NCBI GenBank assembly: GCA_002279065.1
Contig: NCKB01000002.1
Coordinates: forward strand, 310,001 to 374,000
DNA length: 64,000 nucleotides
Direction of reading: 5' to 3'
Source: Lysobacterales bacterium 15-68-25
GTDB taxonomy: Bacteria; Pseudomonadota; Gammaproteobacteria; Xanthomonadales; Rhodanobacteraceae
Of this stretch, positions 1-64,000 are shown piece after piece. Each line of letters begins with the position of its first letter. The stretch's first letter is position 1. The translations under genes and the position numbers were made by a program. The notes under the pieces were generated by a model, which was given only the letters and a program-made list of their open reading frames with translations, did no database searches and was not told where the DNA came from.

Positions 1-289
1 ACGCCGCGGGCAGTGCTTTGCGTTGTGCAGCGATGGCGTGTGGGCGCACCTGTCCGGCGAGGAGCTGGCAGATTTCGCCGGTCGCGCCGATCCGTCCGCC
101 GCCGTGCGCGAGGCTCTCTCGCTGGTGCTGCGGCGGGGTGGGGATCAAGGCGACAATGCTGCCCTCATCGTCGTGCGTGCCTGGCCCGGTCCGTCTCTCC
201 TGCGGCCAAGGCTGCGGCGCGCCTGGTCGATGATTCGTGGTGCGCTCGTCATGCGTGGGCGCGCCGATGCCACCTTTTCCGGTCGATAG
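1..289 (+). CDS. PP2C-family Ser/Thr phosphatase, C-terminal end only
   Basis: The open frame enters the window at base 2 and stops at 287-289, so only about 95 C-terminal residues are visible. The CSDGVW motif followed later by GDNAALIVV matches the last conserved blocks of PPM/PP2C phosphatases, where the Asp residues bind the catalytic metals. PP2C enzymes dephosphorylate Ser/Thr on proteins. The gene lies just upstream of a lipoprotein gene and faces a Ser/Thr kinase and an FHA protein (1203-3424), so it is probably the phosphatase partner of that kinase; this is inference from neighbourhood. The N-terminal two thirds lies outside the window. Confidence 0.75.
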   Translation, partial: RRGQCFALCSDGVWAHLSGEELADFAGRADPSAAVREALSLVLRRGGDQGDNAALIVVRAWPGPSLLRPRLRRAWSMIRGALVMRGRADATFSGR

Positions 290-344
290 GTTTCGTTGCA
301 TGCCGCTGGCCCGAGTCGTCTCACCTACTTGTCATCCATCCCGC

Positions 345-1195
345 ATGGCGGCGCGCCTGCCATGGCTACCCCTGTTGCTGGCGCTCGGCGGTTGCGCCCA
401 GTGGCAGGCCCTGCTGCATCCGCAGCCGAAGGTGGCTCCAGCCCCGGCGCCGGCACCGCCGGCACCGGTGGCCGCCCCTGCGCCCCCCCCGTCGAGTTGC
501 ATTCATTGGCCTGGATCGTGAATCAGCAACTGCAGCACGGTCATTACGAGGATGGCGAGCGTTATCTGCGCCGGTTCCTCGAAGCCCACCCCGACGACCA
601 TGCCGCCGAGGCGCTGCTGCGCCAGCTCACCGACGATCCGCGCCAGCGGCTCGGCCCGCCCGCGCAGGTCCATGTGGTGCAGGCCGGTGAGTCCTTCAGC
701 ACCCTGGCCAAGCGTTATCTCGGTGATGGGGGCGAATTCCTGATCCTGGCCCGCTACAACGGGTCGGACGACCCTTCGCGGCTGTGGGTCGGCCAGAAAG
801 TGAAGCTGCCGAAGGCGCGCGCCGGTGCCGCGTCGGTGGCCATGGCCACAGTGGCGAAGCCGTCCGCCGATCCGGCGACCACGCGCTCGCAGGCGCTGCA
901 GCGCGAGAGCCTGTCGCTGTTGCGGACAGGGCAGGAGACCCTCGCCCTGGCGAAGCTGGAGAGCGCCCTGAAAGAGGACCCGGGCCTTGCTTCGGACACG
1001 GGCGACGCCGGCTCCCTGCGCCAGCAGGTGGTATCCGCCTGCCACGAGCGTGCCATCGTGCTGTATCGCGACCAGAAGCTCGCGCCGGCGATCGCGCTGT
1101 GGGACCGCGTGCTGGAGATCGAGCCGGGTTACGAGCCGGCGATCGCGTACCGCGCGCGGGCGCTCGAGCTGCAGCGTCGCCTCAAGCAGCTCTGA
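345..1195 (+). pseudogene. LysM/TPR lipoprotein interrupted by a frameshift in a C8 tract
   Basis: The frame starting at ATG 345 encodes a lipoprotein signal ending in LGGC (Cys17) and an Ala/Pro-rich linker, but is shifted after the run of eight C at 483-490. The rest of the protein continues in another frame to the stop at 1193-1195. One extra C would join them into a protein of about 283 residues: lipobox, linker, a short helical repeat, a LysM domain (VHVVQAGESF...VKLPK) and C-terminal TPR-like helices. LysM binds peptidoglycan, so the product would be a periplasmic protein anchored to a membrane and touching the wall. The break could be a sequencing error, a true mutation or slippage-based phase variation. 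It lies directly after the PP2C gene and was probably co-transcribed with it. Confidence 0.7.
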
Positions 1196-1202
1196 AGAGG
1201 GG

Positions 1203-2915
1203 TCACTCGCCCGTCGGCGGGCGTGTGCGGGTGGTGGGCGGCTGATGGCCGTGCTCGAGCGCCGCCACCGCCCCGGGGGATCGTTTGGCGCGCGGCGCTA
1301 CCGGGCGCCGCTGCCGCGACTGCAGTGCACCGGCCATCAGGTTGAAGGCGGCGAACAACCGCCCCAGCTCGTCCTGCCGCACCAGCCGGATGCGGTAGCG
1401 CAGGTCGCCCCGTGCCACGCGCAGCATGGCATCGCCGATCAGGGCGAGTGGGCCGAGCAGCCGGCGGAACAGCGCGTAGGCGGCGATCAGCACCGTGACC
1501 AGGGTCACCCCCAGCACCGTGGCGATCACGCCCAGGGTGGTCCGCTGCGCCGCCCGCAGCGGCGTGCGGCTGATGCCCAGGCGCAGGGTGCCGACCTGGG
1601 CCGCCTGGTACTGGATCGGTGCACTGAACAACAGCAGGCCGTCGCCGCCGCCGCGGTCATCGCGGTAGCTGTCGATGTCGCCGCGGTGTGCCAGGGGCGC
1701 GGCGGGAAGGGCCGGCAGGCCGTGGCCGACTTCCTGTGTCTGGGTGCTGGCCACCACCTGGCCGTCGCGGTCGGCGATGGCCAGATAGCGGATCTGGTGG
1801 TTGCGAGCCATATCCTCGACCAGGGCACGCGTGGCCGCGTGGTCGCCCAGCAGCAGGTCCTCGGCCGACTCGCTGGCAACCATCCGACCCAGCGAGCTGC
1901 CGAAGTCCAGCGCCAGGCCGCTCACCGCGCGGCCCTGCATGGCATAGATCGCGATCATCCCGACCAGCAGCACCAGGCTGAGGGTGACACCGAGCAGGGC
2001 CGACCAGCGCAGTCGCAGCGACACGATGCGCCCGACCAGGGGCTGCTCGTGCAGGCGCTCATACTCGCGCTTGGCCAGCTGCAGGTCGGCCACCACCTCG
2101 CTGCCGCGCTGGTAGCGGGCGGCCGCGTCCGGCGCCAGCAAGGTGTGCACGATGTCGATCAGGATCGACGGCGCCGCCACGTCCATCGGCTCCAGCGGCG
2201 GCAGTGGCGTCTGCTGGCGCTCCTCGATCAGTCGCAGTACGTCCTCGGTCTCGTTCCAGGGCAGGCGGCCTGCCAGCATCCAGTACAACACCACCCCGAG
2301 CGAATACAGGTCACTGCGCGCATCGGTGGGTTCGCCGCGCAGGTGCTCCGGAGCCATGTAGGCCGGGGTGCCGCCGACCTCGGTGCGCGGGCCGCCGGTG
2401 TTGCGCTGCGCGCCGCGCCGCTCGGCGATGCCGAAGTCGGCGATCTTGGCGTGGCGCCAGCCGTCGGCCAGCATGATGTTCTCCGGCTTGATGTCGTGGT
2501 GCACGACGCCGTGGGCATGCGCGTAATCCAGCGCCGAGGCCATCTGGATCGCCAGCTCGATCACCGTGGGCAGCGCCGGCAAGCCGTCCCGTGCGGCGCG
2601 GCTGGCCAGGGTGTCGCCGGACAGCCGCTCCATCGCGATGTAGGGGCGGCCATCGTCGGTCTGCCCGGCGTCGAACAGGGTGACGATGTGCGGATGGCTC
2701 AGGTGGCCGGCGGCGCGTGCCTCGACCAGGAAGCGGCGCCGGTAACCCTCGTCCGCCGCCACGCCGGCGTGCAGGCACTTGATGGCGACCTCGCGCTCGA
2801 TCTGCGGGTCGTAGCCAGCGTAGACCACGGCCATCGCGCCGGTGCCGAGCACGCCTTCGATGCGGTAGCGGCCCAGCATCTTCGGCCGCTGCGGATCGCG
2901 TACGGCCGATAGCAT
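1203..2915 (-). CDS. Membrane Ser/Thr protein kinase with periplasmic loop and HAMP domain
   Basis: The ATG at 2915 overlaps the FHA gene stop by one base (TGATG) and gives 570 residues. Residues 15-275 are a Hanks-type kinase: glycine loop GTGAMAV, Lys46 in VAIK, Glu65 of helix C, HHDIKPEN around 139-146, DFG at 160-162 and APE at 188-190. The usual HRD arginine is His140. A hydrophobic segment at about 304-325 leads to a loop of about 130 residues predicted periplasmic, a second segment at 462-482 and a HAMP domain at about 484-535. HAMP normally passes a signal to a C-terminal output domain, but here the kinase is N-terminal. It likely phosphorylates Thr residues recognised by the adjacent FHA protein, with the PP2C enzyme as opponent; substrates are unknown. 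Confidence 0.9.
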   Translation of the reverse strand: MLSAVRDPQRPKMLGRYRIEGVLGTGAMAVVYAGYDPQIEREVAIKCLHAGVAADEGYRRRFLVEARAAGHLSHPHIVTLFDAGQTDDGRPYIAMERLSGDTLASRAARDGLPALPTVIELAIQMASALDYAHAHGVVHHDIKPENIMLADGWRHAKIADFGIAERRGAQRNTGGPRTEVGGTPAYMAPEHLRGEPTDARSDLYSLGVVLYWMLAGRLPWNETEDVLRLIEERQQTPLPPLEPMDVAAPSILIDIVHTLLAPDAAARYQRGSEVVADLQLAKREYERLHEQPLVGRIVSLRLRWSALLGVTLSLVLLVGMIAIYAMQGRAVSGLALDFGSSLGRMVASESAEDLLLGDHAATRALVEDMARNHQIRYLAIADRDGQVVASTQTQEVGHGLPALPAAPLAHRGDIDSYRDDRGGGDGLLLFSAPIQYQAAQVGTLRLGISRTPLRAAQRTTLGVIATVLGVTLVTVLIAAYALFRRLLGPLALIGDAMLRVARGDLRYRIRLVRQDELGRLFAAFNLMAGALQSRQRRPVAPRAKRSPGAVAALEHGHQPPTTRTRPPTGE

Positions 2916-3424
2916 CAGTGCAACCACCAGGCCAGGGCGCCGAGGCTGGCGAGCAGCAGGGCGGCCGCGACGATCCACGGGGTACGGCCGAACCGCCCGA
3001 CGCCGCCCTCCCGGGTGAGGAAGACGAACTCCGTCTGTCCAAGCCGGATGCGGTCGCCATGGCGCAGGATCGCCTCGTGGACCCGGCGACCGTTGACGAA
3101 CACGCCGTTGGTCGACAGCGTGTTCATGATCACGTAATGGCCTTGCTGGTTGATCAGCCAGGCATGCGAGGCGGAGACGCTGGGGTCGTCCAGCACGATG
3201 TCGTTGTCGCTGCGCCGGCCGATCGTCTGCTTGCCGGTACGCAGCGGGAAGCGCAGCTTGTCGAAGCCCTGCCCGCGGCCGGCCAGCACCGGCTGGGCCA
3301 CGCTGGCGCGCTCCTCGACCGGCGGCGAGAACGCTACCGCGTACTCGCGAAGTTCCTCGGCGGTGAACAGCCGTGTGCCTTGCGTGCCGGAGAGGCGGCG
3401 GTGGTTGGGAGCGGGTCCGTTCAT
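2915..3424 (-). CDS. FHA-domain membrane protein
   Basis: 169 residues from ATG 3424; a longer in-frame extension to 3553 exists but looks non-coding. The central part is a forkhead-associated domain with the canonical IGRRSDNDIV, the SxxH motif in SVSASH and STNG motif (LSTNGVFVNGR), which bind phosphothreonine peptides. A C-terminal hydrophobic stretch (IVAAALLLASLGALAWW) is a membrane anchor, leaving the FHA domain in the cytoplasm. It is translationally coupled to the kinase, so it probably docks the phosphorylated kinase or its substrate at the inner membrane. Confidence 0.88.
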   Translation of the reverse strand: MNGPAPNHRRLSGTQGTRLFTAEELREYAVAFSPPVEERASVAQPVLAGRGQGFDKLRFPLRTGKQTIGRRSDNDIVLDDPSVSASHAWLINQQGHYVIMNTLSTNGVFVNGRRVHEAILRHGDRIRLGQTEFVFLTREGGVGRFGRTPWIVAAALLLASLGALAWWLH

Positions 3425-3568
3425 GCGTAAGCGAGCGCCTTGCGAAGGTGAAAAGGGCTTCCTGCCGATGGATATCTTCCGCGCCGTCCTGTGACGGATC
3501 CTTGAGGTAGAACTTGAGCAAGTTGCGCGAAGTGCCGGCGTGACGGCCGGCACAGTCCTGGCAGTCGG

Positions 3569-4735
3569 TCAGGACAGGAAGGCGCCGATGACGTCGTTGA
3601 GGAAGCGCTGGCCCAGCGGCGTGGTGGCCAGTCGGGCCGGATCGTCGATCAGCCAGCCGCGCCCGCGGGCATGAGCGAGGGGGGCGGCGATGCGCTCGAG
3701 CGGCAGGCCGGTGAAGGCGGCGAACTCGTCCATCGGCACGCCGTCGATCAGCCGGAGCGCATTGAGCATGTATTCGAACGGTAGCTCGTCGGCGGCGACC
3801 GGGTTGTCGCCGCCGAGGCGCGATGGCCGGCCGGCCGCCTCCAGATAAGTGCGCGGCAGGCGGTTCTTCCAGCGCCGGTGTACCTGCCCGGCCGCCAGGT
3901 CGGTCAGCTTGCCGTGGGCGCCGGCACCGATGCCCAGGTAGTCGCCGAAACGCCAGTAGTTGAGGTTGTGCGTGCAGCGCCGGCCGGGTCGGGCATAGGC
4001 GGAGATTTCGTACTGGCTATAGCCCGCGTCGGCGAGCGCGGCCTCGCAGGCCTCCTGCATCGCCCAGGCGTGGTCGTCGTCCGGCAGCGGGGGCGGATTG
4101 GCGGCGAAGGCAGTGTTCGGCTCGAGCGTGAGCTGGTAGTGCGAGATGTGCGTGGGCGAGAGCGCCACGGCGCGCGCCACGTCGGCCAGCGCGCCGTCCA
4201 GCGTCTGCTCCGGCAGGGCGTACATCAGGTCGAGGTTGATGTTGGTGTAGCCGGCGTCCTGCGCCGATTTCACTGCCGCCTCGGCCTCCCCGGCCGAGTG
4301 GATGCGGCCGAGCCGCCTCAGCTTGTCGTCGTCGAAGCTCTGGATGCCGAAGGACAGCCGGTTGACCCCGGCGGCGAGGTAGCCGTCGAAGCGGCCGTGC
4401 TCGACGGTGCCCGGGTTGGTCTCCAGCGTGATCTCGGCGTGCTCGACGAACGGCAGTCGCGCGCGGGCGCCATCGAGGAAACGGGCGATCAGCTCCGGCG
4501 CGAACAGGCTGGGCGTGCCGCCGCCGAAGAACACGCTGACGATCGGGCGCCCGTGCAGCGCGGTGCCGAAGTCCGCCAGGTCGGCGTCGAGGTCGGCCAG
4601 CAACGCGTCGACGTAGTCGGCGTAGGGCGGCGGGGCGTCGCGTAGGCCGTGCGAGTTGAAGTCGCAGTACGGGCACTTCTTCACGCACCACGGCATGTGC
4701 ACGTACAGCGCCAGCGGCGGAGCAGCCAGGGCCAT
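3569..4735 (-). CDS. hemW: HemW-type radical SAM heme chaperone
   Basis: 388 residues from ATG 4735. The N-terminus contains the HemW cluster motif CVKKCPYC (CxxxCxxC with a Phe-Asn after it), followed by FGGGTPSL, which binds S-adenosylmethionine. HemW was long annotated as an oxygen-independent coproporphyrinogen oxidase but is a heme-trafficking chaperone; the extra Cys immediately following CxxC in true HemN (CxxxCxxCxC) is absent here. It is followed upstream by rdgB with one base between stop and start, so the two are coupled. The C-terminal HemN_C domain is complete. Confidence 0.92.
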   Translation of the reverse strand: MALAAPPLALYVHMPWCVKKCPYCDFNSHGLRDAPPPYADYVDALLADLDADLADFGTALHGRPIVSVFFGGGTPSLFAPELIARFLDGARARLPFVEHAEITLETNPGTVEHGRFDGYLAAGVNRLSFGIQSFDDDKLRRLGRIHSAGEAEAAVKSAQDAGYTNINLDLMYALPEQTLDGALADVARAVALSPTHISHYQLTLEPNTAFAANPPPLPDDDHAWAMQEACEAALADAGYSQYEISAYARPGRRCTHNLNYWRFGDYLGIGAGAHGKLTDLAAGQVHRRWKNRLPRTYLEAAGRPSRLGGDNPVAADELPFEYMLNALRLIDGVPMDEFAAFTGLPLERIAAPLAHARGRGWLIDDPARLATTPLGQRFLNDVIGAFLS

Positions 4736-4736
4736 G

Positions 4737-5336
4737 TCAGGCGGCGAGGTCGCCCAGGCGCGCACGCAGCTGGGCCAGTGCCTGGCCACGGTGGCTGATG
4801 CGGTTCTTCAGCGCCTTGTCCAGCTCCGCGGCGGCCAGTTCGTGGCCATCCGGCAGGAACAGCGGGTCGTAACCGAAGCCGCCCTCGCCGCGCGGCGCGT
4901 GCAGCACGCGGCCGTGCCAGCGGCCTTCGGCGACCAGCGGGGCCGGATCGTCGGCATGGCGCAGCAGCACCAGCACGCAGATGAAAAACGCGCGGCGCTC
5001 GGCTTCCGGTCGCCCGTCCAGCTCGCGCAGCAGCCTGGCGTTGTTTGCCGTGCTGTCGCCATGGCCGCCGGCATAGCGTGCCGAGTACAGGCCGGGGGAG
5101 CCGCCGAGCGCGTCTACGCACAGGCCCGAGTCGTCGGCCAGCGCGGGCAGGCCGGTCACCCGCGCCGCGTGACGGGCCTTCAGCAGGGCGTTCTCGACGA
5201 AGGTGAGGCCGGTTTCCTCGACATCCTCCACGCCGAGTTCCCCCTGCGTGATGACCTGGAAAGCGGCATCGGCGAGCAGGTGGCCGAACTCGGCGAGCTT
5301 GCCGCGGTTGCCGCTGGCCAGGACGATGCGGCCCAT
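4737..5336 (-). CDS. rdgB: XTP/dITP pyrophosphatase (RdgB/HAM1)
   Basis: 199 residues, the normal size. It begins with LASGNRGKLAEF, the substrate-binding SxNxxK motif, and carries the catalytic block ADDSGLCVDAL and the GFGYDPLF motif near 150. The enzyme hydrolyses dITP, XTP and ITP to monophosphates, keeping deaminated purines out of DNA and RNA. It sits between rph and hemW in a minus-strand operon with almost no spacers, an order common in gammaproteobacteria. Confidence 0.96.
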   Translation of the reverse strand: MGRIVLASGNRGKLAEFGHLLADAAFQVITQGELGVEDVEETGLTFVENALLKARHAARVTGLPALADDSGLCVDALGGSPGLYSARYAGGHGDSTANNARLLRELDGRPEAERRAFFICVLVLLRHADDPAPLVAEGRWHGRVLHAPRGEGGFGYDPLFLPDGHELAAAELDKALKNRISHRGQALAQLRARLGDLAA

Positions 5337-5339
5337 CGC

Positions 5340-6071
5340 TCAGCCCTCGGCCAACGCGGCGCGCTGGGCGGCGACCAGCGCGCCGACACCTTTCTCGGCC
5401 AGCGCCAGCAGCGCGTCCATCTCGTCGCGGCGGAACGCATGGCCTTCGGCGGTGCCCTGCACCTCGATGAAGCCGCCGCCGTCGTTCATCACCACGTTCA
5501 TGTCGGTGTCGCAGTCCGAATCCTCGGCGTAGTCGAGGTCGAGCACCGGCAGGCCCTTGTAGATGCCCACCGACACCGCGGCCACCGCGCCGATGATCGG
5601 ATTGCGCTTGAGGTTTTCGCGCTTCATCAGGTGATTCACTGCGTCCACCAGCGCCACGTAGCCGCCGGTGATCGCCGCCGTGCGGGTGCCGCCGTCGGCC
5701 TGGATCACGTCGCAGTCCAAGGTGATCACGCGCTCGCCCAGCGCCTGGCGGTTGACGCAGGCGCGCAGGCTGCGGCCGATCAGCCGCTGGATCTCCATCG
5801 TGCGCCCGCCCTGGCCACCCTTGGCCGCCTCGCGCTGCATGCGGGTGTGGGTGGCGCGCGGCAGCATGCCGTACTCGGCGGTGACCCAGCCCTCGCCCTT
5901 GCCGCGCAGCCACGGCGGCACGCGGTCCTCGATGCTGGCGGTGCACAGCACGCGGGTGTCGCCGAAGCTCACCAGCACCGAGCCTTCGGCGTGGCGGGTG
6001 AAGCGGCGTTCGATGGCGATCGGGCGCAGCTGGTCGCTGGCGCGGCCGCTGGGGCGGCTGATGGTTTGCAT
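5340..6071 (-). CDS. rph: Ribonuclease PH
   Basis: 243 residues starting at ATG 6071 (family about 238-240), beginning [10 protein letters not shown]. The phosphate-binding [10 protein letters not shown] block, the [18 protein letters not shown] segment and the metal-binding acidic cluster [15 protein letters not shown] are all present. RNase PH is a phosphorolytic 3'-5' exoribonuclease that trims tRNA precursors. It leads the minus-strand operon rph-rdgB-hemW and is divergent from yicC with an 81-base spacer that must hold both promoters. Confidence 0.96.
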
Positions 6072-6152
6072 GGGTCGGGGAGCCTGATTGGGCAGGGCAG
6101 GGCGGGAAAGTTTACCATTGCGCTCTTTATCGGCATCTCCGCAAGGGTTTCC

Positions 6153-7013
6153 ATGATCCGCAGCATGACTGCCTACGCCTCGGCCGAGCTGGCGGGCCCC
6201 ACCGGGACGCTCAGTTGCGAGCTGCGCACGGTCAACCATCGCTACCTGGAGATCAGCCCACGGCTGCCGGAGGAGCTGCGCGGCTTCGAACCGCTGCTGC
6301 GCGAGCGGATCGCGGCCCGTCTCTCCCGCGGCAAGCTCGATCTCACCGTGCGCCTGCGTGGCGAGGACCGCAATGACGCGCTGCAGCTCAACGAGGGCAT
6401 GCTGGCGCGTCTGACCGAACTGGCCCGTGAGCTGCAGCCGCGCTTTCCGACCATGCAGGTGGAGTTCACCGAATTGCTGCGTTTCCCCGGCCTGCTCGAC
6501 CGGGCCGAGGTGGACAGCGACGCATTGCAGGCCGCGCTGTCTGCCGTGCTCGACCGCGCGCTGGACGCCCTGGCTGCGACCCGTGAGCGCGAAGGCGCCA
6601 AGACCGCCGACATGCTGCGCGAGCGGCTGGATGCGATCGAGCGCGTGGTCGCCGACGTGCGTGGCTGGATGCCGGACATCCGTACCGCACTGCGCGCCCG
6701 GCTGGAAGCCCGGCTGGCCGACCTCAAGCAGCCGGCCGATCCGGGGCGGCTGGAGCAGGAGCTGGTGTTGCAGATCACCCGCGCCGATGTCGACGAGGAA
6801 CTGGATCGGCTCACCACCCACATCGCCGAGGCCCGCCGCGTGCTGGGCCTGGCCGAGCCGGTGGGGCGGCGGCTGGACTTCCTGATGCAGGAGTTCAACC
6901 GCGAAGCCAACACGCTGGGCTCCAAGTCGGTGGACGCGCGCAGCACCAATGCGGCGGTGGAGCTGAAGGTGCTGATCGAACAGATGCGCGAACAGGTGCA
7001 GAACATCGAATGA
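6153..7013 (+). CDS. yicC: YicC-family endoribonuclease
   Basis: 286 residues from ATG 6153. It starts with the family signature MIRSMTAYA and [13 protein letters not shown] and ends with the DUF1732 C-terminal block containing the [17 protein letters not shown] motif. YicC proteins are conserved bacterial endoribonucleases; the Escherichia coli member affects small-RNA stability. The stop overlaps the gmk start by four bases (ATGA), so they form a coupled pair. Confidence 0.95.
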
Positions 7014-7636
7014 GCATGCCGGCGGCAGGAACCCTCTTCGTGGTGGCCGCGCCGTCGGGTGCGGGCAAGTCGACCCTGGTCAATGCGCTGCTGGAGCGCG
7101 AGCCGGCGATCTCGCTGTCGATCTCGCACACCACCCGGCCGCCGCGGCCGGGCGAGCAGTACGGCCGCCATTACTACTTCGTCGAGCGCGCCGAGTTCGA
7201 GCGCGAGGTGGCCGAGGGCATCTTCCTCGAGCATGCCGAGGTGCACGGCAATCTCTACGGTACCTCGCGCACCACGGTCGACGGCCTGCTGGCGCAGTCG
7301 CGCGACGTGCTGCTGGAGATCGACTGGCAGGGCGCGCGGCAGATCCGTGCCGCCAAGGCCGACTGCGTGAGCGTGTTCATCCTGCCGCCGTCGCGCACCG
7401 AGCTGGAGCGCCGTCTGCGCGGTCGCGGTTCGGACGCACCGGAGGTGATCGAGCGGCGCCTGCACAACTCGCGCGAGGAGATCGCCCACGCGCACGAGTT
7501 CGACTACATCGTGGTCAACGACCGCTTCGAGGATGCGCTGGACGACCTGCAGGCGATCGTGCGCGCGGTGCGTCTGCGCAGTCGGCTGCAGTGGGCGCGG
7601 CACGAGGCGCTGATCGAGGCCCTGCTGGCGCCCTGA
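7010..7636 (+). CDS. gmk: Guanylate kinase
   Basis: 208 residues, the usual length. The P-loop APSGAGKST at 14-22, the GMP-binding block [13 protein letters not shown] and the YGTSR motif are intact. It converts GMP to GDP using ATP, feeding GTP and (p)ppGpp synthesis. In E. coli gmk is followed by rpoZ and spoT; here the mla genes lie between gmk and rpoZ. Confidence 0.97.
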
Positions 7637-7777
7637 GCCGCGAGCCGGGCACCCGTCGAAAAATTCCGCAGCAGCACGAACTTGCGTCGCTTTCCACGGT
7701 CTGCAGCGGACCTCCGGGCGATGGCGCAGCCGTCCCGCTTCGGCTACCTTGTCCCTCTTTCGTCGCGCGCTCTCCCG

Positions 7778-8614
7778 ATGACCGATCCCGCAAGTCCGTC
7801 CACTGATGCCGAACCGCTGGTGCGCGTCCGCGGCCTGACCACGGTGCTCAACGGCAAGACCATTTTCGATGCGCTGGACATGGACATCCCGCGTGGCCGC
7901 ATCACCGCCATCATGGGGCCCAGCGGCACCGGCAAGACCACCCTGCTCAAGCACATCACCGGCCAGATGACCGGCGACGCCGGGCAGGTCTGGGTCGACG
8001 GACAGGAGGTCGGCGGGCTGTCGCGCAACGAGCTGTTCAAGCTGCGCGAGCAGATCGGCTACCTGTTCCAGAACTCGGCGCTGCTGACCGACTTCGACGT
8101 GTTCGAGAACGTCGCCTTCCCGCTGCGCCAGCACACCGACCTGCCGGAAGAACTGATCCGCAACGTGGTGCTGCTGAAGCTGCAGGCGGTGGGTCTGCGT
8201 GGCGCGGCGGCGCTGATGCCAAGCGAGCTCTCCGGCGGCATGGCGCGGCGCGTGGCGCTGGCGCGGGCGATCGTGTTCGACCCGATGCTGATCCTCTACG
8301 ACGAGCCGTTCGTCGGCCTGGATCCGATCGCGCTGAACCAGGTGCTGAAACTGATCCGCACGCTCAACGACACGCTCGGCATCACCAGCGTGCTGGTGGC
8401 GCACGAGTTGGACGCGATCAAGCAGGTCGCCGACCACGTCTACCTGATCGCCAACGGCAAGGTGGTGGCGCAGGGCGATCCGAAGACGATCGCCGACGAC
8501 GGCTCGCCGTGGACGCGGCAGTTCTTCGGCGGCGAGGCCGATGGCCCGGTGCCGTTCCAGTATCCGGCCGGCGACTACGCCCAGTCGCTGGGCTTTTCGC
8601 GGAGCCAGGCATGA
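7778..8614 (+). CDS. mlaF: MlaF, ATPase of the Mla phospholipid transporter
   Basis: 278 residues using ATG 7778; an in-frame extension to 7682 is less likely because the family starts close to the first beta strand. Walker A GPSGTGKTT, signature LSGGM and Walker B LILYDEPFVGLDP are complete, and the sequence resembles MlaF rather than general lipid exporters. MlaF drives the MlaFEDB inner-membrane complex that moves phospholipids between the inner membrane and periplasmic MlaC. Its stop overlaps the mlaE start (ATGA). Confidence 0.94.
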   Translation: MTDPASPSTDAEPLVRVRGLTTVLNGKTIFDALDMDIPRGRITAIMGPSGTGKTTLLKHITGQMTGDAGQVWVDGQEVGGLSRNELFKLREQIGYLFQNSALLTDFDVFENVAFPLRQHTDLPEELIRNVVLLKLQAVGLRGAAALMPSELSGGMARRVALARAIVFDPMLILYDEPFVGLDPIALNQVLKLIRTLNDTLGITSVLVAHELDAIKQVADHVYLIANGKVVAQGDPKTIADDGSPWTRQFFGGEADGPVPFQYPAGDYAQSLGFSRSQA

Positions 8615-9381
8615 GCGCGCAGACCCAACGCAACGTGGTGACCGAGGCGCTCGCGCAGATCGGCAACTGCGGCCTGTTCCTGCTGACCATCCTCAAGTCG
8701 GTGCCGCGCAGTTTCCGCTACGGCCGCGAGACGGTACGCCAGCTGTGGTTCGTCGGCGCGATGAGCCTGACCATCATCATGACCTGCGGCCTGTTCGTCG
8801 GCATGGTGCTGGGGCTGCAGCTTTACTACGTGCTGTCGATCTTCGGCGGTACCGCCGCCAGCGGCACAGTAGTGGCGATCGCGATCTACCGCGAACTGGG
8901 CCCGGTGGTCACCGCGCTGCTGTTCGCCGGGCGCGCCGGCACGTCGATCACCGCCGAGATCGGCCTGATGCGCGCCACCGACCAGATCGCCGCGATGGAG
9001 ATGATGGCGGTCGATCCGATTGCCTACGTTGTGGCGCCGCGCTTCCTCGCCGGCCTCGTCGCCATGCCGCTGCTGTGCAGCGTGTTCTGCGCGCTGGGCG
9101 TGTTCGGCGGCCACCTGGTCGGGGTGACCTGGCTGGGCATCGACAACGGCACCTTCTGGTCGAACATGACCGCCAACGTCGACGTCTGGAAGGACGTGGT
9201 CAACGGCGTGATCTACAAGAGCGTGGCGTTCGGCGCCGTGGTCTCGCTGATCGCCGTGTTCCAGGGCTACACCACGCCGCCGACCAGCGAGGGCGTGGCC
9301 TATGCCACCACCCGCACCGTGGTCGCCTCGTCCATCGCCATCCTGGCGCTGGACTTCGTGCTCACCGCCTTCCTGATGTGA
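8611..9381 (+). CDS. mlaE: MlaE, permease of the Mla phospholipid transporter
   Basis: 256 residues from ATG 8611, which overlaps the mlaF stop. It has the MlaE/YrbE fold: an amphipathic N-terminal helix and about five to six membrane helices, with the conserved AIYRELGPVVTALLFAGRAG segment (first half visible as ELGPV) and MRATDQIAAMEMM coupling helix. It forms the transmembrane channel of the MlaFEDB complex. A 43-base gap separates it from mlaD. Confidence 0.94.
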   Translation: MSAQTQRNVVTEALAQIGNCGLFLLTILKSVPRSFRYGRETVRQLWFVGAMSLTIIMTCGLFVGMVLGLQLYYVLSIFGGTAASGTVVAIAIYRELGPVVTALLFAGRAGTSITAEIGLMRATDQIAAMEMMAVDPIAYVVAPRFLAGLVAMPLLCSVFCALGVFGGHLVGVTWLGIDNGTFWSNMTANVDVWKDVVNGVIYKSVAFGAVVSLIAVFQGYTTPPTSEGVAYATTRTVVASSIAILALDFVLTAFLM

Positions 9382-9424
9382 CTTCCGTGATTTCTTCCGT
9401 CTCTTCCGCTTCGAGGATCGTGCC

Positions 9425-10276
9425 GTGACCCAGCGAAAATCCTATGCCGTCGGCACCGGCCTGTTCATCGTGCTCGGCTTTGCCGCACTGGCCTACCTGG
9501 CCACGCAGACCACCTCCGTGGCCAACGTGAGCCAGGGGCCCAGCTACGACGTCACCACCCAGTTCGCCAACGTCGGCCAGCTCAAGGAGCGTGCGCCGGT
9601 GAAGGTGGCGGGCGTGCGGGTCGGCCAGGTCGAGTCGATCGCGCTGGAACCCGGCAAGGAGGTGGCCGACGTCACCCTGTCGATCGACAAGAAGTACGGC
9701 CAGATCCCGGTCGACTCGGTCGCCACGATCTACACCAGCGGACTGCTGGGCGACCAGTACGTCGGCCTGCAGTACGGCAACGCCAAGCAGTACGTGAAGG
9801 ACGGTGGTCGGCTCGCCCTGAGCAAGTCCACCGAGCCGCTGGAGGCGATGCTGGCCAGATTCTTCGGTGCCGGTGCGGCAGCCGATGACCTGGGTGGCAC
9901 CTACGCGGTGAAGGCGCGCTTCAGCAACGTCGGCGCACTGTCGCCGGGCGCCCCGGTGAAGATGGCCGGCGTGGCGATTGGCAGCGTCAAGTCGGTGCAG
10001 GCCGACCCGGTCAAGCTGGATGCACTGGTGACCCTGTCGATCGACAAGAAGTACGACCAGATCCCCGACGACTCCTCCGCGGCGGTGTTCACCAGCGGTT
10101 TGATCGGCAGCCAGTACGTTGCGATCCAGCCCGGCGGCTCCCCCGACATGCTCAAGGACGGTGACGAGATGATCCTCACCCAGTCTGCCATGCAGCTGGA
10201 GGACCTGATCGGCAAGTTCCTGGTCAACGGCTCGCCCGGCGACAAGAGCGGCGGCAAGTCGTCCGACGCCAAGTGA
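9425..10276 (+). CDS. mlaD: MlaD with two tandem MCE domains
   Basis: 283 residues from GTG 9425. After one membrane helix (about 9-27) come two homologous MCE domains, roughly 41-118 and 160-238. They share FANVGQLKERAPVKVAG versus FSNVGALSPGAPVKMAG, the block TLSIDKKY, and TSGLLGDQYVGLQ versus TSGLIGSQYVAIQ. The C-terminal QLEDLIGKFLVNGS helix after the second copy matches the end of ordinary MlaD. E. coli MlaD has about 183 residues and one MCE domain, so this gene carries an internal duplication of about 119 codons. MlaD forms the periplasmic lipid-binding ring on MlaE. Confidence 0.93.
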   Translation: MTQRKSYAVGTGLFIVLGFAALAYLATQTTSVANVSQGPSYDVTTQFANVGQLKERAPVKVAGVRVGQVESIALEPGKEVADVTLSIDKKYGQIPVDSVATIYTSGLLGDQYVGLQYGNAKQYVKDGGRLALSKSTEPLEAMLARFFGAGAAADDLGGTYAVKARFSNVGALSPGAPVKMAGVAIGSVKSVQADPVKLDALVTLSIDKKYDQIPDDSSAAVFTSGLIGSQYVAIQPGGSPDMLKDGDEMILTQSAMQLEDLIGKFLVNGSPGDKSGGKSSDAK

Positions 10277-10311
10277 CGGTTTCCCGAAATCCCTCCCCCT
10301 GGAGTCTCCCC

Positions 10312-10986
10312 ATGTTGCGTCCCATCGCCCTAGCCCTGGCACTGACCTTCGGTGCCGCGCTCGCCACTCCGGCGCTGGCGCAGGATCCCGCCCCGGCGGC
10401 GTCCGCGCAGCAGACCCCGGAACAGGTCGTGCAGACCATCGCGCACGACCTCGACACCACCATCGCCGGCCACCGCGATGAGCTGAAGAACAACAAGGAA
10501 AAGCTCATCGGCGTGATCGATGACATTTTCCTGCCGCACTTCGACATCGACTACGCCTCGATCCTGGTGCTCGGCCAGCACGCGCGCGAGGCCACGCCGG
10601 AGCAGCGCGAGCGCTTCGCCAAGGCGTTCTACAACTCGATCACCAACCGCTACGCGGAAGGCCTGCTGAACTACACCAAGGGCGCGGTGGTGGTGCTGCC
10701 GTTCAACGGCGACCTCAACAACAAGCGCACCGTAGTGCGCACCCAGGTGGTGCTGGAGGACGGCAAGAAGGTCGCCGTCGACTACGCCTTCCGCAGGACC
10801 CGCAGCGGCGAGTGGAAGGCCTACGACGTGATCATCGAGGGCATCTCCTACGTCACCAACTACCGCAACCAGGTGGATGCGGAGATCCGCAAGGTCGGCA
10901 TCGACAAGTTGATCACCAACCTGGAGACGCGCGGCGAGGACGCCCTGAAGTCGATGGAGCAGGACAGCAAGGCCAAGGCGCCGTGA
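10312..10986 (+). CDS. mlaC: MlaC, periplasmic phospholipid shuttle
   Basis: 224 residues from ATG 10312, chosen because GGAG lies eight bases upstream and the product then begins with a clean signal peptide ending ALAQD. An alternative GTG at 10273 would overlap the mlaD stop but adds 13 residues before the signal. The mature part is a Tol_Ttg2/MlaC domain with DIFLPHFDIDY and the conserved RYAEGLLNY region. It ferries phospholipids between MlaA at the outer membrane and MlaD. Confidence 0.93.
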   Translation: MLRPIALALALTFGAALATPALAQDPAPAASAQQTPEQVVQTIAHDLDTTIAGHRDELKNNKEKLIGVIDDIFLPHFDIDYASILVLGQHAREATPEQRERFAKAFYNSITNRYAEGLLNYTKGAVVVLPFNGDLNNKRTVVRTQVVLEDGKKVAVDYAFRRTRSGEWKAYDVIIEGISYVTNYRNQVDAEIRKVGIDKLITNLETRGEDALKSMEQDSKAKAP

Positions 10987-11288
10987 GCACGACCGGTTGC
11001 CGATTCGAAGCGCGGGCCGATGGTGCCCTGGCTGTGAGCGGCGTACTGACTTTCGATACCGCCAAGGAGGCCTGGCTGGAGTTGCGCGGGCGCGTGGCCG
11101 ATGCTTCCGCGAAGGTGCTCGATCTTTCCGCGGTGGAGCGCAGTGACAGTGCGGGCCTGGCTTGCGTGCTGGCGGTGCTGGCGGATGCCGGGAAGCGCGG
11201 TCAACGCCTCAAGGTGAGCGGTTTGCCTGCCGGCATGCGTCGCCTGGCGCAGGTCTGCGAAGTGGAGCCGCTGCTGGCGGCCGATTGA
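10983..11288 (+). CDS. mlaB: MlaB, STAS-domain subunit
   Basis: 101 residues from GTG 10983, overlapping the mlaC stop by four bases (GTGA). It is a single STAS domain with the VLDLSAVERSDSAGLACVL segment, whose D-S-A-G motif is typical of MlaB. In E. coli MlaB stabilises and activates the MlaF ATPase in the cytoplasm. It is the last gene of mlaFEDCB and is followed by a strong terminator. Confidence 0.92.
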   Translation: MSTTGCRFEARADGALAVSGVLTFDTAKEAWLELRGRVADASAKVLDLSAVERSDSAGLACVLAVLADAGKRGQRLKVSGLPAGMRRLAQVCEVEPLLAAD

Positions 11289-11313
11289 TCGGGCCAGCGC
11301 GGCTGGTCCACAT

Positions 11314-11344
11314 GAAAAAAGGCCCCTCGCGGGGCCTTTTTTTT
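11314..11344. terminator. Bidirectional terminator between mlaB and mlaA
   Basis: GGCCCC-TCGC-GGGGCC hairpin at 11321-11336 is flanked by six A (11315-11320) and eight T (11337-11344), so it has a U-tract on either strand. It ends mlaFEDCB rightward and mlaA leftward. Confidence 0.92.
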
Positions 11345-11360
11345 GCGTCAGTCCGGGAGG

Positions 11361-12203
11361 TCAGTGGCCGCCGGAGTCCTGCTCGCTCTGGTCCGGATGC
11401 TTGTTTTCCCACTGATGCTGTTCCTGCAGCAGCTCGTCGGGATCGAAGCCCTGCTGGTCCAGTCCCTGCAACTGGTCGATCACACTCGTCGGCGGGTTGC
11501 CGTCGTAGATCTTGTAGAGCCGGCGCTGGCGGTAGGCGTCGCGCACGAATACATACGGATCGTAGGCCGACTTGAGGAAGCTTTCCGCATCGAAGGCGCG
11601 CGAGCGCAGGTTCACCAGGTACACCAGCTGCGGGATGTACTGTTCGCCGTAGTGGTAGCTGTGGTTGCGCGCGTAGATCGTCAGCGGATCGAAGAAGTAG
11701 CCGTCGACCGGAATCTGCCAGAAGTCGCGTGCGGTGGTCGGGCCCAGGAACGGCAGCACCACGTAGTCGCCCTCGGGGACGCCCCAGCGGGCGAGGGTGA
11801 TGCCGAAGTCGGTTTCCTGCAGCGGCAGGCCGAGCGAGCTGGCCGGATCGAACAGGCCGCCGATGCCCAGCGTCAGGTTGACCAGGAAGCGTCCAGTGCT
11901 CTGCAGCGCCTGCTTGGGCCGGGCCTGCAGCAGGTCATTGGCCACGGTCACCGGCTGGCGCAGGTTGGTGAAGAAGTCGCCGATCGAGCGGCGCACCGGC
12001 GGATTGGTGATCTTGCGGTAGCCCACGGCTACCGGCCGGATCACCGCCTGGTCGACTGCGTCATTGAACGCGTAGACCTTCCGGTTGTATTTCTCCAGCG
12101 GATCGTCGGTGCGGGGCTTGGCGATGGCGCAGCCGGCAAGCAGCGACACCAGGCCGAGCGCGGCGATCCGGCGCAGCCATGACGGGGTATGGGGGAGGGG
12201 CAT
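11361..12203 (-). CDS. mlaA: MlaA/VacJ outer-membrane lipoprotein
   Basis: 280 residues from ATG 12203; the lipobox LLAGC follows a short hydrophobic signal. The MlaA core DPLEKYNRKVYAFND, the NLRQPVTVANDLLQ helix and WGVPEGDYVVLPFLGP block are all present. MlaA forms a ring in the outer membrane that removes mislocalised phospholipids from the outer leaflet and passes them to MlaC. In E. coli mlaA is unlinked to the other mla genes; here it is convergent with mlaFEDCB. The tail is Gln/Asp/His-rich and probably flexible. Confidence 0.95.
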   Translation of the reverse strand: MPLPHTPSWLRRIAALGLVSLLAGCAIAKPRTDDPLEKYNRKVYAFNDAVDQAVIRPVAVGYRKITNPPVRRSIGDFFTNLRQPVTVANDLLQARPKQALQSTGRFLVNLTLGIGGLFDPASSLGLPLQETDFGITLARWGVPEGDYVVLPFLGPTTARDFWQIPVDGYFFDPLTIYARNHSYHYGEQYIPQLVYLVNLRSRAFDAESFLKSAYDPYVFVRDAYRQRRLYKIYDGNPPTSVIDQLQGLDQQGFDPDELLQEQHQWENKHPDQSEQDSGGH

Positions 12204-12342
12204 CGGTGTGTAATCCGTTGCGGTGCCGGGTGGGGAAATCAAAAATTAAGTGTACCGTCGGGTTTTATATTATGCACGCGTTTCGCCGCGCTTTCGTCCT
12301 GAACCGGCGGCAGCCCAACCGGGCATGATACGTGCTGGCGCA

Positions 12343-12371
12343 TTGCCAGCAAAGCGTACGCTGGCTACACT
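12343..12371 (+). promoter_or_regulatory. Predicted sigma-70 promoter of rpoZ
   Basis: TTGCCA at 12343-12348 and TACACT at 12366-12371 are separated by exactly 17 bases and lie 41 bases upstream of the rpoZ ATG. This gives rpoZ-spoT their own promoter, independent of gmk. Confidence 0.6.
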
Positions 12372-12412
12372 GAACGACCTTCCAAAGTTGCTTCACCGCC
12401 TGAGGATTTCGC

Positions 12413-12703
12413 ATGGCACGCATTACCGTGGAAGACTGCCTTGAGGTGGTCGACAACCGTTTCGAGCTGGTGCTGATGGCGACCAAGCGCGCCCGCCAGC
12501 TGTCCAAGGGCGCCGAGCCGGCCGTCAATCCGGACCACGACAAGCCCACCGTGCTGGCGCTGCGCGAGATCGCCGATCGCCGCATCGACCAGGCGACCAT
12601 CGACGAGATCGACCGCGCCGAGCGCGAGCGGGCCGAGCGCGAGGCGCTGGAGTGGGCCGCTGCCGAAGTGGACGACGATCTCTCCAAGGGTGGGGACGAC
12701 TGA
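12413..12703 (+). CDS. rpoZ: RNA polymerase omega subunit
   Basis: 96 residues beginning MARITVEDC with [19 protein letters not shown], the conserved omega core that wraps the beta-prime C-terminus. A GAGG ribosome site precedes the ATG. Omega helps assemble RNA polymerase and forms part of a ppGpp-binding site, which fits its place just before spoT. The Glu/Arg-rich tail ([10 protein letters not shown]) is variable in the family. Confidence 0.96.
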
Positions 12704-12869
12704 GCATGAGCTGCGACGGCACCATGCGCTGCGCGAGGCCGGTGGCGGAAGCTGCCGGCCTTCGTGTTGGTGCCTGCTGCCGTCCGGTCGTTCCGCGCGG
12801 GGTGCATCTCTGAGCGGGCAGCGCATTCCCGCACCCGTCGCCGCGACGGATCCTTCGCAGGACGCGGCG

Positions 12870-14996
12870 TTGCCGGACTACGTCCTGGCCCTGAAAGACC
12901 GGCTCGCCTACCTCCCCGATGACCAGGTCGAGCGCGTCGTACGCGCGTTCCGCGTCGGTGCCCATGCCCACGCCGGACAGGCGCGCAAGAGCGGCGAGCC
13001 GTACATCACTCACCCGGTCGCCGTGGCCGGCATCCTCGCCGAACTCGGCCTGGACGCCGAAACCATCATCGCCGCGATCCTGCACGACACGCTGGAGGAC
13101 ACCCAGCTCGGTCGCGATGAGCTGGCCGGCGAGTTCGGCGAGACCGTGGCCGAGCTGGTCGACGGCGTCACCAAGCTGGACAAGATGAAATTCGGCAGCC
13201 GGCAGGAGGCCGACGCGGAGAGTTTCCGCAAGATGCTGCTGGCGATGGCCCGCGACATCCGGGTGATCCTGATCAAGCTGGCCGACCGGCTGCACAACAT
13301 GCGCACGCTGGGCGCGAAAGACACCTCCTCGCGCCGCCGTATCTCGCGCGAGACGCTGGAGATCTACGCGCCCATCGCGCAGCGGCTGGGCATGAACAAG
13401 TTCAAGGCCGAGCTGCAGGACCTGGGTTTCCGCGGCCTCTATCCGGATCGCTACCGCGTGATCAGCGAGCGCATCCGCGCGGCGCTGGGCAACCGGCGCG
13501 AGGCGATGGGCAAGATCGAGGCGGCGCTCACCCAGCGCCTCGCCTCCGAGCACATCGAGGCCCGCGTGGTCGGGCGCATCAAGTCGCCGTGGAGCATCTA
13601 TTCGAAGATGCGCAGCGAGCACAAGACGTTCGCGCAGCTGATGGATGTCTACGGCTTCCGCGTGGTGGTCGATACGGCGATGCGCTGCTACATGGCGCTG
13701 GGCGCCGTGCACACGCTCTACAAGCCGGTGGATCGCCGCTTCAAGGACTTCATCGCGATCCCCAAGGCCAACGGCTACCAGTCGCTGCACACCGTGCTGC
13801 TGGGGCCCTTCGGCGCACCGATCGAGGTGCAGATCCGCACCGCAGAGATGGACTCGGTGGCCGAGCGCGGCGTGGCTGCGCACTGGGCGTACAAGACCGA
13901 ATCCGGTCCGGCCAACAGCGCCCAGGTGCGGGCGCGCGAATGGCTGTCCGCGCTCGCCGACAGCCAGGCCAACACCGCCTCGTCGAGCGAGTTCATCGAG
14001 AACGTCAAGATCGACCTGTTTCCGGACGAGGTCTACCTGTTCACCCCGCGCGGCGACATTCTCTCGCTGCCGCGCAACGCCACTGCGCTGGACTTCGCCT
14101 ACGCCGTACACACCGACGTCGGCCATCACGCGGTGGCCGCGCGCGTGGACAAGAAGCTGGTGCCGCTGCGCACGCGACTGGAGTCCGGACAACTGGTGGA
14201 GATCATCACCGCGCCGTCGGCGGTGCCGAACCCGGCCTGGCTGGAATCGGTGGTGACCGGCAAGGCGCGTACGGCGATCCGCCAGTTCCTCAAGCACCTG
14301 CAGCACGAGGATGCGGTCGACTTCGGCCATCGCATGCTCGATCGTGCGCTCGATGCGCAGGGCTCGAGCCTGGACGGCATCGCCCCCGCGGTGCTCGACC
14401 GTTTCCTTGCCGAGGCCAAGCTGCACCGGCTGGAAGAACTGCTGGCCGACATCGCGCTGGGCAACCGCATGCCCGACGTGGTGGCCGCCCAGCTGGTGGC
14501 GGCGCGGGGCAAGAAGGCGTCCCGCGCCGTGGCGACGGCGGCGCCGAGCAGCGAGAAGATCCGCATCACCGGCGCCGAGCGTGGTGTGCTGAGCTTCGCC
14601 AACTGCTGCCATCCGCTGCCTGGCGACGAGATCGTCGGCTACCTGTCCGCCGGCAAGGGCATCGTGGTGCACCGTGAGGAGTGCCCGAACGTGGCCGAGC
14701 TGCGCAAGCAGCCGGAGCGTCGCGTGTCGATCGAATGGGACCGCGACGTGCAGGGCGACTACCGCGCCGAGCTGCGCATCGAGGTCATCAACCGCCCCGG
14801 TGTGCTGGCCACGGTGGCCTCGGCGATCGCGGACGCCGATTCCAACATCGAGAACGTGGAATACGTCGAGCGCGACGCTGCGGCCGCCACGCTGCTGTTC
14901 ACCATGGAAGTGAAGAGTCGCCGCCACCTGGCCGAGGTGATCCGCCGCGTGCGGCGCACCGGCGTGGTCAGCGCGGCGCACCGCTACCCGCTCTGA
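12870..14996 (+). CDS. spoT: Bifunctional (p)ppGpp synthetase/hydrolase SpoT
   Basis: The HD hydrolase site (AAILHDTLEDT) is intact, the synthetase domain has the RFKD motif typical of bifunctional enzymes and the conserved PKANGYQSLHT, and TGS and ACT domains follow (EVYLFTPRGDI; INRPGVLATVA). This makes it SpoT rather than the synthetase-only RelA. The start is uncertain: no ATG precedes the conserved region in frame. TTG 12870 has AGGA upstream and gives 708 residues aligning with the usual start; GTG 12690 inside rpoZ would give 768. The downstream boundary is firm. It makes and degrades the starvation alarmone. Confidence 0.94.
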   Translation: MPDYVLALKDRLAYLPDDQVERVVRAFRVGAHAHAGQARKSGEPYITHPVAVAGILAELGLDAETIIAAILHDTLEDTQLGRDELAGEFGETVAELVDGVTKLDKMKFGSRQEADAESFRKMLLAMARDIRVILIKLADRLHNMRTLGAKDTSSRRRISRETLEIYAPIAQRLGMNKFKAELQDLGFRGLYPDRYRVISERIRAALGNRREAMGKIEAALTQRLASEHIEARVVGRIKSPWSIYSKMRSEHKTFAQLMDVYGFRVVVDTAMRCYMALGAVHTLYKPVDRRFKDFIAIPKANGYQSLHTVLLGPFGAPIEVQIRTAEMDSVAERGVAAHWAYKTESGPANSAQVRAREWLSALADSQANTASSSEFIENVKIDLFPDEVYLFTPRGDILSLPRNATALDFAYAVHTDVGHHAVAARVDKKLVPLRTRLESGQLVEIITAPSAVPNPAWLESVVTGKARTAIRQFLKHLQHEDAVDFGHRMLDRALDAQGSSLDGIAPAVLDRFLAEAKLHRLEELLADIALGNRMPDVVAAQLVAARGKKASRAVATAAPSSEKIRITGAERGVLSFANCCHPLPGDEIVGYLSAGKGIVVHREECPNVAELRKQPERRVSIEWDRDVQGDYRAELRIEVINRPGVLATVASAIADADSNIENVEYVERDAAAATLLFTMEVKSRRHLAEVIRRVRRTGVVSAAHRYPL

Positions 14997-15071
14997 CCGG
15001 CGCTTGCCTCGGAAGGGGCGGGCGTCGCACGATGCGGCGCTTCGCGATCCTTCCCCGAACCGAGGTGTCCC

Positions 15072-15455
15072 ATGTCCCGCAGCATCATCGCCACCGACCA
15101 GGCGCCCGCCGCCATCGGCCCTTACTCGCAGGCCGTGCGCGCCGGGAACACCGTGTATTTTTCCGGGCAGATCCCGCTGGACCCGGCGACCGGCGCGCTG
15201 GTGCAGGGCGACATCCGCACGCAGACCCGTCGCGTGTTCGAAAACCTCACTGCCGTGGCGGCTGCGGCCGGTGGTTCGCTGGCGCAGATCGTGCGCGTGG
15301 GCATCTACGTCACCGACCTGGCGCATTTCGGCGAGGTCAACGCGGTGATGGCCGAGTATTTCGAGGCGCCGTATCCCGCCCGCTCGACGATCGAGGTCTC
15401 GGCGCTTCCGAAGGAGGCACAGGTCGAAGTCGATGCGGTGATGGTGCTCGACTGA
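15072..15455 (+). CDS. ridA: RidA-family enamine/imine deaminase
   Basis: 127 residues, the full RidA length. The family blocks [22 protein letters not shown] and the active-site region [15 protein letters not shown] with its conserved Arg and Glu are present. RidA hydrolyses reactive 2-aminoacrylate and related imines made by PLP enzymes such as serine/threonine dehydratase. It lies between spoT and recG, as in related genomes. Confidence 0.95.
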
Positions 15456-15536
15456 TCCGTCGCCGCGGCCACCACCCACGCCGGTGCGCTCCCGCGCCGG
15501 TGCGGCGGGGTCGCCGCCTCGGCTAGGCTTGGCGGG

Positions 15537-17651
15537 ATGGCTGCCCGTTCCCGAATGACTCCCGCTCCCGCCGACGAGCCCCCCGGTCTCCGTCCGGTCA
15601 CCACGCTGCCCGGCGTCGGTCCGGGGCTGGCCGAGTCGCTGGCGCGACTTGGCCTGGATCGGGTGCAGGACCTCTGGTTCCACCTGCCGCTGCGCTACGA
15701 GGACCGCACCCGGGTCACGCCCATCGCCGACCTGCGCCCGGGCGACCGCGTGCAGGTCGACGCGGTGGTGGAGTCGGTGGAGCGCGGCTTCCGCTACCGG
15801 CCCCAGCTCAAGGTCGCGGTGAGCGACGACTCGCGGCAGACCTTGCTGCTGCGCTTCTTCCATTTCCATCGCGCGCAGGCCGACCTGCTCAAGCCGGGCA
15901 CGCGCCTGCTCTGCTACGGCGAGGTGCGCCTCGGGCCGCAGGGGCTGGAGATGGTGCATCCGCAGTACGAGCGACTGGCCGGCAACGCGCCGCTGGTGCT
16001 CGACGAGTTGCTCGACCCGATCTATCCCACCACCGAGGGCCTGGGCACGCGACGACTAGCCGGGGTGATCGGCAAGGCACTGGCGCTGCTGCCCGGCGAT
16101 GAGGCGCTGGAACTGATCCCGCCGGCGCTGTGCGTCGAGCACGGACTGACCTCGCTGCGCAAGGCGCTGCTGTACGTGCACCGGCCGCCGGCCGACGCCC
16201 ATCTCGGCCAGCTCACCCTCGGCCACCATCCGTCGCAGCAGCGCCTGGCCTTCGAGGAACTGCTGACCCAGCACCTGAGCCTCAAGCGCCTGCGCGCCGC
16301 GGTGCGCAGGCGGCGCGCTCCGGCACTGGGCGGCGACGGGGCGCTGGTCGCGCGCTTCCTCGCCGCGCTGCCGTTCCGTCCGACCGGCGCGCAGCAGCGC
16401 GTGGCGCGCGAGGTCGCGGCGGACCTCGCCCGGGCCAGGCCGATGCTGCGGCTGGTGCAGGGCGACGTCGGCTCCGGCAAGACCGTGGTGGCCGCGCTGG
16501 CGGCGCTGGCCGCGGTGGAGTCGGGCTACCAGGTGGCCCTGATGGCCCCTACCGAGCTGCTCGCCGAGCAGCATCTGCGCAATTTCCGCCAGTGGCTGGA
16601 GCCGCTCGGTATTGCTGTCGAGTGGCTGGCGGGCAAGGTGCAGGGCAAGGCCCGGCAGAAGACGCTCGCCCGCGTCGCCGAGGGGGCGCCGGTGGTGATT
16701 GGCACCCACGCGCTGATGCAGGAGGGCGTGCTGTTCGGACGGCTGGGGCTGGTGATCGTCGACGAGCAGCATCGCTTCGGCGTGCACCAGCGCCTGGCGC
16801 TGCGCGACAAGGGGCTGGAGGGCGAGCAGGTGCCGCACCAGCTCGTGCTGACGGCCACGCCGATCCCGCGCACGCTGGCGATGAGCGCCTACGCCGACCT
16901 GGACGTCTCGTCCATCGACGAGCTGCCACCGGGCCGCACGCCGGTGCAGACGGTGGCGATCTCCAACGCGCGCCGCGGCGAGGTGATCGAGCGCATCGCC
17001 CACGCCTGTCGCGAGGGGCGGCAGGTCTACTGGGTCTGCACGCTGATCGAGGAGTCCGAGCAGCTGCGGGCACAGGCCGCCGAGGTGGCGCACGCCGAAC
17101 TGGTGGCGGCGTTGCCGGACCGGCAGGTGGGCCTGATCCATGGCCGGATGAAGCCGAAGGACAAGCAGGCAGTGATGGACGCCTTCAAGTCCGGCGAGCT
17201 GGCCGTGCTGGTGGCCACCACGGTGATCGAGGTTGGCGTGGACGTGCCCAACGCCAGCCTGATGGTGATCGAGAACAGCGAGCGGCTGGGACTGGCCCAG
17301 TTGCACCAGTTGCGCGGCCGGGTCGGCCGCGGCGCGGTCGCCTCCAACTGCGTGCTGCTGTACCAGCCGCCGATCGGTGCGCTGGCGCAGGAGCGCCTGC
17401 AGGTGATGCGCGACACCAACGACGGCTTCCGCATCGCTGAGAAGGACCTGGAGTTGCGCGGTCCCGGCGAGGTGCTGGGCACGCGCCAGACCGGTCAGCT
17501 GGCCTTCCGCATCGCCGACCTCGCGCGCGACGCGCACCTTCTGGGTGCGGTGCAGGCCGTGGGCGAGGTGATGCTGCGCGAGCACCCCGGGTCGGCCGAA
17601 CGCCTGATCGAGCGCTGGGTGGGCGGCGCCGCCCGCTACGCGCACGCCTGA
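15537..17651 (+). CDS. recG: ATP-dependent DNA helicase RecG
   Basis: 704 residues. The N-terminal wedge domain starts with a helix-hairpin (LPGVGPGLAESLARLG), followed by the OB fold and helicase lobes with motif I GDVGSGKTVVA, motif II DEQH, motif III TATPIPRTLAM and the motif VI region HQLRGRVGRG. RecG regresses stalled forks and processes Holliday junctions and R-loops. ATG 15537 is used; ATG 15555 would remove six residues. Confidence 0.97.
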   Translation: MAARSRMTPAPADEPPGLRPVTTLPGVGPGLAESLARLGLDRVQDLWFHLPLRYEDRTRVTPIADLRPGDRVQVDAVVESVERGFRYRPQLKVAVSDDSRQTLLLRFFHFHRAQADLLKPGTRLLCYGEVRLGPQGLEMVHPQYERLAGNAPLVLDELLDPIYPTTEGLGTRRLAGVIGKALALLPGDEALELIPPALCVEHGLTSLRKALLYVHRPPADAHLGQLTLGHHPSQQRLAFEELLTQHLSLKRLRAAVRRRRAPALGGDGALVARFLAALPFRPTGAQQRVAREVAADLARARPMLRLVQGDVGSGKTVVAALAALAAVESGYQVALMAPTELLAEQHLRNFRQWLEPLGIAVEWLAGKVQGKARQKTLARVAEGAPVVIGTHALMQEGVLFGRLGLVIVDEQHRFGVHQRLALRDKGLEGEQVPHQLVLTATPIPRTLAMSAYADLDVSSIDELPPGRTPVQTVAISNARRGEVIERIAHACREGRQVYWVCTLIEESEQLRAQAAEVAHAELVAALPDRQVGLIHGRMKPKDKQAVMDAFKSGELAVLVATTVIEVGVDVPNASLMVIENSERLGLAQLHQLRGRVGRGAVASNCVLLYQPPIGALAQERLQVMRDTNDGFRIAEKDLELRGPGEVLGTRQTGQLAFRIADLARDAHLLGAVQAVGEVMLREHPGSAERLIERWVGGAARYAHA

Positions 17652-17722
17652 GCGGCACGCATTGTCGGGCTTCGCGTGCGACGCGTAAGCTAGCGGGCTA
17701 GACCCGACCGACGTGAAGGACC

Positions 17723-18670
17723 ATGAGCAAGCCGCAATTGCTGATCGATACCGACCCGGGCGTGGATGACGCGCTGGCGATCCTCATGGCGCACGCCCAT
17801 GCCGACGTCGTCGGCCTCAGCGTCGCCGCCGGCAACGTCGGACTGGGCCACACGGTGCGCAACGCGCGGACGCTGGTCGACCTGCTCGGCGCGCGCACGC
17901 CGGTGTTTGCCGGCTGCGCCAGCCCCCTGGTCCGGCGGCCGGAGGAGGATGCCGCCTTCGTCCACGGCAGCGACGGATTCGGCGACGTCGGATTCCCCGA
18001 GCCCGGGACGACAGCCGAGGACGAGGCCGCGGCGCAGGCGATTCTGCGCCTGACCCGGGAGAGGCCGGGCGAGCTGACCCTGGTCGCGCTGGCGCCGCTG
18101 ACCAACGTGGCGCTGGCCCTGCGACTGGATCCCGCGCTGCCGGAGCGGGTCAAGCGGCTGGTGGTGATGGGCGGCGCGGTCACCGGCCACGGCAACACCG
18201 GCAAGGTGCCGGCCGAATTCAACGTCGGCTTCGATCCCGAGGCGGCGCACGTGGTGTTCGAGGCCTTCCCGGCGTTCGATCTGATCGACTGGGAGGCGAC
18301 GCTCCGCTACGCCTTCGACGATGCCGAGTTCGATCGCTGGCTGGCCTCCGGCGACGAACGCGCGCGGTTCTTCGAGCAGGTGTTCGGTACCGCGCGAGCC
18401 TACAACCGCCAGCACGACCGGAGCGGCGTGATCGCCGCGGATGCCCTGGCCATGGCGGTGGCGATCGATCCTTCGATCGTCACGCGCAGCGAGCGGCGCC
18501 ACGTGGCGGTGGAGCTGGACGGGCGGCTGACCCGTGGCGCCACCGTGGTGGATTGGGCCGGACGGCTCAAGCGCCCGGCCAACGCGAACATCGTGCTGGA
18601 GGTCGACGCCGGGCGCTTCGCCGCCATGGTGCGGCGCGCGCTTGGCGCGGACGCTGCAGGACAAGGTTGA
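17723..18670 (+). CDS. Inosine/uridine-preferring nucleoside hydrolase
   Basis: 315 residues starting with the calcium-binding signature [15 protein letters not shown] of the nucleoside hydrolase family. The [12 protein letters not shown] block and [15 protein letters not shown] also fit, as does the late [16 protein letters not shown] segment with its Asp ligand near the end of the active site. It cleaves the N-glycosidic bond of ribonucleosides for salvage. Exact nucleoside preference cannot be read from the sequence. The next gene's promoter begins inside its stop region. Confidence 0.92.
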
Positions 18671-18696
18671 CCCCCGGCTTTCCGGCTGAGTACAAT
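18667..18696 (+). promoter_or_regulatory. Predicted sigma-70 promoter of rpmE2
   Basis: TTGACC (18667-18672) and TACAAT (18691-18696) are 18 bases apart, 33 bases before the rpmE2 start. The -35 box overlaps the nucleoside hydrolase stop codon. Confidence 0.65.
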
Positions 18697-18729
18697 GCCG
18701 CTCTTTTCACCCGCAGCTTTGAGCCTGTC

Positions 18730-18975
18730 ATGAAGCCCGATATCCATCCGAACTACCGCCCCGTGGTGTTCCAGGACCTGTCGTCCGATTTCGCGTTCCT
18801 GACGCGCTCGACGATCGCAGCGAAGGAAACCGTCAAGTGGGAGGATGGCAACGAGTACCCGCTGGTCAAGGTGGATATCTCCAGCCATTCGCACCCGTTC
18901 TACACCGGCAAGCAGAAGAGCATCGACCAGGGTGGTCGCGTCGACCGCTTCCGTCGCCGTTACGCACAGAAGTAA
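18730..18975 (+). CDS. rpmE2: 50S ribosomal protein L31, type B
   Basis: 81 residues: [16 protein letters not shown] at the start and [13 protein letters not shown] later identify bL31. The Cys pair that binds zinc in type A proteins is missing, so this is the zinc-free (B) paralogue that typically replaces the zinc form when zinc is scarce. No Zur-like box could be recognised by eye. It has its own promoter and terminator and is thus monocistronic. Confidence 0.95.
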
Positions 18976-19022
18976 CGGGCGTCGGCGGGCCGTGTCCCGG
19001 CCCGTCATCGAACGCATCCATG

Positions 19023-19058
19023 CACAGGGCGGGCTTCGGGCCTGCCCTGTGTTTTTTT
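19023..19058 (+). terminator. Terminator of rpmE2
   Basis: CACAGGGC at 19023-19030 pairs with GCCCTGTG at 19044-19051, enclosing a GC-rich loop with TTCG, followed by a run of seven T. Confidence 0.85.
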
Positions 19059-19245
19059 GTGCCCGCCATTCGACCATCCGCTGACGCATGTCCGCGGGGA
19101 GGTTGTGCGATAATGGCGGGCCCGGGTGCTTCGACACCCGTCGCAGCAACGGTCATCCCCAGCCGCTGCTGTGTCCCGATTCCCTCGCCAGCCGGTGCCG
19201 CAACCGTGGCCGCCTGCGGCGGTGACATACGTGAAGGAGGTTTCC

Positions 19246-20541
19246 GTGTCCGAGTCCAAGATCGTCAAGCTGACCGACGAGTCGAACAACCGCAGCAGCG
19301 AGCTGCCCCTGGTGAGTGGCACGCTGGGGCCGTCGTGCATCGACCTCGGCACGCTTTACAAGGACACCGGCCATTTCACCTATGACCCGGGCTTCGGCAG
19401 CACGGCCGCGACCAAGAGCGCCATCACCTATATCGACGGCGACCAGGGCGTGCTGCTGTATCGCGGTTACCCGATCGAGCAGCTGGCCGAGAAGTCCAGC
19501 TTCCTCGAGGTGGCCTACCTGCTGCTCAACGGCGAGCTGCCCAAGCAGGCCGAGTTCGCCAGCTTCGAGCACCAGATCACGCATCACACGATGATGCACG
19601 AGTCGCTGAAGAACTTCTTCCAGGGCTTCCACCACAACGCGCACCCGATGGCGATGCTGGCCGCCTCGATCGCCTCGCTGTCGGCCTTCTACCACGACGA
19701 TCTGGACGTCGATAACCCGGAAGACCGCAAGCTCGCCGCGATCCGCCTGATCGCCAAGATGCCGACCATCGCCGCCGCGGCCTACCGTTATTCGATCGGC
19801 TGGCCGATGCGCTATCCGCGCAACAACCTCGAGTACGTCACGCGCTTCCTGCACATGATGTTCGAGGTGCCGAGCGAGCCGCTGCAGCTCAATCCGGTCG
19901 CCGCCAAGGCGCTGGACCTGCTGTTCATCCTGCACGCCGACCACGAGCAGAACGCCTCCACCTCGACCGTGCGCCTGGTCGGTTCGACCGGTGCCAATCC
20001 GTACGCCTCGATCGCCGCCGGCATCACCGCCCTGTGGGGCCCGGCGCACGGCGGCGCCAACGAGGCGGTGCTGAAGATGCTCGAGGAGATCGGCACGCCG
20101 GACAAGGTCGAGACCGCGGTCAAGCGCGCGAAGGACAAGAACGACAACTTCCGCCTGATGGGCTTCGGCCATCGCGTGTACAAGAACTTCGACCCGCGCG
20201 CGAAGATCATCCGCGAGATGTGCCACAAGGTGCTGGGCGAGCTGGGCGTCAACGACCCGCTGCTCGAAGTGGCGATGAAGCTGGAAGAGGCGGCGCTGAA
20301 GGACGAGTACTTCGTCGAGCGCAAGCTGTACCCGAACGTGGACTTCTACTCGGGCATCATTTACAAGGCGCTGGGCATCCCGACCGAGATGTTCACCGTG
20401 ATGTTCGCTATTGCCCGCACCGCCGGCTGGATCGCGCACTGGATCGAGCAGCACGAGACCCCGGGGTCTCGCATCGGTCGTCCGCGCCAGGTCTACACCG
20501 GCGCCGCGCCGCGCGATTTCGTGCCGGCCGACAAGCGCTGA
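19246..20541 (+). CDS. gltA: Citrate synthase
   Basis: 431 residues from GTG 19246, selected because AAGGAGG lies five bases before it; the longer reading from 19126 has no such signal. The sequence is a type II hexameric citrate synthase with catalytic histidines in GPAHGGANE and GFGHRVYK and the Asp in NVDFYSG. It condenses oxaloacetate and acetyl-CoA as the entry step of the TCA cycle. A possible -10 (GATAAT, 19109-19114) lies upstream but no good -35 was found. Confidence 0.97.
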
Positions 20542-20585
20542 GCCGGCGTCGGCCCGGCGACGGTTCGGGCTGCGAGGTCTGAAAC

Positions 20586-20616
20586 GAAAACGCCCCGGGA
20601 GACCGGGGCGTTTTTT
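20586..20616. terminator. Bidirectional terminator between gltA and the 20628-21299 gene
   Basis: CGCCCCGG-GAGA-CCGGGGCG hairpin (20591-20610), preceded by AAAA and followed by TTTTTT, works on both strands for the two convergent genes. Confidence 0.92.
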
Positions 20617-20627
20617 GTCGGGGGATC

Positions 20628-21299
20628 TCAGCGAAGCGCGGCGAGCTTGCGTTCCAGCGCGTCGTCCTCGTCCTGTTCGTGCAGCAGCTGTTCCACCACG
20701 GCCAGGCCGGCGCGGCGCATCGGTCGCTCGTCGACCCGGTCCACCGGCGCCTGGCGCAGCGCGTCGACCGGCAGCACGGTTAGGTCGAACGACAGGCCGT
20801 CCGCCGAGAACAGCACCACCGGGTACTCCGCGTTGTCGTCGCGGCCGGTGCGCAGGCGTCGCGTCTGGGTCTCATAGGGGACGCCGCGCTCGTGCAGGAA
20901 GCGCAGCACCGCGTCGGGATCGTCGCTGAACAGATGCAGGCAGACCGCGGAGTGTGCATCGGCGGTGCCCTCGAGCACCGCACCGACCAGTCGCGGCTGG
21001 AAGGCGTCGAGGAAACGCATGGCTTCCGTCGCCGCCTCGCGGCATCGCCGCAGATGGCGGGGCTGGCTCTCGGCCTGGAAGATCCGCTGGTGCTCGCGCA
21101 GGGCGCGCTCGATCTCGTCGTTGCGGGGCAGGCTCTGTGCGTCGACGATGCCGAGCCGCTCGGACGCCTTGAGCTTCGCATGATGGAAGTCGCGGATGCC
21201 GTGCTCGCTCATCAGCCGGGCGGCTTCCTGGGCGACGCGCAGCCGATTGCGCTGCAGGCGGTCATGGGCGTGGATGCGGTGGTGCTCGCCTCGGGCCAT
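20628..21299 (-). CDS. Protein of unknown function, possible nucleotidyltransferase-like fold
   Basis: 223 residues with a GAGGAG ribosome site before ATG 21299. The N-terminal part is helical and basic (RNRLRVAQEAARLM, HHAKLKASERLGI). The middle contains LVGAVLEGTADAHSAV, which resembles the G-S/T-A-D/S-H nucleotidyltransferase or nucleotide-binding turn but lacks enough detail to assign it. The C-terminal half contains DLTVLPVDALRQ, a strand often seen in such folds, and an acidic tail. It is a single gene between gltA and mrcA. I do not recognise a named family. Confidence 0.7.
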   Translation of the reverse strand: MARGEHHRIHAHDRLQRNRLRVAQEAARLMSEHGIRDFHHAKLKASERLGIVDAQSLPRNDEIERALREHQRIFQAESQPRHLRRCREAATEAMRFLDAFQPRLVGAVLEGTADAHSAVCLHLFSDDPDAVLRFLHERGVPYETQTRRLRTGRDDNAEYPVVLFSADGLSFDLTVLPVDALRQAPVDRVDERPMRRAGLAVVEQLLHEQDEDDALERKLAALR

Positions 21300-21370
21300 G
21301 TCTCGCTCCTCACTCGGTGGCCGCCGCCCGGGGCCGGGCGGCGGTCGCGACAGGGATCCTACCTGCTGCG

Positions 21371-23914
21371 TCAGAAAATGTCGTAGGCGTGCTTCTTGTC
21401 CTGGTCCTGCTGCTGCTGTGCGGCCTGGCTGCGCAGCTTGTCGAGGTCCTCGACCTTGAAGACCTCAGGCATGGTGTTGGTGTCGCCCGGCGGGGCGGGC
21501 AGGCCGGTGGTGCGGTCGATGGTGATCGTGCTGATGCCGGGCGGCATCGGCAGCGAGTTCTCCGGCAGGCCCTTGAGCGCCGCGCCCATGTACTGCATCC
21601 AGATCGGCAGCGCCGCCTGGGCGCCGAACTCGGCCACGCCGTTGGCGCGCCCCAGCGAAGTGAAGTCATCGAAGCCGACCCACACCGCCGTCGACAGGTC
21701 GCCGTTGAAGCCGACGAACCAGGCGTCGCGATGGTCGTTGGTGGTGCCGGTCTTGCCGGCCAGGTCCGGGCGGTTCAGCGCGCGCGCCGCGGCACCGGTG
21801 CCGTGCAGGATCACGTCCTTCATCAGCGAGGTGATGAGGTAGTCGTTGCGGATGTCGATCACGTGCGGGGCGAGCACGGGCGCGGCCTTGGCGTTGCCGT
21901 GGGCGTCCTCGGGCAGGACCGTGTCGCCGACGTCGGCGCTGGCCGCGGCGGCGGGCGCTGAAGCCGATGCGGCCGTCGATGCCGCCGTCCCCGGGGCGGC
22001 GGGCTTTTCGGCCGGCGGTGGACCCGGCGGCTGCGGGTTGAGCAGCCGTTCCTGGCACGAGCGGCAGGCGCGCGAGGGATTGGCCAGGTACACCGGCTTG
22101 CCGTCGCGGTCGTCGATCTCCTTGATGAAATACGGCTTCACCAGGTAGCCGCCGTTGGCGAACACCGAGTAGCCGCGCGCCATGTCCATCGGCGAGACCG
22201 AGGCCGTGCCCAGCGCCATGGACAGGTTGGCGGGCAGGGCGTCCAGCGAGAAGCCGAAGCGCGTGGCGTACTCGCGGGCAAAGCTCACGCCGATGGCGTC
22301 GAGCAGGCGCACGGAGACTAGGTTCTTCGACTCCACCAGCGCCTGGCGCAGGCGGATCGGGCCGTCGAACTTGTTGTCGTCGTTGGCCGGGGTCCACAGT
22401 CCGCCCGGCTTGGACGGGTCGGGGAGGGCCAGCGGCGCGTCGTTGACGATGGAGGCCGGCGTGAAGCCGCGCTCGAAGGCGGCCGAATAGATGTAGGGCT
22501 TGAAACTGGATCCGGGCTGGCGGGCGGCCATCACCGCACGGTTGAACTTGCTGCGGGCGAAGTTGAAGCCGCCGACCAGCGCCTCGATCGCGCCATCCTC
22601 GGGGTTCACCGACGCCAGCGCACCCTGCACCTTGGGGATCTGCGCCAGCTCCCAGTCGCCCTTGTCGTTGCGTGCGAGACGAACGATGTCGCCACGCTTG
22701 AGTACGGCGTCCACCGCCTTCGGGCTCGCGCCGGTACGGGCGTCGCTGAGGTAGGGGCGGGCCCACGACACGGCGGCCAGGTCCAGCGTGGCGCTCTCAT
22801 GGGAGGACAGGTAGACCGTCGCCTGCTGCGGTGTCACCGCGGTGACCACACCGGGCAACATGCCCGATACGCTCGAGTAGCTGGCCAGCGCGTCGTCGAA
22901 CTCCTTGGTGCCGGCGTCCGCCGGCAGGTCGATGTGGGCTTCCGGGCCGCGCCAGCCGTGGCGGCGGTCGTAGGCCACCAGGCCGTCGCGCAACGCCTGC
23001 ACGGCATCGGTCTGGTGCCGGCTGTCCAGCGTGGTCTTGACCACGTAGCCGTCGGTGAGTGCGTCGTTGCCGAGGCGGTCCAGCACCTGCCGGCGCACCA
23101 TCTCGGCCAGATAGGGGGCTTCGACCTCGATCGGCTGCTCGTGCGGGTAGGCGTCGTTCGGTTCCTTGACCGCCTGCTCGTATTCCTGCTTGCTGATGTA
23201 GCGGTGCTCGAGCATCTGGCCGAGCACCCAATTGCGGCGGGCCAGAATGCGGGCGGGGCTGTTGATCGGGTTGACCGCCGACGGCAGCTGGAAGGTCGAG
23301 GCGATGGTGGCGCACTGGGCGATGGTCAGTTGGTCCAGTGTCTTGCCGTAGTAGTACTCGGCCGCCGCCGCGACGCCGTAGGCGCGGTGGCCAAGGAACA
23401 TCTTGTTGAGGTAGAGCTCCAGGATCTGGTCCTTGGTCAGCTCGTTCTCCATGCGTACCGCGATGAAGATCTCGATCAGCTTGCGCGAATAGAGCTTCTG
23501 CGGGCTCAGGAAGAAGTTGCGCGCGACCTGCTGGGTGATGGTGGAGCCACCGGAACCCTTGTCGCCACCGGAGATGATCACGTGCCATGCGGCACGGGCG
23601 ATGCCGTGCCAATCGAAGCCGGGGTGGCTGTAGAAGTCGGCGTCCTCCGCCGACAGCACCGCGTGCTTGAGACGGTCCGGCACGTGGGCGATGTCGACCG
23701 GGATGCGCCGGGTCTCGCCGAAGGTGGCGATCAGCTTGCCGTCCGCGCTCTCGACCCGCAGCGGAACCTGCATGCGGTAATCCTTGAGCTGGTCGACGTT
23801 GGGCAGGCGGGGGGCGATCAGCCAGTAGGCGACGCCGAGTGCGGCTACGCCGAGCAGCAGTCCCGAGAAGGCCAGGATCAGTGCCCAGCGGAGCAAACGC
23901 TTCAAAATTCGCAT
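21371..23914 (-). CDS. mrcA: Penicillin-binding protein 1A, bifunctional peptidoglycan synthase
   Basis: 847 residues. A single N-terminal membrane helix (10-33) is followed by a GT51 glycosyltransferase with EDADFYSHPGFD and GSTITQQVARN, an inserted OB-like domain, and a transpeptidase domain with SSFK, SKN and KTGTT motifs. A Pro/Ala-rich insert lies near 645-675 (PPAEKPAAPGTAAST). The enzyme polymerises and crosslinks cell-wall glycan. It is divergent from pilMNOPQ, an arrangement conserved in many gammaproteobacteria. Confidence 0.96.
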   Translation of the reverse strand: MRILKRLLRWALILAFSGLLLGVAALGVAYWLIAPRLPNVDQLKDYRMQVPLRVESADGKLIATFGETRRIPVDIAHVPDRLKHAVLSAEDADFYSHPGFDWHGIARAAWHVIISGGDKGSGGSTITQQVARNFFLSPQKLYSRKLIEIFIAVRMENELTKDQILELYLNKMFLGHRAYGVAAAAEYYYGKTLDQLTIAQCATIASTFQLPSAVNPINSPARILARRNWVLGQMLEHRYISKQEYEQAVKEPNDAYPHEQPIEVEAPYLAEMVRRQVLDRLGNDALTDGYVVKTTLDSRHQTDAVQALRDGLVAYDRRHGWRGPEAHIDLPADAGTKEFDDALASYSSVSGMLPGVVTAVTPQQATVYLSSHESATLDLAAVSWARPYLSDARTGASPKAVDAVLKRGDIVRLARNDKGDWELAQIPKVQGALASVNPEDGAIEALVGGFNFARSKFNRAVMAARQPGSSFKPYIYSAAFERGFTPASIVNDAPLALPDPSKPGGLWTPANDDNKFDGPIRLRQALVESKNLVSVRLLDAIGVSFAREYATRFGFSLDALPANLSMALGTASVSPMDMARGYSVFANGGYLVKPYFIKEIDDRDGKPVYLANPSRACRSCQERLLNPQPPGPPPAEKPAAPGTAASTAASASAPAAAASADVGDTVLPEDAHGNAKAAPVLAPHVIDIRNDYLITSLMKDVILHGTGAAARALNRPDLAGKTGTTNDHRDAWFVGFNGDLSTAVWVGFDDFTSLGRANGVAEFGAQAALPIWMQYMGAALKGLPENSLPMPPGISTITIDRTTGLPAPPGDTNTMPEVFKVEDLDKLRSQAAQQQQDQDKKHAYDIF

Positions 23915-24079
23915 GAGTGTGGAGGTAGCGAGACCTGAGTCAAAACGTGCCAGAGTATAGATGTTGCAGTATCCACCACAGGCACAGCCTGCTGCCGCAG
24001 GAACCTGCGCCAGACGAATTCCAATGACTCAAATGTGTGTCCCATCACGCCACTGAGTCGAGAAAGTGGTCGTATACCG

Positions 24080-24108
24080 TTGCTATTGCGTTAATTTTTG
24101 GATTTAAT
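24080..24108 (+). promoter_or_regulatory. Predicted sigma-70 promoter of pilMNOPQ
   Basis: TTGCTA (24080-24085) and TTTAAT (24103-24108) are 17 bases apart and lie 57 bases upstream of the pilM GTG, in an AT-richer part of the mrcA-pilM spacer. Confidence 0.55.
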
Positions 24109-24153
24109 GCCAGCGCGCAGCCGCCGGATTCCGGCTCGGAGCGCCAGGGGTAA

Positions 24154-25223
<1,070 letters not shown>

Positions 25224-25224
<1 letters not shown>

Positions 25225-25859
25225 TGGCACATATCAACCTCCTTCCGTGGCGCGCCGAACGCCGCAAGCAGCGCGAACGCGAGTTCTTCATGCAGCTGGG
25301 GGCCGCCTTCGTGGCGGCGCTGCTGTGCCTGATCCTGTGGGTGTGGTGGATGGACCTGCGGATCGACAACCAGAACGAACGCAACGCCTACCTGCAGACC
25401 GAGATCAAGCAGGTCGACGAGAAGATTGCCAAGATCAAGGATCTGGAGAAGGTCCGCGACCGCCTGCTGGCGCGCAAGCAGATCATCGAGCAGTTGCAGG
25501 CCAACCGCTCGCAGATGGTTCACCTGTTCGACGAGCTGGTGAAGACCATTCCGGCCAGCGCCCGGCTCACCGGCCTGAAACAGACCGGCGACTCGCTGTC
25601 GCTCGATGGCGTCGCCCAATCCAACGCCAGCGTCGCCGAGTACATGCGCAACATCGAAGCCTCGCCGTGGATGGGCCATGCGGACCTGCGCAAGACCGAG
25701 AACGTCCACAAGGACGTGCGGATGCCCTACGTGTTCGGCCTGAACGTTGCGCTCAGCCGGCCGAAGGATGACAGCCAGCCCGAGGCCGTGCCCAACGGTA
25801 AGGCGGGTGTCACGCCGGCCACGGGTGCCAAGCCGGCGAAGGGAGGGGCCAAGCCGTGA
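25224..25859 (+). CDS. pilN: Type IV pilus alignment protein PilN
   Basis: 211 residues beginning MAHINLLPWR, the conserved INLLPWR motif that docks into PilM. One membrane helix at about 25-48 is followed by a coiled coil (QTEIKQVDEKIAKIKDLEKV) and a ferredoxin-like periplasmic domain. It dimerises with PilO. The C-terminal tail is Gly/Lys/Ala/Pro-rich and longer than in Pseudomonas. It overlaps pilO by four bases. Confidence 0.95.
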
Positions 25860-26509
25860 AATTCTTCGAAGATCTGCGCAGCCTCGACCGCAACAACATC
25901 GGTGGCTGGCCCCAATCCATCAAGATCTTTTTCACCGTCCTGCTGTTCGCGTTGATCGGCTTCGTTGGCTGGTACACGTATATCAGCGACCAGCAGGACC
26001 AGTTGCAGTCGCTGGCGGCGAAGGAAGAGTCGCTGAAGCAGGAATTTGCCACCAAACAGGCCAAGGCGGTGAACCTCGAAGCGCTGCAGCAGCAGCTCGA
26101 CGAGATGCAGGACATGCTGCGCCAGCTGTTGCGCCAGCTGCCCAGCAAGACCGAGATGCCGGAGCTGCTGGTGGATATCTCGCAGACCGCGCTGTCGGCG
26201 GGCCTCGAGGTGGACTTGTTCCAGCCGGGGGCCGAAACCCCGAAGGACTTCTACGCCGAGAAGCCGATCACCCTGCGGATGAGCGGCACCTACCACCAGT
26301 TCGGCACCTTCATCAGCGGCGTGGCTTCGCTGCCGCGGGTGGTGATCCTTACCCTGCACGATGTCTCGCTGACGCCGGCCAATCCCTCGGCCAACGGCGG
26401 CGGCAAGCTGGTGCTGCAGGGTACGGTGAAGACCTACCGCTACCTGGACGACGACGAGACCGGTGATGCGAAGAAGCATGCGGCCGGCAACAGGAGGGGG
26501 CGGAAATGA
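25856..26509 (+). CDS. pilO: Type IV pilus alignment protein PilO
   Basis: 217 residues from GTG 25856, with a membrane helix at about 24-45, a coiled coil (QLQSLAAKEESLKQEF) and the PilO periplasmic fold including LPSKTEMPELLVDIS. It forms heterodimers with PilN and contacts PilP. The gene overlaps its neighbours on both sides by four bases, so the operon is strongly coupled. Confidence 0.95.
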   Translation: MKFFEDLRSLDRNNIGGWPQSIKIFFTVLLFALIGFVGWYTYISDQQDQLQSLAAKEESLKQEFATKQAKAVNLEALQQQLDEMQDMLRQLLRQLPSKTEMPELLVDISQTALSAGLEVDLFQPGAETPKDFYAEKPITLRMSGTYHQFGTFISGVASLPRVVILTLHDVSLTPANPSANGGGKLVLQGTVKTYRYLDDDETGDAKKHAAGNRRGRK

Positions 26510-27054
26510 GTCGGCCTTTCGCCATGAACCCTAGCCGTGGCCTGCGCATCGCCGCGCTGTGCGGGGCGCTGATCGCCCTGGCCGGCTGCACGCGCGGCAT
26601 GTCCGACCTGCGCGCCTGGGTCGCCAAGGAAAAGCAGAAGAAGGGCGCGCCGATCGATCCATTGCCGGTGATCCGCACCTTCGAGACCTTCGAGTACAAG
26701 GACCAGGGGCTGCGCGATCCCTTCAGCCCAAGCTCCGCTGAACTGCAGACGTCGAGCAACACGGCCTCCGCCGGTCCTCGTCCCGACGAGAACCGCCCGA
26801 AGGAGCCGCTGGAGATGTTCGCGCTCGACAGCCTGAAGATGGTGGGCACGATCGGCACGGGGGCCAACATGGAGGTCCTGATCAAGGATCCGGGTGGCGT
26901 CATCCACCGCGTGCACAAGAACGAGTACATGGGCCAGAACTACGGCCGAATCACGGCGATCAGCGACGACCACATCGATCTGGTCGAACTGATTTCCAAC
27001 GGTAATGGTGGCTGGATGGAGCGTCCGGCCAGCATCGCGCTCGGCGAGAAATAG
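26506..27054 (+). CDS. pilP: Type IV pilus lipoprotein PilP
   Basis: 182 residues. A signal peptide with lipobox ALAGC places the mature protein on a membrane. The N-terminal tail is disordered, with the PilP motif FETFEYKDQGLRDPF that binds PilNO, and the C-terminal beta domain (LKMVGTIGTG...GVIHRVHKNEYMG) that contacts PilQ. ATG 26506 and ATG 26524 are both possible starts. Confidence 0.95.
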   Translation: MSRPFAMNPSRGLRIAALCGALIALAGCTRGMSDLRAWVAKEKQKKGAPIDPLPVIRTFETFEYKDQGLRDPFSPSSAELQTSSNTASAGPRPDENRPKEPLEMFALDSLKMVGTIGTGANMEVLIKDPGGVIHRVHKNEYMGQNYGRITAISDDHIDLVELISNGNGGWMERPASIALGEK

Positions 27055-27074
27055 GAAACACAGGGGCTGATGCA

Positions 27075-29255
27075 ATGAGCAACCAAACCACACCTGTTCA
27101 GGGCCGAATCATGCGCCATGCGAGCCGCTACCTGGTGATCCTCCTGTTCGCCGCCGGATTCCTCTGGTCGCAGGCGGCACTCGCAGCCACCACGACCCTG
27201 AAGGACATCAGCTACGACATGCTGCCCGGCGGCCGCGTCGAACTGCACATCAACTTCGACCAGGGGCAGGTGCCCCAGCCGAAGATCTTCACCACCGACA
27301 CGCCACCGCGCATCGCGGTCGATTTCGCCGACACGGCCAACGCCGCGCCGCGACACATGGATGTGGGCAAGGGAGCGTTGTCGGGCATTTCGGCGGTGTC
27401 CGCCGGTGGCCGCACGCGCGTGGTGGTCGAGCTGATCCGCCCGTCGAGCTACACCACCCGGGTGGATGGCAACAGTCTGGTGCTGACGGTCAACAACGGT
27501 ACCGAGGCGCAGACCACCACTACCGCAGCGATCATCGACCCGTCCAAGCGGCTGCCGTCCGCGAGCAGCGGCCCGGCCGTGTCCAATATCGATTTCCGCC
27601 GCGGCCCCAATGGTGAGGGGCGCGTGCTGGTGAACTTCAGCGGTGCCGGTGCCAGCCCGAACATGCGTCGCGAGGGCGACAAGGTCATCGTCGACCTCGA
27701 TCACGTGAACCTGCCGCCGAGTCAGGCACAGCGCCTGGACGTGATGGACTTCGCCACGCCGGTGCAGACCATCGTGACCAAGGCTGCCGGCAACGGTGCG
27801 CGGATGGAGATCAGCACCTCGGGCAACATCGAGACATCGGCTTACCAATCCGGCGACCAGTACGTCGTCGAGATCGCCCCCAAGAAGAAGGACACCACCC
27901 CCGCCAAGCTGGCCAAGGGCCAGGAGCCGGTCTACACGGGCAGCCGCGTCACCTTCAATTTCCAGGACATTCCCGTGCGTTCGGCGCTGCAATTGCTTGC
28001 CGACATCTCCGGCCTGAACCTGGTGGCGTCGGATTCGGTGGGCGGCAGCGTCACGCTGCGTCTGGTGAACGTGCCGTGGGACCAGGCGCTGGACGTGGTC
28101 CTGCGCGCCAAGGGCCTGGACAAGCGCCGCAATGGCAACGTGATCTGGATCGCCCCGCAGCAGGAGCTGGCCAAGTACGAAGAAGACCTGGCCACGGCCC
28201 GCATCAAGGCCGAGGACAACGCGGAGCTGGTCACCGACTACATCCCGATCAGCTATGGCAAGGCGGCGGACATCGCCAAGCTGCTGACCTCCGGTGCCAA
28301 GCAGGGCACGGGCGGTGGTGGTGGCAGCAACGCCAGCCACGGCTTCCTGTCGCCGCGCGGCAGCGTCTCCTACGACGACCGCACCAACACGCTGCTGATC
28401 AACGACAACCCGGAGAAGATCAAGGAGATCCGTGCACTGGTGGCCGTGCTCGACCGTCCGGTCCAGCAGGTGCTGATCGAGTCGCGCATCGTGGTGGCGA
28501 CCGACCAGTTCACCCGCGAGCTCGGTGCGAAGTTCGGCATAAACGGGTCCCGCACCAACCCCAGCGGCCAGGTGCTGCAGTTGGGTGGTGCGCTTGGTTC
28601 CACTCAAGGCAGCAACACCACTGCGGCAACGCTGGGCTCCGGTGGTCTGAACGTCAACCTGCCGGTGTCGGGCCCGGCAGGCAGCTTCGGCCTGGCGATC
28701 CTGGGCGCCAACTACGCGCTCGACCTCGAGTTGTCCGCGGCGCAGACCGAGGGGCGTGGCGAGGTGATCTCCAGTCCCCGCGTGATCACCGCCAACCAGC
28801 AGGAGGCGGTCATCCGCCAGGGCCAGCAGATCGGCTACGTGACCTATCAGAACAGCGCCACCGGCGCGGCCGGCAGTGGTACCGCCACCGTCCAGTTCAA
28901 GGACGCCGTGCTCGAGCTCAAGGTCACGCCGACGATCACTGCCGACAACCGCGTGTACCTGAAGATCAACGTCAAGAAGGATGCGCTGGCCAAGTTCATC
29001 GACGCCCCGGGCAGCGGCCAGGTGCCGCAGATCGACACCCGCGAGCTCAACACTTCGGTGTTGGTCGACAACGGGCAGACGGTGGTGCTGGGTGGCATCT
29101 ACGAGATCACCAAGCAGAACACCGTCACCAAGGTGCCGGGCCTCGGCGACATCCCTGGCATCGGGATGCTGTTCCGCAAGACCTCGCGACAGAACGACAA
29201 GGCGGAACTCCTGATCTTCGTGACGCCGCGCATTCTCAGCGACAAGCTCCAGTAA
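27075..29255 (+). CDS. pilQ: Type IV pilus secretin PilQ
   Basis: 726 residues with a signal peptide cut after AALA. Two AMIN domains (about 40-120 and 170-250) bind peptidoglycan, followed by an STN/N0 domain (FNFQDIPVRSALQLLADISG), an N1 domain with a Gly-rich loop, and the secretin beta barrel ending in LLIFVTPRIL. It forms the outer-membrane pore for the pilus. It closes the operon and is followed by a terminator; the aroK/aroB genes that often follow elsewhere are absent. Confidence 0.96.
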   Translation: MSNQTTPVQGRIMRHASRYLVILLFAAGFLWSQAALAATTTLKDISYDMLPGGRVELHINFDQGQVPQPKIFTTDTPPRIAVDFADTANAAPRHMDVGKGALSGISAVSAGGRTRVVVELIRPSSYTTRVDGNSLVLTVNNGTEAQTTTTAAIIDPSKRLPSASSGPAVSNIDFRRGPNGEGRVLVNFSGAGASPNMRREGDKVIVDLDHVNLPPSQAQRLDVMDFATPVQTIVTKAAGNGARMEISTSGNIETSAYQSGDQYVVEIAPKKKDTTPAKLAKGQEPVYTGSRVTFNFQDIPVRSALQLLADISGLNLVASDSVGGSVTLRLVNVPWDQALDVVLRAKGLDKRRNGNVIWIAPQQELAKYEEDLATARIKAEDNAELVTDYIPISYGKAADIAKLLTSGAKQGTGGGGGSNASHGFLSPRGSVSYDDRTNTLLINDNPEKIKEIRALVAVLDRPVQQVLIESRIVVATDQFTRELGAKFGINGSRTNPSGQVLQLGGALGSTQGSNTTAATLGSGGLNVNLPVSGPAGSFGLAILGANYALDLELSAAQTEGRGEVISSPRVITANQQEAVIRQGQQIGYVTYQNSATGAAGSGTATVQFKDAVLELKVTPTITADNRVYLKINVKKDALAKFIDAPGSGQVPQIDTRELNTSVLVDNGQTVVLGGIYEITKQNTVTKVPGLGDIPGIGMLFRKTSRQNDKAELLIFVTPRILSDKLQ

Positions 29256-29278
29256 GAGTCGCTGGACGACTGGAGAAA

Positions 29279-29311
29279 GGAAGGGCGGCCACGGCCGCCC
29301 TTCTTTTTTTT
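29279..29311 (+). terminator. Terminator of pilMNOPQ
   Basis: AAGGGCGGC-CACG-GCCGCCCTT hairpin at 29281-29302 followed by C and eight T. Confidence 0.93.
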
Positions 29312-29411
29312 GGGACTCATGCCGCATGACCACCGGGCTATATCGCCGCGCTGGCTAAACTTCCATGATCGAACGCTGTCCTACGCCGCGTCTCTCCTGG
29401 AAGCCTTACGG

Positions 29412-30409
<998 letters not shown>

Positions 30410-30413
<4 letters not shown>

Positions 30414-31339
30414 GCGCCGTGCTGCAGTCACAGGAGGCCGACGGCGTCACGCGAGTGGCGCTGCCCGAGCTGTTGGCGCTGCGCGCGCGCGTGGGCAGGA
30501 TGGCCTTGCCGGCCCAGGTCAGTCGCGCCCCCCGATCAGGTCAGCAGTCCAGCCGTCTTTACGGCCGGGGCATGGACTATGCGGAGTCGCGTGTCTACCA
30601 GAGTGGCGACGACGTGCGCCGGCTCGACTGGCGGCTTACCGCACGCAGCGGCAAGCTGCATACCAAGCTGTTCCAGGAGGAGCGCGAGGGCCGTTTGCTG
30701 ATCCTGCTCGACACGCATGCGTCGATGCGATTCGGCACGCGCACGCGGTTCAAGTCGGTACAGGCGGCGCGGGCCGCCGCGTGGGCCGCGTGGGCCGCGG
30801 TGAAGGTCGCCGAGCGCGTTGGTCTGATGGGTTTCGGCACGCGCGACGAACTCTTGGCGCCACGTGCCGGCGCGCGCGGTGCGCTGGCGGTCTGCGGAGC
30901 GATCGCCGACTGGGACGGCCGCCCCGCCGACGCCGACGAGGAGCCGCTCTCCGCCGCGCTGCAGCGGGCCATGCGCACGGTGCACGGGGCCAGCCGAGTA
31001 TTGCTGGTCACCGATGGCGCCTGCTGCGACGAATCCGCGCGACGCGCGCTGGTGGAACTGTCCCGGAGAGCCCGTCTGGGCGTGCTCGCGGTGGTCGATC
31101 CGCTCGAGGTGGCACCGACGCCGGAGGGTGACTACCCGTTGGAGCACGGGGGCGTCCGCGCGCTGCTGCACGTCCACGGCGAGCGGCAGCGGAACTGGCT
31201 TCCGGGTCTGCTCGGCGCGGGACACGCGCGGCTGACCGCGCTGTGCCGGGCCACGGGCGTGGCATGCCGTACGGTGGATACGACCACCGATCCCTTCGAT
31301 GCGGTGGCGGCCCTGCTCGGCGCCCGGAGTGGGCGATGA
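30410..31339 (+). CDS. DUF58 domain protein
   Basis: 309 residues from GTG 30410, which overlaps the moxR stop (GTGA). The DUF58 signature YGRGMDYAESRVYQSGDDVRRLDWR (first part visible as GRGMDYAE) and the VWA-like strand LLILLDTHASMRFG follow; the D-T-H-A-S sequence resembles a MIDAS motif. DUF58 proteins are nearly always encoded with MoxR ATPases and Bat proteins. The function is unknown, likely in cell-envelope complex assembly. Confidence 0.88.
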
Positions 31340-31851
31340 ACCTGCCGGCGCCCGCATCCGCACCGGCCGGTCCGGTGCTTCGCGACATCCACCTGCCGCC
31401 GCCGCCGCCATGGTGGCCTCCGGCGCCAGGCTGGTGGGTACTTGCCCTGCTGGTCTCGGCGCTGCTCGCGTGGGCGGCGTGGCGCATGGTCGCCCGGCGC
31501 CGGCATCTCCGTGCCCGCGCCGCGCTGGTTGCTCTGGTGGACCGCGCACTGATCGAGACTGACGGCCGTCCCGAGGAAGCGGTCGCGGCGCTGCATGCGC
31601 TGCTGCGTCGCGCGGCACGGCGACTCGATCCGCACGCCGCCACCCTGCGTGGCGAGGCCTGGCAGGCGACGCTCGGCCAGGTGCCGGTCGACGCGGCAGT
31701 CATCGCACGTCTGGCGGAGCTGGATGTGCTGATCTACCGCCCTTCGCCGGTCATCGACCGCGACGCGCTCGCCGGTGCCGTTCGGCAGTGGCTCGGAGCG
31801 CTGGCCGACCAGACGCGCGCCGGCCGCGCAGTCCGGAGGACACGCTCGTGA
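31336..31851 (+). CDS. DUF4381 membrane protein
   Basis: 171 residues from ATG 31336, overlapping the previous stop by four bases. It starts with a Pro-rich segment (RDIHLPPPPPWWPPAPGWW), a motif typical of DUF4381, then a single membrane helix (VLALLVSALLAWAAW) and a helical cytoplasmic domain. It is a regular but uncharacterised member of MoxR/Bat operons. Confidence 0.87.
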   Translation: MNLPAPASAPAGPVLRDIHLPPPPPWWPPAPGWWVLALLVSALLAWAAWRMVARRRHLRARAALVALVDRALIETDGRPEEAVAALHALLRRAARRLDPHAATLRGEAWQATLGQVPVDAAVIARLAELDVLIYRPSPVIDRDALAGAVRQWLGALADQTRAGRAVRRTRS

Positions 31852-32840
31852 TGTGGCCCGATTTCGCCTGGCCTTGGCTCGCTCTCGCCCTGCCGTTGCC
31901 GTGGCTCGTGCGCCGATGGCTGAGGCCGGCGGCGCCTGGTCGCGCGCTGCACCTCCCGCACCAGGGCATCGCGCTTGCCGCCACGGCACCGGCGAGGACC
32001 GGCGGCGCACGTCCCTGGTGGCTTGCCCTGGCCTGGCTATGCCTGGTAGGTGCCGCGATGCGCCCGCAGTGGGTCGGACCGCCGCAGGCGCAGCAGCGCA
32101 GCGGCCGGGCCATGATGCTGGCGGTGGACCTGTCCGGCAGCATGCGCACCGATGACATGCAGCTAGCCGGCCGGCCGGTGAGCCGCTTTGGCGCGGTGGA
32201 GGCGATCGCCAGCGACTTCATCGCTCGACGCAGCGGTGACGAGATGGGTTTGGTGCTGTTCGGCAGCCGTGCGTTCCTGGTCACGCCGCTGACCTATGAC
32301 CTGTCCGCGGTACGCGCACAGTTGCAAGGGGCGGTCGTGGGCCTGGCCGGCACCGAGACGGCGATCGGGGACGCGATCGCCGTGGCGGTCAAACGTCTGG
32401 CGGCGCTGCCGGAGCAGGCCCGGGTGCTGGTGCTGCTGACCGACGGCGTCAACAACGCCGGCAGCATCACTCCGATCGAGGCGGCCAAGGCGGCGAAGGC
32501 GGCCGGCGTGCGCATCTATACCATCGGCATCGGCGCCGACCGGATGACCGTGCCGGATTTCTTCGGCAGTCGTGTGATCAACCCGTCGGCCGACCTCGAT
32601 GTGGGCATGCTCACATCGATCGCCGAGCAGACCGGCGGCCGTTTCTTCCGGGCGACCGACAGCCGCCAGCTGGCCGACGCGTACCGCACCATCGATGCAC
32701 TGGAGCCGATGCCGCAGCGGGCGCCGACCCTGCGTCCGCGGCATGAGCTGTTCCGCTGGCCGCTGGGGCTGGCCATCTTGTTCCTGGTATTGGCAACGTG
32801 GCCGGGCAGGCGCGTGCGGGGCGGGGAGGCGCAGGCATGA
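31851..32840 (+). CDS. batA: BatA-like VWA-domain membrane protein
   Basis: 329 residues from ATG 31851, with GTG 31848 immediately before it as an alternative start; GGAGGA lies 7-10 bases upstream. A membrane helix near the N-terminus and one at the C-terminus flank a VWA domain with an intact MIDAS motif DLSGS at 93-97 and TDGVNNAG further on. BatA proteins are implicated in envelope stress resistance and are likely MoxR clients. The stop overlaps batB. Confidence 0.88.
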   Translation: MWPDFAWPWLALALPLPWLVRRWLRPAAPGRALHLPHQGIALAATAPARTGGARPWWLALAWLCLVGAAMRPQWVGPPQAQQRSGRAMMLAVDLSGSMRTDDMQLAGRPVSRFGAVEAIASDFIARRSGDEMGLVLFGSRAFLVTPLTYDLSAVRAQLQGAVVGLAGTETAIGDAIAVAVKRLAALPEQARVLVLLTDGVNNAGSITPIEAAKAAKAAGVRIYTIGIGADRMTVPDFFGSRVINPSADLDVGMLTSIAEQTGGRFFRATDSRQLADAYRTIDALEPMPQRAPTLRPRHELFRWPLGLAILFLVLATWPGRRVRGGEAQA

Positions 32841-34723
32841 TCGAGGCGCTGCATGCCTTCCATTTCCTGCGGCCGCTGTGGCTGCTCGCTCTGCTCGGGT
32901 TGCCGCTGGCGGTCTGGTGGCTGGCGCGTGCCGATGCCGGCGAGCGGGCGCTGTCGCGCCTGGTCGATCCGGCATTGTTGCCGCACCTGCTCGCCGGCCA
33001 GCCGGTGGGCCGGCGCGCGGCCACCGGCCTGCTGGCCGTGGGCTGGTTGCTGGCGACGCTCGCCTTTGCCGGCCCGACCTGGAGCCGTCGACCGCAAGCG
33101 CTGTACGCCGACCGTGCCGCCCAGGTGATCGCGCTGAACCTGTCCCCGCGCATGCTCGCCCGTGACGTGGCGCCCAGCCGGCTCGATCGTGCCAAGTACA
33201 AGGTGCGTGACCTGCTGCGCAGCAACCGCGACGGGCAGAACGCCCTGGTCGCCTGGTCGGGCGAGGCCTTCGTGGTGGCTCCGCTCACTTCCGACGCGTC
33301 CAGTCTCGATGAACTCCTGGACGCGCTTGCCCCTGACACCATGCCGACCGAGGGCGACAACGCCACGCAGGCGATCGATCAGAGCGTAAAGCTGATCCAG
33401 CAGGCCAAGGCCGGCGGCGGATCGGTCGTCCTGGTCACCGACCGCGTCGATGGTGGGGCCGTCGCCGCGGCGCGCAAGGCGCTGGCGCAGGGCGTGCACG
33501 TCTCGGTCCTGGGCATCGGTACGTCGGCGGGTGGGCCGGTACCGCTCGACGGCGGCGGCTTCCTGCGTGATGCGCAGGGCAATCTGGAGATGGCGCGGCG
33601 CGACGATGCGGCGCTCGCCGCGGTGGCGCAGGCAGGCGGCGGCCTGTACCGACCTGCCAGCGACGACCAGGGTGACATCAAGGCACTGCATGCTGAGCTG
33701 CCGCAGCACGCAACGCTGGCAGCGGGCGATGCACGCAGCGAGCAGTGGCTCGACCGCGGTCCGTGGCTGCTGCTGCCCCTGCTGGTGGTCGTGGCGCTTG
33801 GGTTTCGCCGTGGCTGGCTGCTGATGCTGCCGCTGGCGTGCCTGCTCGCCGTGCCGGCGCCGGCGCGTGCCGATGGCTGGCGTGACCTGTGGCTGCGGCC
33901 CGACCAGCAGGCCGCGCGCGCGCTCGAGCATGGCGATGCGGCGGCAGCGAAGCGCCTTGCGCGGGATCCGGCACTGCGCGCGGCGGCGGATTACCGCAGC
34001 GGCGACTATGCCGCCGCCGAGCGCAACCTCGACGGACTCTCCGGCAGCGATGCGCAGTACAACCTGGGCAACGCGCTGGCCAAGCAGGGCAAGTACAAGG
34101 AAGCCATCGCCGCCTACGATCGCGCGCTGACGGCCAATCCGGACAACGCCGATGCGAAGGCCAACCGACAGGCGGTGCAGGACTGGCTGCGCCGTCAGCC
34201 GCCCCCCAAGAACGACAATGGTGCGCAGGACAGCAAGGACCACCAGGGCAAGAACGGCCAGTCGCAGGACCAGCAAGGCCAGCAGGGCCAGTCGAAAGGC
34301 CAGCCGCAGCAGGGCAAGCAAGGCCAGCAGCCGGGCAAGCCTGGCGATGCGTCGAAGCCGCAGCAGGGTCAACCAGGCCAGCAGAACCAGCCGTCCGGGC
34401 AGGGCAAGAACGACGATGGCCAGGCCAAGCCGCAGACGCCCGAGCAGCGTGCGGCCGAGCAGGCGCGTGCCGAGGCGGCACGCCAGGCGTTGCAGAAGCA
34501 GATGGACCAGGCGCTGAAGGGCAAGCGCACCAAGGGCGAGCCGGACCAGCCGCACCAGCTCGGCATGCCCGACCGGGACGACCCGTCCTCGCGCCTGCCC
34601 GCCGACGTGCGCCAGGCACTGCAGCGCGTGCCCGACGATCCCGGCGCACTGCTGCGCCGAAAGTTCGAACTGGAATACCGGCAGCGCCACGGCGGCGCCA
34701 CCGGGGAGGATGAGCAACCGTGA
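32837..34723 (+). CDS. batB: BatB/BatC-like fusion: VWA domain plus TPR and Gln-rich tail
   Basis: 628 residues. Two N-terminal membrane helices, a VWA-like domain (about 95-300), a further hydrophobic pair near 315-345, then TPRs (AQYNLGNALAKQGKYKEAIAAYDRAL) and a Gln/Gly/Lys/Pro-rich low-complexity stretch of about 110 residues ending in a helical tail. This joins BatB and BatC, which are separate genes in some bacteria. The first MIDAS residue is changed: NLSPR at 101-105 in place of the usual DxSxS, so metal binding by the VWA domain is doubtful. Confidence 0.87.
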   Translation: MIEALHAFHFLRPLWLLALLGLPLAVWWLARADAGERALSRLVDPALLPHLLAGQPVGRRAATGLLAVGWLLATLAFAGPTWSRRPQALYADRAAQVIALNLSPRMLARDVAPSRLDRAKYKVRDLLRSNRDGQNALVAWSGEAFVVAPLTSDASSLDELLDALAPDTMPTEGDNATQAIDQSVKLIQQAKAGGGSVVLVTDRVDGGAVAAARKALAQGVHVSVLGIGTSAGGPVPLDGGGFLRDAQGNLEMARRDDAALAAVAQAGGGLYRPASDDQGDIKALHAELPQHATLAAGDARSEQWLDRGPWLLLPLLVVVALGFRRGWLLMLPLACLLAVPAPARADGWRDLWLRPDQQAARALEHGDAAAAKRLARDPALRAAADYRSGDYAAAERNLDGLSGSDAQYNLGNALAKQGKYKEAIAAYDRALTANPDNADAKANRQAVQDWLRRQPPPKNDNGAQDSKDHQGKNGQSQDQQGQQGQSKGQPQQGKQGQQPGKPGDASKPQQGQPGQQNQPSGQGKNDDGQAKPQTPEQRAAEQARAEAARQALQKQMDQALKGKRTKGEPDQPHQLGMPDRDDPSSRLPADVRQALQRVPDDPGALLRRKFELEYRQRHGGATGEDEQP

Positions 34724-36441
34724 TCCGTCCATGGCGCACCCTCGTCGCAATCCTGGCGTTCTCGCTGCTGCCGGTGCTCGCGCAGGCCACGGTGCGGGCC
34801 TCGCTGGACCGCAGTACCGCCCATCTTGGCGAGACCGTCACGCTCAACCTGCACTCGAATACCGCGCCGATAACCGCGCCGGACCTGTCCGCGCTGGGCC
34901 GGGATTTCCAGGTGCTCGGACAGTCCAGCGGGACGACGAGCAGCTTCGTCAACGGCCAGCGCACCGTCGATTATTCCTACGGCGTCGCGCTGCGACCGCT
35001 GCACGAAGGCACGCTGCAGATCCCGTCGCTTGCGGTCGGCAACGAGCAAACCCAGCCGCTGACCCTTGAGGTCACCGCACCCAACCCGGCCGACGCCGAC
35101 GTGCACGGACCGGTATTCGTCGAGGCACGCTTCGACCCGCAACTCCCGTACGTGGGCCAGCAGGTGGCGTTGAGCGTGAAGCTCTACTACACCACCAACC
35201 TGGCCAATGCTTCGCTGTCCGACCCCGCCATCGACGGCGCCGACGTCAATCGCCTGGGCAACGACATCGACTACCAGGCGCAGCGCAACGGCCGCACCTA
35301 CAACGTGATCGAGCGCCGCTACGCGGTGGTGCCGCAGAAGGCCGGCGAGCTGACCATGGCACCGATCGTGTTCCAGGGAGACCTGCTCGACCCGAATGAT
35401 CCGAACAGCTTCCTCGGCATGGGATCGCCGGTGCAGGCGCAAAGCAACGCACTCACGCTCCAGGTGCAGCCGCCGCCGGCCAGCTGGGGGCAGTCGGCGT
35501 GGCTGCCGGCGCGCCAGCTCACCCTCGGTATCGACGGCCTGCCCGATGCCGGCACGCCGGTGCGCGTGGGTCAGCCGTTCAACCTGACCTTGCACATCGA
35601 TGCCACCGGGCTGTCTTTCGAGGCGCTGCCGGCGCTGACCCTGCCCACACTGGATGGCGCCACCGCCTACCCGGACAAGCCGGTCACCGGCAATCGGGTG
35701 GACGGCGGCTGGATCGTCGGACATCGCGAACATCGTTTCGCCATCGTGCCCGGCCGCGCCGGCACGCTGACCATCCCGGCGATCACGGTGAAGTGGTGGA
35801 ACGTGGTGACCCGCCAAGCCGAAACGGCCACGATCCCGGCACATAGCATCAGTGTGCTCCCGGCGATCGGCGCCGCGGCGCCCACCGGCCGTCCAGCGCC
35901 TGCGGCATCGGCGCCTGCCGCGCCGGCGATGGACGGCCGTCCCGCGACGGTTCCTGCCCCGGAATCGACGACGGCAACAGGGACGAGTTCGCCCTGGAAA
36001 TGGGTCGCGCTTGCGATCGGGGCGCTGTGGATGCTGACTCTCGCGGCACTGCTGCTGCGCAGGCGCCGCATTCGCCACCTAGCCGCTCCGGCCGGGGCCG
36101 CACTCCATGTCCCGCCCCCGACGAAGGAGCGACGCGAGGCCTTCCTGCGCGCCGTACGCACCGGCGACGTGGCGGTCCAGGCCCGCACGCTGCTGGCATG
36201 GGCGCAGGCCGAGCGCCCCGGCTTGCGCCATCTGGAGGCGGTGGCTGTCGCGTTGGATTCGGACGAGCAGCGCGCCGCGATCACGTCACTGGAGCGTGCC
36301 CGCTACGCCGGCGCAGCGACCGGTCCGTCCGCCGCCACCCTGGAGGCGACATTCGCCCGCGGCTTCGCCTGGCGCGACGAGGAGGATGCCGGGCCAGGCG
36401 ACGAACCCCTGCCGCCGTTGTATCCGTTCAGGCTCCGCTGA
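34720..36441 (+). CDS. batD: BatD-like protein
   Basis: 573 residues from GTG 34720, overlapping batB by four bases. A signal peptide ends at AQA, followed by repeated Ig-like beta domains ([39 protein letters not shown]), a membrane helix near 426-448 and a cytoplasmic helical domain. It is the BatD family of outer beta-domain proteins that closes MoxR/Bat operons. Its 3' end overlaps the convergent macrodomain gene by 14 bases. Confidence 0.88.
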
Positions 36442-36949
36442 GCGCGCGAGCGAATACCTCGTCCATCGCCGCATCGTGGGCGCACAGCACGACGTCCAGC
36501 TCGGCGTGCTCGATCAGCATCGCACGTACCCCGCGCACAGCCACGGTGGCCGCCGCTTCCGCCGGATAGCCGTATACGCCGCAGCTGATTGCCGGAAACA
36601 CCACCGTGCGCAAGCCGTGGGCATGCGCCAGTTGTAGCGAGTGGCGGTAGCACTGTCCCAACAGCTCCGGCTCGCCGGCCCGGCCGCCGCGCCAGATCGG
36701 CCCGACGGTGTGGATCACGTGGCGCGCGGGCAGCCTGAAACCGGGCGTGATCACGGCCTGTCCCGTGGGGCAGCGCACGCCCGGCGCGACCTCCGGCAGC
36801 GCGCGGCAGGCGGCGAGCAGGGCCGGTCCGGCCGCGCGATGGATCGCCCCGTCGACCCCGCCGCCACCAAGCAGGCCGGGATTGGCGGCATTGACGATGG
36901 CATCCGCGGTGAGGGTGGTGATATCGGCGACGATCTTGCGCAGGGTCAT
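36428..36949 (-). CDS. Macrodomain protein (O-acetyl-ADP-ribose deacetylase type)
   Basis: 173 residues from ATG 36949. The whole protein is a macrodomain: [26 protein letters not shown] holds the ADP-ribose contacts (only short motif quoted: NAAN and [10 protein letters not shown]), and [13 protein letters not shown] is the distal ribose loop. YmdB-like proteins of this type hydrolyse O-acetyl-ADP-ribose or remove ADP-ribose from proteins. It stands alone, convergent to batD and divergent from the marR gene. Confidence 0.93.
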
Positions 36950-37012
36950 GGTCTGTCCAAGATGGGGCACGTATGCTTGCCTGCGATGGTCGATCTGGAG
37001 TACACGGCAAAC

Positions 37013-37498
37013 ATGACGAAAACCGAAGACCTCCCGTTCGGCTACCTGCTCAACGACGTCACGCTGCTGTTCCGCAAGCACTTCGACCGTCGTGCAGTGA
37101 AGTTCGGCCTGACGCGCGCGCAGTGGCGGGCAACCAAGATGCTCCATCACCGCGAAGGGCTGCGCCAGACCGAGCTGGCCGAATACCTCGAAATGGAGCC
37201 GATCGCGGTCGGGCGGGTGATCGATCGCCTGCAGGCCGCCGGTTTCGTCGAGCGTCGCCCCGATCCGCGCGATCGCCGCGCCTGGCGGCTGTATCCCACC
37301 GAGCAGGCGAAGGGTGTGATCGGCGATATGGAGCAGATCGGTCGCGGCCTGAGGAAGGATGCCACCGTGGGCATCAGCTACGAAGAACTGGCACAGGCGC
37401 TGGACGTGCTCAACCGCATCAAGGACAACCTGCAGGCGCTGGACCAGGCCGCCGGCGAGGGCGACGACCCGGTCGTCCGTCAAGGCGAAGAGGAATAG
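37013..37498 (+). CDS. MarR-family transcriptional regulator
   Basis: 161 residues from ATG 37013 (ATG 36986 adds nine). The winged helix contains [29 protein letters not shown] (recognition part [10 protein letters not shown]) and the wing [16 protein letters not shown], the DxRxxR signature of MarR proteins. Such proteins repress efflux, catabolic or stress genes as dimers and respond to small ligands. Its target is unknown; the small lipoprotein gene follows 95 bases later. Confidence 0.9.
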
Positions 37499-37593
37499 CA
37501 GGTGTTCCTTCGGCGGTTGCCGGCCGACCGGACATGATGATGCCGAGCCGTATTCACGGCTCGTCGGACAAGGCTGAGGATGCCGGGGAGGCG

Positions 37594-37992
37594 ATGATGC
37601 AAAAACATCACGCGAGGCAGCTCGTGACAGTGCTGCTGCTGGTGCTCGCCGTCGGCGCCTGCACCAGCCGGGCGGCGACGCCCGGCGTGCTCGACGATGC
37701 CGCCCTGCTGGCCTATGCGAGGCAGCCCTGGGACAAGGCCACGCTGATGCATACCACGGTGCCGCTGGGCCGCTACCACGGCGTGCCGGTGGTGGCCGAG
37801 TTCCCCTGCGGCGACGTCTGCCCGCAGTACACCCAGCGCATCATCCATTTCGACCTGCCCGAAGGGGCGGACTGCGCCCGCATCGGGGGAGTGGAGCAGG
37901 ACGTGCTGGTGCCGATGGCGATCGCCATGCGCACGAAGCGCTTCTGCTTCCCCAAGGTGCTGGTCGACGCCGGGCTGCACGCGGTACGTTGA
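37594..37992 (+). CDS. Small putative lipoprotein of unknown function
   Basis: 132 residues from ATG 37594, with GGGGAG just upstream; ATG 37597 is equally possible. A hydrophobic signal ends in VGAC, a plausible lipobox. The mature region has four further Cys residues, two of them in EFPCGDVCP, suggesting disulfides in the periplasm, and the block [17 protein letters not shown] do not recognise a family. Confidence 0.72.
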
Positions 37993-38016
37993 GCCCGGCG
38001 CCGCCGGAGCGCGGGC

Positions 38017-39459
38017 TTATTCGCCCGCGCCGTCGTTCGCGAACGCGCCCGGAGCCGAGCCGAAATCGCCCTTGGCCTGCGCCGCCATGTACGCGTAGGC
38101 GGCATAGACCGCCACGTTCTGCGCCAGGTCGCTGGGGTCGATCTTGTCCAGCGTGTCCTCCGAGGTGTGGTGCCAGTCGAAGTAGTAGGTGCCGTCCTGG
38201 GTCAGCGACAGCGCGGCCATGCCCTTGGCGTGCATCTGCGAGAGGTCCGAGCCGCCGCCACCGGGCTTGGTCGCGTCGTAGGCCACGCCGATCGGCGCCA
38301 GCACCTTGGCGATCTGCCCGATCGCACCGCGTGCTTCCGGCTTGACGCTGGCGCTCATGCGCCAGATCCGGCCCGCGCCGAAGTCCGATTCGGTGCCGAG
38401 CACGTGCTTGGCCACCTCGGCGGCGTGCTTCTCGGCGTAGGCGCGGCCGCCGAACAGGCCCATCTCCTCGTTGGCGAAGGCGATCACGCGGATGGTGCGG
38501 TCCGGGCGCTTCGGCAGGTCGCGGATCAGCTTGGCCGCACCCATCGCGATCGCCACGCCGGCACCGTCGTCGATCGCGCCGGTGCCCGGGTCCCAGGAAT
38601 CCAGGTGCCCGCCGATGTCGACGATCTGCTCGGGGTGCTTGCGGCCGGTGATCTCGCCGATCACGTTGGCGCCCGTGTAGGTGCCGGCCAGGCCGCAGTC
38701 CAGATCCATCTTCACCGTGACCGGCTTGCCGTAGGCCAGCACGCGCTCGAGCTGGTCGGCGTCGGGTTCGGCCAGCGCCGCGGCGGGAATCGCCTTGGCC
38801 GGATCGGTGAAGCCGGTGACGCCGGTATGCGGCGCGCGGCTGTGCGGGTCGGTGCCTGCCGAGCGCAGCAGGAAGCCGGCCGCACCCTTCGCCTGGGCGA
38901 TCACCGGGCCGTCCACGCGCACGCCCGAGCCGATGGCGTAGTCGTGGCCGTCCTTCTGCCGCGTCATGCGCGCGCCGACGTAGACGATGCGCCCCTTGAT
39001 CGTTGCGGGGTCGGCGGCCTTCAGCGCGTCGAGGGTCGGGAAGGCGACCACCTGTGCGGTGAGCCCGCCCTTCGGCGTCGCCGGCGAGTAGCCCAGCGCG
39101 GTCAGCACCAGCTTCTGCGGGAACGGTGCGACGATGGCGCCGCTCTCGCTGCGGCGCTCCCACAGCGGAAAGCTCACCGGCTCGGTCCAGACCTTGTCGA
39201 AGCCCAGCGCCTTCATCTTCGCCACCACCCAGTCACGGGCGCGCTGGTCATTCGGGCCGCCGGCCAGGCGCGGGCCGATTTCGGTGGTGAGGCCTTCAAC
39301 GATGCGGTAGGCGGTGTCGTCGTGCATCGCCTTGTCGCGCAGTTGCTCGGCGGTCTTCACGGCTTGCGCCGGGATCACGGTGGGCACGTCGGCCGCAGTG
39401 GCGGCGGCACAGGCCAGCGCGAGGGAGGCGGCGAGCGGGGTGAGCAGGGTACGGCGCAT
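38017..39459 (-). CDS. Secreted M28-family zinc peptidase with PA domain
   Basis: 480 residues with a signal peptide cut after ATA. An inserted protease-associated region (about 115-255) precedes the M28 catalytic core with zinc ligands in GGHLDSWDPG, the following DDGAG, and NEEMGLFGG. M28 enzymes of this kind are periplasmic or secreted amino- or carboxypeptidases that trim peptides. Substrate cannot be read from sequence. No conserved neighbour suggests a pathway. Confidence 0.92.
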   Translation of the reverse strand: MRRTLLTPLAASLALACAAATAADVPTVIPAQAVKTAEQLRDKAMHDDTAYRIVEGLTTEIGPRLAGGPNDQRARDWVVAKMKALGFDKVWTEPVSFPLWERRSESGAIVAPFPQKLVLTALGYSPATPKGGLTAQVVAFPTLDALKAADPATIKGRIVYVGARMTRQKDGHDYAIGSGVRVDGPVIAQAKGAAGFLLRSAGTDPHSRAPHTGVTGFTDPAKAIPAAALAEPDADQLERVLAYGKPVTVKMDLDCGLAGTYTGANVIGEITGRKHPEQIVDIGGHLDSWDPGTGAIDDGAGVAIAMGAAKLIRDLPKRPDRTIRVIAFANEEMGLFGGRAYAEKHAAEVAKHVLGTESDFGAGRIWRMSASVKPEARGAIGQIAKVLAPIGVAYDATKPGGGGSDLSQMHAKGMAALSLTQDGTYYFDWHHTSEDTLDKIDPSDLAQNVAVYAAYAYMAAQAKGDFGSAPGAFANDGAGE

Positions 39460-39530
39460 CAGGGTGATCTCCGGGGGACAAGCCTCCGATTATCCTGACC
39501 ACGCCGCAGCCGGCTTAGGCCGGAAGTCAC

Positions 39531-39556
39531 GGGCGGCCGGCCTGGTCCGGCCGCCC
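39531..39556. terminator. Strong hairpin downstream of mscL
   Basis: GGGCGGCCGG-CCTGGT-CCGGCCGCCC, ten perfect base pairs, begins eight bases after the mscL stop. There is no T-run on either strand, so it is either a weak terminator or an RNA-stabilising hairpin. Confidence 0.4.
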
Positions 39557-39563
39557 GGACGGA

Positions 39564-39983
39564 TCAGCCCTGCGGGCGATCCTTCAGCAGGTCGCGGATC
39601 TCGGTGAGCAGCACCACGTCGGCCGGCGGAGCGGCCGGGGCGGCCTCCTCCTTCTTGCGGCTGAGGCGGTTGATCGCCTTGACCACGACGAAGATCGCGA
39701 AGGCGATGATGATGAACTGGATCAGCGTGTTGATGAACGTGCCGTAGTTGATCGCCACTTCGGCAATCTTGTGCGCGGGGTCGGAGTTGTCGGCCGGCTT
39801 GAGCACGACTTTCAGCTCGGAGAAGTCCACACCACCGGTCAGCACGCCGATCGGCGGCATGATCACGTCGTTCACCAGCGAGGTGACGATCTTGCCGAAC
39901 GCGCCGCCGATCACCACGCCGACGGCGAGGTCGATCACGTTGCCGCGCATGGCGAATTCCTTGAACTCCTTCAGCATGCCCAT
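39564..39983 (-). CDS. mscL: Large-conductance mechanosensitive channel MscL
   Basis: 139 residues. It begins with the amphipathic [20 protein letters not shown], including the TM1 pore glycines ([16 protein letters not shown]), followed by a short periplasmic loop, TM2 ([16 protein letters not shown]) and a charged C-terminal helix bundle. It opens at high membrane tension to release solutes during osmotic downshock. Confidence 0.97.
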
Positions 39984-40061
39984 TGGCGTCCCCTCCCGAG
40001 GGTGTGTGGATGACCGTGCGACTCTAGCCCAGCCGCAGGAGTGGGGACAGCGACGATGTCG

Positions 40062-40748
40062 TCAGGCCACGCGTCCCTCGAGCACCGCCGCGCCCGCCAG
40101 TTCGGCACGGAAACGGTCGCCGCGCTGAAGGGCGGCGACGCCGGCGGGCGTGCCGGTGAACACCAGGTCGCCCGCTTTCAGCTCGAACAGCTTCGACAGG
40201 GCACAGAGGATCTCCGGCACGTCGTGCACCATCTCGCCCAGCGTGGTGCGCTGGCGCAGGGCGCCGTTCACTTCCAGCTGCAGCACCGTATCCGGTCCGA
40301 TCGTCACAGCATCCGCCGGTACCAGCGCCGAGACCGGCGCGGAGTGGTCGAAGGCCTTGGCCACATCCCAGGGATGGCTCCTCGCCTTGGCGACGGCCTG
40401 CAGGTCGCGCCGGGTCAGGTCCAGCCCGACGCCGTAGCCCCAGATCCGCGCCGCGGCCGCCTCCGGCGTCAGGTCGCGGCCGCCATCGCCCAGTGCCACC
40501 ACCATTTCCACCTCGTGATGGAGGTCGGCAGTGGCCTGCGGATACGGCACGTCGGCGCCATCGGTCACGACGGCGTCGGCCGGCTTGCAGAAGAACAGCG
40601 GCGCGTCCTTCTCGACCGTCGCGCCCATTTCACGAGCGTGCTCGGCGTAATTGCGCCCGATGCAGAAGATGCGGCGCACCGGGAAGCGCGCGTCGCTGCC
40701 TGCAACGGGAAGGCTGGAAACCGGGGAGGGCGGGATGACGTAGTTCAT
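40062..40748 (-). CDS. Fumarylacetoacetate hydrolase-family protein
   Basis: 228 residues from ATG 40748. The FAH fold is shown by IFCIGRNYAEHAREMG near the N-terminus, the metal-binding ligands in LHHEVEMVVALG, and YGVGLDLTRRDLQ. Its length and sequence resemble fumarylpyruvate hydrolases or acylpyruvases (YcgM/NagK type), which cleave C-C bonds of 2,4-diketo acids. No aromatic-degradation genes lie nearby, so acylpyruvase/oxaloacetate decarboxylase activity is more likely than a gentisate pathway role. It is divergent from the export genes that follow. Confidence 0.9.
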   Translation of the reverse strand: MNYVIPPSPVSSLPVAGSDARFPVRRIFCIGRNYAEHAREMGATVEKDAPLFFCKPADAVVTDGADVPYPQATADLHHEVEMVVALGDGGRDLTPEAAAARIWGYGVGLDLTRRDLQAVAKARSHPWDVAKAFDHSAPVSALVPADAVTIGPDTVLQLEVNGALRQRTTLGEMVHDVPEILCALSKLFELKAGDLVFTGTPAGVAALQRGDRFRAELAGAAVLEGRVA

Positions 40749-40890
40749 GGCGTGGAAGGTTAACAGGCACCAGGCGCGGCGGTGACAGCTGTCACGCCCG
40801 ATGCCTGATGCCGACCGCTGCCGCGCGCCGCCGGCGCCCAGCACACTGTTCAACGCAAGGCGCCGGCTTTTCGCCGGGCAGGGGACATTC

Positions 40891-42123
40891 GTGGATCACT
40901 CCGAACTGCTGAACCAGCTGAAGATCGACCGCGCGGCCAGGGACTTCGAACCCTCCGGACCCGGCGGTCGCATCGTCTGGGTCGCGATCGCCGCGCTGCT
41001 GTTACTGGCGCTGGCCGGCGGCCTGTTCTGGTGGCATCAGCGACCGCTGGCGGTGCAGCTCGACACCGCCGTCGCGCCCTCCGCCGCGGAGGCGTCGGGT
41101 GCGGTACTGCAGGCTACCGGCTACATCACCGCACGACGCCAGGCCACCGTGTCTGCGCAGATCACCGGCACGCTCACCGAGGTGCTGATCGAGGAGGGCG
41201 ACCACGTCCGCAAGGGCCAGGTACTGGCGCGGCTGGAGGACAGTGCCTACCGCGCCAGCCTGGATGCTGCGCGGGCCAATGCCCGGGCAGCGCATGCGCA
41301 GGCCGGGCAGACCGCGGCGCAACTACGCCAGGCGCAGGCCGATGCGGCCCGGCAGAACGCCTTGGTCGCGCGCGGGCTGGTGTCCAAGCAGGCCGCCGAG
41401 CAGGCGCGCACCGCAGTCGCCAGCTACCGCGCGCAGCTTGCGGCGCAGCGCCTCGCCGCCGATGCCGCCGACGCGCAGGCGAAGCAGGCGCAGGTGAACT
41501 TCGACTACACCGTGGTGCGTGCGCCGTTCGACGGCGTGATCACCGAAAAGGCCGCGCAGGTCGGCGAGATCGTCTCGCCGCTGTCCGCCGGCGGCGGCTT
41601 CACCCGCACCGGCGTGGGCACCATCGTCGACATGGATTCGCTGGAGGTCGACGTCGACGTCAACGAGGCCTACATCGGCCGGGTCCAGCCGGACATGCCG
41701 GCCGAGGCGGTGCTCGACGCCTATCCCGACTGGACGATCCCCGCCCACGTCATCGCCATCGTGCCGGCCGCCGACCGTGGCAAGGCCACGGTGAAGGTGC
41801 GCGTGGCGCTGGAAAAGAAGGATCCGCGGATCGTTCCCGACATGGGCGTGCGCGTCTCGTTCCTGGACAAGAAGCCCGTTCCGGCAGCACAGGCACCCAA
41901 GGGTGTGCTGGTGCCGGCGTCGGCCGTGGCCGAGCGCGACGGCCATCGCGTGGTGTTCGTGGTCGGCGATGGCCGGGCGGCGATGCGCCGCGTCGATCCG
42001 CAGCCGGCCGGCAGCGACATGCTGCGGGTGCCGGCCGGCGTCGCGGCGGGCGACCGCGTGGTGATCTCGCCGCCGGCGTCGCTCGCCGACGGCATGAGGG
42101 TGGAGGCGACGGGCGGGCGCTGA
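40891..42123 (+). CDS. HlyD/MacA-type periplasmic adaptor
   Basis: 410 residues from GTG 40891 with AGGGGA before it. A membrane helix at about 33-52 is followed by a biotinyl-lipoyl half motif (TLTEVLIEEGDHVRKGQVLARLED), a long Ala/Gln-rich hairpin of coiled coil, the second lipoyl half (VVRAPFDGVITEK) and beta-barrel domains. It is the adaptor of a tripartite or ABC exporter and leads the operon adaptor-ATPase-permease-permease. Cargo is unknown. Confidence 0.92.
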   Translation: MDHSELLNQLKIDRAARDFEPSGPGGRIVWVAIAALLLLALAGGLFWWHQRPLAVQLDTAVAPSAAEASGAVLQATGYITARRQATVSAQITGTLTEVLIEEGDHVRKGQVLARLEDSAYRASLDAARANARAAHAQAGQTAAQLRQAQADAARQNALVARGLVSKQAAEQARTAVASYRAQLAAQRLAADAADAQAKQAQVNFDYTVVRAPFDGVITEKAAQVGEIVSPLSAGGGFTRTGVGTIVDMDSLEVDVDVNEAYIGRVQPDMPAEAVLDAYPDWTIPAHVIAIVPAADRGKATVKVRVALEKKDPRIVPDMGVRVSFLDKKPVPAAQAPKGVLVPASAVAERDGHRVVFVVGDGRAAMRRVDPQPAGSDMLRVPAGVAAGDRVVISPPASLADGMRVEATGGR

Positions 42124-42200
42124 ACTGCACCCCGCCCGTCATGCATCGCGGCCGTCGTGCCGCTTCGGACAGACATACAGGGATTGCCTGGAGAGCCCCG

Positions 42201-42887
42201 ATGAGCGCATTGATCGAGATCCGCGACCTCGCCAAGGTCTACGAGCGCGGCAAGCAGAAAGTCGAAGTGCTGCACCATATCGACCTGGACATCGCCGAGG
42301 GCGACTTCCTGGCGCTGATGGGGCCGTCCGGTTCGGGCAAGACCACCCTGCTTAACCTGATCGGCGGGCTGGATACGCCCAGTGCCGGCAGCATCGCCGT
42401 CGGCGGACAGCGCATCGACCGGCTCGGTGCCGGCGCGCTGGCGAAATGGCGCGCCGCCCATGTCGGCTTCGTGTTCCAGTTCTACAACCTGATGCCGATG
42501 CTCAGCGCCCAGCGCAACGTGGAGCTGCCGCTGCTGCTCACCAGGCTCTCCGCGGCGCAGCGCAAGAAGAACGCCTCCATCGCACTGCAGCTGGTGGGCC
42601 TGGCCGATCGCGCCGCGCACAAGCCGGGCGAACTGTCCGGCGGCCAGCAGCAGCGCGTGGCGATCGCCCGCGCGATCGTCTCCGACCCGACCCTGCTGGT
42701 CTGCGACGAACCCACCGGCGACCTCGATCGCCAGTCCGCCGAGGACGTGCTGGGCCTGCTGCGCACGCTCAATCGCCAGCACGGCAAGACCATCGTGATG
42801 GTCACGCACGACCCCAAGGCCGCCGAATATGCCAACCACACCGTGCATCTGGACAAGGGCGCGCTGGTCGAACAGGTCCGGGCCTGA
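42201..42887 (+). CDS. MacB/LolD-type ABC transporter ATPase
   Basis: 228 residues. Walker A GPSGSGKTT, signature LSGGQQQRVAIARAI, Walker B LLVCDEPTGDLD and H-loop VTHDP are complete. The short length and the pattern GLDTPSAG are those of the MacB/LolD group, which pair with FtsX-like permeases and perform mechanotransmission rather than classic transport. The permease genes follow within 11 bases. Confidence 0.94.
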   Translation: MSALIEIRDLAKVYERGKQKVEVLHHIDLDIAEGDFLALMGPSGSGKTTLLNLIGGLDTPSAGSIAVGGQRIDRLGAGALAKWRAAHVGFVFQFYNLMPMLSAQRNVELPLLLTRLSAAQRKKNASIALQLVGLADRAAHKPGELSGGQQQRVAIARAIVSDPTLLVCDEPTGDLDRQSAEDVLGLLRTLNRQHGKTIVMVTHDPKAAEYANHTVHLDKGALVEQVRA

Positions 42888-42898
42888 CGGAGGCGGCG

Positions 42899-44062
42899 AT
42901 GAAATACCTGCACCTGATCTGGGCCGCGCTGTTCCGGCGCAAGAGCCGTACCGCGCTGACGCTGGTGTCGATCGTCGCGGCGTTCCTGCTGTTCGGCATG
43001 CTCGATGCTGTGCGCACCGCCTTCGACACCGGCAGCAGGAGCGCGGTGGGCGTGGACCGGCTGATCACTTCCTCGCGCTACTCGATCATCCAGCCGCTGC
43101 CGCAGGCGCTGGGCCGGCGCATCGCCGGCGTGCCCGGCGTGCGCGACGTGGCCTACGCCAACTGGTTCGGCGGCATCTACCAGGACCCGAAGAACTTCGT
43201 CTTCAGCTACGCGGTGAGTCCGAACTACCTGGACGTGTACCCGGAGATCCAGCTTTCGCCGGCGCAGCGCGAGGCCTTCCGCACCACCCGCACCGGCGCG
43301 GTGATCGGCCCGGTGCTGGCGAAGAAGTACGGCTGGAAGGTCGGCGACAAGGTGCCGCTGCAGTCGACGATCTTTCCGCAGAAGAACGGCGACAAGACCT
43401 GGACCTTCGACATCGTGGGCATCTATCGCGTCGGCGAGGGCGCAGCCAACGGGCTGGACCAGCTGTTCCTGATGAACTGGAAGTATTTCGACGAGGCCAA
43501 CCTGTACTCGCGCCACGAGATCGGCTGGTACGTCGACCGGCTCGCCGATCCGGCGATGGCCGACGCGGTCGCGCGGCGCATCGACGCGCTGTCGGCCAAT
43601 TCCGACCACGAAACCCGGACCCAGACCGAACAGGCGTTCAGCGCCTCGTTCGCCAAGCAGTTGGGCGACATCGGGCTGATCGTCAGCGCGATCATGGGCG
43701 CGGTGTTCTTCACGCTGCTGCTGCTGACCGGCAACACCATGGCGCAAGCGGTGCGCGAACGCACCTCGGAGCTGGCCGTGCTCAAGACGATCGGCTTCTC
43801 CAGCCGCAGCGTGCTGGCGATGGTGCTGGCCGAGTCGGTGCTGATGCTGCTGATCGGCGGCGTGCTGGGGCTGGGCCTGGCTGCGGTGCTGGCGCCGGGG
43901 GTGAGCAAGGGCAGTGGCGGCATGGTGAACCTGCCGCCGGTCGGTGCCGGCAGCTGGCTGCTGGGCGTGGCGCTGATGGTGGCGATCGGCCTGGTGGTCG
44001 GCGCACTGCCGGCCTGGCGCGCGATGCGCCTGAACATCGTCGACGCCCTCGCGGGCCGCTGA
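42899..44062 (+). CDS. FtsX-like ABC permease (first of two)
   Basis: 387 residues. One N-terminal membrane helix, a periplasmic MacB_PCD-like domain of about 200 residues, then three C-terminal helices with the FtsX motif RERTSELAVLKTIGFSSRSVL. It forms the membrane part of the transporter with the ATPase and the second permease. The 12-base gap to the next gene implies co-translation. Confidence 0.92.
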   Translation: MKYLHLIWAALFRRKSRTALTLVSIVAAFLLFGMLDAVRTAFDTGSRSAVGVDRLITSSRYSIIQPLPQALGRRIAGVPGVRDVAYANWFGGIYQDPKNFVFSYAVSPNYLDVYPEIQLSPAQREAFRTTRTGAVIGPVLAKKYGWKVGDKVPLQSTIFPQKNGDKTWTFDIVGIYRVGEGAANGLDQLFLMNWKYFDEANLYSRHEIGWYVDRLADPAMADAVARRIDALSANSDHETRTQTEQAFSASFAKQLGDIGLIVSAIMGAVFFTLLLLTGNTMAQAVRERTSELAVLKTIGFSSRSVLAMVLAESVLMLLIGGVLGLGLAAVLAPGVSKGSGGMVNLPPVGAGSWLLGVALMVAIGLVVGALPAWRAMRLNIVDALAGR

Positions 44063-44074
44063 GGAGAACGCATC

Positions 44075-45397
44075 ATGCGCAAGTTCACCGCATTCCTGGG
44101 TCGCCTCGGCCTGGTGTTGCTGCTGGCGGTCGCCCTGGCGGCCTGGACCAAGCTCCCGGCGGCTGCGGTGGCCGGGCTCGCGGTCCTGCTGGCGCTGTGG
44201 CTGGTGCTCAGTCGCCGCGGTCGGCAGACCCTCTCGGTGACCCGTGTCGGGATCAGCACGCTGGGGCAGCGGATCGGGGCGTCCTCGGTGATCGTGATCG
44301 GCATCGCCGGCGTGGTCGGCGTGCTGGTCGCGCTGCTGGCGATGGGCGAGGGCTTTGCCGCCACCCTGCAGCAGACCGGCAGCGACGGCACCGCGATCGT
44401 GCTGCGCGGCGGTTCGGCGGCGGAGCTCAACTCGGTGCTCGATCGCGACAGCCAGGTGGTGATCGCCCAGGCACCGGGTGTGGCGCGTACGGCGGATGGA
44501 CAGCCGATCGCCTCGGCCGAGATCTCGGTGGTCGCCAACCTGCCGAAGAAGGGCGATCCGTCGGTGGACGCGAACGTGCAGTTGCGCGGCGTCGGCGAGG
44601 CCGCGTGGGCATTGCGTCCCAACGTGAAGATCATCGCCGGCCGCCGCTTCACGCCGGGCCTGCGCGAGCTGGTGGTCGGACAGGGGGCGCGGCAGCAGTT
44701 CGCCGGACTGGAGGTCGGCCGGCAGATCCGCCTCGCCGGCCAGCCCTGGACCGTGGTTGGCGCGTTCGCCTCGGGCGATTCGCACGACTCCGAGCTGTGG
44801 GGCGACATGCAGACCGTCGCCGCCGCCTACCGGCGCGGCTCCAGCGCCCAGTCGGTGACGGTGCGGCTCACCTCGCCCGCGGCGTTCGCCACGTTCAAGG
44901 CCGCGCTGCTGGCCGATCCGCGGCTCAAGGTCGACGTCAGCACCACCCGCGAGTATTTCTCCAAACAGTCCGAGGGGCTGGCCAAGGTGATCCGTATCGT
45001 CGGGCTCACCGTGGGCATCATCATGGCGATCGGTGCAGTGTTCGGCGCGCTCAACACCATGTTCGCCGCCGTTGCCGCGCGGGCCCGGGAGATCGCCACG
45101 CTGCGCGCGATCGGTTTCCGCGGCGTACCGGTGGTGGTGTCGGTGCTGCTGGAGACGATGCTGCTGGCGTTGCTCGGTGGCGTGCTCGGCGGGCTGGTCA
45201 CCTGGCTGGTGTTCAACGGCTACACCGCCTCCACGCTGGGCTCCAACTTCAGCCAGGTGGTGTTCCAGTTCAGGGTGTCGCCGCAACTGCTGTGGACCGG
45301 CCTCAAGTGGGCGATGGCGATCGGCTTCGTCGGCGGCCTGTTTCCCGCGGTGCGGGCGGCACGCCTGCCGGTGAGCACCGCGCTCAGAGAGTTTTGA
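44075..45397 (+). CDS. FtsX-like ABC permease (second of two)
   Basis: 440 residues. Two extra N-terminal hydrophobic segments (about 11-45) precede the first helix of the FtsX fold, then a MacB_PCD-like periplasmic domain and the C-terminal helices with AREIATLRAIGFRGVPVVVSVL. It is distantly related to the first permease, so the exporter is probably a heterodimer. Nothing after the stop resembles a terminator; AT-rich sequence begins. Confidence 0.92.
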   Translation: MRKFTAFLGRLGLVLLLAVALAAWTKLPAAAVAGLAVLLALWLVLSRRGRQTLSVTRVGISTLGQRIGASSVIVIGIAGVVGVLVALLAMGEGFAATLQQTGSDGTAIVLRGGSAAELNSVLDRDSQVVIAQAPGVARTADGQPIASAEISVVANLPKKGDPSVDANVQLRGVGEAAWALRPNVKIIAGRRFTPGLRELVVGQGARQQFAGLEVGRQIRLAGQPWTVVGAFASGDSHDSELWGDMQTVAAAYRRGSSAQSVTVRLTSPAAFATFKAALLADPRLKVDVSTTREYFSKQSEGLAKVIRIVGLTVGIIMAIGAVFGALNTMFAAVAARAREIATLRAIGFRGVPVVVSVLLETMLLALLGGVLGGLVTWLVFNGYTASTLGSNFSQVVFQFRVSPQLLWTGLKWAMAIGFVGGLFPAVRAARLPVSTALREF

Positions 45398-45574
45398 TCG
45401 AAACCTTTATTTAATGAAAATTGGTCTACAAAATTTCCATGTCGATAAATGCCTAGTTAATAACTGATTGTGATGGATAATGGATCGAGGTCACGAATAC
45501 AATTCGGCGCCTCGATCCGTTGAAATAAATCAGATCACTGTAATTTTTCGATCCGAAACCATGGCAATTGGACT

Positions 45575-46087
45575 CTAACGAAGCTGGGGCGGTAGGCTCG
45601 AATTTGTATAATCGTAGCTAACTGACGTCCAGATGCCCAAGAATTTGTCAGGCACTCCGTCACAAGTTGCAATGTTGCAAGACTGCTCCAACGTCATCCC
45701 CGGTGGGAGATAGTTCAGTGGATGAAGATCAACGCTGGTCTGGGTTGTGGTGTACTCAGCTTGGCAAACCGAGCCGCCAATAGGGTAAATGCCACCGCTC
45801 AAATTATACTCGGGTTCGGTATCCGGCGGGGCGGATGCTTGCCAGATACAATGTGCGCCAGTAAGAGCGATGCTGTCACAGTTATACGAGTCCTGGCGCC
45901 AATACTGACTGGTTACTCCTGCTGCCTGCCTTGCCTGATTTCCACAACTCATAATTGACTGTCCGACCACGTTGCCTTGCGCGTCGAAGTACACATAGGA
46001 ATTGGCTGTCATCACCATCGAAAAAACCGGAGATGAGCAGAGGGTGAGTATGACGGCCAGCACGAATGTATTCATCTTACTTTTCAT
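45575..46087 (-). CDS. Secreted Cys-containing protein of unknown function
   Basis: 170 residues with AAGGAGGA four bases before ATG 46087. A signal peptide (hydrophobic run from about 7 to 22) is followed by a compact domain with YVYFDAQGNVVGQSIMSC and six further Cys in the mature part, which suggests disulfides. The first motif is reminiscent of small secreted DUF6289-type proteins found in Xanthomonadales, but I am unsure. The gene and its flanks (45398-46400) are clearly richer in A+T than everything around, which suggests recent acquisition. Confidence 0.65.
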   Translation of the reverse strand: MKSKMNTFVLAVILTLCSSPVFSMVMTANSYVYFDAQGNVVGQSIMSCGNQARQAAGVTSQYWRQDSYNCDSIALTGAHCIWQASAPPDTEPEYNLSGGIYPIGGSVCQAEYTTTQTSVDLHPLNYLPPGMTLEQSCNIATCDGVPDKFLGIWTSVSYDYTNSSLPPQLR

Positions 46088-46403
46088 GAATCCTCCTTGG
46101 TTCAGTTCACGTTCCAGTCACTTTGGCGTTTAGATAGTTAGTTTGGATTTTTCTATTAATCATTCCTCCTTAATTTTATCGCAATAGGAATTTTGCATTT
46201 TCCATCGTGAGTCTCGTGATGCGGCAACCATAGCGTCAACAGCCACTTTTAATGAATTCATGCATCCAGAAGATGCCACTCTTGGCGGATTTGAGATGCC
46301 ACTTTATGTCTAACCCCCGACGCTGGCTCCATGTGAAAGCGTAAGCTCCCCCGTCAAGCAGACACTTCAAAAGTAGAGCCGCTGACGGCTTGTTCCTCTG
46401 TGC
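46088..46403. other. AT-richer intergenic region, no gene seen
   Basis: Between the secreted protein start and the receptor terminator there is no convincing reading frame on either strand. It must hold the promoter of the 45575-46087 gene; several T/A-rich stretches (for example around 46145-46190) could serve but none gives a clear -35/-10 pair. Confidence 0.5.
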
Positions 46404-46430
46404 AAAAAAAAGAGCCGCCCGTCAGGCGGC
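46404..46430 (-). terminator. Terminator of the TonB-dependent receptor gene
   Basis: Read on the minus strand: GCCGCC-TGACG-GGCGGC followed by CTC and a run of eight T. It lies 81 bases after the receptor stop. Confidence 0.88.
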
Positions 46431-46511
46431 CCACTTGGGGAGAGTCTCGGGCCTCGGCACGTCCGTGTGCCGGGCCAGATGTTGTTGTCGGGTTCGATCC
46501 GATGATGCGGA

Positions 46512-49500
46512 TCAGAAGTCGTAGCTGACCTGGAAGCGGACGTAGCGGGCCGGCTCGATGGACAGCGGCACGTTCCAGGTCGAGCTGAGCTCACCCGCGC
46601 CGGATTCGGAGTACGCGCGGTACTGGGTGGTCCGTTGCTGGTTGAGCAGGTTGAACACGTCGACGTCGAAGGCGAGCTTCTTGTCGGCCCACTCCGGACG
46701 GTATTCCGCGTTGACGCTGAGGATTTCCTGCCAAGGCGTGCGGCCGGTCGAGCCCGGGGGGGCCGGAGTGCCGGACGGTCCGCAGAAGTGGTAAGACCCA
46801 CCGTAGTTGAACGGATCGGCCTGGGCCGTGCCGAAGTAGCCGTAGCAGGCCTTGGGCGTGCCGCTGAGCACCTGCAGATTGCCGCCGACCAGCCACTCGG
46901 GGGTGAGCTGGTAGTAGGCGATCAGCTTCAGCTGGTGGCGACGGTCGTTGGCCTGGCTGCCGCCGGAGTAGGTCATCACGCCGGAGTTGTCCCACGCTTC
47001 GGTCTGCGACACGTCCTGCTGGCCGATGTTGGAGAGCACCGAGCCTTCGTAGTTGCCGAAGCTGTGCGACCACACGTAGTCGATCTTGCCGTACCAGGTG
47101 CCGTCGAACGGATGCTCCAGGTAGGTCTCGAGCGCGCCGTACTTGCGCTTGAGCTTGGGCATGCCCCACGCCGACCACGGAATGTTCAGCACGCTGTAGC
47201 CACCGGCGCCGTTGGGCACGTTGATCAACGAGTCGCGGCCGGGGTTGAGGATGTAGCAGCCGGTCGAGCCCAGCGCAGCCACCGGGTCGAGCCCCTGCGC
47301 CGATGCGTAGGACTCGATCACGTTGTCGTCGCAGACATCGTCCAGGGCATTGCGCAACACGCGATAGTTGGCGCGTGCGCCGTAGACCCAGTGCTGCCCG
47401 AACGCGTCCAGCGTCTTGTCGAAACCGGCGATGTACTCGTCCTGGTACTCGGCCTTCGCGTTCTTGCTGGTGACCGTCTTCGGGTCAGGCGGGATGCCGA
47501 ACTCGTTGTTGGCCGAGACCCCCGGGTAGCGATCCTGGGTAATCTGCGCAAGGCCGGTCGGTGCGCCGGTGGTCGGGTCGATGCCGGTGTAGGTGAAGTA
47601 CTGATCGGTGAAGGTGCTGCCCGCCGCACCGCGTACAGCCACGTTGGTCGGCTCGGCCAGGTAGTAGCGGCCGACGTTGCCGTAGACCTTGAAGCTGGAA
47701 TCGCCGAACACGTCCCAGGTCGCTCCCAGACGCGGAGCCCATTGCGGCTTGGTCAGGCGCAGGTAGGGAATGCCGTCCGGGTTGTAGTTGGTGAACTGGT
47801 CGTTGCGCAGACCGAGGCTGAGCAGCAGGCGATCGTTCACCTGCCATTGGTCCTCGATGTACTGCGCGGTCTGCTTCACCCGCGCGCTGGCGGAATTGGC
47901 GTAGATCTCCTGGGCGACGTAGTAGCCCTGGCCGCCCGGCGCGCCGACACCCTCGCCCGGCTGCGTAGCAATCGGCAGAGTCGGATCCCCCTTGCCGTAC
48001 ACCCAGTAGTAACCGGGGCCGCTCGGCGTGGTGCCGATGTTGTATGCATGCGTGGTGAGGTTGTCGATACCGGCAGTGATCGAGTGGCTGCCGATCTTGT
48101 AGTTGACGTCCAGCCGCAGGTTGCTGGTGGTGTCGTGCGAACGTGGATCGTTGATCGTCTCGTTGATCTGCGGACCGACGACCGGACCGTTCGGGGTATA
48201 GGCCGGGTCCTGGTACTGCGAGTTGACGATGTAGGCGTCGGAGCCGCCGGCTGCCTGGCTGTAATCCGTCTGCGTCATCTTGCCGTACAGGGCCTCCACC
48301 GTCAGGTTGTCGGTGATGTAGCCGGTGTACTTGGCGATCCAGACGTCGGCGCCATCCTTGGTGTGGGTGGCCGGGCCGAGGTAATTGCCGCGCGTGCCCG
48401 AGTCCTGCCCCGGGGTGTAGTTGTACTGGTAGACGTTGCCCCAGTACTCGCGCTTGTTGGACGCGCCGGTCAATTCGAGGATGTTGTTGTCGGTGATGTT
48501 CCAGTCGACCTTCGCGTACCACTTCGGCGAGCTGGTGTGGTAGGTGGTGTCGGTCTGGGTATTCACGCTGGCGATGTTTTCGCCGCTGACCTGGTGGTCG
48601 GCTTCCACCGAAGCGAAGAAGAACAGCTTGTCCTTGATCAGCGGGCCGCCGACGTAGGCGTCCTCGATGTGTTCCCACGCGGTGTTGTTGTTGCGGTACT
48701 GGTAGATCTGACCCTGCTTGCTGTTCGGACCGGTGAGGAACTGCGGGCCGACCGGGTAGTAGGCGTTGGCCGGGGAGGCCTGCAGGCCGCTCGGCACCCA
48801 GGTCACCGAGGCGCCGAAGTGCCAATCGTTGGTGCCGCGCTTGCCGACCATCGAGAGCACGCCACCGTCGGAGCGGCCGTAGGCGGCGCCGTAGCCACCG
48901 GTGAGCACCTGCTCCTGGTCGATCGAGCCGTACGGCAGGGTGATGCCGCCGAAGTTGTGCAGCGGGTCGGTCGTGTTGAAGCCGTTGATGTAGTAAGCGT
49001 TCTCCGCTACCGAGGAGCCGCCGAAGGAGATCAGCGTCTGGCCGGTGGGGCTGGTGTAGTAGCTGCTACCGGTGTTGACGCCCGGCGCGAGCGTGGCGAT
49101 CGCCTCGGCGCTGCGCGGGATCGGCAGCTTCTTCAGCTGGTCGGCGGTGATTACCGTGCGCGAATCGACCTGGCTCACGTCGATCGACGGCAGCGAGTTG
49201 GCGGTGACGGTGAGGCCACTCAGGTTGGTGGTGCCGGCCGGTTCGCCGCTGAAGGAGACCTGGGTGCCGGCGCCGACGGTGAGGGTGACGCCGTCCTTCG
49301 ATTCCACCGACTTGCCGTCGCGCATCAGGGTGACGGTGTAGGTGCTCAGCGGCAGCGCGCCGGCGGAGTAGCGGCCACTCGCGTCGACCGGCACTTCGCG
49401 TGTGACGCCACTGGCGCTCTTGATGACGACCGACTCGCCCTGGGCGACGGGCGCGGTACCGAAGATCGTGCCGGTGGTCGACTGGCCATAGGCCACGCCG

Positions 49501-49592
49501 CTCATGCCCAGCGTGATGCCCAGCGCAAGCCACAAGGTCTTGCGCCTGGGGGCGCAAGGCCTTGCGCGTTCAGTGCAGCGATTCGTGTTCAT
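46512..49592 (-). CDS. Oar-like TonB-dependent outer-membrane receptor
   Basis: 1026 residues from ATG 49592. A signal peptide cut after AYG is followed by a carboxypeptidase-regulatory-like beta domain (GTAPVAQGESVVIKSASGV), a plug domain (LPIPRSAEAIATLAPGV) and a large 22-strand barrel ending in FQVSYDF, with the aromatic C-terminus needed for barrel assembly. This architecture is that of Oar-like receptors abundant in Xanthomonadales. The ligand is unknown; no transporter or degradation genes sit beside it, but a MocR-type regulator is divergent from it. Confidence 0.94.
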   Translation of the reverse strand: MNTNRCTERARPCAPRRKTLWLALGITLGMSGVAYGQSTTGTIFGTAPVAQGESVVIKSASGVTREVPVDASGRYSAGALPLSTYTVTLMRDGKSVESKDGVTLTVGAGTQVSFSGEPAGTTNLSGLTVTANSLPSIDVSQVDSRTVITADQLKKLPIPRSAEAIATLAPGVNTGSSYYTSPTGQTLISFGGSSVAENAYYINGFNTTDPLHNFGGITLPYGSIDQEQVLTGGYGAAYGRSDGGVLSMVGKRGTNDWHFGASVTWVPSGLQASPANAYYPVGPQFLTGPNSKQGQIYQYRNNNTAWEHIEDAYVGGPLIKDKLFFFASVEADHQVSGENIASVNTQTDTTYHTSSPKWYAKVDWNITDNNILELTGASNKREYWGNVYQYNYTPGQDSGTRGNYLGPATHTKDGADVWIAKYTGYITDNLTVEALYGKMTQTDYSQAAGGSDAYIVNSQYQDPAYTPNGPVVGPQINETINDPRSHDTTSNLRLDVNYKIGSHSITAGIDNLTTHAYNIGTTPSGPGYYWVYGKGDPTLPIATQPGEGVGAPGGQGYYVAQEIYANSASARVKQTAQYIEDQWQVNDRLLLSLGLRNDQFTNYNPDGIPYLRLTKPQWAPRLGATWDVFGDSSFKVYGNVGRYYLAEPTNVAVRGAAGSTFTDQYFTYTGIDPTTGAPTGLAQITQDRYPGVSANNEFGIPPDPKTVTSKNAKAEYQDEYIAGFDKTLDAFGQHWVYGARANYRVLRNALDDVCDDNVIESYASAQGLDPVAALGSTGCYILNPGRDSLINVPNGAGGYSVLNIPWSAWGMPKLKRKYGALETYLEHPFDGTWYGKIDYVWSHSFGNYEGSVLSNIGQQDVSQTEAWDNSGVMTYSGGSQANDRRHQLKLIAYYQLTPEWLVGGNLQVLSGTPKACYGYFGTAQADPFNYGGSYHFCGPSGTPAPPGSTGRTPWQEILSVNAEYRPEWADKKLAFDVDVFNLLNQQRTTQYRAYSESGAGELSSTWNVPLSIEPARYVRFQVSYDF

Positions 49593-49873
49593 GGGTTCCC
49601 CGGATGAAATGGATGCTTGGCATCGACTGTTTGCGTCGGCGCCGTTTTCGAAAGATGTGGCGATCGCGGCGAAGACGTCCGTTCCGCATGCCACCACCGA
49701 TCGTCGTGTGCTTGTTAGATCGGCGTAAATGACCGCTTCATCGGATGCACCAGGCACCGGAAGAGTCCACTTAAGGTTTCAGAAAGGAGTCCACTTCACG
49801 CTATGCGGAACCAGTAAGCCGACACCGTTGTCGAGCGTTGATTGCGGCACCCTCACGGATCGAACCCCCCCCC

Positions 49874-51388
49874 ATGTTGTTGAAGCTCGAAGGCGGAGAG
49901 CCGCTCTACCTCCAGGTTTACCGCGCTCTGTGTCGCGCCATTGAAGACGGACGCTTCCCGCCGGCGACGCGCCTGCCGGGTACACGCACGCTGGCACAGG
50001 AACTGGGTGTCTCGCGCACGGTGGTACTGCAGGCGTTCGCGCAGTTGGAAAGCGAAGGCATTACCGTCGGCAGTCGTGGCAGCGGCACCTACGTACGAGC
50101 CCGTTCCGATCGCGAGCCGCTCGACGATGTGCATCGCGCGCTGCCACGACCGGCGTCCTTGCCTGTTCCGTTCCGCGCCGACTTGCCCGGGCCTTCGCCC
50201 TGGGCGCTTCGCATGTTTGGTGCGATGCCGCCAGCTGACCGGACGGCGCCGGCAGGGTCCGGCGGCGACTTGCTTGATTTCACCGACCAGCGGCCGTTTC
50301 AGGATGCCCAGGGCAGCAGACGCTGGCGCCAGACGTTGATGGAGGCGCTGCAGGAACGCAGGGGTGCTCCGCAGGACATCCGTGGTGTGGCGGAGCTGCG
50401 CGAGGCGGTCGCGCAGGAGCTGCGCCAGGAGCGCGGCATCGTAGCGGACCCACAGGACATCCTTATCGTCAGCGGCATCCAGCAGGCGCGGGATCTGATC
50501 GCCCGCGTGCTGGTGCAGCCGGGCATGGCGGTCGGCGTGGAGGATCCCGGCTATCGCGGCGTGCGAGCGACGTTCGCCGCGGCTGGTGCACGTGTAGTGC
50601 ATTGCGCGGTGGGACCGAACGGGCTGGATGTCGACGCGCATGCGCAGTCGCTGGCAGAGGCGCGCCTGCTGTACGTGATGCCGGCACAGCAGTTTCCCAC
50701 CGGTGCGGTGATGCCCGAAGCGCAGCGCCTGCGCCTGCTTGCGTGGGCGTATCTGGAGGGCGCCTACGTGGTGGAGGACGACTTCGAGCCGGAGCATCGC
50801 CTGGTGTCGCAGGCGGTGCCGCCGCTGTTTGCCCTGGATCGGCGCGAGCAGGTGATCTACATCGGCGCGTTTGCCCGGGAATTCTTCCCGGCCCTGCGCA
50901 TGGCCTACGTGGTTGCGCCGCCGGCGCTCCGGCGTTATCTCGCCGCCGCCAAGTGGGTGGCTGATCGCGGCGCGGGCTTTCTGTTGCAGCGTGCGCTGGC
51001 GCGTTACGTGGCCAGCGGCGAATACCAGCGCAACCTGCGCCGCCTGTTCGTGCAACTGGCCGGCAAGCGCGAGCGGCTGGTTTCGAGCCTCGCGTGCCAT
51101 TTCGGACCCCGCGCCTTGGTCGAGGGTGACGCCGTCAGCGGCACCCTGCTGGTGCACTTTCCCGAAGCACCCGCCGCCCAGGTCGACAGCCTCGTGGCCG
51201 AGGCCACGCTATCCGGCGTGCGTGTGGGCTCAGCGCACGTCTACTATGCGCACCCGCCAGCGCACCTGACCCTGCTGCTGCGCTATGCCCATGTGGCCAG
51301 CGGCCGCATCGACGAGGCGGTGCGCAGGCTCGCCGAAGCCTACGGCAATGCGATCGCGCGACCGCCCCTGCGCGCCTGTGCCCGCTGA
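49874..51388 (+). CDS. MocR/GntR-type regulator with PLP-enzyme-like domain lacking the catalytic lysine
   Basis: 504 residues from ATG 49874. Residues 10-75 are a GntR winged helix (LYLQVYRALCRAIEDGRFPP; RTLAQELGVSRTVVLQAF). The rest is an aminotransferase class I fold with DPGYRG and FPTGAVM. In MocR proteins a Ser-Lys pair holds PLP (form S-K-T/x-L-F-P); here the equivalent position is A334-R335 in GAFAREFFPALR, and the PLP-stacking Tyr of EDDY is Phe304. It therefore probably cannot form the usual internal aldimine. A TTG at 49838 would put the C9 tract at 49865-49873 inside the frame. It is divergent from the TonB receptor and may control it. Confidence 0.9.
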   Translation: MLLKLEGGEPLYLQVYRALCRAIEDGRFPPATRLPGTRTLAQELGVSRTVVLQAFAQLESEGITVGSRGSGTYVRARSDREPLDDVHRALPRPASLPVPFRADLPGPSPWALRMFGAMPPADRTAPAGSGGDLLDFTDQRPFQDAQGSRRWRQTLMEALQERRGAPQDIRGVAELREAVAQELRQERGIVADPQDILIVSGIQQARDLIARVLVQPGMAVGVEDPGYRGVRATFAAAGARVVHCAVGPNGLDVDAHAQSLAEARLLYVMPAQQFPTGAVMPEAQRLRLLAWAYLEGAYVVEDDFEPEHRLVSQAVPPLFALDRREQVIYIGAFAREFFPALRMAYVVAPPALRRYLAAAKWVADRGAGFLLQRALARYVASGEYQRNLRRLFVQLAGKRERLVSSLACHFGPRALVEGDAVSGTLLVHFPEAPAAQVDSLVAEATLSGVRVGSAHVYYAHPPAHLTLLLRYAHVASGRIDEAVRRLAEAYGNAIARPPLRACAR

Positions 51389-51399
51389 GGCAGTGGGTT

Positions 51400-52293
51400 C
51401 TACCGGCGCTGCCGCGACAGGGTGATCACTGCCACGCCGAGCAGGATCACCGCCATGCCGGCCAGGTCGAACGGGCCGACGTGCTCGCCCGCGAGCAGCA
51501 CGCCAAACAGCACGGCGACCGGCGGGTTGACGTAGGCGTAGCTGGTGGCCAGCGCCGGGCGGGCGTGCCGCAGCACATAGAGGTAGGCGCTGAAGGCGAT
51601 GATCGATCCGAACACCGCCAGGTAGACCAGCGCAGCGGTGGCGTGCCAGGTCGGATGGGCCGGCAGCCGCTCGCCGCTGCCGAAGCCGACTGCGAGCAGC
51701 GCCACGCTGGCGCACAGCATCTGCGCGGCGGTATTCATCGGGCCGACCGGCATGTCCTGCCGCTTGCTCCACACCGAGCCGAAGGCCCAGCACATCGCCG
51801 CGGTAAGCAGCGCCGCCGCGCCGAGGCGCGAGCCCGAGAGCCCGCTGCCAAGATTGAGCACCACCACGCCGGCGAAGCCGACCAGCAGGCCGACGGTCTC
51901 GCGCCGGGTCGCCCATTGGCCGTAGAGGCCGGCGAACAGCGCCGCGAACAGCGGCATGCTCGCGACCGCCACCGCGGCGATGCCGGAACTCACTTTCTGT
52001 TCGGCGAAGCACACCAGTCCGTTGCCGAAGCCGAGCAGCAGCACCCCGGTGATCGCCGCGTTCCGCCATTGCCGCGGACTGGGGGCGGCCACGCCGCGCA
52101 GGCGCAGGAAGCCGTAAAGCGCGACACCGGCTCCGAGGAAGCGCACGCCGGCCAGCAGGAATGGCGGGTAGCTGGTGAGCGCGAAGCGGATCGCCAGGTA
52201 GGTGGAGCCCCAGATCACGTAGAGCGCGAACAGGGCCAGCGGGATCAGCACGCGTTCGTCGGCGTGACCGCGGGGTGCGGCGATATCGGACAT
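51400..52293 (-). CDS. DMT-superfamily (EamA) inner-membrane transporter
   Basis: 297 residues with ten hydrophobic segments in two EamA repeats; the start LALYVIWGSTYLAIR with the WGS(T/N) motif and the second half WSKRQDMPVG place it in the YedA-like group. It probably exports small metabolites or amino acids. It ends 12 bases from the convergent mocR stop. Confidence 0.92.
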   Translation of the reverse strand: MSDIAAPRGHADERVLIPLALFALYVIWGSTYLAIRFALTSYPPFLLAGVRFLGAGVALYGFLRLRGVAAPSPRQWRNAAITGVLLLGFGNGLVCFAEQKVSSGIAAVAVASMPLFAALFAGLYGQWATRRETVGLLVGFAGVVVLNLGSGLSGSRLGAAALLTAAMCWAFGSVWSKRQDMPVGPMNTAAQMLCASVALLAVGFGSGERLPAHPTWHATAALVYLAVFGSIIAFSAYLYVLRHARPALATSYAYVNPPVAVLFGVLLAGEHVGPFDLAGMAVILLGVAVITLSRQRR

Positions 52294-52323
52294 GTCGGGG
52301 ATGGGCGCAGGGGAGATGCGCGA

Positions 52324-53223
52324 TTATCGGCGAGCGCGCGACGCGGAACGAGGCCCTTCGACGTCGTTTCCGTGGCCGGTGGCGGCGCGCTCCCGGGCGA
52401 GCAGTCGCCGCTTGCGCTCCACGCCCCAGCGCCAGCCGCCCGGCGAGCCGTCCTCGCGCACCACGCGATGGCAGGGCACCACCAGGGCCAGGCGATTATT
52501 GCCGCAGGCGTTGCCGACGGCCCGGGCCGCGCGCGGCATGCCCAGCGCCGCGGCCAGTTCGCCGTAGCTGACCGTTGTGCCGGCCGGGATGCGTGTGAGC
52601 GCCTCCCACACGCGCCACTGGAAGGCCGTCGCCGCCACGTCGAGCGGCGGCAGAGCCGGCGCTTCGGCCTCGCCCCAGCCCAGTTCGCGCGCGACTCGCG
52701 CGATCACCGCGTCGAGCCACTCCTCGCGCCCGGCATCCACGCGTTCGCGGCTGGCAAGCGGGAACTCGCGTGCCAGCCGGGCTTCCAGCGCAGCCTCGTC
52801 GTCGTCCAGCGTCACCGAGCACAGCCCGCGGCTGGTCGCGGCGACCAGCATGGATCCCAGCGGGGTGCGGGTGATCGTGTAGCGGATGCTCGCACCGGCG
52901 CCCCCGGCGCGGTAGCTCGCCGGGGTCATGCCGAGCAGCCGGTCGCTGTGCTCGTAGACACGGCTGCCGGACCCGAAGCCCGCGGCGTAGACGGCGTCGC
53001 TGACCGGCTGGCCTTCGCGCAGCGAGCGGCGCAACTGGTCGAAGCGCCGTGCGCGGTGGTACTCGGCCGGGCTCACGCCGAAGCGGCGACGGAAAGCGCG
53101 TTGCAGGTGCGTGGGACTGAGGCCGGTCGACGCGGCCAGTTCGGCCAGCGTGGGCAGCGCGTCGGACTGTTCGATCCGCGCGCGGATGGCTTCGAGTGCG
53201 GCGTCGGTGCGGGGCGTGGGCAT
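52324..53223 (-). CDS. ada: Ada-like AraC/methylguanine-DNA methyltransferase
   Basis: 299 residues. The N-terminal half is an AraC helix-turn-helix pair (LAELAASTGLSPTHLQRAFRR) and the C-terminal half is O6-methylguanine-DNA methyltransferase with NNRLALVVPCHRVV, the PCHRV active site. The N-terminal zinc/phosphotriester domain of full Ada (four Cys) is missing, so it repairs O6-methylguanine and may activate genes by another signal. It is tail-to-head with the transporter gene at 51400-52293. Confidence 0.92.
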   Translation of the reverse strand: MPTPRTDAALEAIRARIEQSDALPTLAELAASTGLSPTHLQRAFRRRFGVSPAEYHRARRFDQLRRSLREGQPVSDAVYAAGFGSGSRVYEHSDRLLGMTPASYRAGGAGASIRYTITRTPLGSMLVAATSRGLCSVTLDDDEAALEARLAREFPLASRERVDAGREEWLDAVIARVARELGWGEAEAPALPPLDVAATAFQWRVWEALTRIPAGTTVSYGELAAALGMPRAARAVGNACGNNRLALVVPCHRVVREDGSPGGWRWGVERKRRLLARERAATGHGNDVEGPRSASRARR

Positions 53224-53299
53224 GGCGGCATCCGGGGGAGGATGCGTTCAGGCTAGCGGGATGGCGTCGGACGACGCCATCCGGATCTTGCGCGTGGAA

Positions 53300-53581
53300 T
53301 CAGTGCGAGTGGGCGGTCTTGCGGCTGTCGCGCAGCACCACGAACTCGCCCTCGATGGTCTGCGCGCGATGCGGCGCGCGCGCCGCGCCGGCGACCGGGC
53401 GCGCGGAGGCGAGCTTCCACTGGCGGACCGCCAGCAGCACCAGGCCACCGACCAGCAACACACCGGCCACGACCAGGCCGAATACCATCAGCACACCGAT
53501 CACGGCCAGGCCCAGCAGCACCGAGAGGGCGCGGGCGAGCGGGTGGCGGGCGCGACGCGAAGCGGGCAGGACGAAACGCAT
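53300..53581 (-). CDS. Small membrane protein of unknown function
   Basis: 93 residues. A basic N-terminus leads to two hydrophobic stretches (SVLLGLAVIGVLMVF and VVAGVLLVGGLVLLAV) forming one hairpin or one long segment, followed by a cytoplasmic tail ending TIEGEFVVLRD. The motif IEGEF is often seen at the end of small envelope proteins in this group. No named family is recognised. It is divergent from the Rieske gene. Confidence 0.72.
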   Translation of the reverse strand: MRFVLPASRRARHPLARALSVLLGLAVIGVLMVFGLVVAGVLLVGGLVLLAVRQWKLASARPVAGAARAPHRAQTIEGEFVVLRDSRKTAHSH

Positions 53582-53659
53582 GTGTTAAAAATCCGTGTGG
53601 TAAAATCAATGACTTACGTGTGCAACGATGAGGCCTTCGCCGACGTGACACAAGTGCCA

Positions 53660-54007
53660 ATGGACAGAAACGAGAGCCCCCGCGCGATTTGCCGCACCGC
53701 CGATATTCCCGACGGCGAAGCCATTGCCGTGGATGCCGCGCTGCCGGATGGCGAGGAAAACCTGATCGTGCTGCGCTTAGGCGGGACGGTTCACGCGTAC
53801 CTCAACGTCTGCCCGCACGCCGGCCGCCGGCTGGACTGGGCGCCCGGCAAGTTCCTGCTGAGCAAGGGGGCGCTGGTGTGCGCCGCCCATGGGGCCAGCT
53901 TCATGGCGGCCAGTGGTGCCTGCATCGGCGGGCCGTGCCGCGGGCAGGGACTGCGCCGGGTGCCGGTGCGGGTGGAGGCCGGCGAGGTCTTCCTCGACGC
54001 CGGCTGA
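53660..54007 (+). CDS. Rieske [2Fe-2S] protein
   Basis: 115 residues from ATG 53660; ATG 53609 is an alternative with 17 more residues. The cluster motifs CPHAGRRLDW (Cys-x-His) and CAAHGASF (Cys-x2-His) are complete, spaced as in soluble Rieske ferredoxins of the nitrite-reductase small-subunit type, and SGACIGGPCRGQGL follows. It probably transfers electrons to an oxygenase or reductase, but no such partner lies nearby. Confidence 0.9.
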   Translation: MDRNESPRAICRTADIPDGEAIAVDAALPDGEENLIVLRLGGTVHAYLNVCPHAGRRLDWAPGKFLLSKGALVCAAHGASFMAASGACIGGPCRGQGLRRVPVRVEAGEVFLDAG

Positions 54008-54020
54008 GCCGCCGCCGGGC

Positions 54021-55862
54021 TCAGTGGAACATCAGGTTGATCATCACCATGGTCACCAGCAGCACCGCCAGCGTCAGCGGCACGCCCACGCGCAGGAAGT
54101 CCTTGCCGCGGTAGCCGCCGGGACCGGCGACCATCATCAGCGCCGGATGGCCGGAGCTGATCAGGAAGGTGTTGGACGAGGACACCGCCACGATCAGCGC
54201 GTAGGCCGACGGGTTGCCGCCGGTGGCCACCGCCACGCTGATCGCGATCGGCACCATCATCACCGTGGCGCCCACGTTGGACATCACCTGCGAGAACAGC
54301 AGGGTGAGGATGGCGAGCGCCAGCTGCAGGATCCACGGCGCGGCGTGGCCGAGGTAGGCCAGCACTTCCTGCGCCAGCCAGGCGGCGGTGCCGGTGGCGT
54401 CCATCGACCAGCCCAGCGGGATCAGGCAGGCGGTGACGAAGATCGTCTTCCAGTTGATCGCCTTGTAGGCCTCGTCCATGTTCAGCACGCCGGTGAGCAG
54501 CATGCCGATGGCGCCGGTCATCATCGCCACCGACAGGTCGAGGTTGGTGAACAGCGCCAGGCCCTTGGCCAGCAGGAAGAAGCCCACCGCGTGCCAGATC
54601 TTGCCGGGGCGTTGCTCCTCCTTCGGGATGTCGGTGACCACCACGAGGTCCTTGTCCTCGGTGGCCTGGGCCAGTTCGCGCCAGCTCGAATGCAGCACCA
54701 GGGTGTCGCCCGGTCGCAGGCTGACGCTTCGCACGTCGTCGCGCAGTACCTGGTCGCCGCGATGCACCGCCAGCACCGAGATGCCGTAGCGCTTGCGCAG
54801 CCGCAGTGCGCCGATGGTCTGCTTGATGAAGCGCGAGCTGGGCGGGATCACCGCCTCGGAGATGCCCGCGCGGGTGGGGTTGAACAGCTCGCCGAGCTGG
54901 CGCATGCGCGGCGACAGCTTGCACAGCTGGTTGTTGGCGAACTGGGCGAGCTGCTCGCGTGGGCCGAGCACGCCCAGCACCGAGCCGACCCAGATCACCT
55001 GGTCCACCGGCGGCGCCATGCGCGCGTCGTTGCCGCTCTTGATCGCCAGGATCAGCGGCGCCTCGCGCAGCTGCTCCACCTCGCCGATGCTCATGCCCAC
55101 CAGCGGGCTCTCGGCGGTGACGGTGAGTTCGGCGGTCTCGCCGACGATGCCGTAGGTGTCGGCGAAGTAGCTCTCGGTGCGGCCGGGGGTGACCTTGAGG
55201 CGCTCGTCCTCACGCTCGGGCAGCAGCTTGCGGGTGAAGAAATAGAAGAACGCCACGCCAAGCACGGCCAGCGCCAAGCCGATCGGGGTCACGCTGAACA
55301 GGCCGAACTTCGGGATGGTGTGCGCGCCCGGCGGCAGGTTGTTGTTGGCGCTCGCGATCAGGTCGTTGAGGATGATCAGCGGCGAGTTGGCGATCAGCGT
55401 GGTGTTGGTCGCGGTGAGGATGCAGAACGCCATCGGCAGCAGCAGTCGCGAGATCGGCACGCCGGTGCGTGCGGACAGGCGGCTGATCACCGGGATCATC
55501 AGCGCGGCCAGCGCCTGGCTGGGGATCACCGCGCTGAACAGGCTGGTGACCGAGTTGATCACCACGCCCAGCCGCGACTCCATGCCCCGCGCCATGCGCA
55601 TCACGAAGTTGGCGGTGAGCGAGAGCACGCCGGCACGGTCGAGTCCCGCGCCCATGATCATGATCGCGATGATGGCGATCACCGCGTTGCCGGCGAAACC
55701 GTTGAACACGCGGTCGGACGGGATCAGCCCGGTCAGGCCGATCACCACCACCACCAGCAGCGCGACCATGTCGGCGCGGATCCACTCCAGCACCAGCATG
55801 ATCATGGTGAAAGCCACCAGGGCCAGCACCAGGATCATTTCGGGAGTGAGGGTCAGGCCCAA
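54021..55862 (-). CDS. SLC13-family (DASS/ArsB-NhaD) membrane transporter with RCK_C domains
   Basis: 613 residues. About five N-terminal helices containing FNGFAGNAVIAIIAIMIMG and ATNTTLIANSP form the first half, two cytoplasmic TrkA-C domains (about 225-400) lie in the middle, and six further helices with MSNVGATVMMVPIA form the second half. The two inverted SNT-like motifs bind sodium and carboxylate or sulfate in this superfamily. Such proteins carry divalent anions; the exact substrate is unclear. Confidence 0.92.
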   Translation of the reverse strand: MGLTLTPEMILVLALVAFTMIMLVLEWIRADMVALLVVVVIGLTGLIPSDRVFNGFAGNAVIAIIAIMIMGAGLDRAGVLSLTANFVMRMARGMESRLGVVINSVTSLFSAVIPSQALAALMIPVISRLSARTGVPISRLLLPMAFCILTATNTTLIANSPLIILNDLIASANNNLPPGAHTIPKFGLFSVTPIGLALAVLGVAFFYFFTRKLLPEREDERLKVTPGRTESYFADTYGIVGETAELTVTAESPLVGMSIGEVEQLREAPLILAIKSGNDARMAPPVDQVIWVGSVLGVLGPREQLAQFANNQLCKLSPRMRQLGELFNPTRAGISEAVIPPSSRFIKQTIGALRLRKRYGISVLAVHRGDQVLRDDVRSVSLRPGDTLVLHSSWRELAQATEDKDLVVVTDIPKEEQRPGKIWHAVGFFLLAKGLALFTNLDLSVAMMTGAIGMLLTGVLNMDEAYKAINWKTIFVTACLIPLGWSMDATGTAAWLAQEVLAYLGHAAPWILQLALAILTLLFSQVMSNVGATVMMVPIAISVAVATGGNPSAYALIVAVSSSNTFLISSGHPALMMVAGPGGYRGKDFLRVGVPLTLAVLLVTMVMINLMFH

Positions 55863-56033
55863 GGGGGAAGGTCTCGCCGGATTGGAGGTCGCACGCCGTC
55901 AGCACATCGGGCCAGGCCGCACGGTTGCGTGCGGTGGTGCGAAGTAAGCCTCACGCGGCGCCCCGTCCCTCTCGTGCCGCGCAGTATATGCGGGCGCGCA
56001 TGACGGCTGGTGAATCCTTTCGTCGAAGCCGTC

Positions 56034-56759
56034 TCAGCGCCGACGGTAGAGCAGGTCCCAGACGCCGTGGCCGAGCTTCAGCCCGCGTCGCTCGAAGTGG
56101 GTCTCGATGCGCCAGTCCGGCTTTTCGGCATAGGCGCCGGGCGCCACGGCGTTGCGCCAGTCCGGCGCGGCCTCCATCACCTCGAGCATGTGCTCGGCGT
56201 AGGGCTGCCAGTCGGTGGCAAGGTGCAGCAGGCCGTCGGGCGCCATGCGCGAGGCGAGCAGCGCGACGAAGCCGGGCTGCACGATGCGTCGCTTGTTGTG
56301 GCGCTTCTTGTGCCACGGGTCGGGGAACCAGATGCGCACCTCGGACAGGGTGCCGGGTGCAACCTCGTGTTCGAGCACCTCGACCGCATCGTGCTTGTAG
56401 ATCCGCACGTTGCGCGCGTCGCGGGCAGCCAAGGCATTCATCAGCCGGCCCACGCCGGGGCCATGCACTTCCACACCGATGAAGTCGCGGTCGGCGTCGT
56501 GCTCGCTGGCCCAGGCCAGTGCCTCGCCGTTGCCGAAACCGATCTCCAGCACCAGCGGCACCTGTCGCCCGAAGGCGGCCGCGAAGTCGCGCGGCTCGCC
56601 GCGGTAGTCCAGGCCGAAGCGCGACCAGTGCGCGTCGAAGGCGCGCTGCTGCGCCGGGGTCATGCGGCCCTCGCGCAGCACGAAGCTGCGGATGCGGCGC
56701 AGGTGCGTCTCGCGGTCGGCGTCCGGCGGGGCGCCGTCGTGGTGGGAATCGTCGCTCAT
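56034..56759 (-). CDS. trmB: tRNA (guanine-N7)-methyltransferase TrmB
   Basis: 241 residues from ATG 56759. The SAM-binding motif [11 protein letters not shown], the catalytic [15 protein letters not shown] block and the [12 protein letters not shown] substrate-binding helix are diagnostic. It makes m7G46 in tRNA variable loops. Confidence 0.96.
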
Positions 56760-56802
56760 GGCTGATCCAGGTCGGGCTGCTGCTGCGGCCGGCACGCTGA
56801 CC

Positions 56803-56822
56803 GGCCCGCCTGGTGGCGGGCC
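56803..56822. terminator. Hairpin between the DUF6600 gene and trmB
   Basis: GGCCCGCC-TGGT-GGCGGGCC, eight base pairs, 52 bases after the stop of the DUF6600 gene, without a T-run. Possible termination or mRNA-end structure. Confidence 0.35.
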
Positions 56823-56874
56823 GATGGTTCGTCGAAAGCGAGATTGTATCGTCGTCCGTCCCGGGCGTGCGGCT

Positions 56875-58992
56875 TCAGCGGTGCTGGAAGCGCTCCGCAC
56901 CCGGATTCTCGCGCTCCCTGTGCGCAGGCTGCCTGCTCGGCTGTGCGCCCTGCGAGCTCGGTGCTGGCGCCGGTCGAGCTTCCGGGGTGAACTGGCGCGG
57001 CTGCGGCTGCGGCTGCGGCTGCGGCCGGGGTTGCGGCGCGTAGGCGCGTGGCGCCGGTTCGAACCGGCGCGGCGGGGGCATCGCCTCGGTCATGGCCGGC
57101 CGGCCGGACTCGAATCGCGCCGGCGCCGGCAGCGGCGCCTGCACCGCGCCTGGTTCTGCATTGGCCCAGCGGCGTGCATCCGGCTGTGCCGGGCGCACCT
57201 GCTCGAAACGGGGCGGAACCGGCAGCGCGCGCTCCTGCGGACGGTTCGGCGTGGCGTACTCGCGCCGGACTGACGGCTCCGGTCGGAGTGACGTCGGTGC
57301 CGGCGCGAAGCGGGGCACCGAGGGCAGCGTGTTGGCGCGGAAGCCGCGCTCGCCATCGGGACGTGGCGAAGGCGCGTCCACGCGGCCGCGCGCGAAGCGC
57401 GTCGACGGCAGGTCCGGCGTGCGCTCCGGCAGGGCGGTCCGGCGCTCCATCGGCACGGACATCGCCGGACGGACCTGCGGTGCACCGGCGCGGAACACGC
57501 GCTCGCCGGCTTGCCGCTCGGTCGGGCGATGCATCACCACCGGCCGCTCGAAGCGGTCCGAGCCCAGCGCGCGCGCCGGCAGCGGACGGTTCCCTGCCAC
57601 CGGGGCCCGCGCCGGCGGCAGTCGGCTGGCGCCCCCCAGGATGGTGGCGGTGCGCGCCTCGGCGGCGTCCAGGTGCAGCCGGTGCGTCTGCACCGGCCGG
57701 GCCTGGGCGAATGCCTCGCGCGACATGGCGGTGATGCCGTGCGGGGGACGGTCGTAGCTGTATCGCAACTCCGGGTCGCGACCTTCGTGATAGCGCCGCC
57801 AGCGTTCGTTGAAGTAGTGCTCGTAGGCCTCGTGCCCGCCGCGGTCACGGTCACGGTGACGGTCCCAGTCCCTGCCGTACCAGTTCACGCGACGGTAGTA
57901 GCCGATGCTGACGCGGTACCAGGGGTCGTAGAAGTCGCCTGGCCCGAGCGGGAACCAGCCGATCGGCGGTCCCGAGCCGACCGACATGCTCCAGCCGCTG
58001 CCGCCGACGAAGGCGACCAGCGCTGGAGCGTAGACGGGGTGCAGATCGCGCGGCCCCGGGATCCAGCCCCAGCGATCGCGCACGTAGACCCAGCGGCCGT
58101 AGTGGTAGGGCGCGAAACCCCACGGCGCGTCGTCGATCCAGGTCCAGCCCCACGGTGCCACGTAGGCCCAGTGGCCGAAGCGATAGGGGGCCCAGCCCGC
58201 GGAAACGTCGCTGGGATACCAGACCTCGCCGTACTGGTCGTCGTCCTGCCAGCGGCCGTAGTCGTCCAGGTCCTGGTAGCCGATCACCTGCTCGGAGACG
58301 TAACGGCCGCTCTGCGCGTCGGCGTAGCGCCGGTCGCGGTCTGCGCACCACATGTCGAAGGCGTCGTGGCTGTCGTCGTAGGACTCGGCCACGCGTGTCA
58401 GCGAGCTGTCGTCGAAACGGTAGGTGTGTCCACCAATCAGCGTGCGGCTGGCCTCGTCCGCGCCGTAGACGGTGGCCTGGCCGTCGAACGCGGTGACCTC
58501 GGTGTCGCCGTCGCGCGCGTCGACGTCGATACGGAAGGTGCCCGGCTGGTCGACCACCAGGGCCACCCGCGGCGTATCGATCTCGTAGCTTTCGCCGGGC
58601 GCCAGTGCGCGTACCGACAGGCTGACCGTGCCGCGGGTCAGTTCGAACTGCGCCATCTGGTCGTCAAGGCGCAGCACGCTGAGGTCGGTGGCGCCCTCAA
58701 GCCGCAGGGCGGCGCGGTCCAGTTCCATCTCCGCGCGGGCATCGTTGTTGGCGGCAAGGCGGTCGCCGCGGGTCAGCGGGCGGTTCAGCGAGGCGTCGCT
58801 CCAGTCCCCGGCGCCGCTCGGCAGCAAGCCGATGTCGCCGGAGAGATAGGAGAGGCGGGCGACGCGATCGGGTGGGTCGCCGTCCGTCGTCTGCGCCCGT
58901 GCGATTCCTCCCAGCGCGAGCAGGAAAGGAAGGATGGCAAGCACCCGCCAGCGGGCAGCGGGGGCGTGGCGGTCGAACCGTGACTGGCGCAT
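56875..58992 (-). CDS. DUF6600/FecR-like secreted protein with Pro/Arg-rich tail
   Basis: 705 residues with a signal peptide cut after ARA. A FecR-like beta domain covers about 40-205 ([33 protein letters not shown]). Then come DUF6600 Trp/Tyr repeats such as [16 protein letters not shown] and [14 protein letters not shown] (about 270-390). The last 270 residues are Pro/Arg/Ala-rich and probably disordered. This is a conserved Xanthomonadales/Burkholderiales protein of unknown function, probably outer-membrane or periplasmic. Confidence 0.85.
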
Positions 58993-59217
58993 GGGCCTCT
59001 CCGTGGGTCCGGCGATCCGGTGTCGCCCGGATCGTTGCGATGGTGGAGTCGCCGTGAAGGCGGCCCGATCGCATTATGGGTTGGCCATCGCCGGCGTCAC
59101 GGGCCCGAGGGCCCGGGAGGCAACTGCGGTTCAGCCGGCTGCCATCTGCGGTTCACCCGGCGTTCGGCGCCGACGCCTTCCCCCGGCAGGCGTTGACGGT
59201 TACCATCCTTCGCCGAT

Positions 59218-59291
59218 GCGGGTGTAGCTCAATGGTAGAGCTGTAGCTTCCCAAGCTACTGACGAGGGTTCGATTCCCTTCACCCGCTCCA
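59218..59291 (+). tRNA. tRNA-Gly (anticodon CCC)
   Basis: GCGGGTG pairs with CACCCGC; D arm GCTC/GAGC, anticodon stem GTAGC/GCTAC around loop TTCCCAA (anticodon CCC), and T arm GAGGG/CCCTT with TTCGATT complete a 74-base tRNA with encoded CCA. The integrase of a genomic island lies directly downstream in the same direction, so its 3' part is the probable attachment site. Confidence 0.97.
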
Positions 59292-59371
59292 GCTTTTCTT
59301 CCGTCAAGCGCAAATGGCTTGATGCACAAAGGGATTTCGGCCTTCTGGCGACATCCAAGACGACCCTCCGA

Positions 59372-59393
59372 GGTATCGTTTTGGGTATCGTTT
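59372..59393 (+). repeat. Short tandem repeat just before the integrase start
   Basis: GGTATCGTTT occurs twice, at 59372-59381 and 59384-59393, two bases apart, ending one base before the integrase ATG. The repeats occupy the position of the ribosome site, so they could be protein-binding sites for autoregulation or attachment-arm sites. This is inference from position. Confidence 0.6.
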
Positions 59394-59394
59394 C

Positions 59395-60960
59395 ATGCCA
59401 AAGCCGTTGTTTCTGACCCGGCCTTCCGGGCTCTACGTTCGCTTCCTCGTACCTCACGACATGCGCAGCCGAGTCGGCTCGCGGTTTGTCGTGCGCCGTC
59501 TTCATTTGCCGCTTGGCGACCGCGCCAGACTCACGGCGGCATGGATGGGTGTGGCACTCTCGGAGGCGTTCGAGCGCTTGCGACAGGGGGTCGCGGTGGA
59601 TATCAAGAAGGTCGTAGACGACGTCCAAAGCGGCAACGCCCGCGACATCTTGTTGCGCAAAGTGGAGCTGCCCAACGGGGTGGTGCTGAGCGACGTCCAG
59701 GTCGACACGGAAGAGGACCAGCGCCAGCTTCAAGAGCTCATGCGCTATGCGACCGAGCAAGCCGGGCAGGCAACAACCAAGGCGCCGAAGCCCAAGGTCA
59801 AACCCGAAGAACGTCTGTCAGCCTTGATGGAAACCCATCTGGCAGACCTGACGCGGGCGGGGCGTGATGCCAAGACCGTGCTTGAAAGCCGGCACACCTT
59901 GAACCTGTTTGTCGGGGTGGTGGGGGATATCGCCGCGCACGAGCTCTATGGCAGTCACTGTCGCGCGTTCTTTGATGCGGTCAAACACTGGCCGAGGCAT
60001 GCCAGCGTGCGGCCCGAATTTGCTGGGCTATCAGTCAAGCAGGTCCTCGCCAAGGCCAAGAGCCTCAACGAGCCGGCGCTGTCGCAGCCCACCCTCAACA
60101 AGCACCGGCAGCGCCTGTCGGTGTTCTTGAATTGGCTTTTGAACAACAAGCACATCACCAGCAATCCCTTGGCCGGTGTGGTGAGTGTCAAAAAGCGGGA
60201 TGCGGAAGAAGAGACGGGGCGGCCCTTCACGCAAGCCGAGCTCGACGCCATCTTCGAGCCGACTGCGTTCAAGGCTTGGGCCGAAAAGCTGCCCCACCGT
60301 TGGTGGGTGCCGATGCTCGGGCTCTTCTCCGGCGCGCGCGTCAACGAGCTCAGCCAGCTCTACTTGGACGACATCGAGACCATCTCGGATGTGCCGGGCT
60401 TCCACATCAATCGGCGATTTGACGGACAAAAGATCAAGAACACGGCGTCCAGGCGCTTCGTGCCTCTCGCCAAGCCCCTCTTGGACGCGGGCTTCCTGGA
60501 CTACGTGGCCGAGGTGAAAAAGGCTGGGCATCAGCGCTTGTTCCCCCATCTGCCGAACAACGATGGCAACGGTTTCGGCAAGCAGATGAGCAAGCAGTTT
60601 GCCGTCTACATCAAGAAGCGCGGCATCAAGGATGACGGCATGGGCATGCATGCGTTCCGGCACACCTTGGCCACGCGGCTGGACCGTGCAGGCGTCTCGG
60701 AGAGTTCCATTGCTCGGATCACCGGCCACACACCCAGTGGCGGCATCTTGCCAAAGTTCTACATCGACCCACCGACCTTGGCCGAGCGCGTGGCGGTCTT
60801 GGCGAAATTCAACCCGGGCGTCACGTTGCCGAAGTACACCAAGGCCAAGTTCGAAGACGCGTTGAAGGAAGCGCGCCAACTGCCGGCGAAGTGGAAAGCC
60901 GAGAAGAGCTGGCGAGAGCGCCGGGCGAAGAAGGCACCGTTCAAGGCAGCGTCGAAGTGA
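59395..60960 (+). CDS. Tyrosine recombinase/integrase
   Basis: 521 residues. The N-terminus (LTRPSGLYVRFLVPHDMRS) is a DUF6538-like arm-binding domain, a SAM-like core-binding region follows, and the catalytic domain has the conserved Arg in LFSGARVNELSQL, the HAFRH box (H-x-x-R) and the region GHTPSGG...KFYI with the nucleophilic Tyr. It inserts and excises the island at the adjacent tRNA-Gly. No good ribosome site precedes the ATG. Coding use looks slightly less GC-rich than the core genes upstream. Confidence 0.93.
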   Translation: MPKPLFLTRPSGLYVRFLVPHDMRSRVGSRFVVRRLHLPLGDRARLTAAWMGVALSEAFERLRQGVAVDIKKVVDDVQSGNARDILLRKVELPNGVVLSDVQVDTEEDQRQLQELMRYATEQAGQATTKAPKPKVKPEERLSALMETHLADLTRAGRDAKTVLESRHTLNLFVGVVGDIAAHELYGSHCRAFFDAVKHWPRHASVRPEFAGLSVKQVLAKAKSLNEPALSQPTLNKHRQRLSVFLNWLLNNKHITSNPLAGVVSVKKRDAEEETGRPFTQAELDAIFEPTAFKAWAEKLPHRWWVPMLGLFSGARVNELSQLYLDDIETISDVPGFHINRRFDGQKIKNTASRRFVPLAKPLLDAGFLDYVAEVKKAGHQRLFPHLPNNDGNGFGKQMSKQFAVYIKKRGIKDDGMGMHAFRHTLATRLDRAGVSESSIARITGHTPSGGILPKFYIDPPTLAERVAVLAKFNPGVTLPKYTKAKFEDALKEARQLPAKWKAEKSWRERRAKKAPFKAASK

Positions 60961-61094
60961 GGTTCCACGGACACAGCCGTGAGCAGCCGTCACTCATGCA
61001 TCGACTGACCCAGTCGTGCGGCGTGGGATCTAGCTAGGCTGCGATAGGTCGACGGTCGAAAACGGGCGCTTGATGCTTCATCGGAGGAACAGTC

Positions 61095-61334
61095 ATGTCA
61101 GACCAAGACATTTCACAGTGCGTGACCGACCACCGGGGTGGTGAGGTGGAGGTGGTACATGGTCCGTTCGAGCTTTGCGGTGCTCCTGCGTGGGAGGCAC
61201 GCGTGTTCTTGGAAGACGAAGAAGAGTACGCCGTGCGGTACGTCGTCGAAGCAGGCGACGGCGCTCTTCGATATCTGGATGGATTCCAGGCCCTGTGTGA
61301 ATGGGTCACGGGGAACCGCAAGACGTCATCGTAG
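61095..61334 (+). CDS. Small acidic protein of unknown function
   Basis: 79 residues with GGAGGA nine bases before ATG 61095. It contains many Glu/Asp residues (VFLEDEEEYAVRYVV) and looks like a single small alpha/beta fold. It precedes another unknown gene with about 60 bases between them; the pair may be co-transcribed. No family is recognised. Confidence 0.6.
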   Translation: MSDQDISQCVTDHRGGEVEVVHGPFELCGAPAWEARVFLEDEEEYAVRYVVEAGDGALRYLDGFQALCEWVTGNRKTSS

Positions 61335-61396
61335 AAATTCGGCCGATATGGCCGTGTCTCATCGCGGCGTCGGTGTCAGATCTAAGGAGGGTTGCT

Positions 61397-61672
61397 GTGG
61401 CGAAGATCAGCTGGAATCCGCGCGGTGGAAGCGCCTCCGAGGCTCCGGTGGCGTGGGGATGCACGCTCTTCATGCGAGAAGACGGGACCTTTGAAACGGA
61501 CTTCAAGGGCGAGACCGGGTTCCTGATGATGAAAGCCGCGATGGACGCCCTTCAACGGCTCGACAATATGAGGCGTGAGCCTGCGTATAACTTCGGCCGT
61601 GAAAGTGCAGATGATTGGGCCGAGCCACCAACCTTTACGGATAGACCTAAGCGCACGCGCCGAGCACGATAA
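61397..61672 (+). CDS. Small protein of unknown function
   Basis: 91 residues from GTG 61397, chosen because AAGGAGGG lies six bases before it; the longer frame from 61301 has no such signal. The sequence has an N-terminal beta-rich part (CTLFMREDGTFETDF), a helix (MKAAMDALQRLDNM) and a basic tail (RPKRTRRAR). No family is recognised. It converges with the 61713-62342 gene. Confidence 0.6.
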   Translation: MAKISWNPRGGSASEAPVAWGCTLFMREDGTFETDFKGETGFLMMKAAMDALQRLDNMRREPAYNFGRESADDWAEPPTFTDRPKRTRRAR

Positions 61673-61712
61673 GTGAAGTATGCGGGTCCAGCAAAATACG
61701 TGCTGCGGGATG

Positions 61713-62342
61713 CTATCTCGGTTGGTTAAACATTCTGAGAGCGAGCACAAAAAAGTCACCGAGACCAATGAAGTCTGACAGAGGCTTCCCTTGGTCTGAT
61801 CTCGTTATCTTCAACTCGTCTAGCTCAGCTCCACCACTCTTCTTGGAGCTCACTCGCAAACCGTGAGCACAGGAATCCCGGATGACCATAGCCATTTGAG
61901 CGGTCTCATGGTTCAGCCGTCTCGCTTTTGCCTGGTTTTGTTCAAAGAACTCTACGAAACCAGCCGCCACCGTGAGCCACATCCAACGGCGAATGCCCGT
62001 TGCCCAGCCTTCGTTCTTTCTAGGCTCCTTGCGCCAAACGAGGCTGACCTGCACCCATGGCGGGTCTCCCCCTGGTTGCTCCTTGACGTGCTTTACCATT
62101 CCATAGGCTGGAAGGTGAACGGTTAGGTCGTGAGCCTTACAGGCCAAGCTAAGATAGCCATCTTTGGGAATTGGCTGGTTGTCAATGGCGCATACAGCGA
62201 TCGTCATCGCATCGATCGAAAGGCACATATGCCATATGAACGGATACGCCGGGTGTCTCGAATACACCTCGTATGACTCCATGCCTACCATGCTGTATTC
62301 ACGCGCGAGTTCGCCAACCTTTGCTTCAAGGTCTAGCGGCAT
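61713..62342 (-). CDS. Unknown protein with a HEPN-like RX4H motif, downstream of hxsA
   Basis: 209 residues with AAGGAG before ATG 62342. The C-terminal region contains VIRDSCAHGLRV, where Arg155 and His160 are four residues apart; this RX4-6H arrangement followed by Gly is the hallmark of HEPN domains, many of which are RNases in defence or toxin systems. The N-terminal half has no recognised motif. The gene follows hxsA in the same direction with a 63-base gap, so it may be the last gene of the hxs operon or a separate island gene. The HEPN call is tentative. Confidence 0.6.
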   Translation of the reverse strand: MPLDLEAKVGELAREYSMVGMESYEVYSRHPAYPFIWHMCLSIDAMTIAVCAIDNQPIPKDGYLSLACKAHDLTVHLPAYGMVKHVKEQPGGDPPWVQVSLVWRKEPRKNEGWATGIRRWMWLTVAAGFVEFFEQNQAKARRLNHETAQMAMVIRDSCAHGLRVSSKKSGGAELDELKITRSDQGKPLSDFIGLGDFFVLALRMFNQPR

Positions 62343-62405
62343 GGACTGCTCCTTCCACGGAGTTTGATGCTGAATCCAACTTTCCTTTCCTTGCTCAGCG
62401 CCGAA

Positions 62406-62984
62406 TCATGGTCCCAGCGCGACGCCCAGCGCGTTCAATGTCGCTGTGGTCATCTTCGAGTTCGCAGGCAACCCATGCGCGCCCTGGAACTTGGCCAACG
62501 CCAGCTTCGTTTCTGAGGTCATCACGCCATCGATGGCGCCGGGATCATAGCCCTTGGAATACAAGGCCGCTTGAACCCGCATGATCATCATCTTCAATTG
62601 GTCGCCGGTTGCACGAGTGGCGTTCGGTGAGACCAGTGGTGCCACGCTTGGGCCAAGGTCGGGCATGGTTGAAGGAGCCGGGGCAGGCGCTGGCGCGGGC
62701 CTATAAGCCGGGGTGTAGGAGGGCGTGTACACAGGGGCCGCGCGGTACGAGCCGCCACTGCCGGAGCTGTGCGATGCATGAGAGGCATGCGAGCTATGGG
62801 AGGCGTGGCTTGCGTACATGTTGTGGATGTTGACGTTTAGCGGCGCGGCGAGCGTCACGGTGAAGTCCGCATCTCGAATGGCCATGTCGGTCAGATGAGC
62901 TGTGGTCGCAGCTCGGTCGGCGCTGTGTGCGGCGCCTTGGGCAGCGGCAAGCGCCGCTCCGGTGAGAGCTAGTGACTTGCGCAT
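62406..62984 (-). CDS. hxsA: His-Xaa-Ser repeat protein HxsA
   Basis: 192 residues from ATG 62984, with AAGGAG upstream. A weak signal-peptide-like N-terminus (about 1-21) is followed by a short unique region and then five consecutive His-Xaa-Ser triplets (HAS HSS HAS HAS HSS, about residues 60-74). A Gly/Ser/Tyr/Pro-rich linker then leads to a C-terminal peptidoglycan-binding domain (ALYSKGYDPGAIDG; LALAKFQGAHGLP). This matches HxsA, the presumed substrate of two radical SAM maturases. The protein probably ends up in the periplasm at the wall. It overlaps hxsC by 16 bases. Confidence 0.88.
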   Translation of the reverse strand: MRKSLALTGAALAAAQGAAHSADRAATTAHLTDMAIRDADFTVTLAAPLNVNIHNMYASHASHSSHASHASHSSGSGGSYRAAPVYTPSYTPAYRPAPAPAPAPSTMPDLGPSVAPLVSPNATRATGDQLKMMIMRVQAALYSKGYDPGAIDGVMTSETKLALAKFQGAHGLPANSKMTTATLNALGVALGP

Positions 62985-64000
62985 GAGTAGGTCTCCTTGA
63001 TCGGCATGATGCTTCGGCTGGTCCATTCCGGCGTAACCCAGGCAAACAGGCCGCCGCATCTTGTTCGTACCTCGCAGGCTTCGCATGCCGGCAGGTAGTG
63101 CTGCTTCCAATCGGAAATGCTGCGTTTGGCAAAGGGCCAAAGCGGCTTGGGCAAGGTGCAAAGGGGTAGGTTGTAGAGGGAGACCCTCAGGTCACGAGCC
63201 GACAAGAACTCTACGGCCTCAGTGAGTTCCGCCTGCATGTCGGCGGGGTCGATCCACAGCTCGTCTCGGTGTGCTTTGGCAAAGCCCGTGGGCTCCGTGC
63301 CCATCAGTGCGATGTGCTCGATGAACGGGAAATTGCGGTAGATGAAGCGGGCCAGCTCCGGCAGGCGGGCGACAACTGGCTTGACCAAGACGACGCGGAT
63401 CTCGATGCGTTGCTTGGCTTCTTCCAAGGCGTAAAGCCCGCGAACTGTTTCCGCAAAAGCGCCCGAGCTTTGGACGATGTAGTCATGCAGGGCGTAGTGG
63501 TCCGCATACAGCGGCACGGCCCAGATGAGGGAAGGGTGCGGCGCGACGAATGTGCTTGCCGGCGCTTCCTTGCCGAAGTTTCGACCGTTGGACAGCACCT
63601 GGATGTGCGTCTGCGGAAGGTGCGCGGCGCAATGTTCAATGACGCGCCTAAGCCCTTGGCCCAGCAAGGTGGGTTCGCCGCCCGTGATGGTGAGCTGGCT
63701 GGTATCCCTGTCGATAAGTTCGACCAGGTCGCACAGATGCTGGACGCGCCAGTCGTCTTGGATGTCCCTTGGCGGCTGCGAGCACATCACACAAAAGCTG
63801 TTGCAGCGCTCAGTGGCAAAGAGGATGTTGTTGTTCCCGCCCCGCCGATACCGCCGCGCCACTTTGTGTGTTTCAGGCCGCACTTCGATCGCATCGCCAG
63901 CCGCTACGGCCAAGCCATCGGGAGGGAGGGCCACCCAAGGTCTTCCGTTGGGTGCCTGCTCGGGCTCATCGACCAAGAAACCGGCCCAGGGCAGGGCGGC
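62969..64000 (-). CDS. hxsC: Radical SAM maturase of the His-Xaa-Ser system, HxsC-like, 5' end beyond window
   Basis: The frame is open to the window edge; 343 codons are visible ending at TAG 62969. Counting from a TTG at 63976 that is unlikely to be the start, Cys58-x3-Cys62-x2-Cys65 (CNSFCVMC) binds the SAM-cleaving 4Fe-4S cluster and TGGEPTL at about 98-104 contacts SAM. The C-terminal part has CEACEVRTRCGG, an auxiliary-cluster-type Cys group, and a final Cys near the end. The direct overlap with hxsA identifies it as one of the two Hxs maturases; HxsC is favoured over HxsB from sequence style. It should form a C-C or C-S type crosslink or modification on HxsA residues, chemistry unknown. 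Confidence 0.85.
   Translation of the reverse strand, partial: AALPWAGFLVDEPEQAPNGRPWVALPPDGLAVAAGDAIEVRPETHKVARRYRRGGNNNILFATERCNSFCVMCSQPPRDIQDDWRVQHLCDLVELIDRDTSQLTITGGEPTLLGQGLRRVIEHCAAHLPQTHIQVLSNGRNFGKEAPASTFVAPHPSLIWAVPLYADHYALHDYIVQSSGAFAETVRGLYALEEAKQRIEIRVVLVKPVVARLPELARFIYRNFPFIEHIALMGTEPTGFAKAHRDELWIDPADMQAELTEAVEFLSARDLRVSLYNLPLCTLPKPLWPFAKRSISDWKQHYLPACEACEVRTRCGGLFAWVTPEWTSRSIMPIKETYSCASH

Follow-up and report, generated by a model that had tools for sequence, protein, structure and literature searches.

The 64,000-nucleotide stretch of DNA analysed here (the window) ends inside an Hxs (His-Xaa-Ser) locus, and it is near certain that this locus is a complete Hxs system, organised as one operon in the order D-B-C-A and carried as cargo by an integrative island at a tRNA-Gly gene. 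Hxs represents mobile cargo, and the island that bears it here also harbours a CBASS. The Hxs system was reportedly first described by Haft and Basu. Like the system covered by NCBIfam models TIGR03976-TIGR03979, the locus features four genes, H-x-S repeats, a peptidoglycan-binding domain, and two radical SAM enzymes; an HxsD scoring just under the TIGR03976 cut-off is the one difference found. Within Hxs, the locus is a typical representative of the branch with D-B-C-A order and long HxsA. The preliminary description of this DNA held that Hxs has no determined product, in agreement with literature searches covering titles, abstract openings, and passages, in which no report of a product was found by title or abstract opening. 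Passages of one paper name HxsB among previously annotated enzymes and mention the motif (PMC9062424).

At the window's end, the preliminary description had noted a radical SAM gene with CxxxCxxC and a C-terminal Cys cluster overlapping the gene for the H-x-S protein, and had expected the missing partners hxsB and hxsD nearby. The radical SAM gene is hxsC (62969..64159, minus strand), a maturase gene whose ATG at 64159 is located 159 bases beyond the window end at 64000 and whose 3' end overlaps hxsA by 16 nt. With the contig followed to its end, both partners lie directly upstream in the order hxsD-hxsB-hxsC-hxsA, with hxsB at 64159-65655 and hxsD at 65652-65951 (extrapolated window coordinates, both minus strand). 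HxsC passes TIGR03977 with 370.5 bits (cut-off 267.9), HxsB passes TIGR03978 with 550.4 bits (cut-off 370), and HxsA passes TIGR03979 with 144.4 bits (cut-off 121.65). HxsD reaches 47.9 bits against the TIGR03976 cut-off of 50 (E=1.3e-12) and occupies the expected position in the operon. The TIGR03977 and TIGR03979 searches had been proposed as a check on the two proteins first seen; each is over its cut-off, and neither outcome named as refuting the Hxs reading occurred. Furthermore, the CxxxCxxC of HxsC (C119, C123, C126) and its C-terminal C334, C359, C362, and C368 are invariant in all 24 aligned HxsC, as are the CxxxCxxC of HxsB and its C-terminal C421, C424, C430, and C454 in 28/28 HxsB. 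D66, R70, and T77 of HxsD are invariant in an alignment with 24 others.

The hxsA gene (62406..62984, minus strand) encodes a protein of 192 aa comprising a hydrophobic N-terminus, the H-x-S block, a Pro-rich linker, and a peptidoglycan-binding domain, as judged by TIGR03979 and by alignment. The reading frame drawn earlier, 62406-63161, begins at an upstream TTG; the likelier start is the ATG at 62984, since the D. ginsengisoli homologue starts at the same residue. The five H-x-S triplets and the peptidoglycan-binding domain announced for this protein are both present. The triplets, which are the predicted modification sites, lie at 62763..62807 on the minus strand (residues 60-74, HASHSSHASHASHSS), and the PG_binding_1 domain lies at 62427..62579 on the same strand (PF01471, E=6.6e-11). 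Five consecutive H-x-S occur a single time across the six frames of the window and in 0 of 200 mononucleotide shuffles. When 25 HxsA are aligned, only seven columns are invariant, all of them His or Ser of the H-x-S block.

HxsA was also proposed to be exported and anchored to the wall. The export part is backed by an N-terminal hydrophobic segment with a net positive start, a signature suggestive of export that was found in 20/25 HxsA vs 0/28 HxsB and 0/25 HxsD by a crude hydropathy score rather than a signal-peptide predictor. In Xanthomonadales HxsA the putative signal is short and, judged by eye, lacks a clear cleavage site, and the hydropathy score gave no export signal in the HxsA of one relative (L051). 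Anchoring fits the window HxsA. However, by alignment the peptidoglycan-binding region occurs in 19/25 HxsA, the other six being short forms that stop at or near the repeats; Pfam was run on the window HxsA alone and the region was judged from the alignment in the others. As the region is missing from six of these 25 HxsA, the window protein being among the 25, anchoring cannot be essential to Hxs. Regarding gene order, hxsA lies 5' of hxsB in the six cases without the region and 3' of it in the 19 others. A strict link between gene order and HxsA architecture was considered and dropped, as a Hymenobacter plasmid has an annotated peptidoglycan-binding gene upstream of hxsD.

The claim that the locus lies on a genomic island is borne out by a synteny break at tRNA-Gly and by repeats at both junctions. 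The integration site is a tRNA-Gly(CCC) gene at 59218..59291 (plus strand, ARAGORN), whose end forms the 22-bp direct repeat attL (59270..59291, plus strand). The second copy of this tRNA end, attR, is found at about 344641-344662 on another contig (C10) of the same genome. The 22-bp repeat is perfect, hence the insertion has both its ends and the assembly break falls inside it. Next to attL is the tyrosine integrase of the island (59395..60960, plus strand; PF00589, E=4.6e-9). Just 3' of hxsA there is a 209-aa orphan gene (61713..62342, minus strand) that is unmatched in Pfam, NCBIfam, and PADLOC at E<=0.001. Three genomes of the same genus match the window at 86-87%, and in 3/3 the match ends at the tRNA 3' end or 11 bases beyond; their compared stretches contain no match to the rest of the window or to the contig beyond. 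After the tRNA, two of them (G987 and G1006) continue with sequence that the source genome has on contig C10, and both lack hxsB, while the third (G1036) has hxs at a different place. Moreover, the sequenced left arm of the island has a G+C of 59.7%, vs 68.5% in the chromosomal part of the window.

An E2-type CBASS, recognised by PADLOC, adjoins the hxs operon on the same island; the preliminary description mentions neither it nor the broader tie of Hxs to prophages, plasmids, and islands. In extrapolated window coordinates, a RadC-type JAB gene (66321-66806, plus strand; Pfam/PADLOC searches) is followed by the ORF of a CBASS patatin phospholipase (66886-67995, E=3.1e-110), the E2 (67671-68381, E=3.5e-39), and the CD-NTase (68384-69640, cyclase E=3.1e-145), the last three on the minus strand. 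The E2 and patatin ORFs (11672-12382 and 10887-11996 of locus L002) overlap by about 300 bases, and the homology of the E2 is confined to residues 3-149 of 236. The right arm of the island, on contig C10 (L115), carries, at 10485-15145 on the minus strand, a C39-peptidase ABC exporter beside an MvdD-type ATP-grasp protein (E=1.3e-6) and, by eye, a HlyD-like ORF; this region is possibly a second RiPP cluster, of the graspetide type. Close to attR, a PIN7-domain protein lies near a DEAD/ResIII helicase (L115 3374-6983, minus strand) and could be part of another defence pair.

Beyond the source genome, islands, plasmids, and P2-like prophages carry Hxs as cargo, which is the new observation made here. 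At E<=1e-60, HxsB was found in 15/398 genomes of a phylum sample, 5/369 of a class sample, and 16/299 of an order sample, samples that overlap and each count the source genome. At E<=1e-30, relatives of HxsB occur in 410 of 72,556 plasmid records, 317 of the 410 being Klebsiella. Two of 50,697 phage records hold HxsB, and one of them is a Leptospira phage with all four hxs genes annotated. A Klebsiella hxs query, which misses distant forms, matched 153 of 5,426 complete E. coli genomes, in all cases on the chromosome; 15/153 matches cover <80% of the query. Two pattern-based scans of IMG/VR yielded 14 distinct contigs with hxs; in three, P2-like tail genes stand beside hxs, and an ogr gene is also visible in two. 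Passages of a further paper place hxs genes among those that adjoin mobile-element genes in P. aeruginosa (PMC8446631). The HxsB tree has long branches and unsure joins and was left out as evidence of transfer.

Five E. coli loci were viewed. Two are islands, one at tRNA-Thr beside proAB and one at ssrA that holds LmuB. LmuB also occurs in a tRNA-Ile region, together with a relaxase fragment and a Pycsar cyclase; the remaining two are a P2-like prophage and an element bearing relaxase and ParB genes. In the prophage, the hxs cassette lies between an ogr-like gene and a VgrG/Pvc8-family gene, the latter in the gpD position. The setting recalls the antiviral hotspots of P2/P4 phages, which likewise place compact, variable cargo in P2-like prophages, but the hotspot described in the passages of that paper is the A-Q site, and the E. 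coli cassette sits elsewhere; the word "Xaa" is absent from its main text (PMC9122126). Tn7-like genes are also seen near hxs, as TnsD and TniQ domains in D. ginsengisoli (L017 1158-2627) and, by annotation, on the Aeromonas plasmid pAsa4 (L066 16376-23440). In one genome (G1019, contig C12) hxs is present twice, as operons some 100 kb from each other that both hold A, B, C, and D (L054, L056). Directly 3' of hxsA, a DUF6119 or TIGR04141-family gene is annotated in three enterobacterial loci (L107, L113, L114) and recognised by resemblance in a fourth (L042). DUF6119 has one match among 147 hxs neighbour proteins, and the genes of this type in L042 and L113 have no PADLOC match.

The cassette itself is self-contained. 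Among 34 loci including that of the window, the only families in at least 20 are hxsB (34), hxsC (32), hxsA (22), and hxsD (20), and the next commonest neighbour family, an integrase, occurs in 5/34; these counts come from simple gene calls and are lower bounds. Self-containment follows from the fact that no family besides hxsA-D is found in more than five loci. A narrow home-made integrase model, which missed three of its five seeds, matched 5/31 hxs loci vs 1/28 control regions.

HxsA was found in 36 of the 38 loci examined (some of them the same place twice), giving 26 distinct period-3 His chains. Ser stands at +2 of all 149 chain His, including the last His in 26/26, and before the first His in 5/26 chains, so the repeat unit is H-x-S. 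The ORFs were chosen for two adjacent H-x-S units, and part of the Ser count is therefore selection, the Ser of the last unit excepted. The X of the 149 units is S in 67, R in 39, A in 21, Y in 17, T in 2, and W, V, and E in 1 each. The last X is Y in 13/26 chains vs 4/123 at other units (e.g. L019, L020, L055), an excess in the final triplet that looks as if the terminal unit were treated differently.

According to the passages of PMC11002830 drawn on here, three-residue cyclophane synthases link residue i to i+2. With MscB the bond runs from Phe to the Ser C-beta, and with HaaB and YhhB it runs from His C2 to a C-beta. Such chemistry would call for a strict H-x-S unit in which X is free, and with these known i to i+2 synthases in view we predict tandem His-Ser links, i.e. 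tandem His-Ser cyclophanes in HxsA. HxsB would bind the HxsA leader via its N-terminal RRE-like domain, and its radical SAM and SPASM clusters would join each His (i) to Ser (i+2), probably through a bond between imidazole C2 and Ser C-beta, so that the repeats become a rigid string of three-residue cyclophanes. As the second radical SAM enzyme, HxsC may complete or edit the series, and HxsD may be a small dedicated helper. The modified full-length HxsA would then be exported by its N-terminal hydrophobic signal and, in the window version, held at the peptidoglycan. The product is probably the HxsA protein itself rather than a diffusible peptide, since the cassette is not accompanied by any exporter, protease or immunity gene.

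In the HxsB model (mean pLDDT 83), three strands and two helices precede the barrel (E20-25, E28-36, E41-45, H46-53, H62-69), an arrangement that we take to match the topology of an RRE domain. The alignment of the model with the peptide maturase 5wgg spans 488 columns (E=3.5e-18), and that with TigE 8vpo 493. HxsD was considered as a leader binder of the PqqD/RRE type and rejected, as its fold model (mean pLDDT 90) is beta-alpha-beta-beta-alpha, a non-RRE arrangement; it has no PDB match at E<=0.001. The models thus fit an RRE-like topology that belongs to the HxsB N-terminus and not to HxsD.

After 5wgg, the solved proteins next closest to HxsB in sequence are anaerobic sulfatase maturases (4k37, E=1.6e-20; also Foldseek ranks 4-11), enzymes that oxidise Ser or Cys. 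This kinship speaks for a modification other than a cyclophane, such as Ser to formylglycine or another single-residue change, with the repeats serving as independent sites. We consider such chemistry rather unlikely, since the spacing of His and Ser is fixed and neither residue changes, in contrast to X, a pattern that suits a two-residue reaction better than a Ser-only one. Homology does not fix the reaction, as the profile relatives of HxsB span several reaction types far below their cut-offs: apart from its own model, none is near cut-off among the best 25 of 33 NCBIfam families. The triceptide models in particular match weakly (YhhB 51.1 of 445 bits, GrrM/OscB 45 of 310, XyeB 34.7 of 450). 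Triceptide systems (XncB, OscB, MscB, HaaB, YhhB) nevertheless share with the cyclophane reading of Hxs a radical SAM-SPASM enzyme and a precursor with an aromatic residue at i and an acceptor at i+2. They differ in that Hxs has a second radical SAM enzyme (hxsC in 32/34 loci) and often HxsD too. His donors and a Ser acceptor are on record for triceptide synthases in the passages cited above (PMC11002830), whereas the Hxs product is one that we infer.

The genes around hxs were compared with controls. Up to three genes on each side of 25 hxs loci gave 147 proteins, and 23 of 25 control regions from the same genomes, two having been dropped, gave 138. Since the codon-model gene caller missed foreign genes and long ORFs were added, the 147-protein set has some doubtful ORFs; it also includes at least five HxsD at first taken for other neighbours. 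By our own count, 8/25 hxs loci have a PADLOC-supported defence gene and 17/25 are without one. The eight are the window locus with its CBASS, L017 with a SAVED/Cap4-like NACHT protein (E=9.6e-13), L018 with Thoeris ThsB and an AriA-like ATPase (ThsA and another ThsB follow slightly further out), L022 with a weakly matching TIR protein (E=1.4e-11), L040 with PDC-S65, L048 with RT_II-A and NDT_II-A, L051 with AbiLi and AbiEi, and L060 with PDC-S52. In both sets, the proteins to be resolved individually were picked by eye; the first ten hxs neighbours all matched, some weakly, a further ten gave 3/10, and control proteins gave 5/10. The five control matches are a helicase scoring as DpdJ (2124 bits), which we take to be the housekeeping Lhr, a PolA-like protein, a DnaG-like protein, a radical SAM protein, and a NYN protein that matched as HEC-09. 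A MzaA match among hxs neighbours (E=2.2e-76) was left out of the counts, as were the mad2, C3a194, and HEC-02A matches and most of the mad3, mad8, and AriA matches among controls; the sole mad3/mad8 control match resolved is an ABC transporter ATPase. At 1e-10, 136 PADLOC families matched hxs neighbours vs 31 for controls, the best 25 of each being viewed, with one protein able to match many models.

Set against 1/23 control regions, the 8/25 hxs loci give a Fisher one-sided p of 0.016, and against 2/23, with the helicase counted, 0.05. Removal of the window locus leaves 7/24 (p=0.028 or 0.078, vs 1 or 2/23), and removal of the weak TIR match as well leaves 6/24 (p=0.055 or 0.14). With all five resolved control matches counted, housekeeping genes included, 8/25 vs 5/23 gives p=0.32 and the difference is gone. 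An enrichment of defence genes beside hxs is at most suggestive, an association whose statistics hinge on judgement. Hand-picked records, the five E. coli loci among them, lean in the same direction, though without a control. Among eight such plasmid regions, four hold a defence gene, namely Qat and AbiE (by annotation), IetS, and Gabija. The other four, from Nostoc, Klebsiella, Paraburkholderia, and Aeromonas pAsa4, show no defence gene by name; the Klebsiella region holds resistance genes and IS elements, that of Paraburkholderia toxin-antitoxin genes, and pAsa4 a lone restriction subunit and Tn7-like genes.

These figures bear on whether Hxs is a mere passenger. Islands, plasmids, and prophages hold genes of many kinds, and defence neighbours would say nothing of function if mobile elements simply gather unrelated cargo. 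Decayed copies exist, one being a hxsC stub with no hxsA (L021) and two having a short hxsB (L063, L064), some E. coli matches are partial (the 15/153 noted above), and the enrichment for defence genes is no longer significant once the counts are made stricter or wider. Yet a defence neighbour in 8/25 vs 1 or 2/23 loci (p=0.016 or 0.05, on our own reading) and the recurrent P2-like prophage position of hxs are less expected of neutral cargo. We regard the passenger reading as a serious contender, somewhat short of an even chance.

A role in metal handling was also weighed, with HxsA as an envelope binder of copper, zinc or nickel whose modified imidazoles chelate and which is carried as metal tolerance. 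The HxsA chain is dense in His, and on the single Klebsiella plasmid viewed, hxs and a chromate efflux gene are about 11 kb apart. In the passages cited, the His-crosslinked lanthipeptide noursin binds copper and needs its crosslink to do so (PMC10206099). However, with no family beyond hxs in more than 5/34 loci, no metal gene travels with the cassette; no metal resistance family by name is seen among the best 25 of 95 Pfam families matched by the 147 neighbours, and Ser is an unusual conserved partner for simple chelation. A metal role hence appears doubtful. Antibacterial activity is known among radical SAM cross-linked RiPPs, darobactin being one (PMC9055067), and HxsA could by analogy be a peptide antagonistic to other bacteria. 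This is very improbable in our judgement, as the same 5/34 ceiling excludes a conserved exporter, protease or immunity gene beside hxs, and in the window HxsA and other long forms the repeats precede a linker and a wall-binding domain.

The role is the least certain step of the proposed scheme. Hxs would give a host a trait brought by mobile elements, most likely protection at the envelope through phage or superinfection exclusion. As a hypothesis, an exported, often wall-bound, and probably rigid repeat protein on prophages and islands suits exclusion of phage at the envelope. Taken whole, the explanation favoured here (Hxs on an island, His-Ser cyclophanes, export, and envelope protection) is to us nearly as probable as not. 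The narrower proposal, in which Hxs acts at the envelope as an unrecognised anti-phage or superinfection-exclusion system on mobile elements, cites as its carriers the P2-like prophages, the Leptospira phage, plasmids, Tn7-like neighbourhoods, and tRNA islands; we think it unlikely. In that case, a rigid poly-cyclophane HxsA might block phage DNA entry or sense wall damage. PADLOC has no model that matches HxsA or HxsD, and gives HxsB and HxsC weak pVip matches only. Besides this weak pVip match of HxsC (E=7.2e-8), Hxs has the radical SAM fold in common with prokaryotic viperins. Viperins act on nucleotides, whereas family assignment makes HxsB and HxsC peptide maturases, as does the fold in the case of HxsB.

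Hxs is widespread on plasmids and E. coli chromosomes, yet no report of its product or role was found in the titles, abstract openings, and passages searched. If the anti-phage proposal is true, Hxs would be a defence effector built by radical SAM peptide chemistry. More broadly, if its role is protection, radical SAM peptide chemistry would join bacterial immunity.
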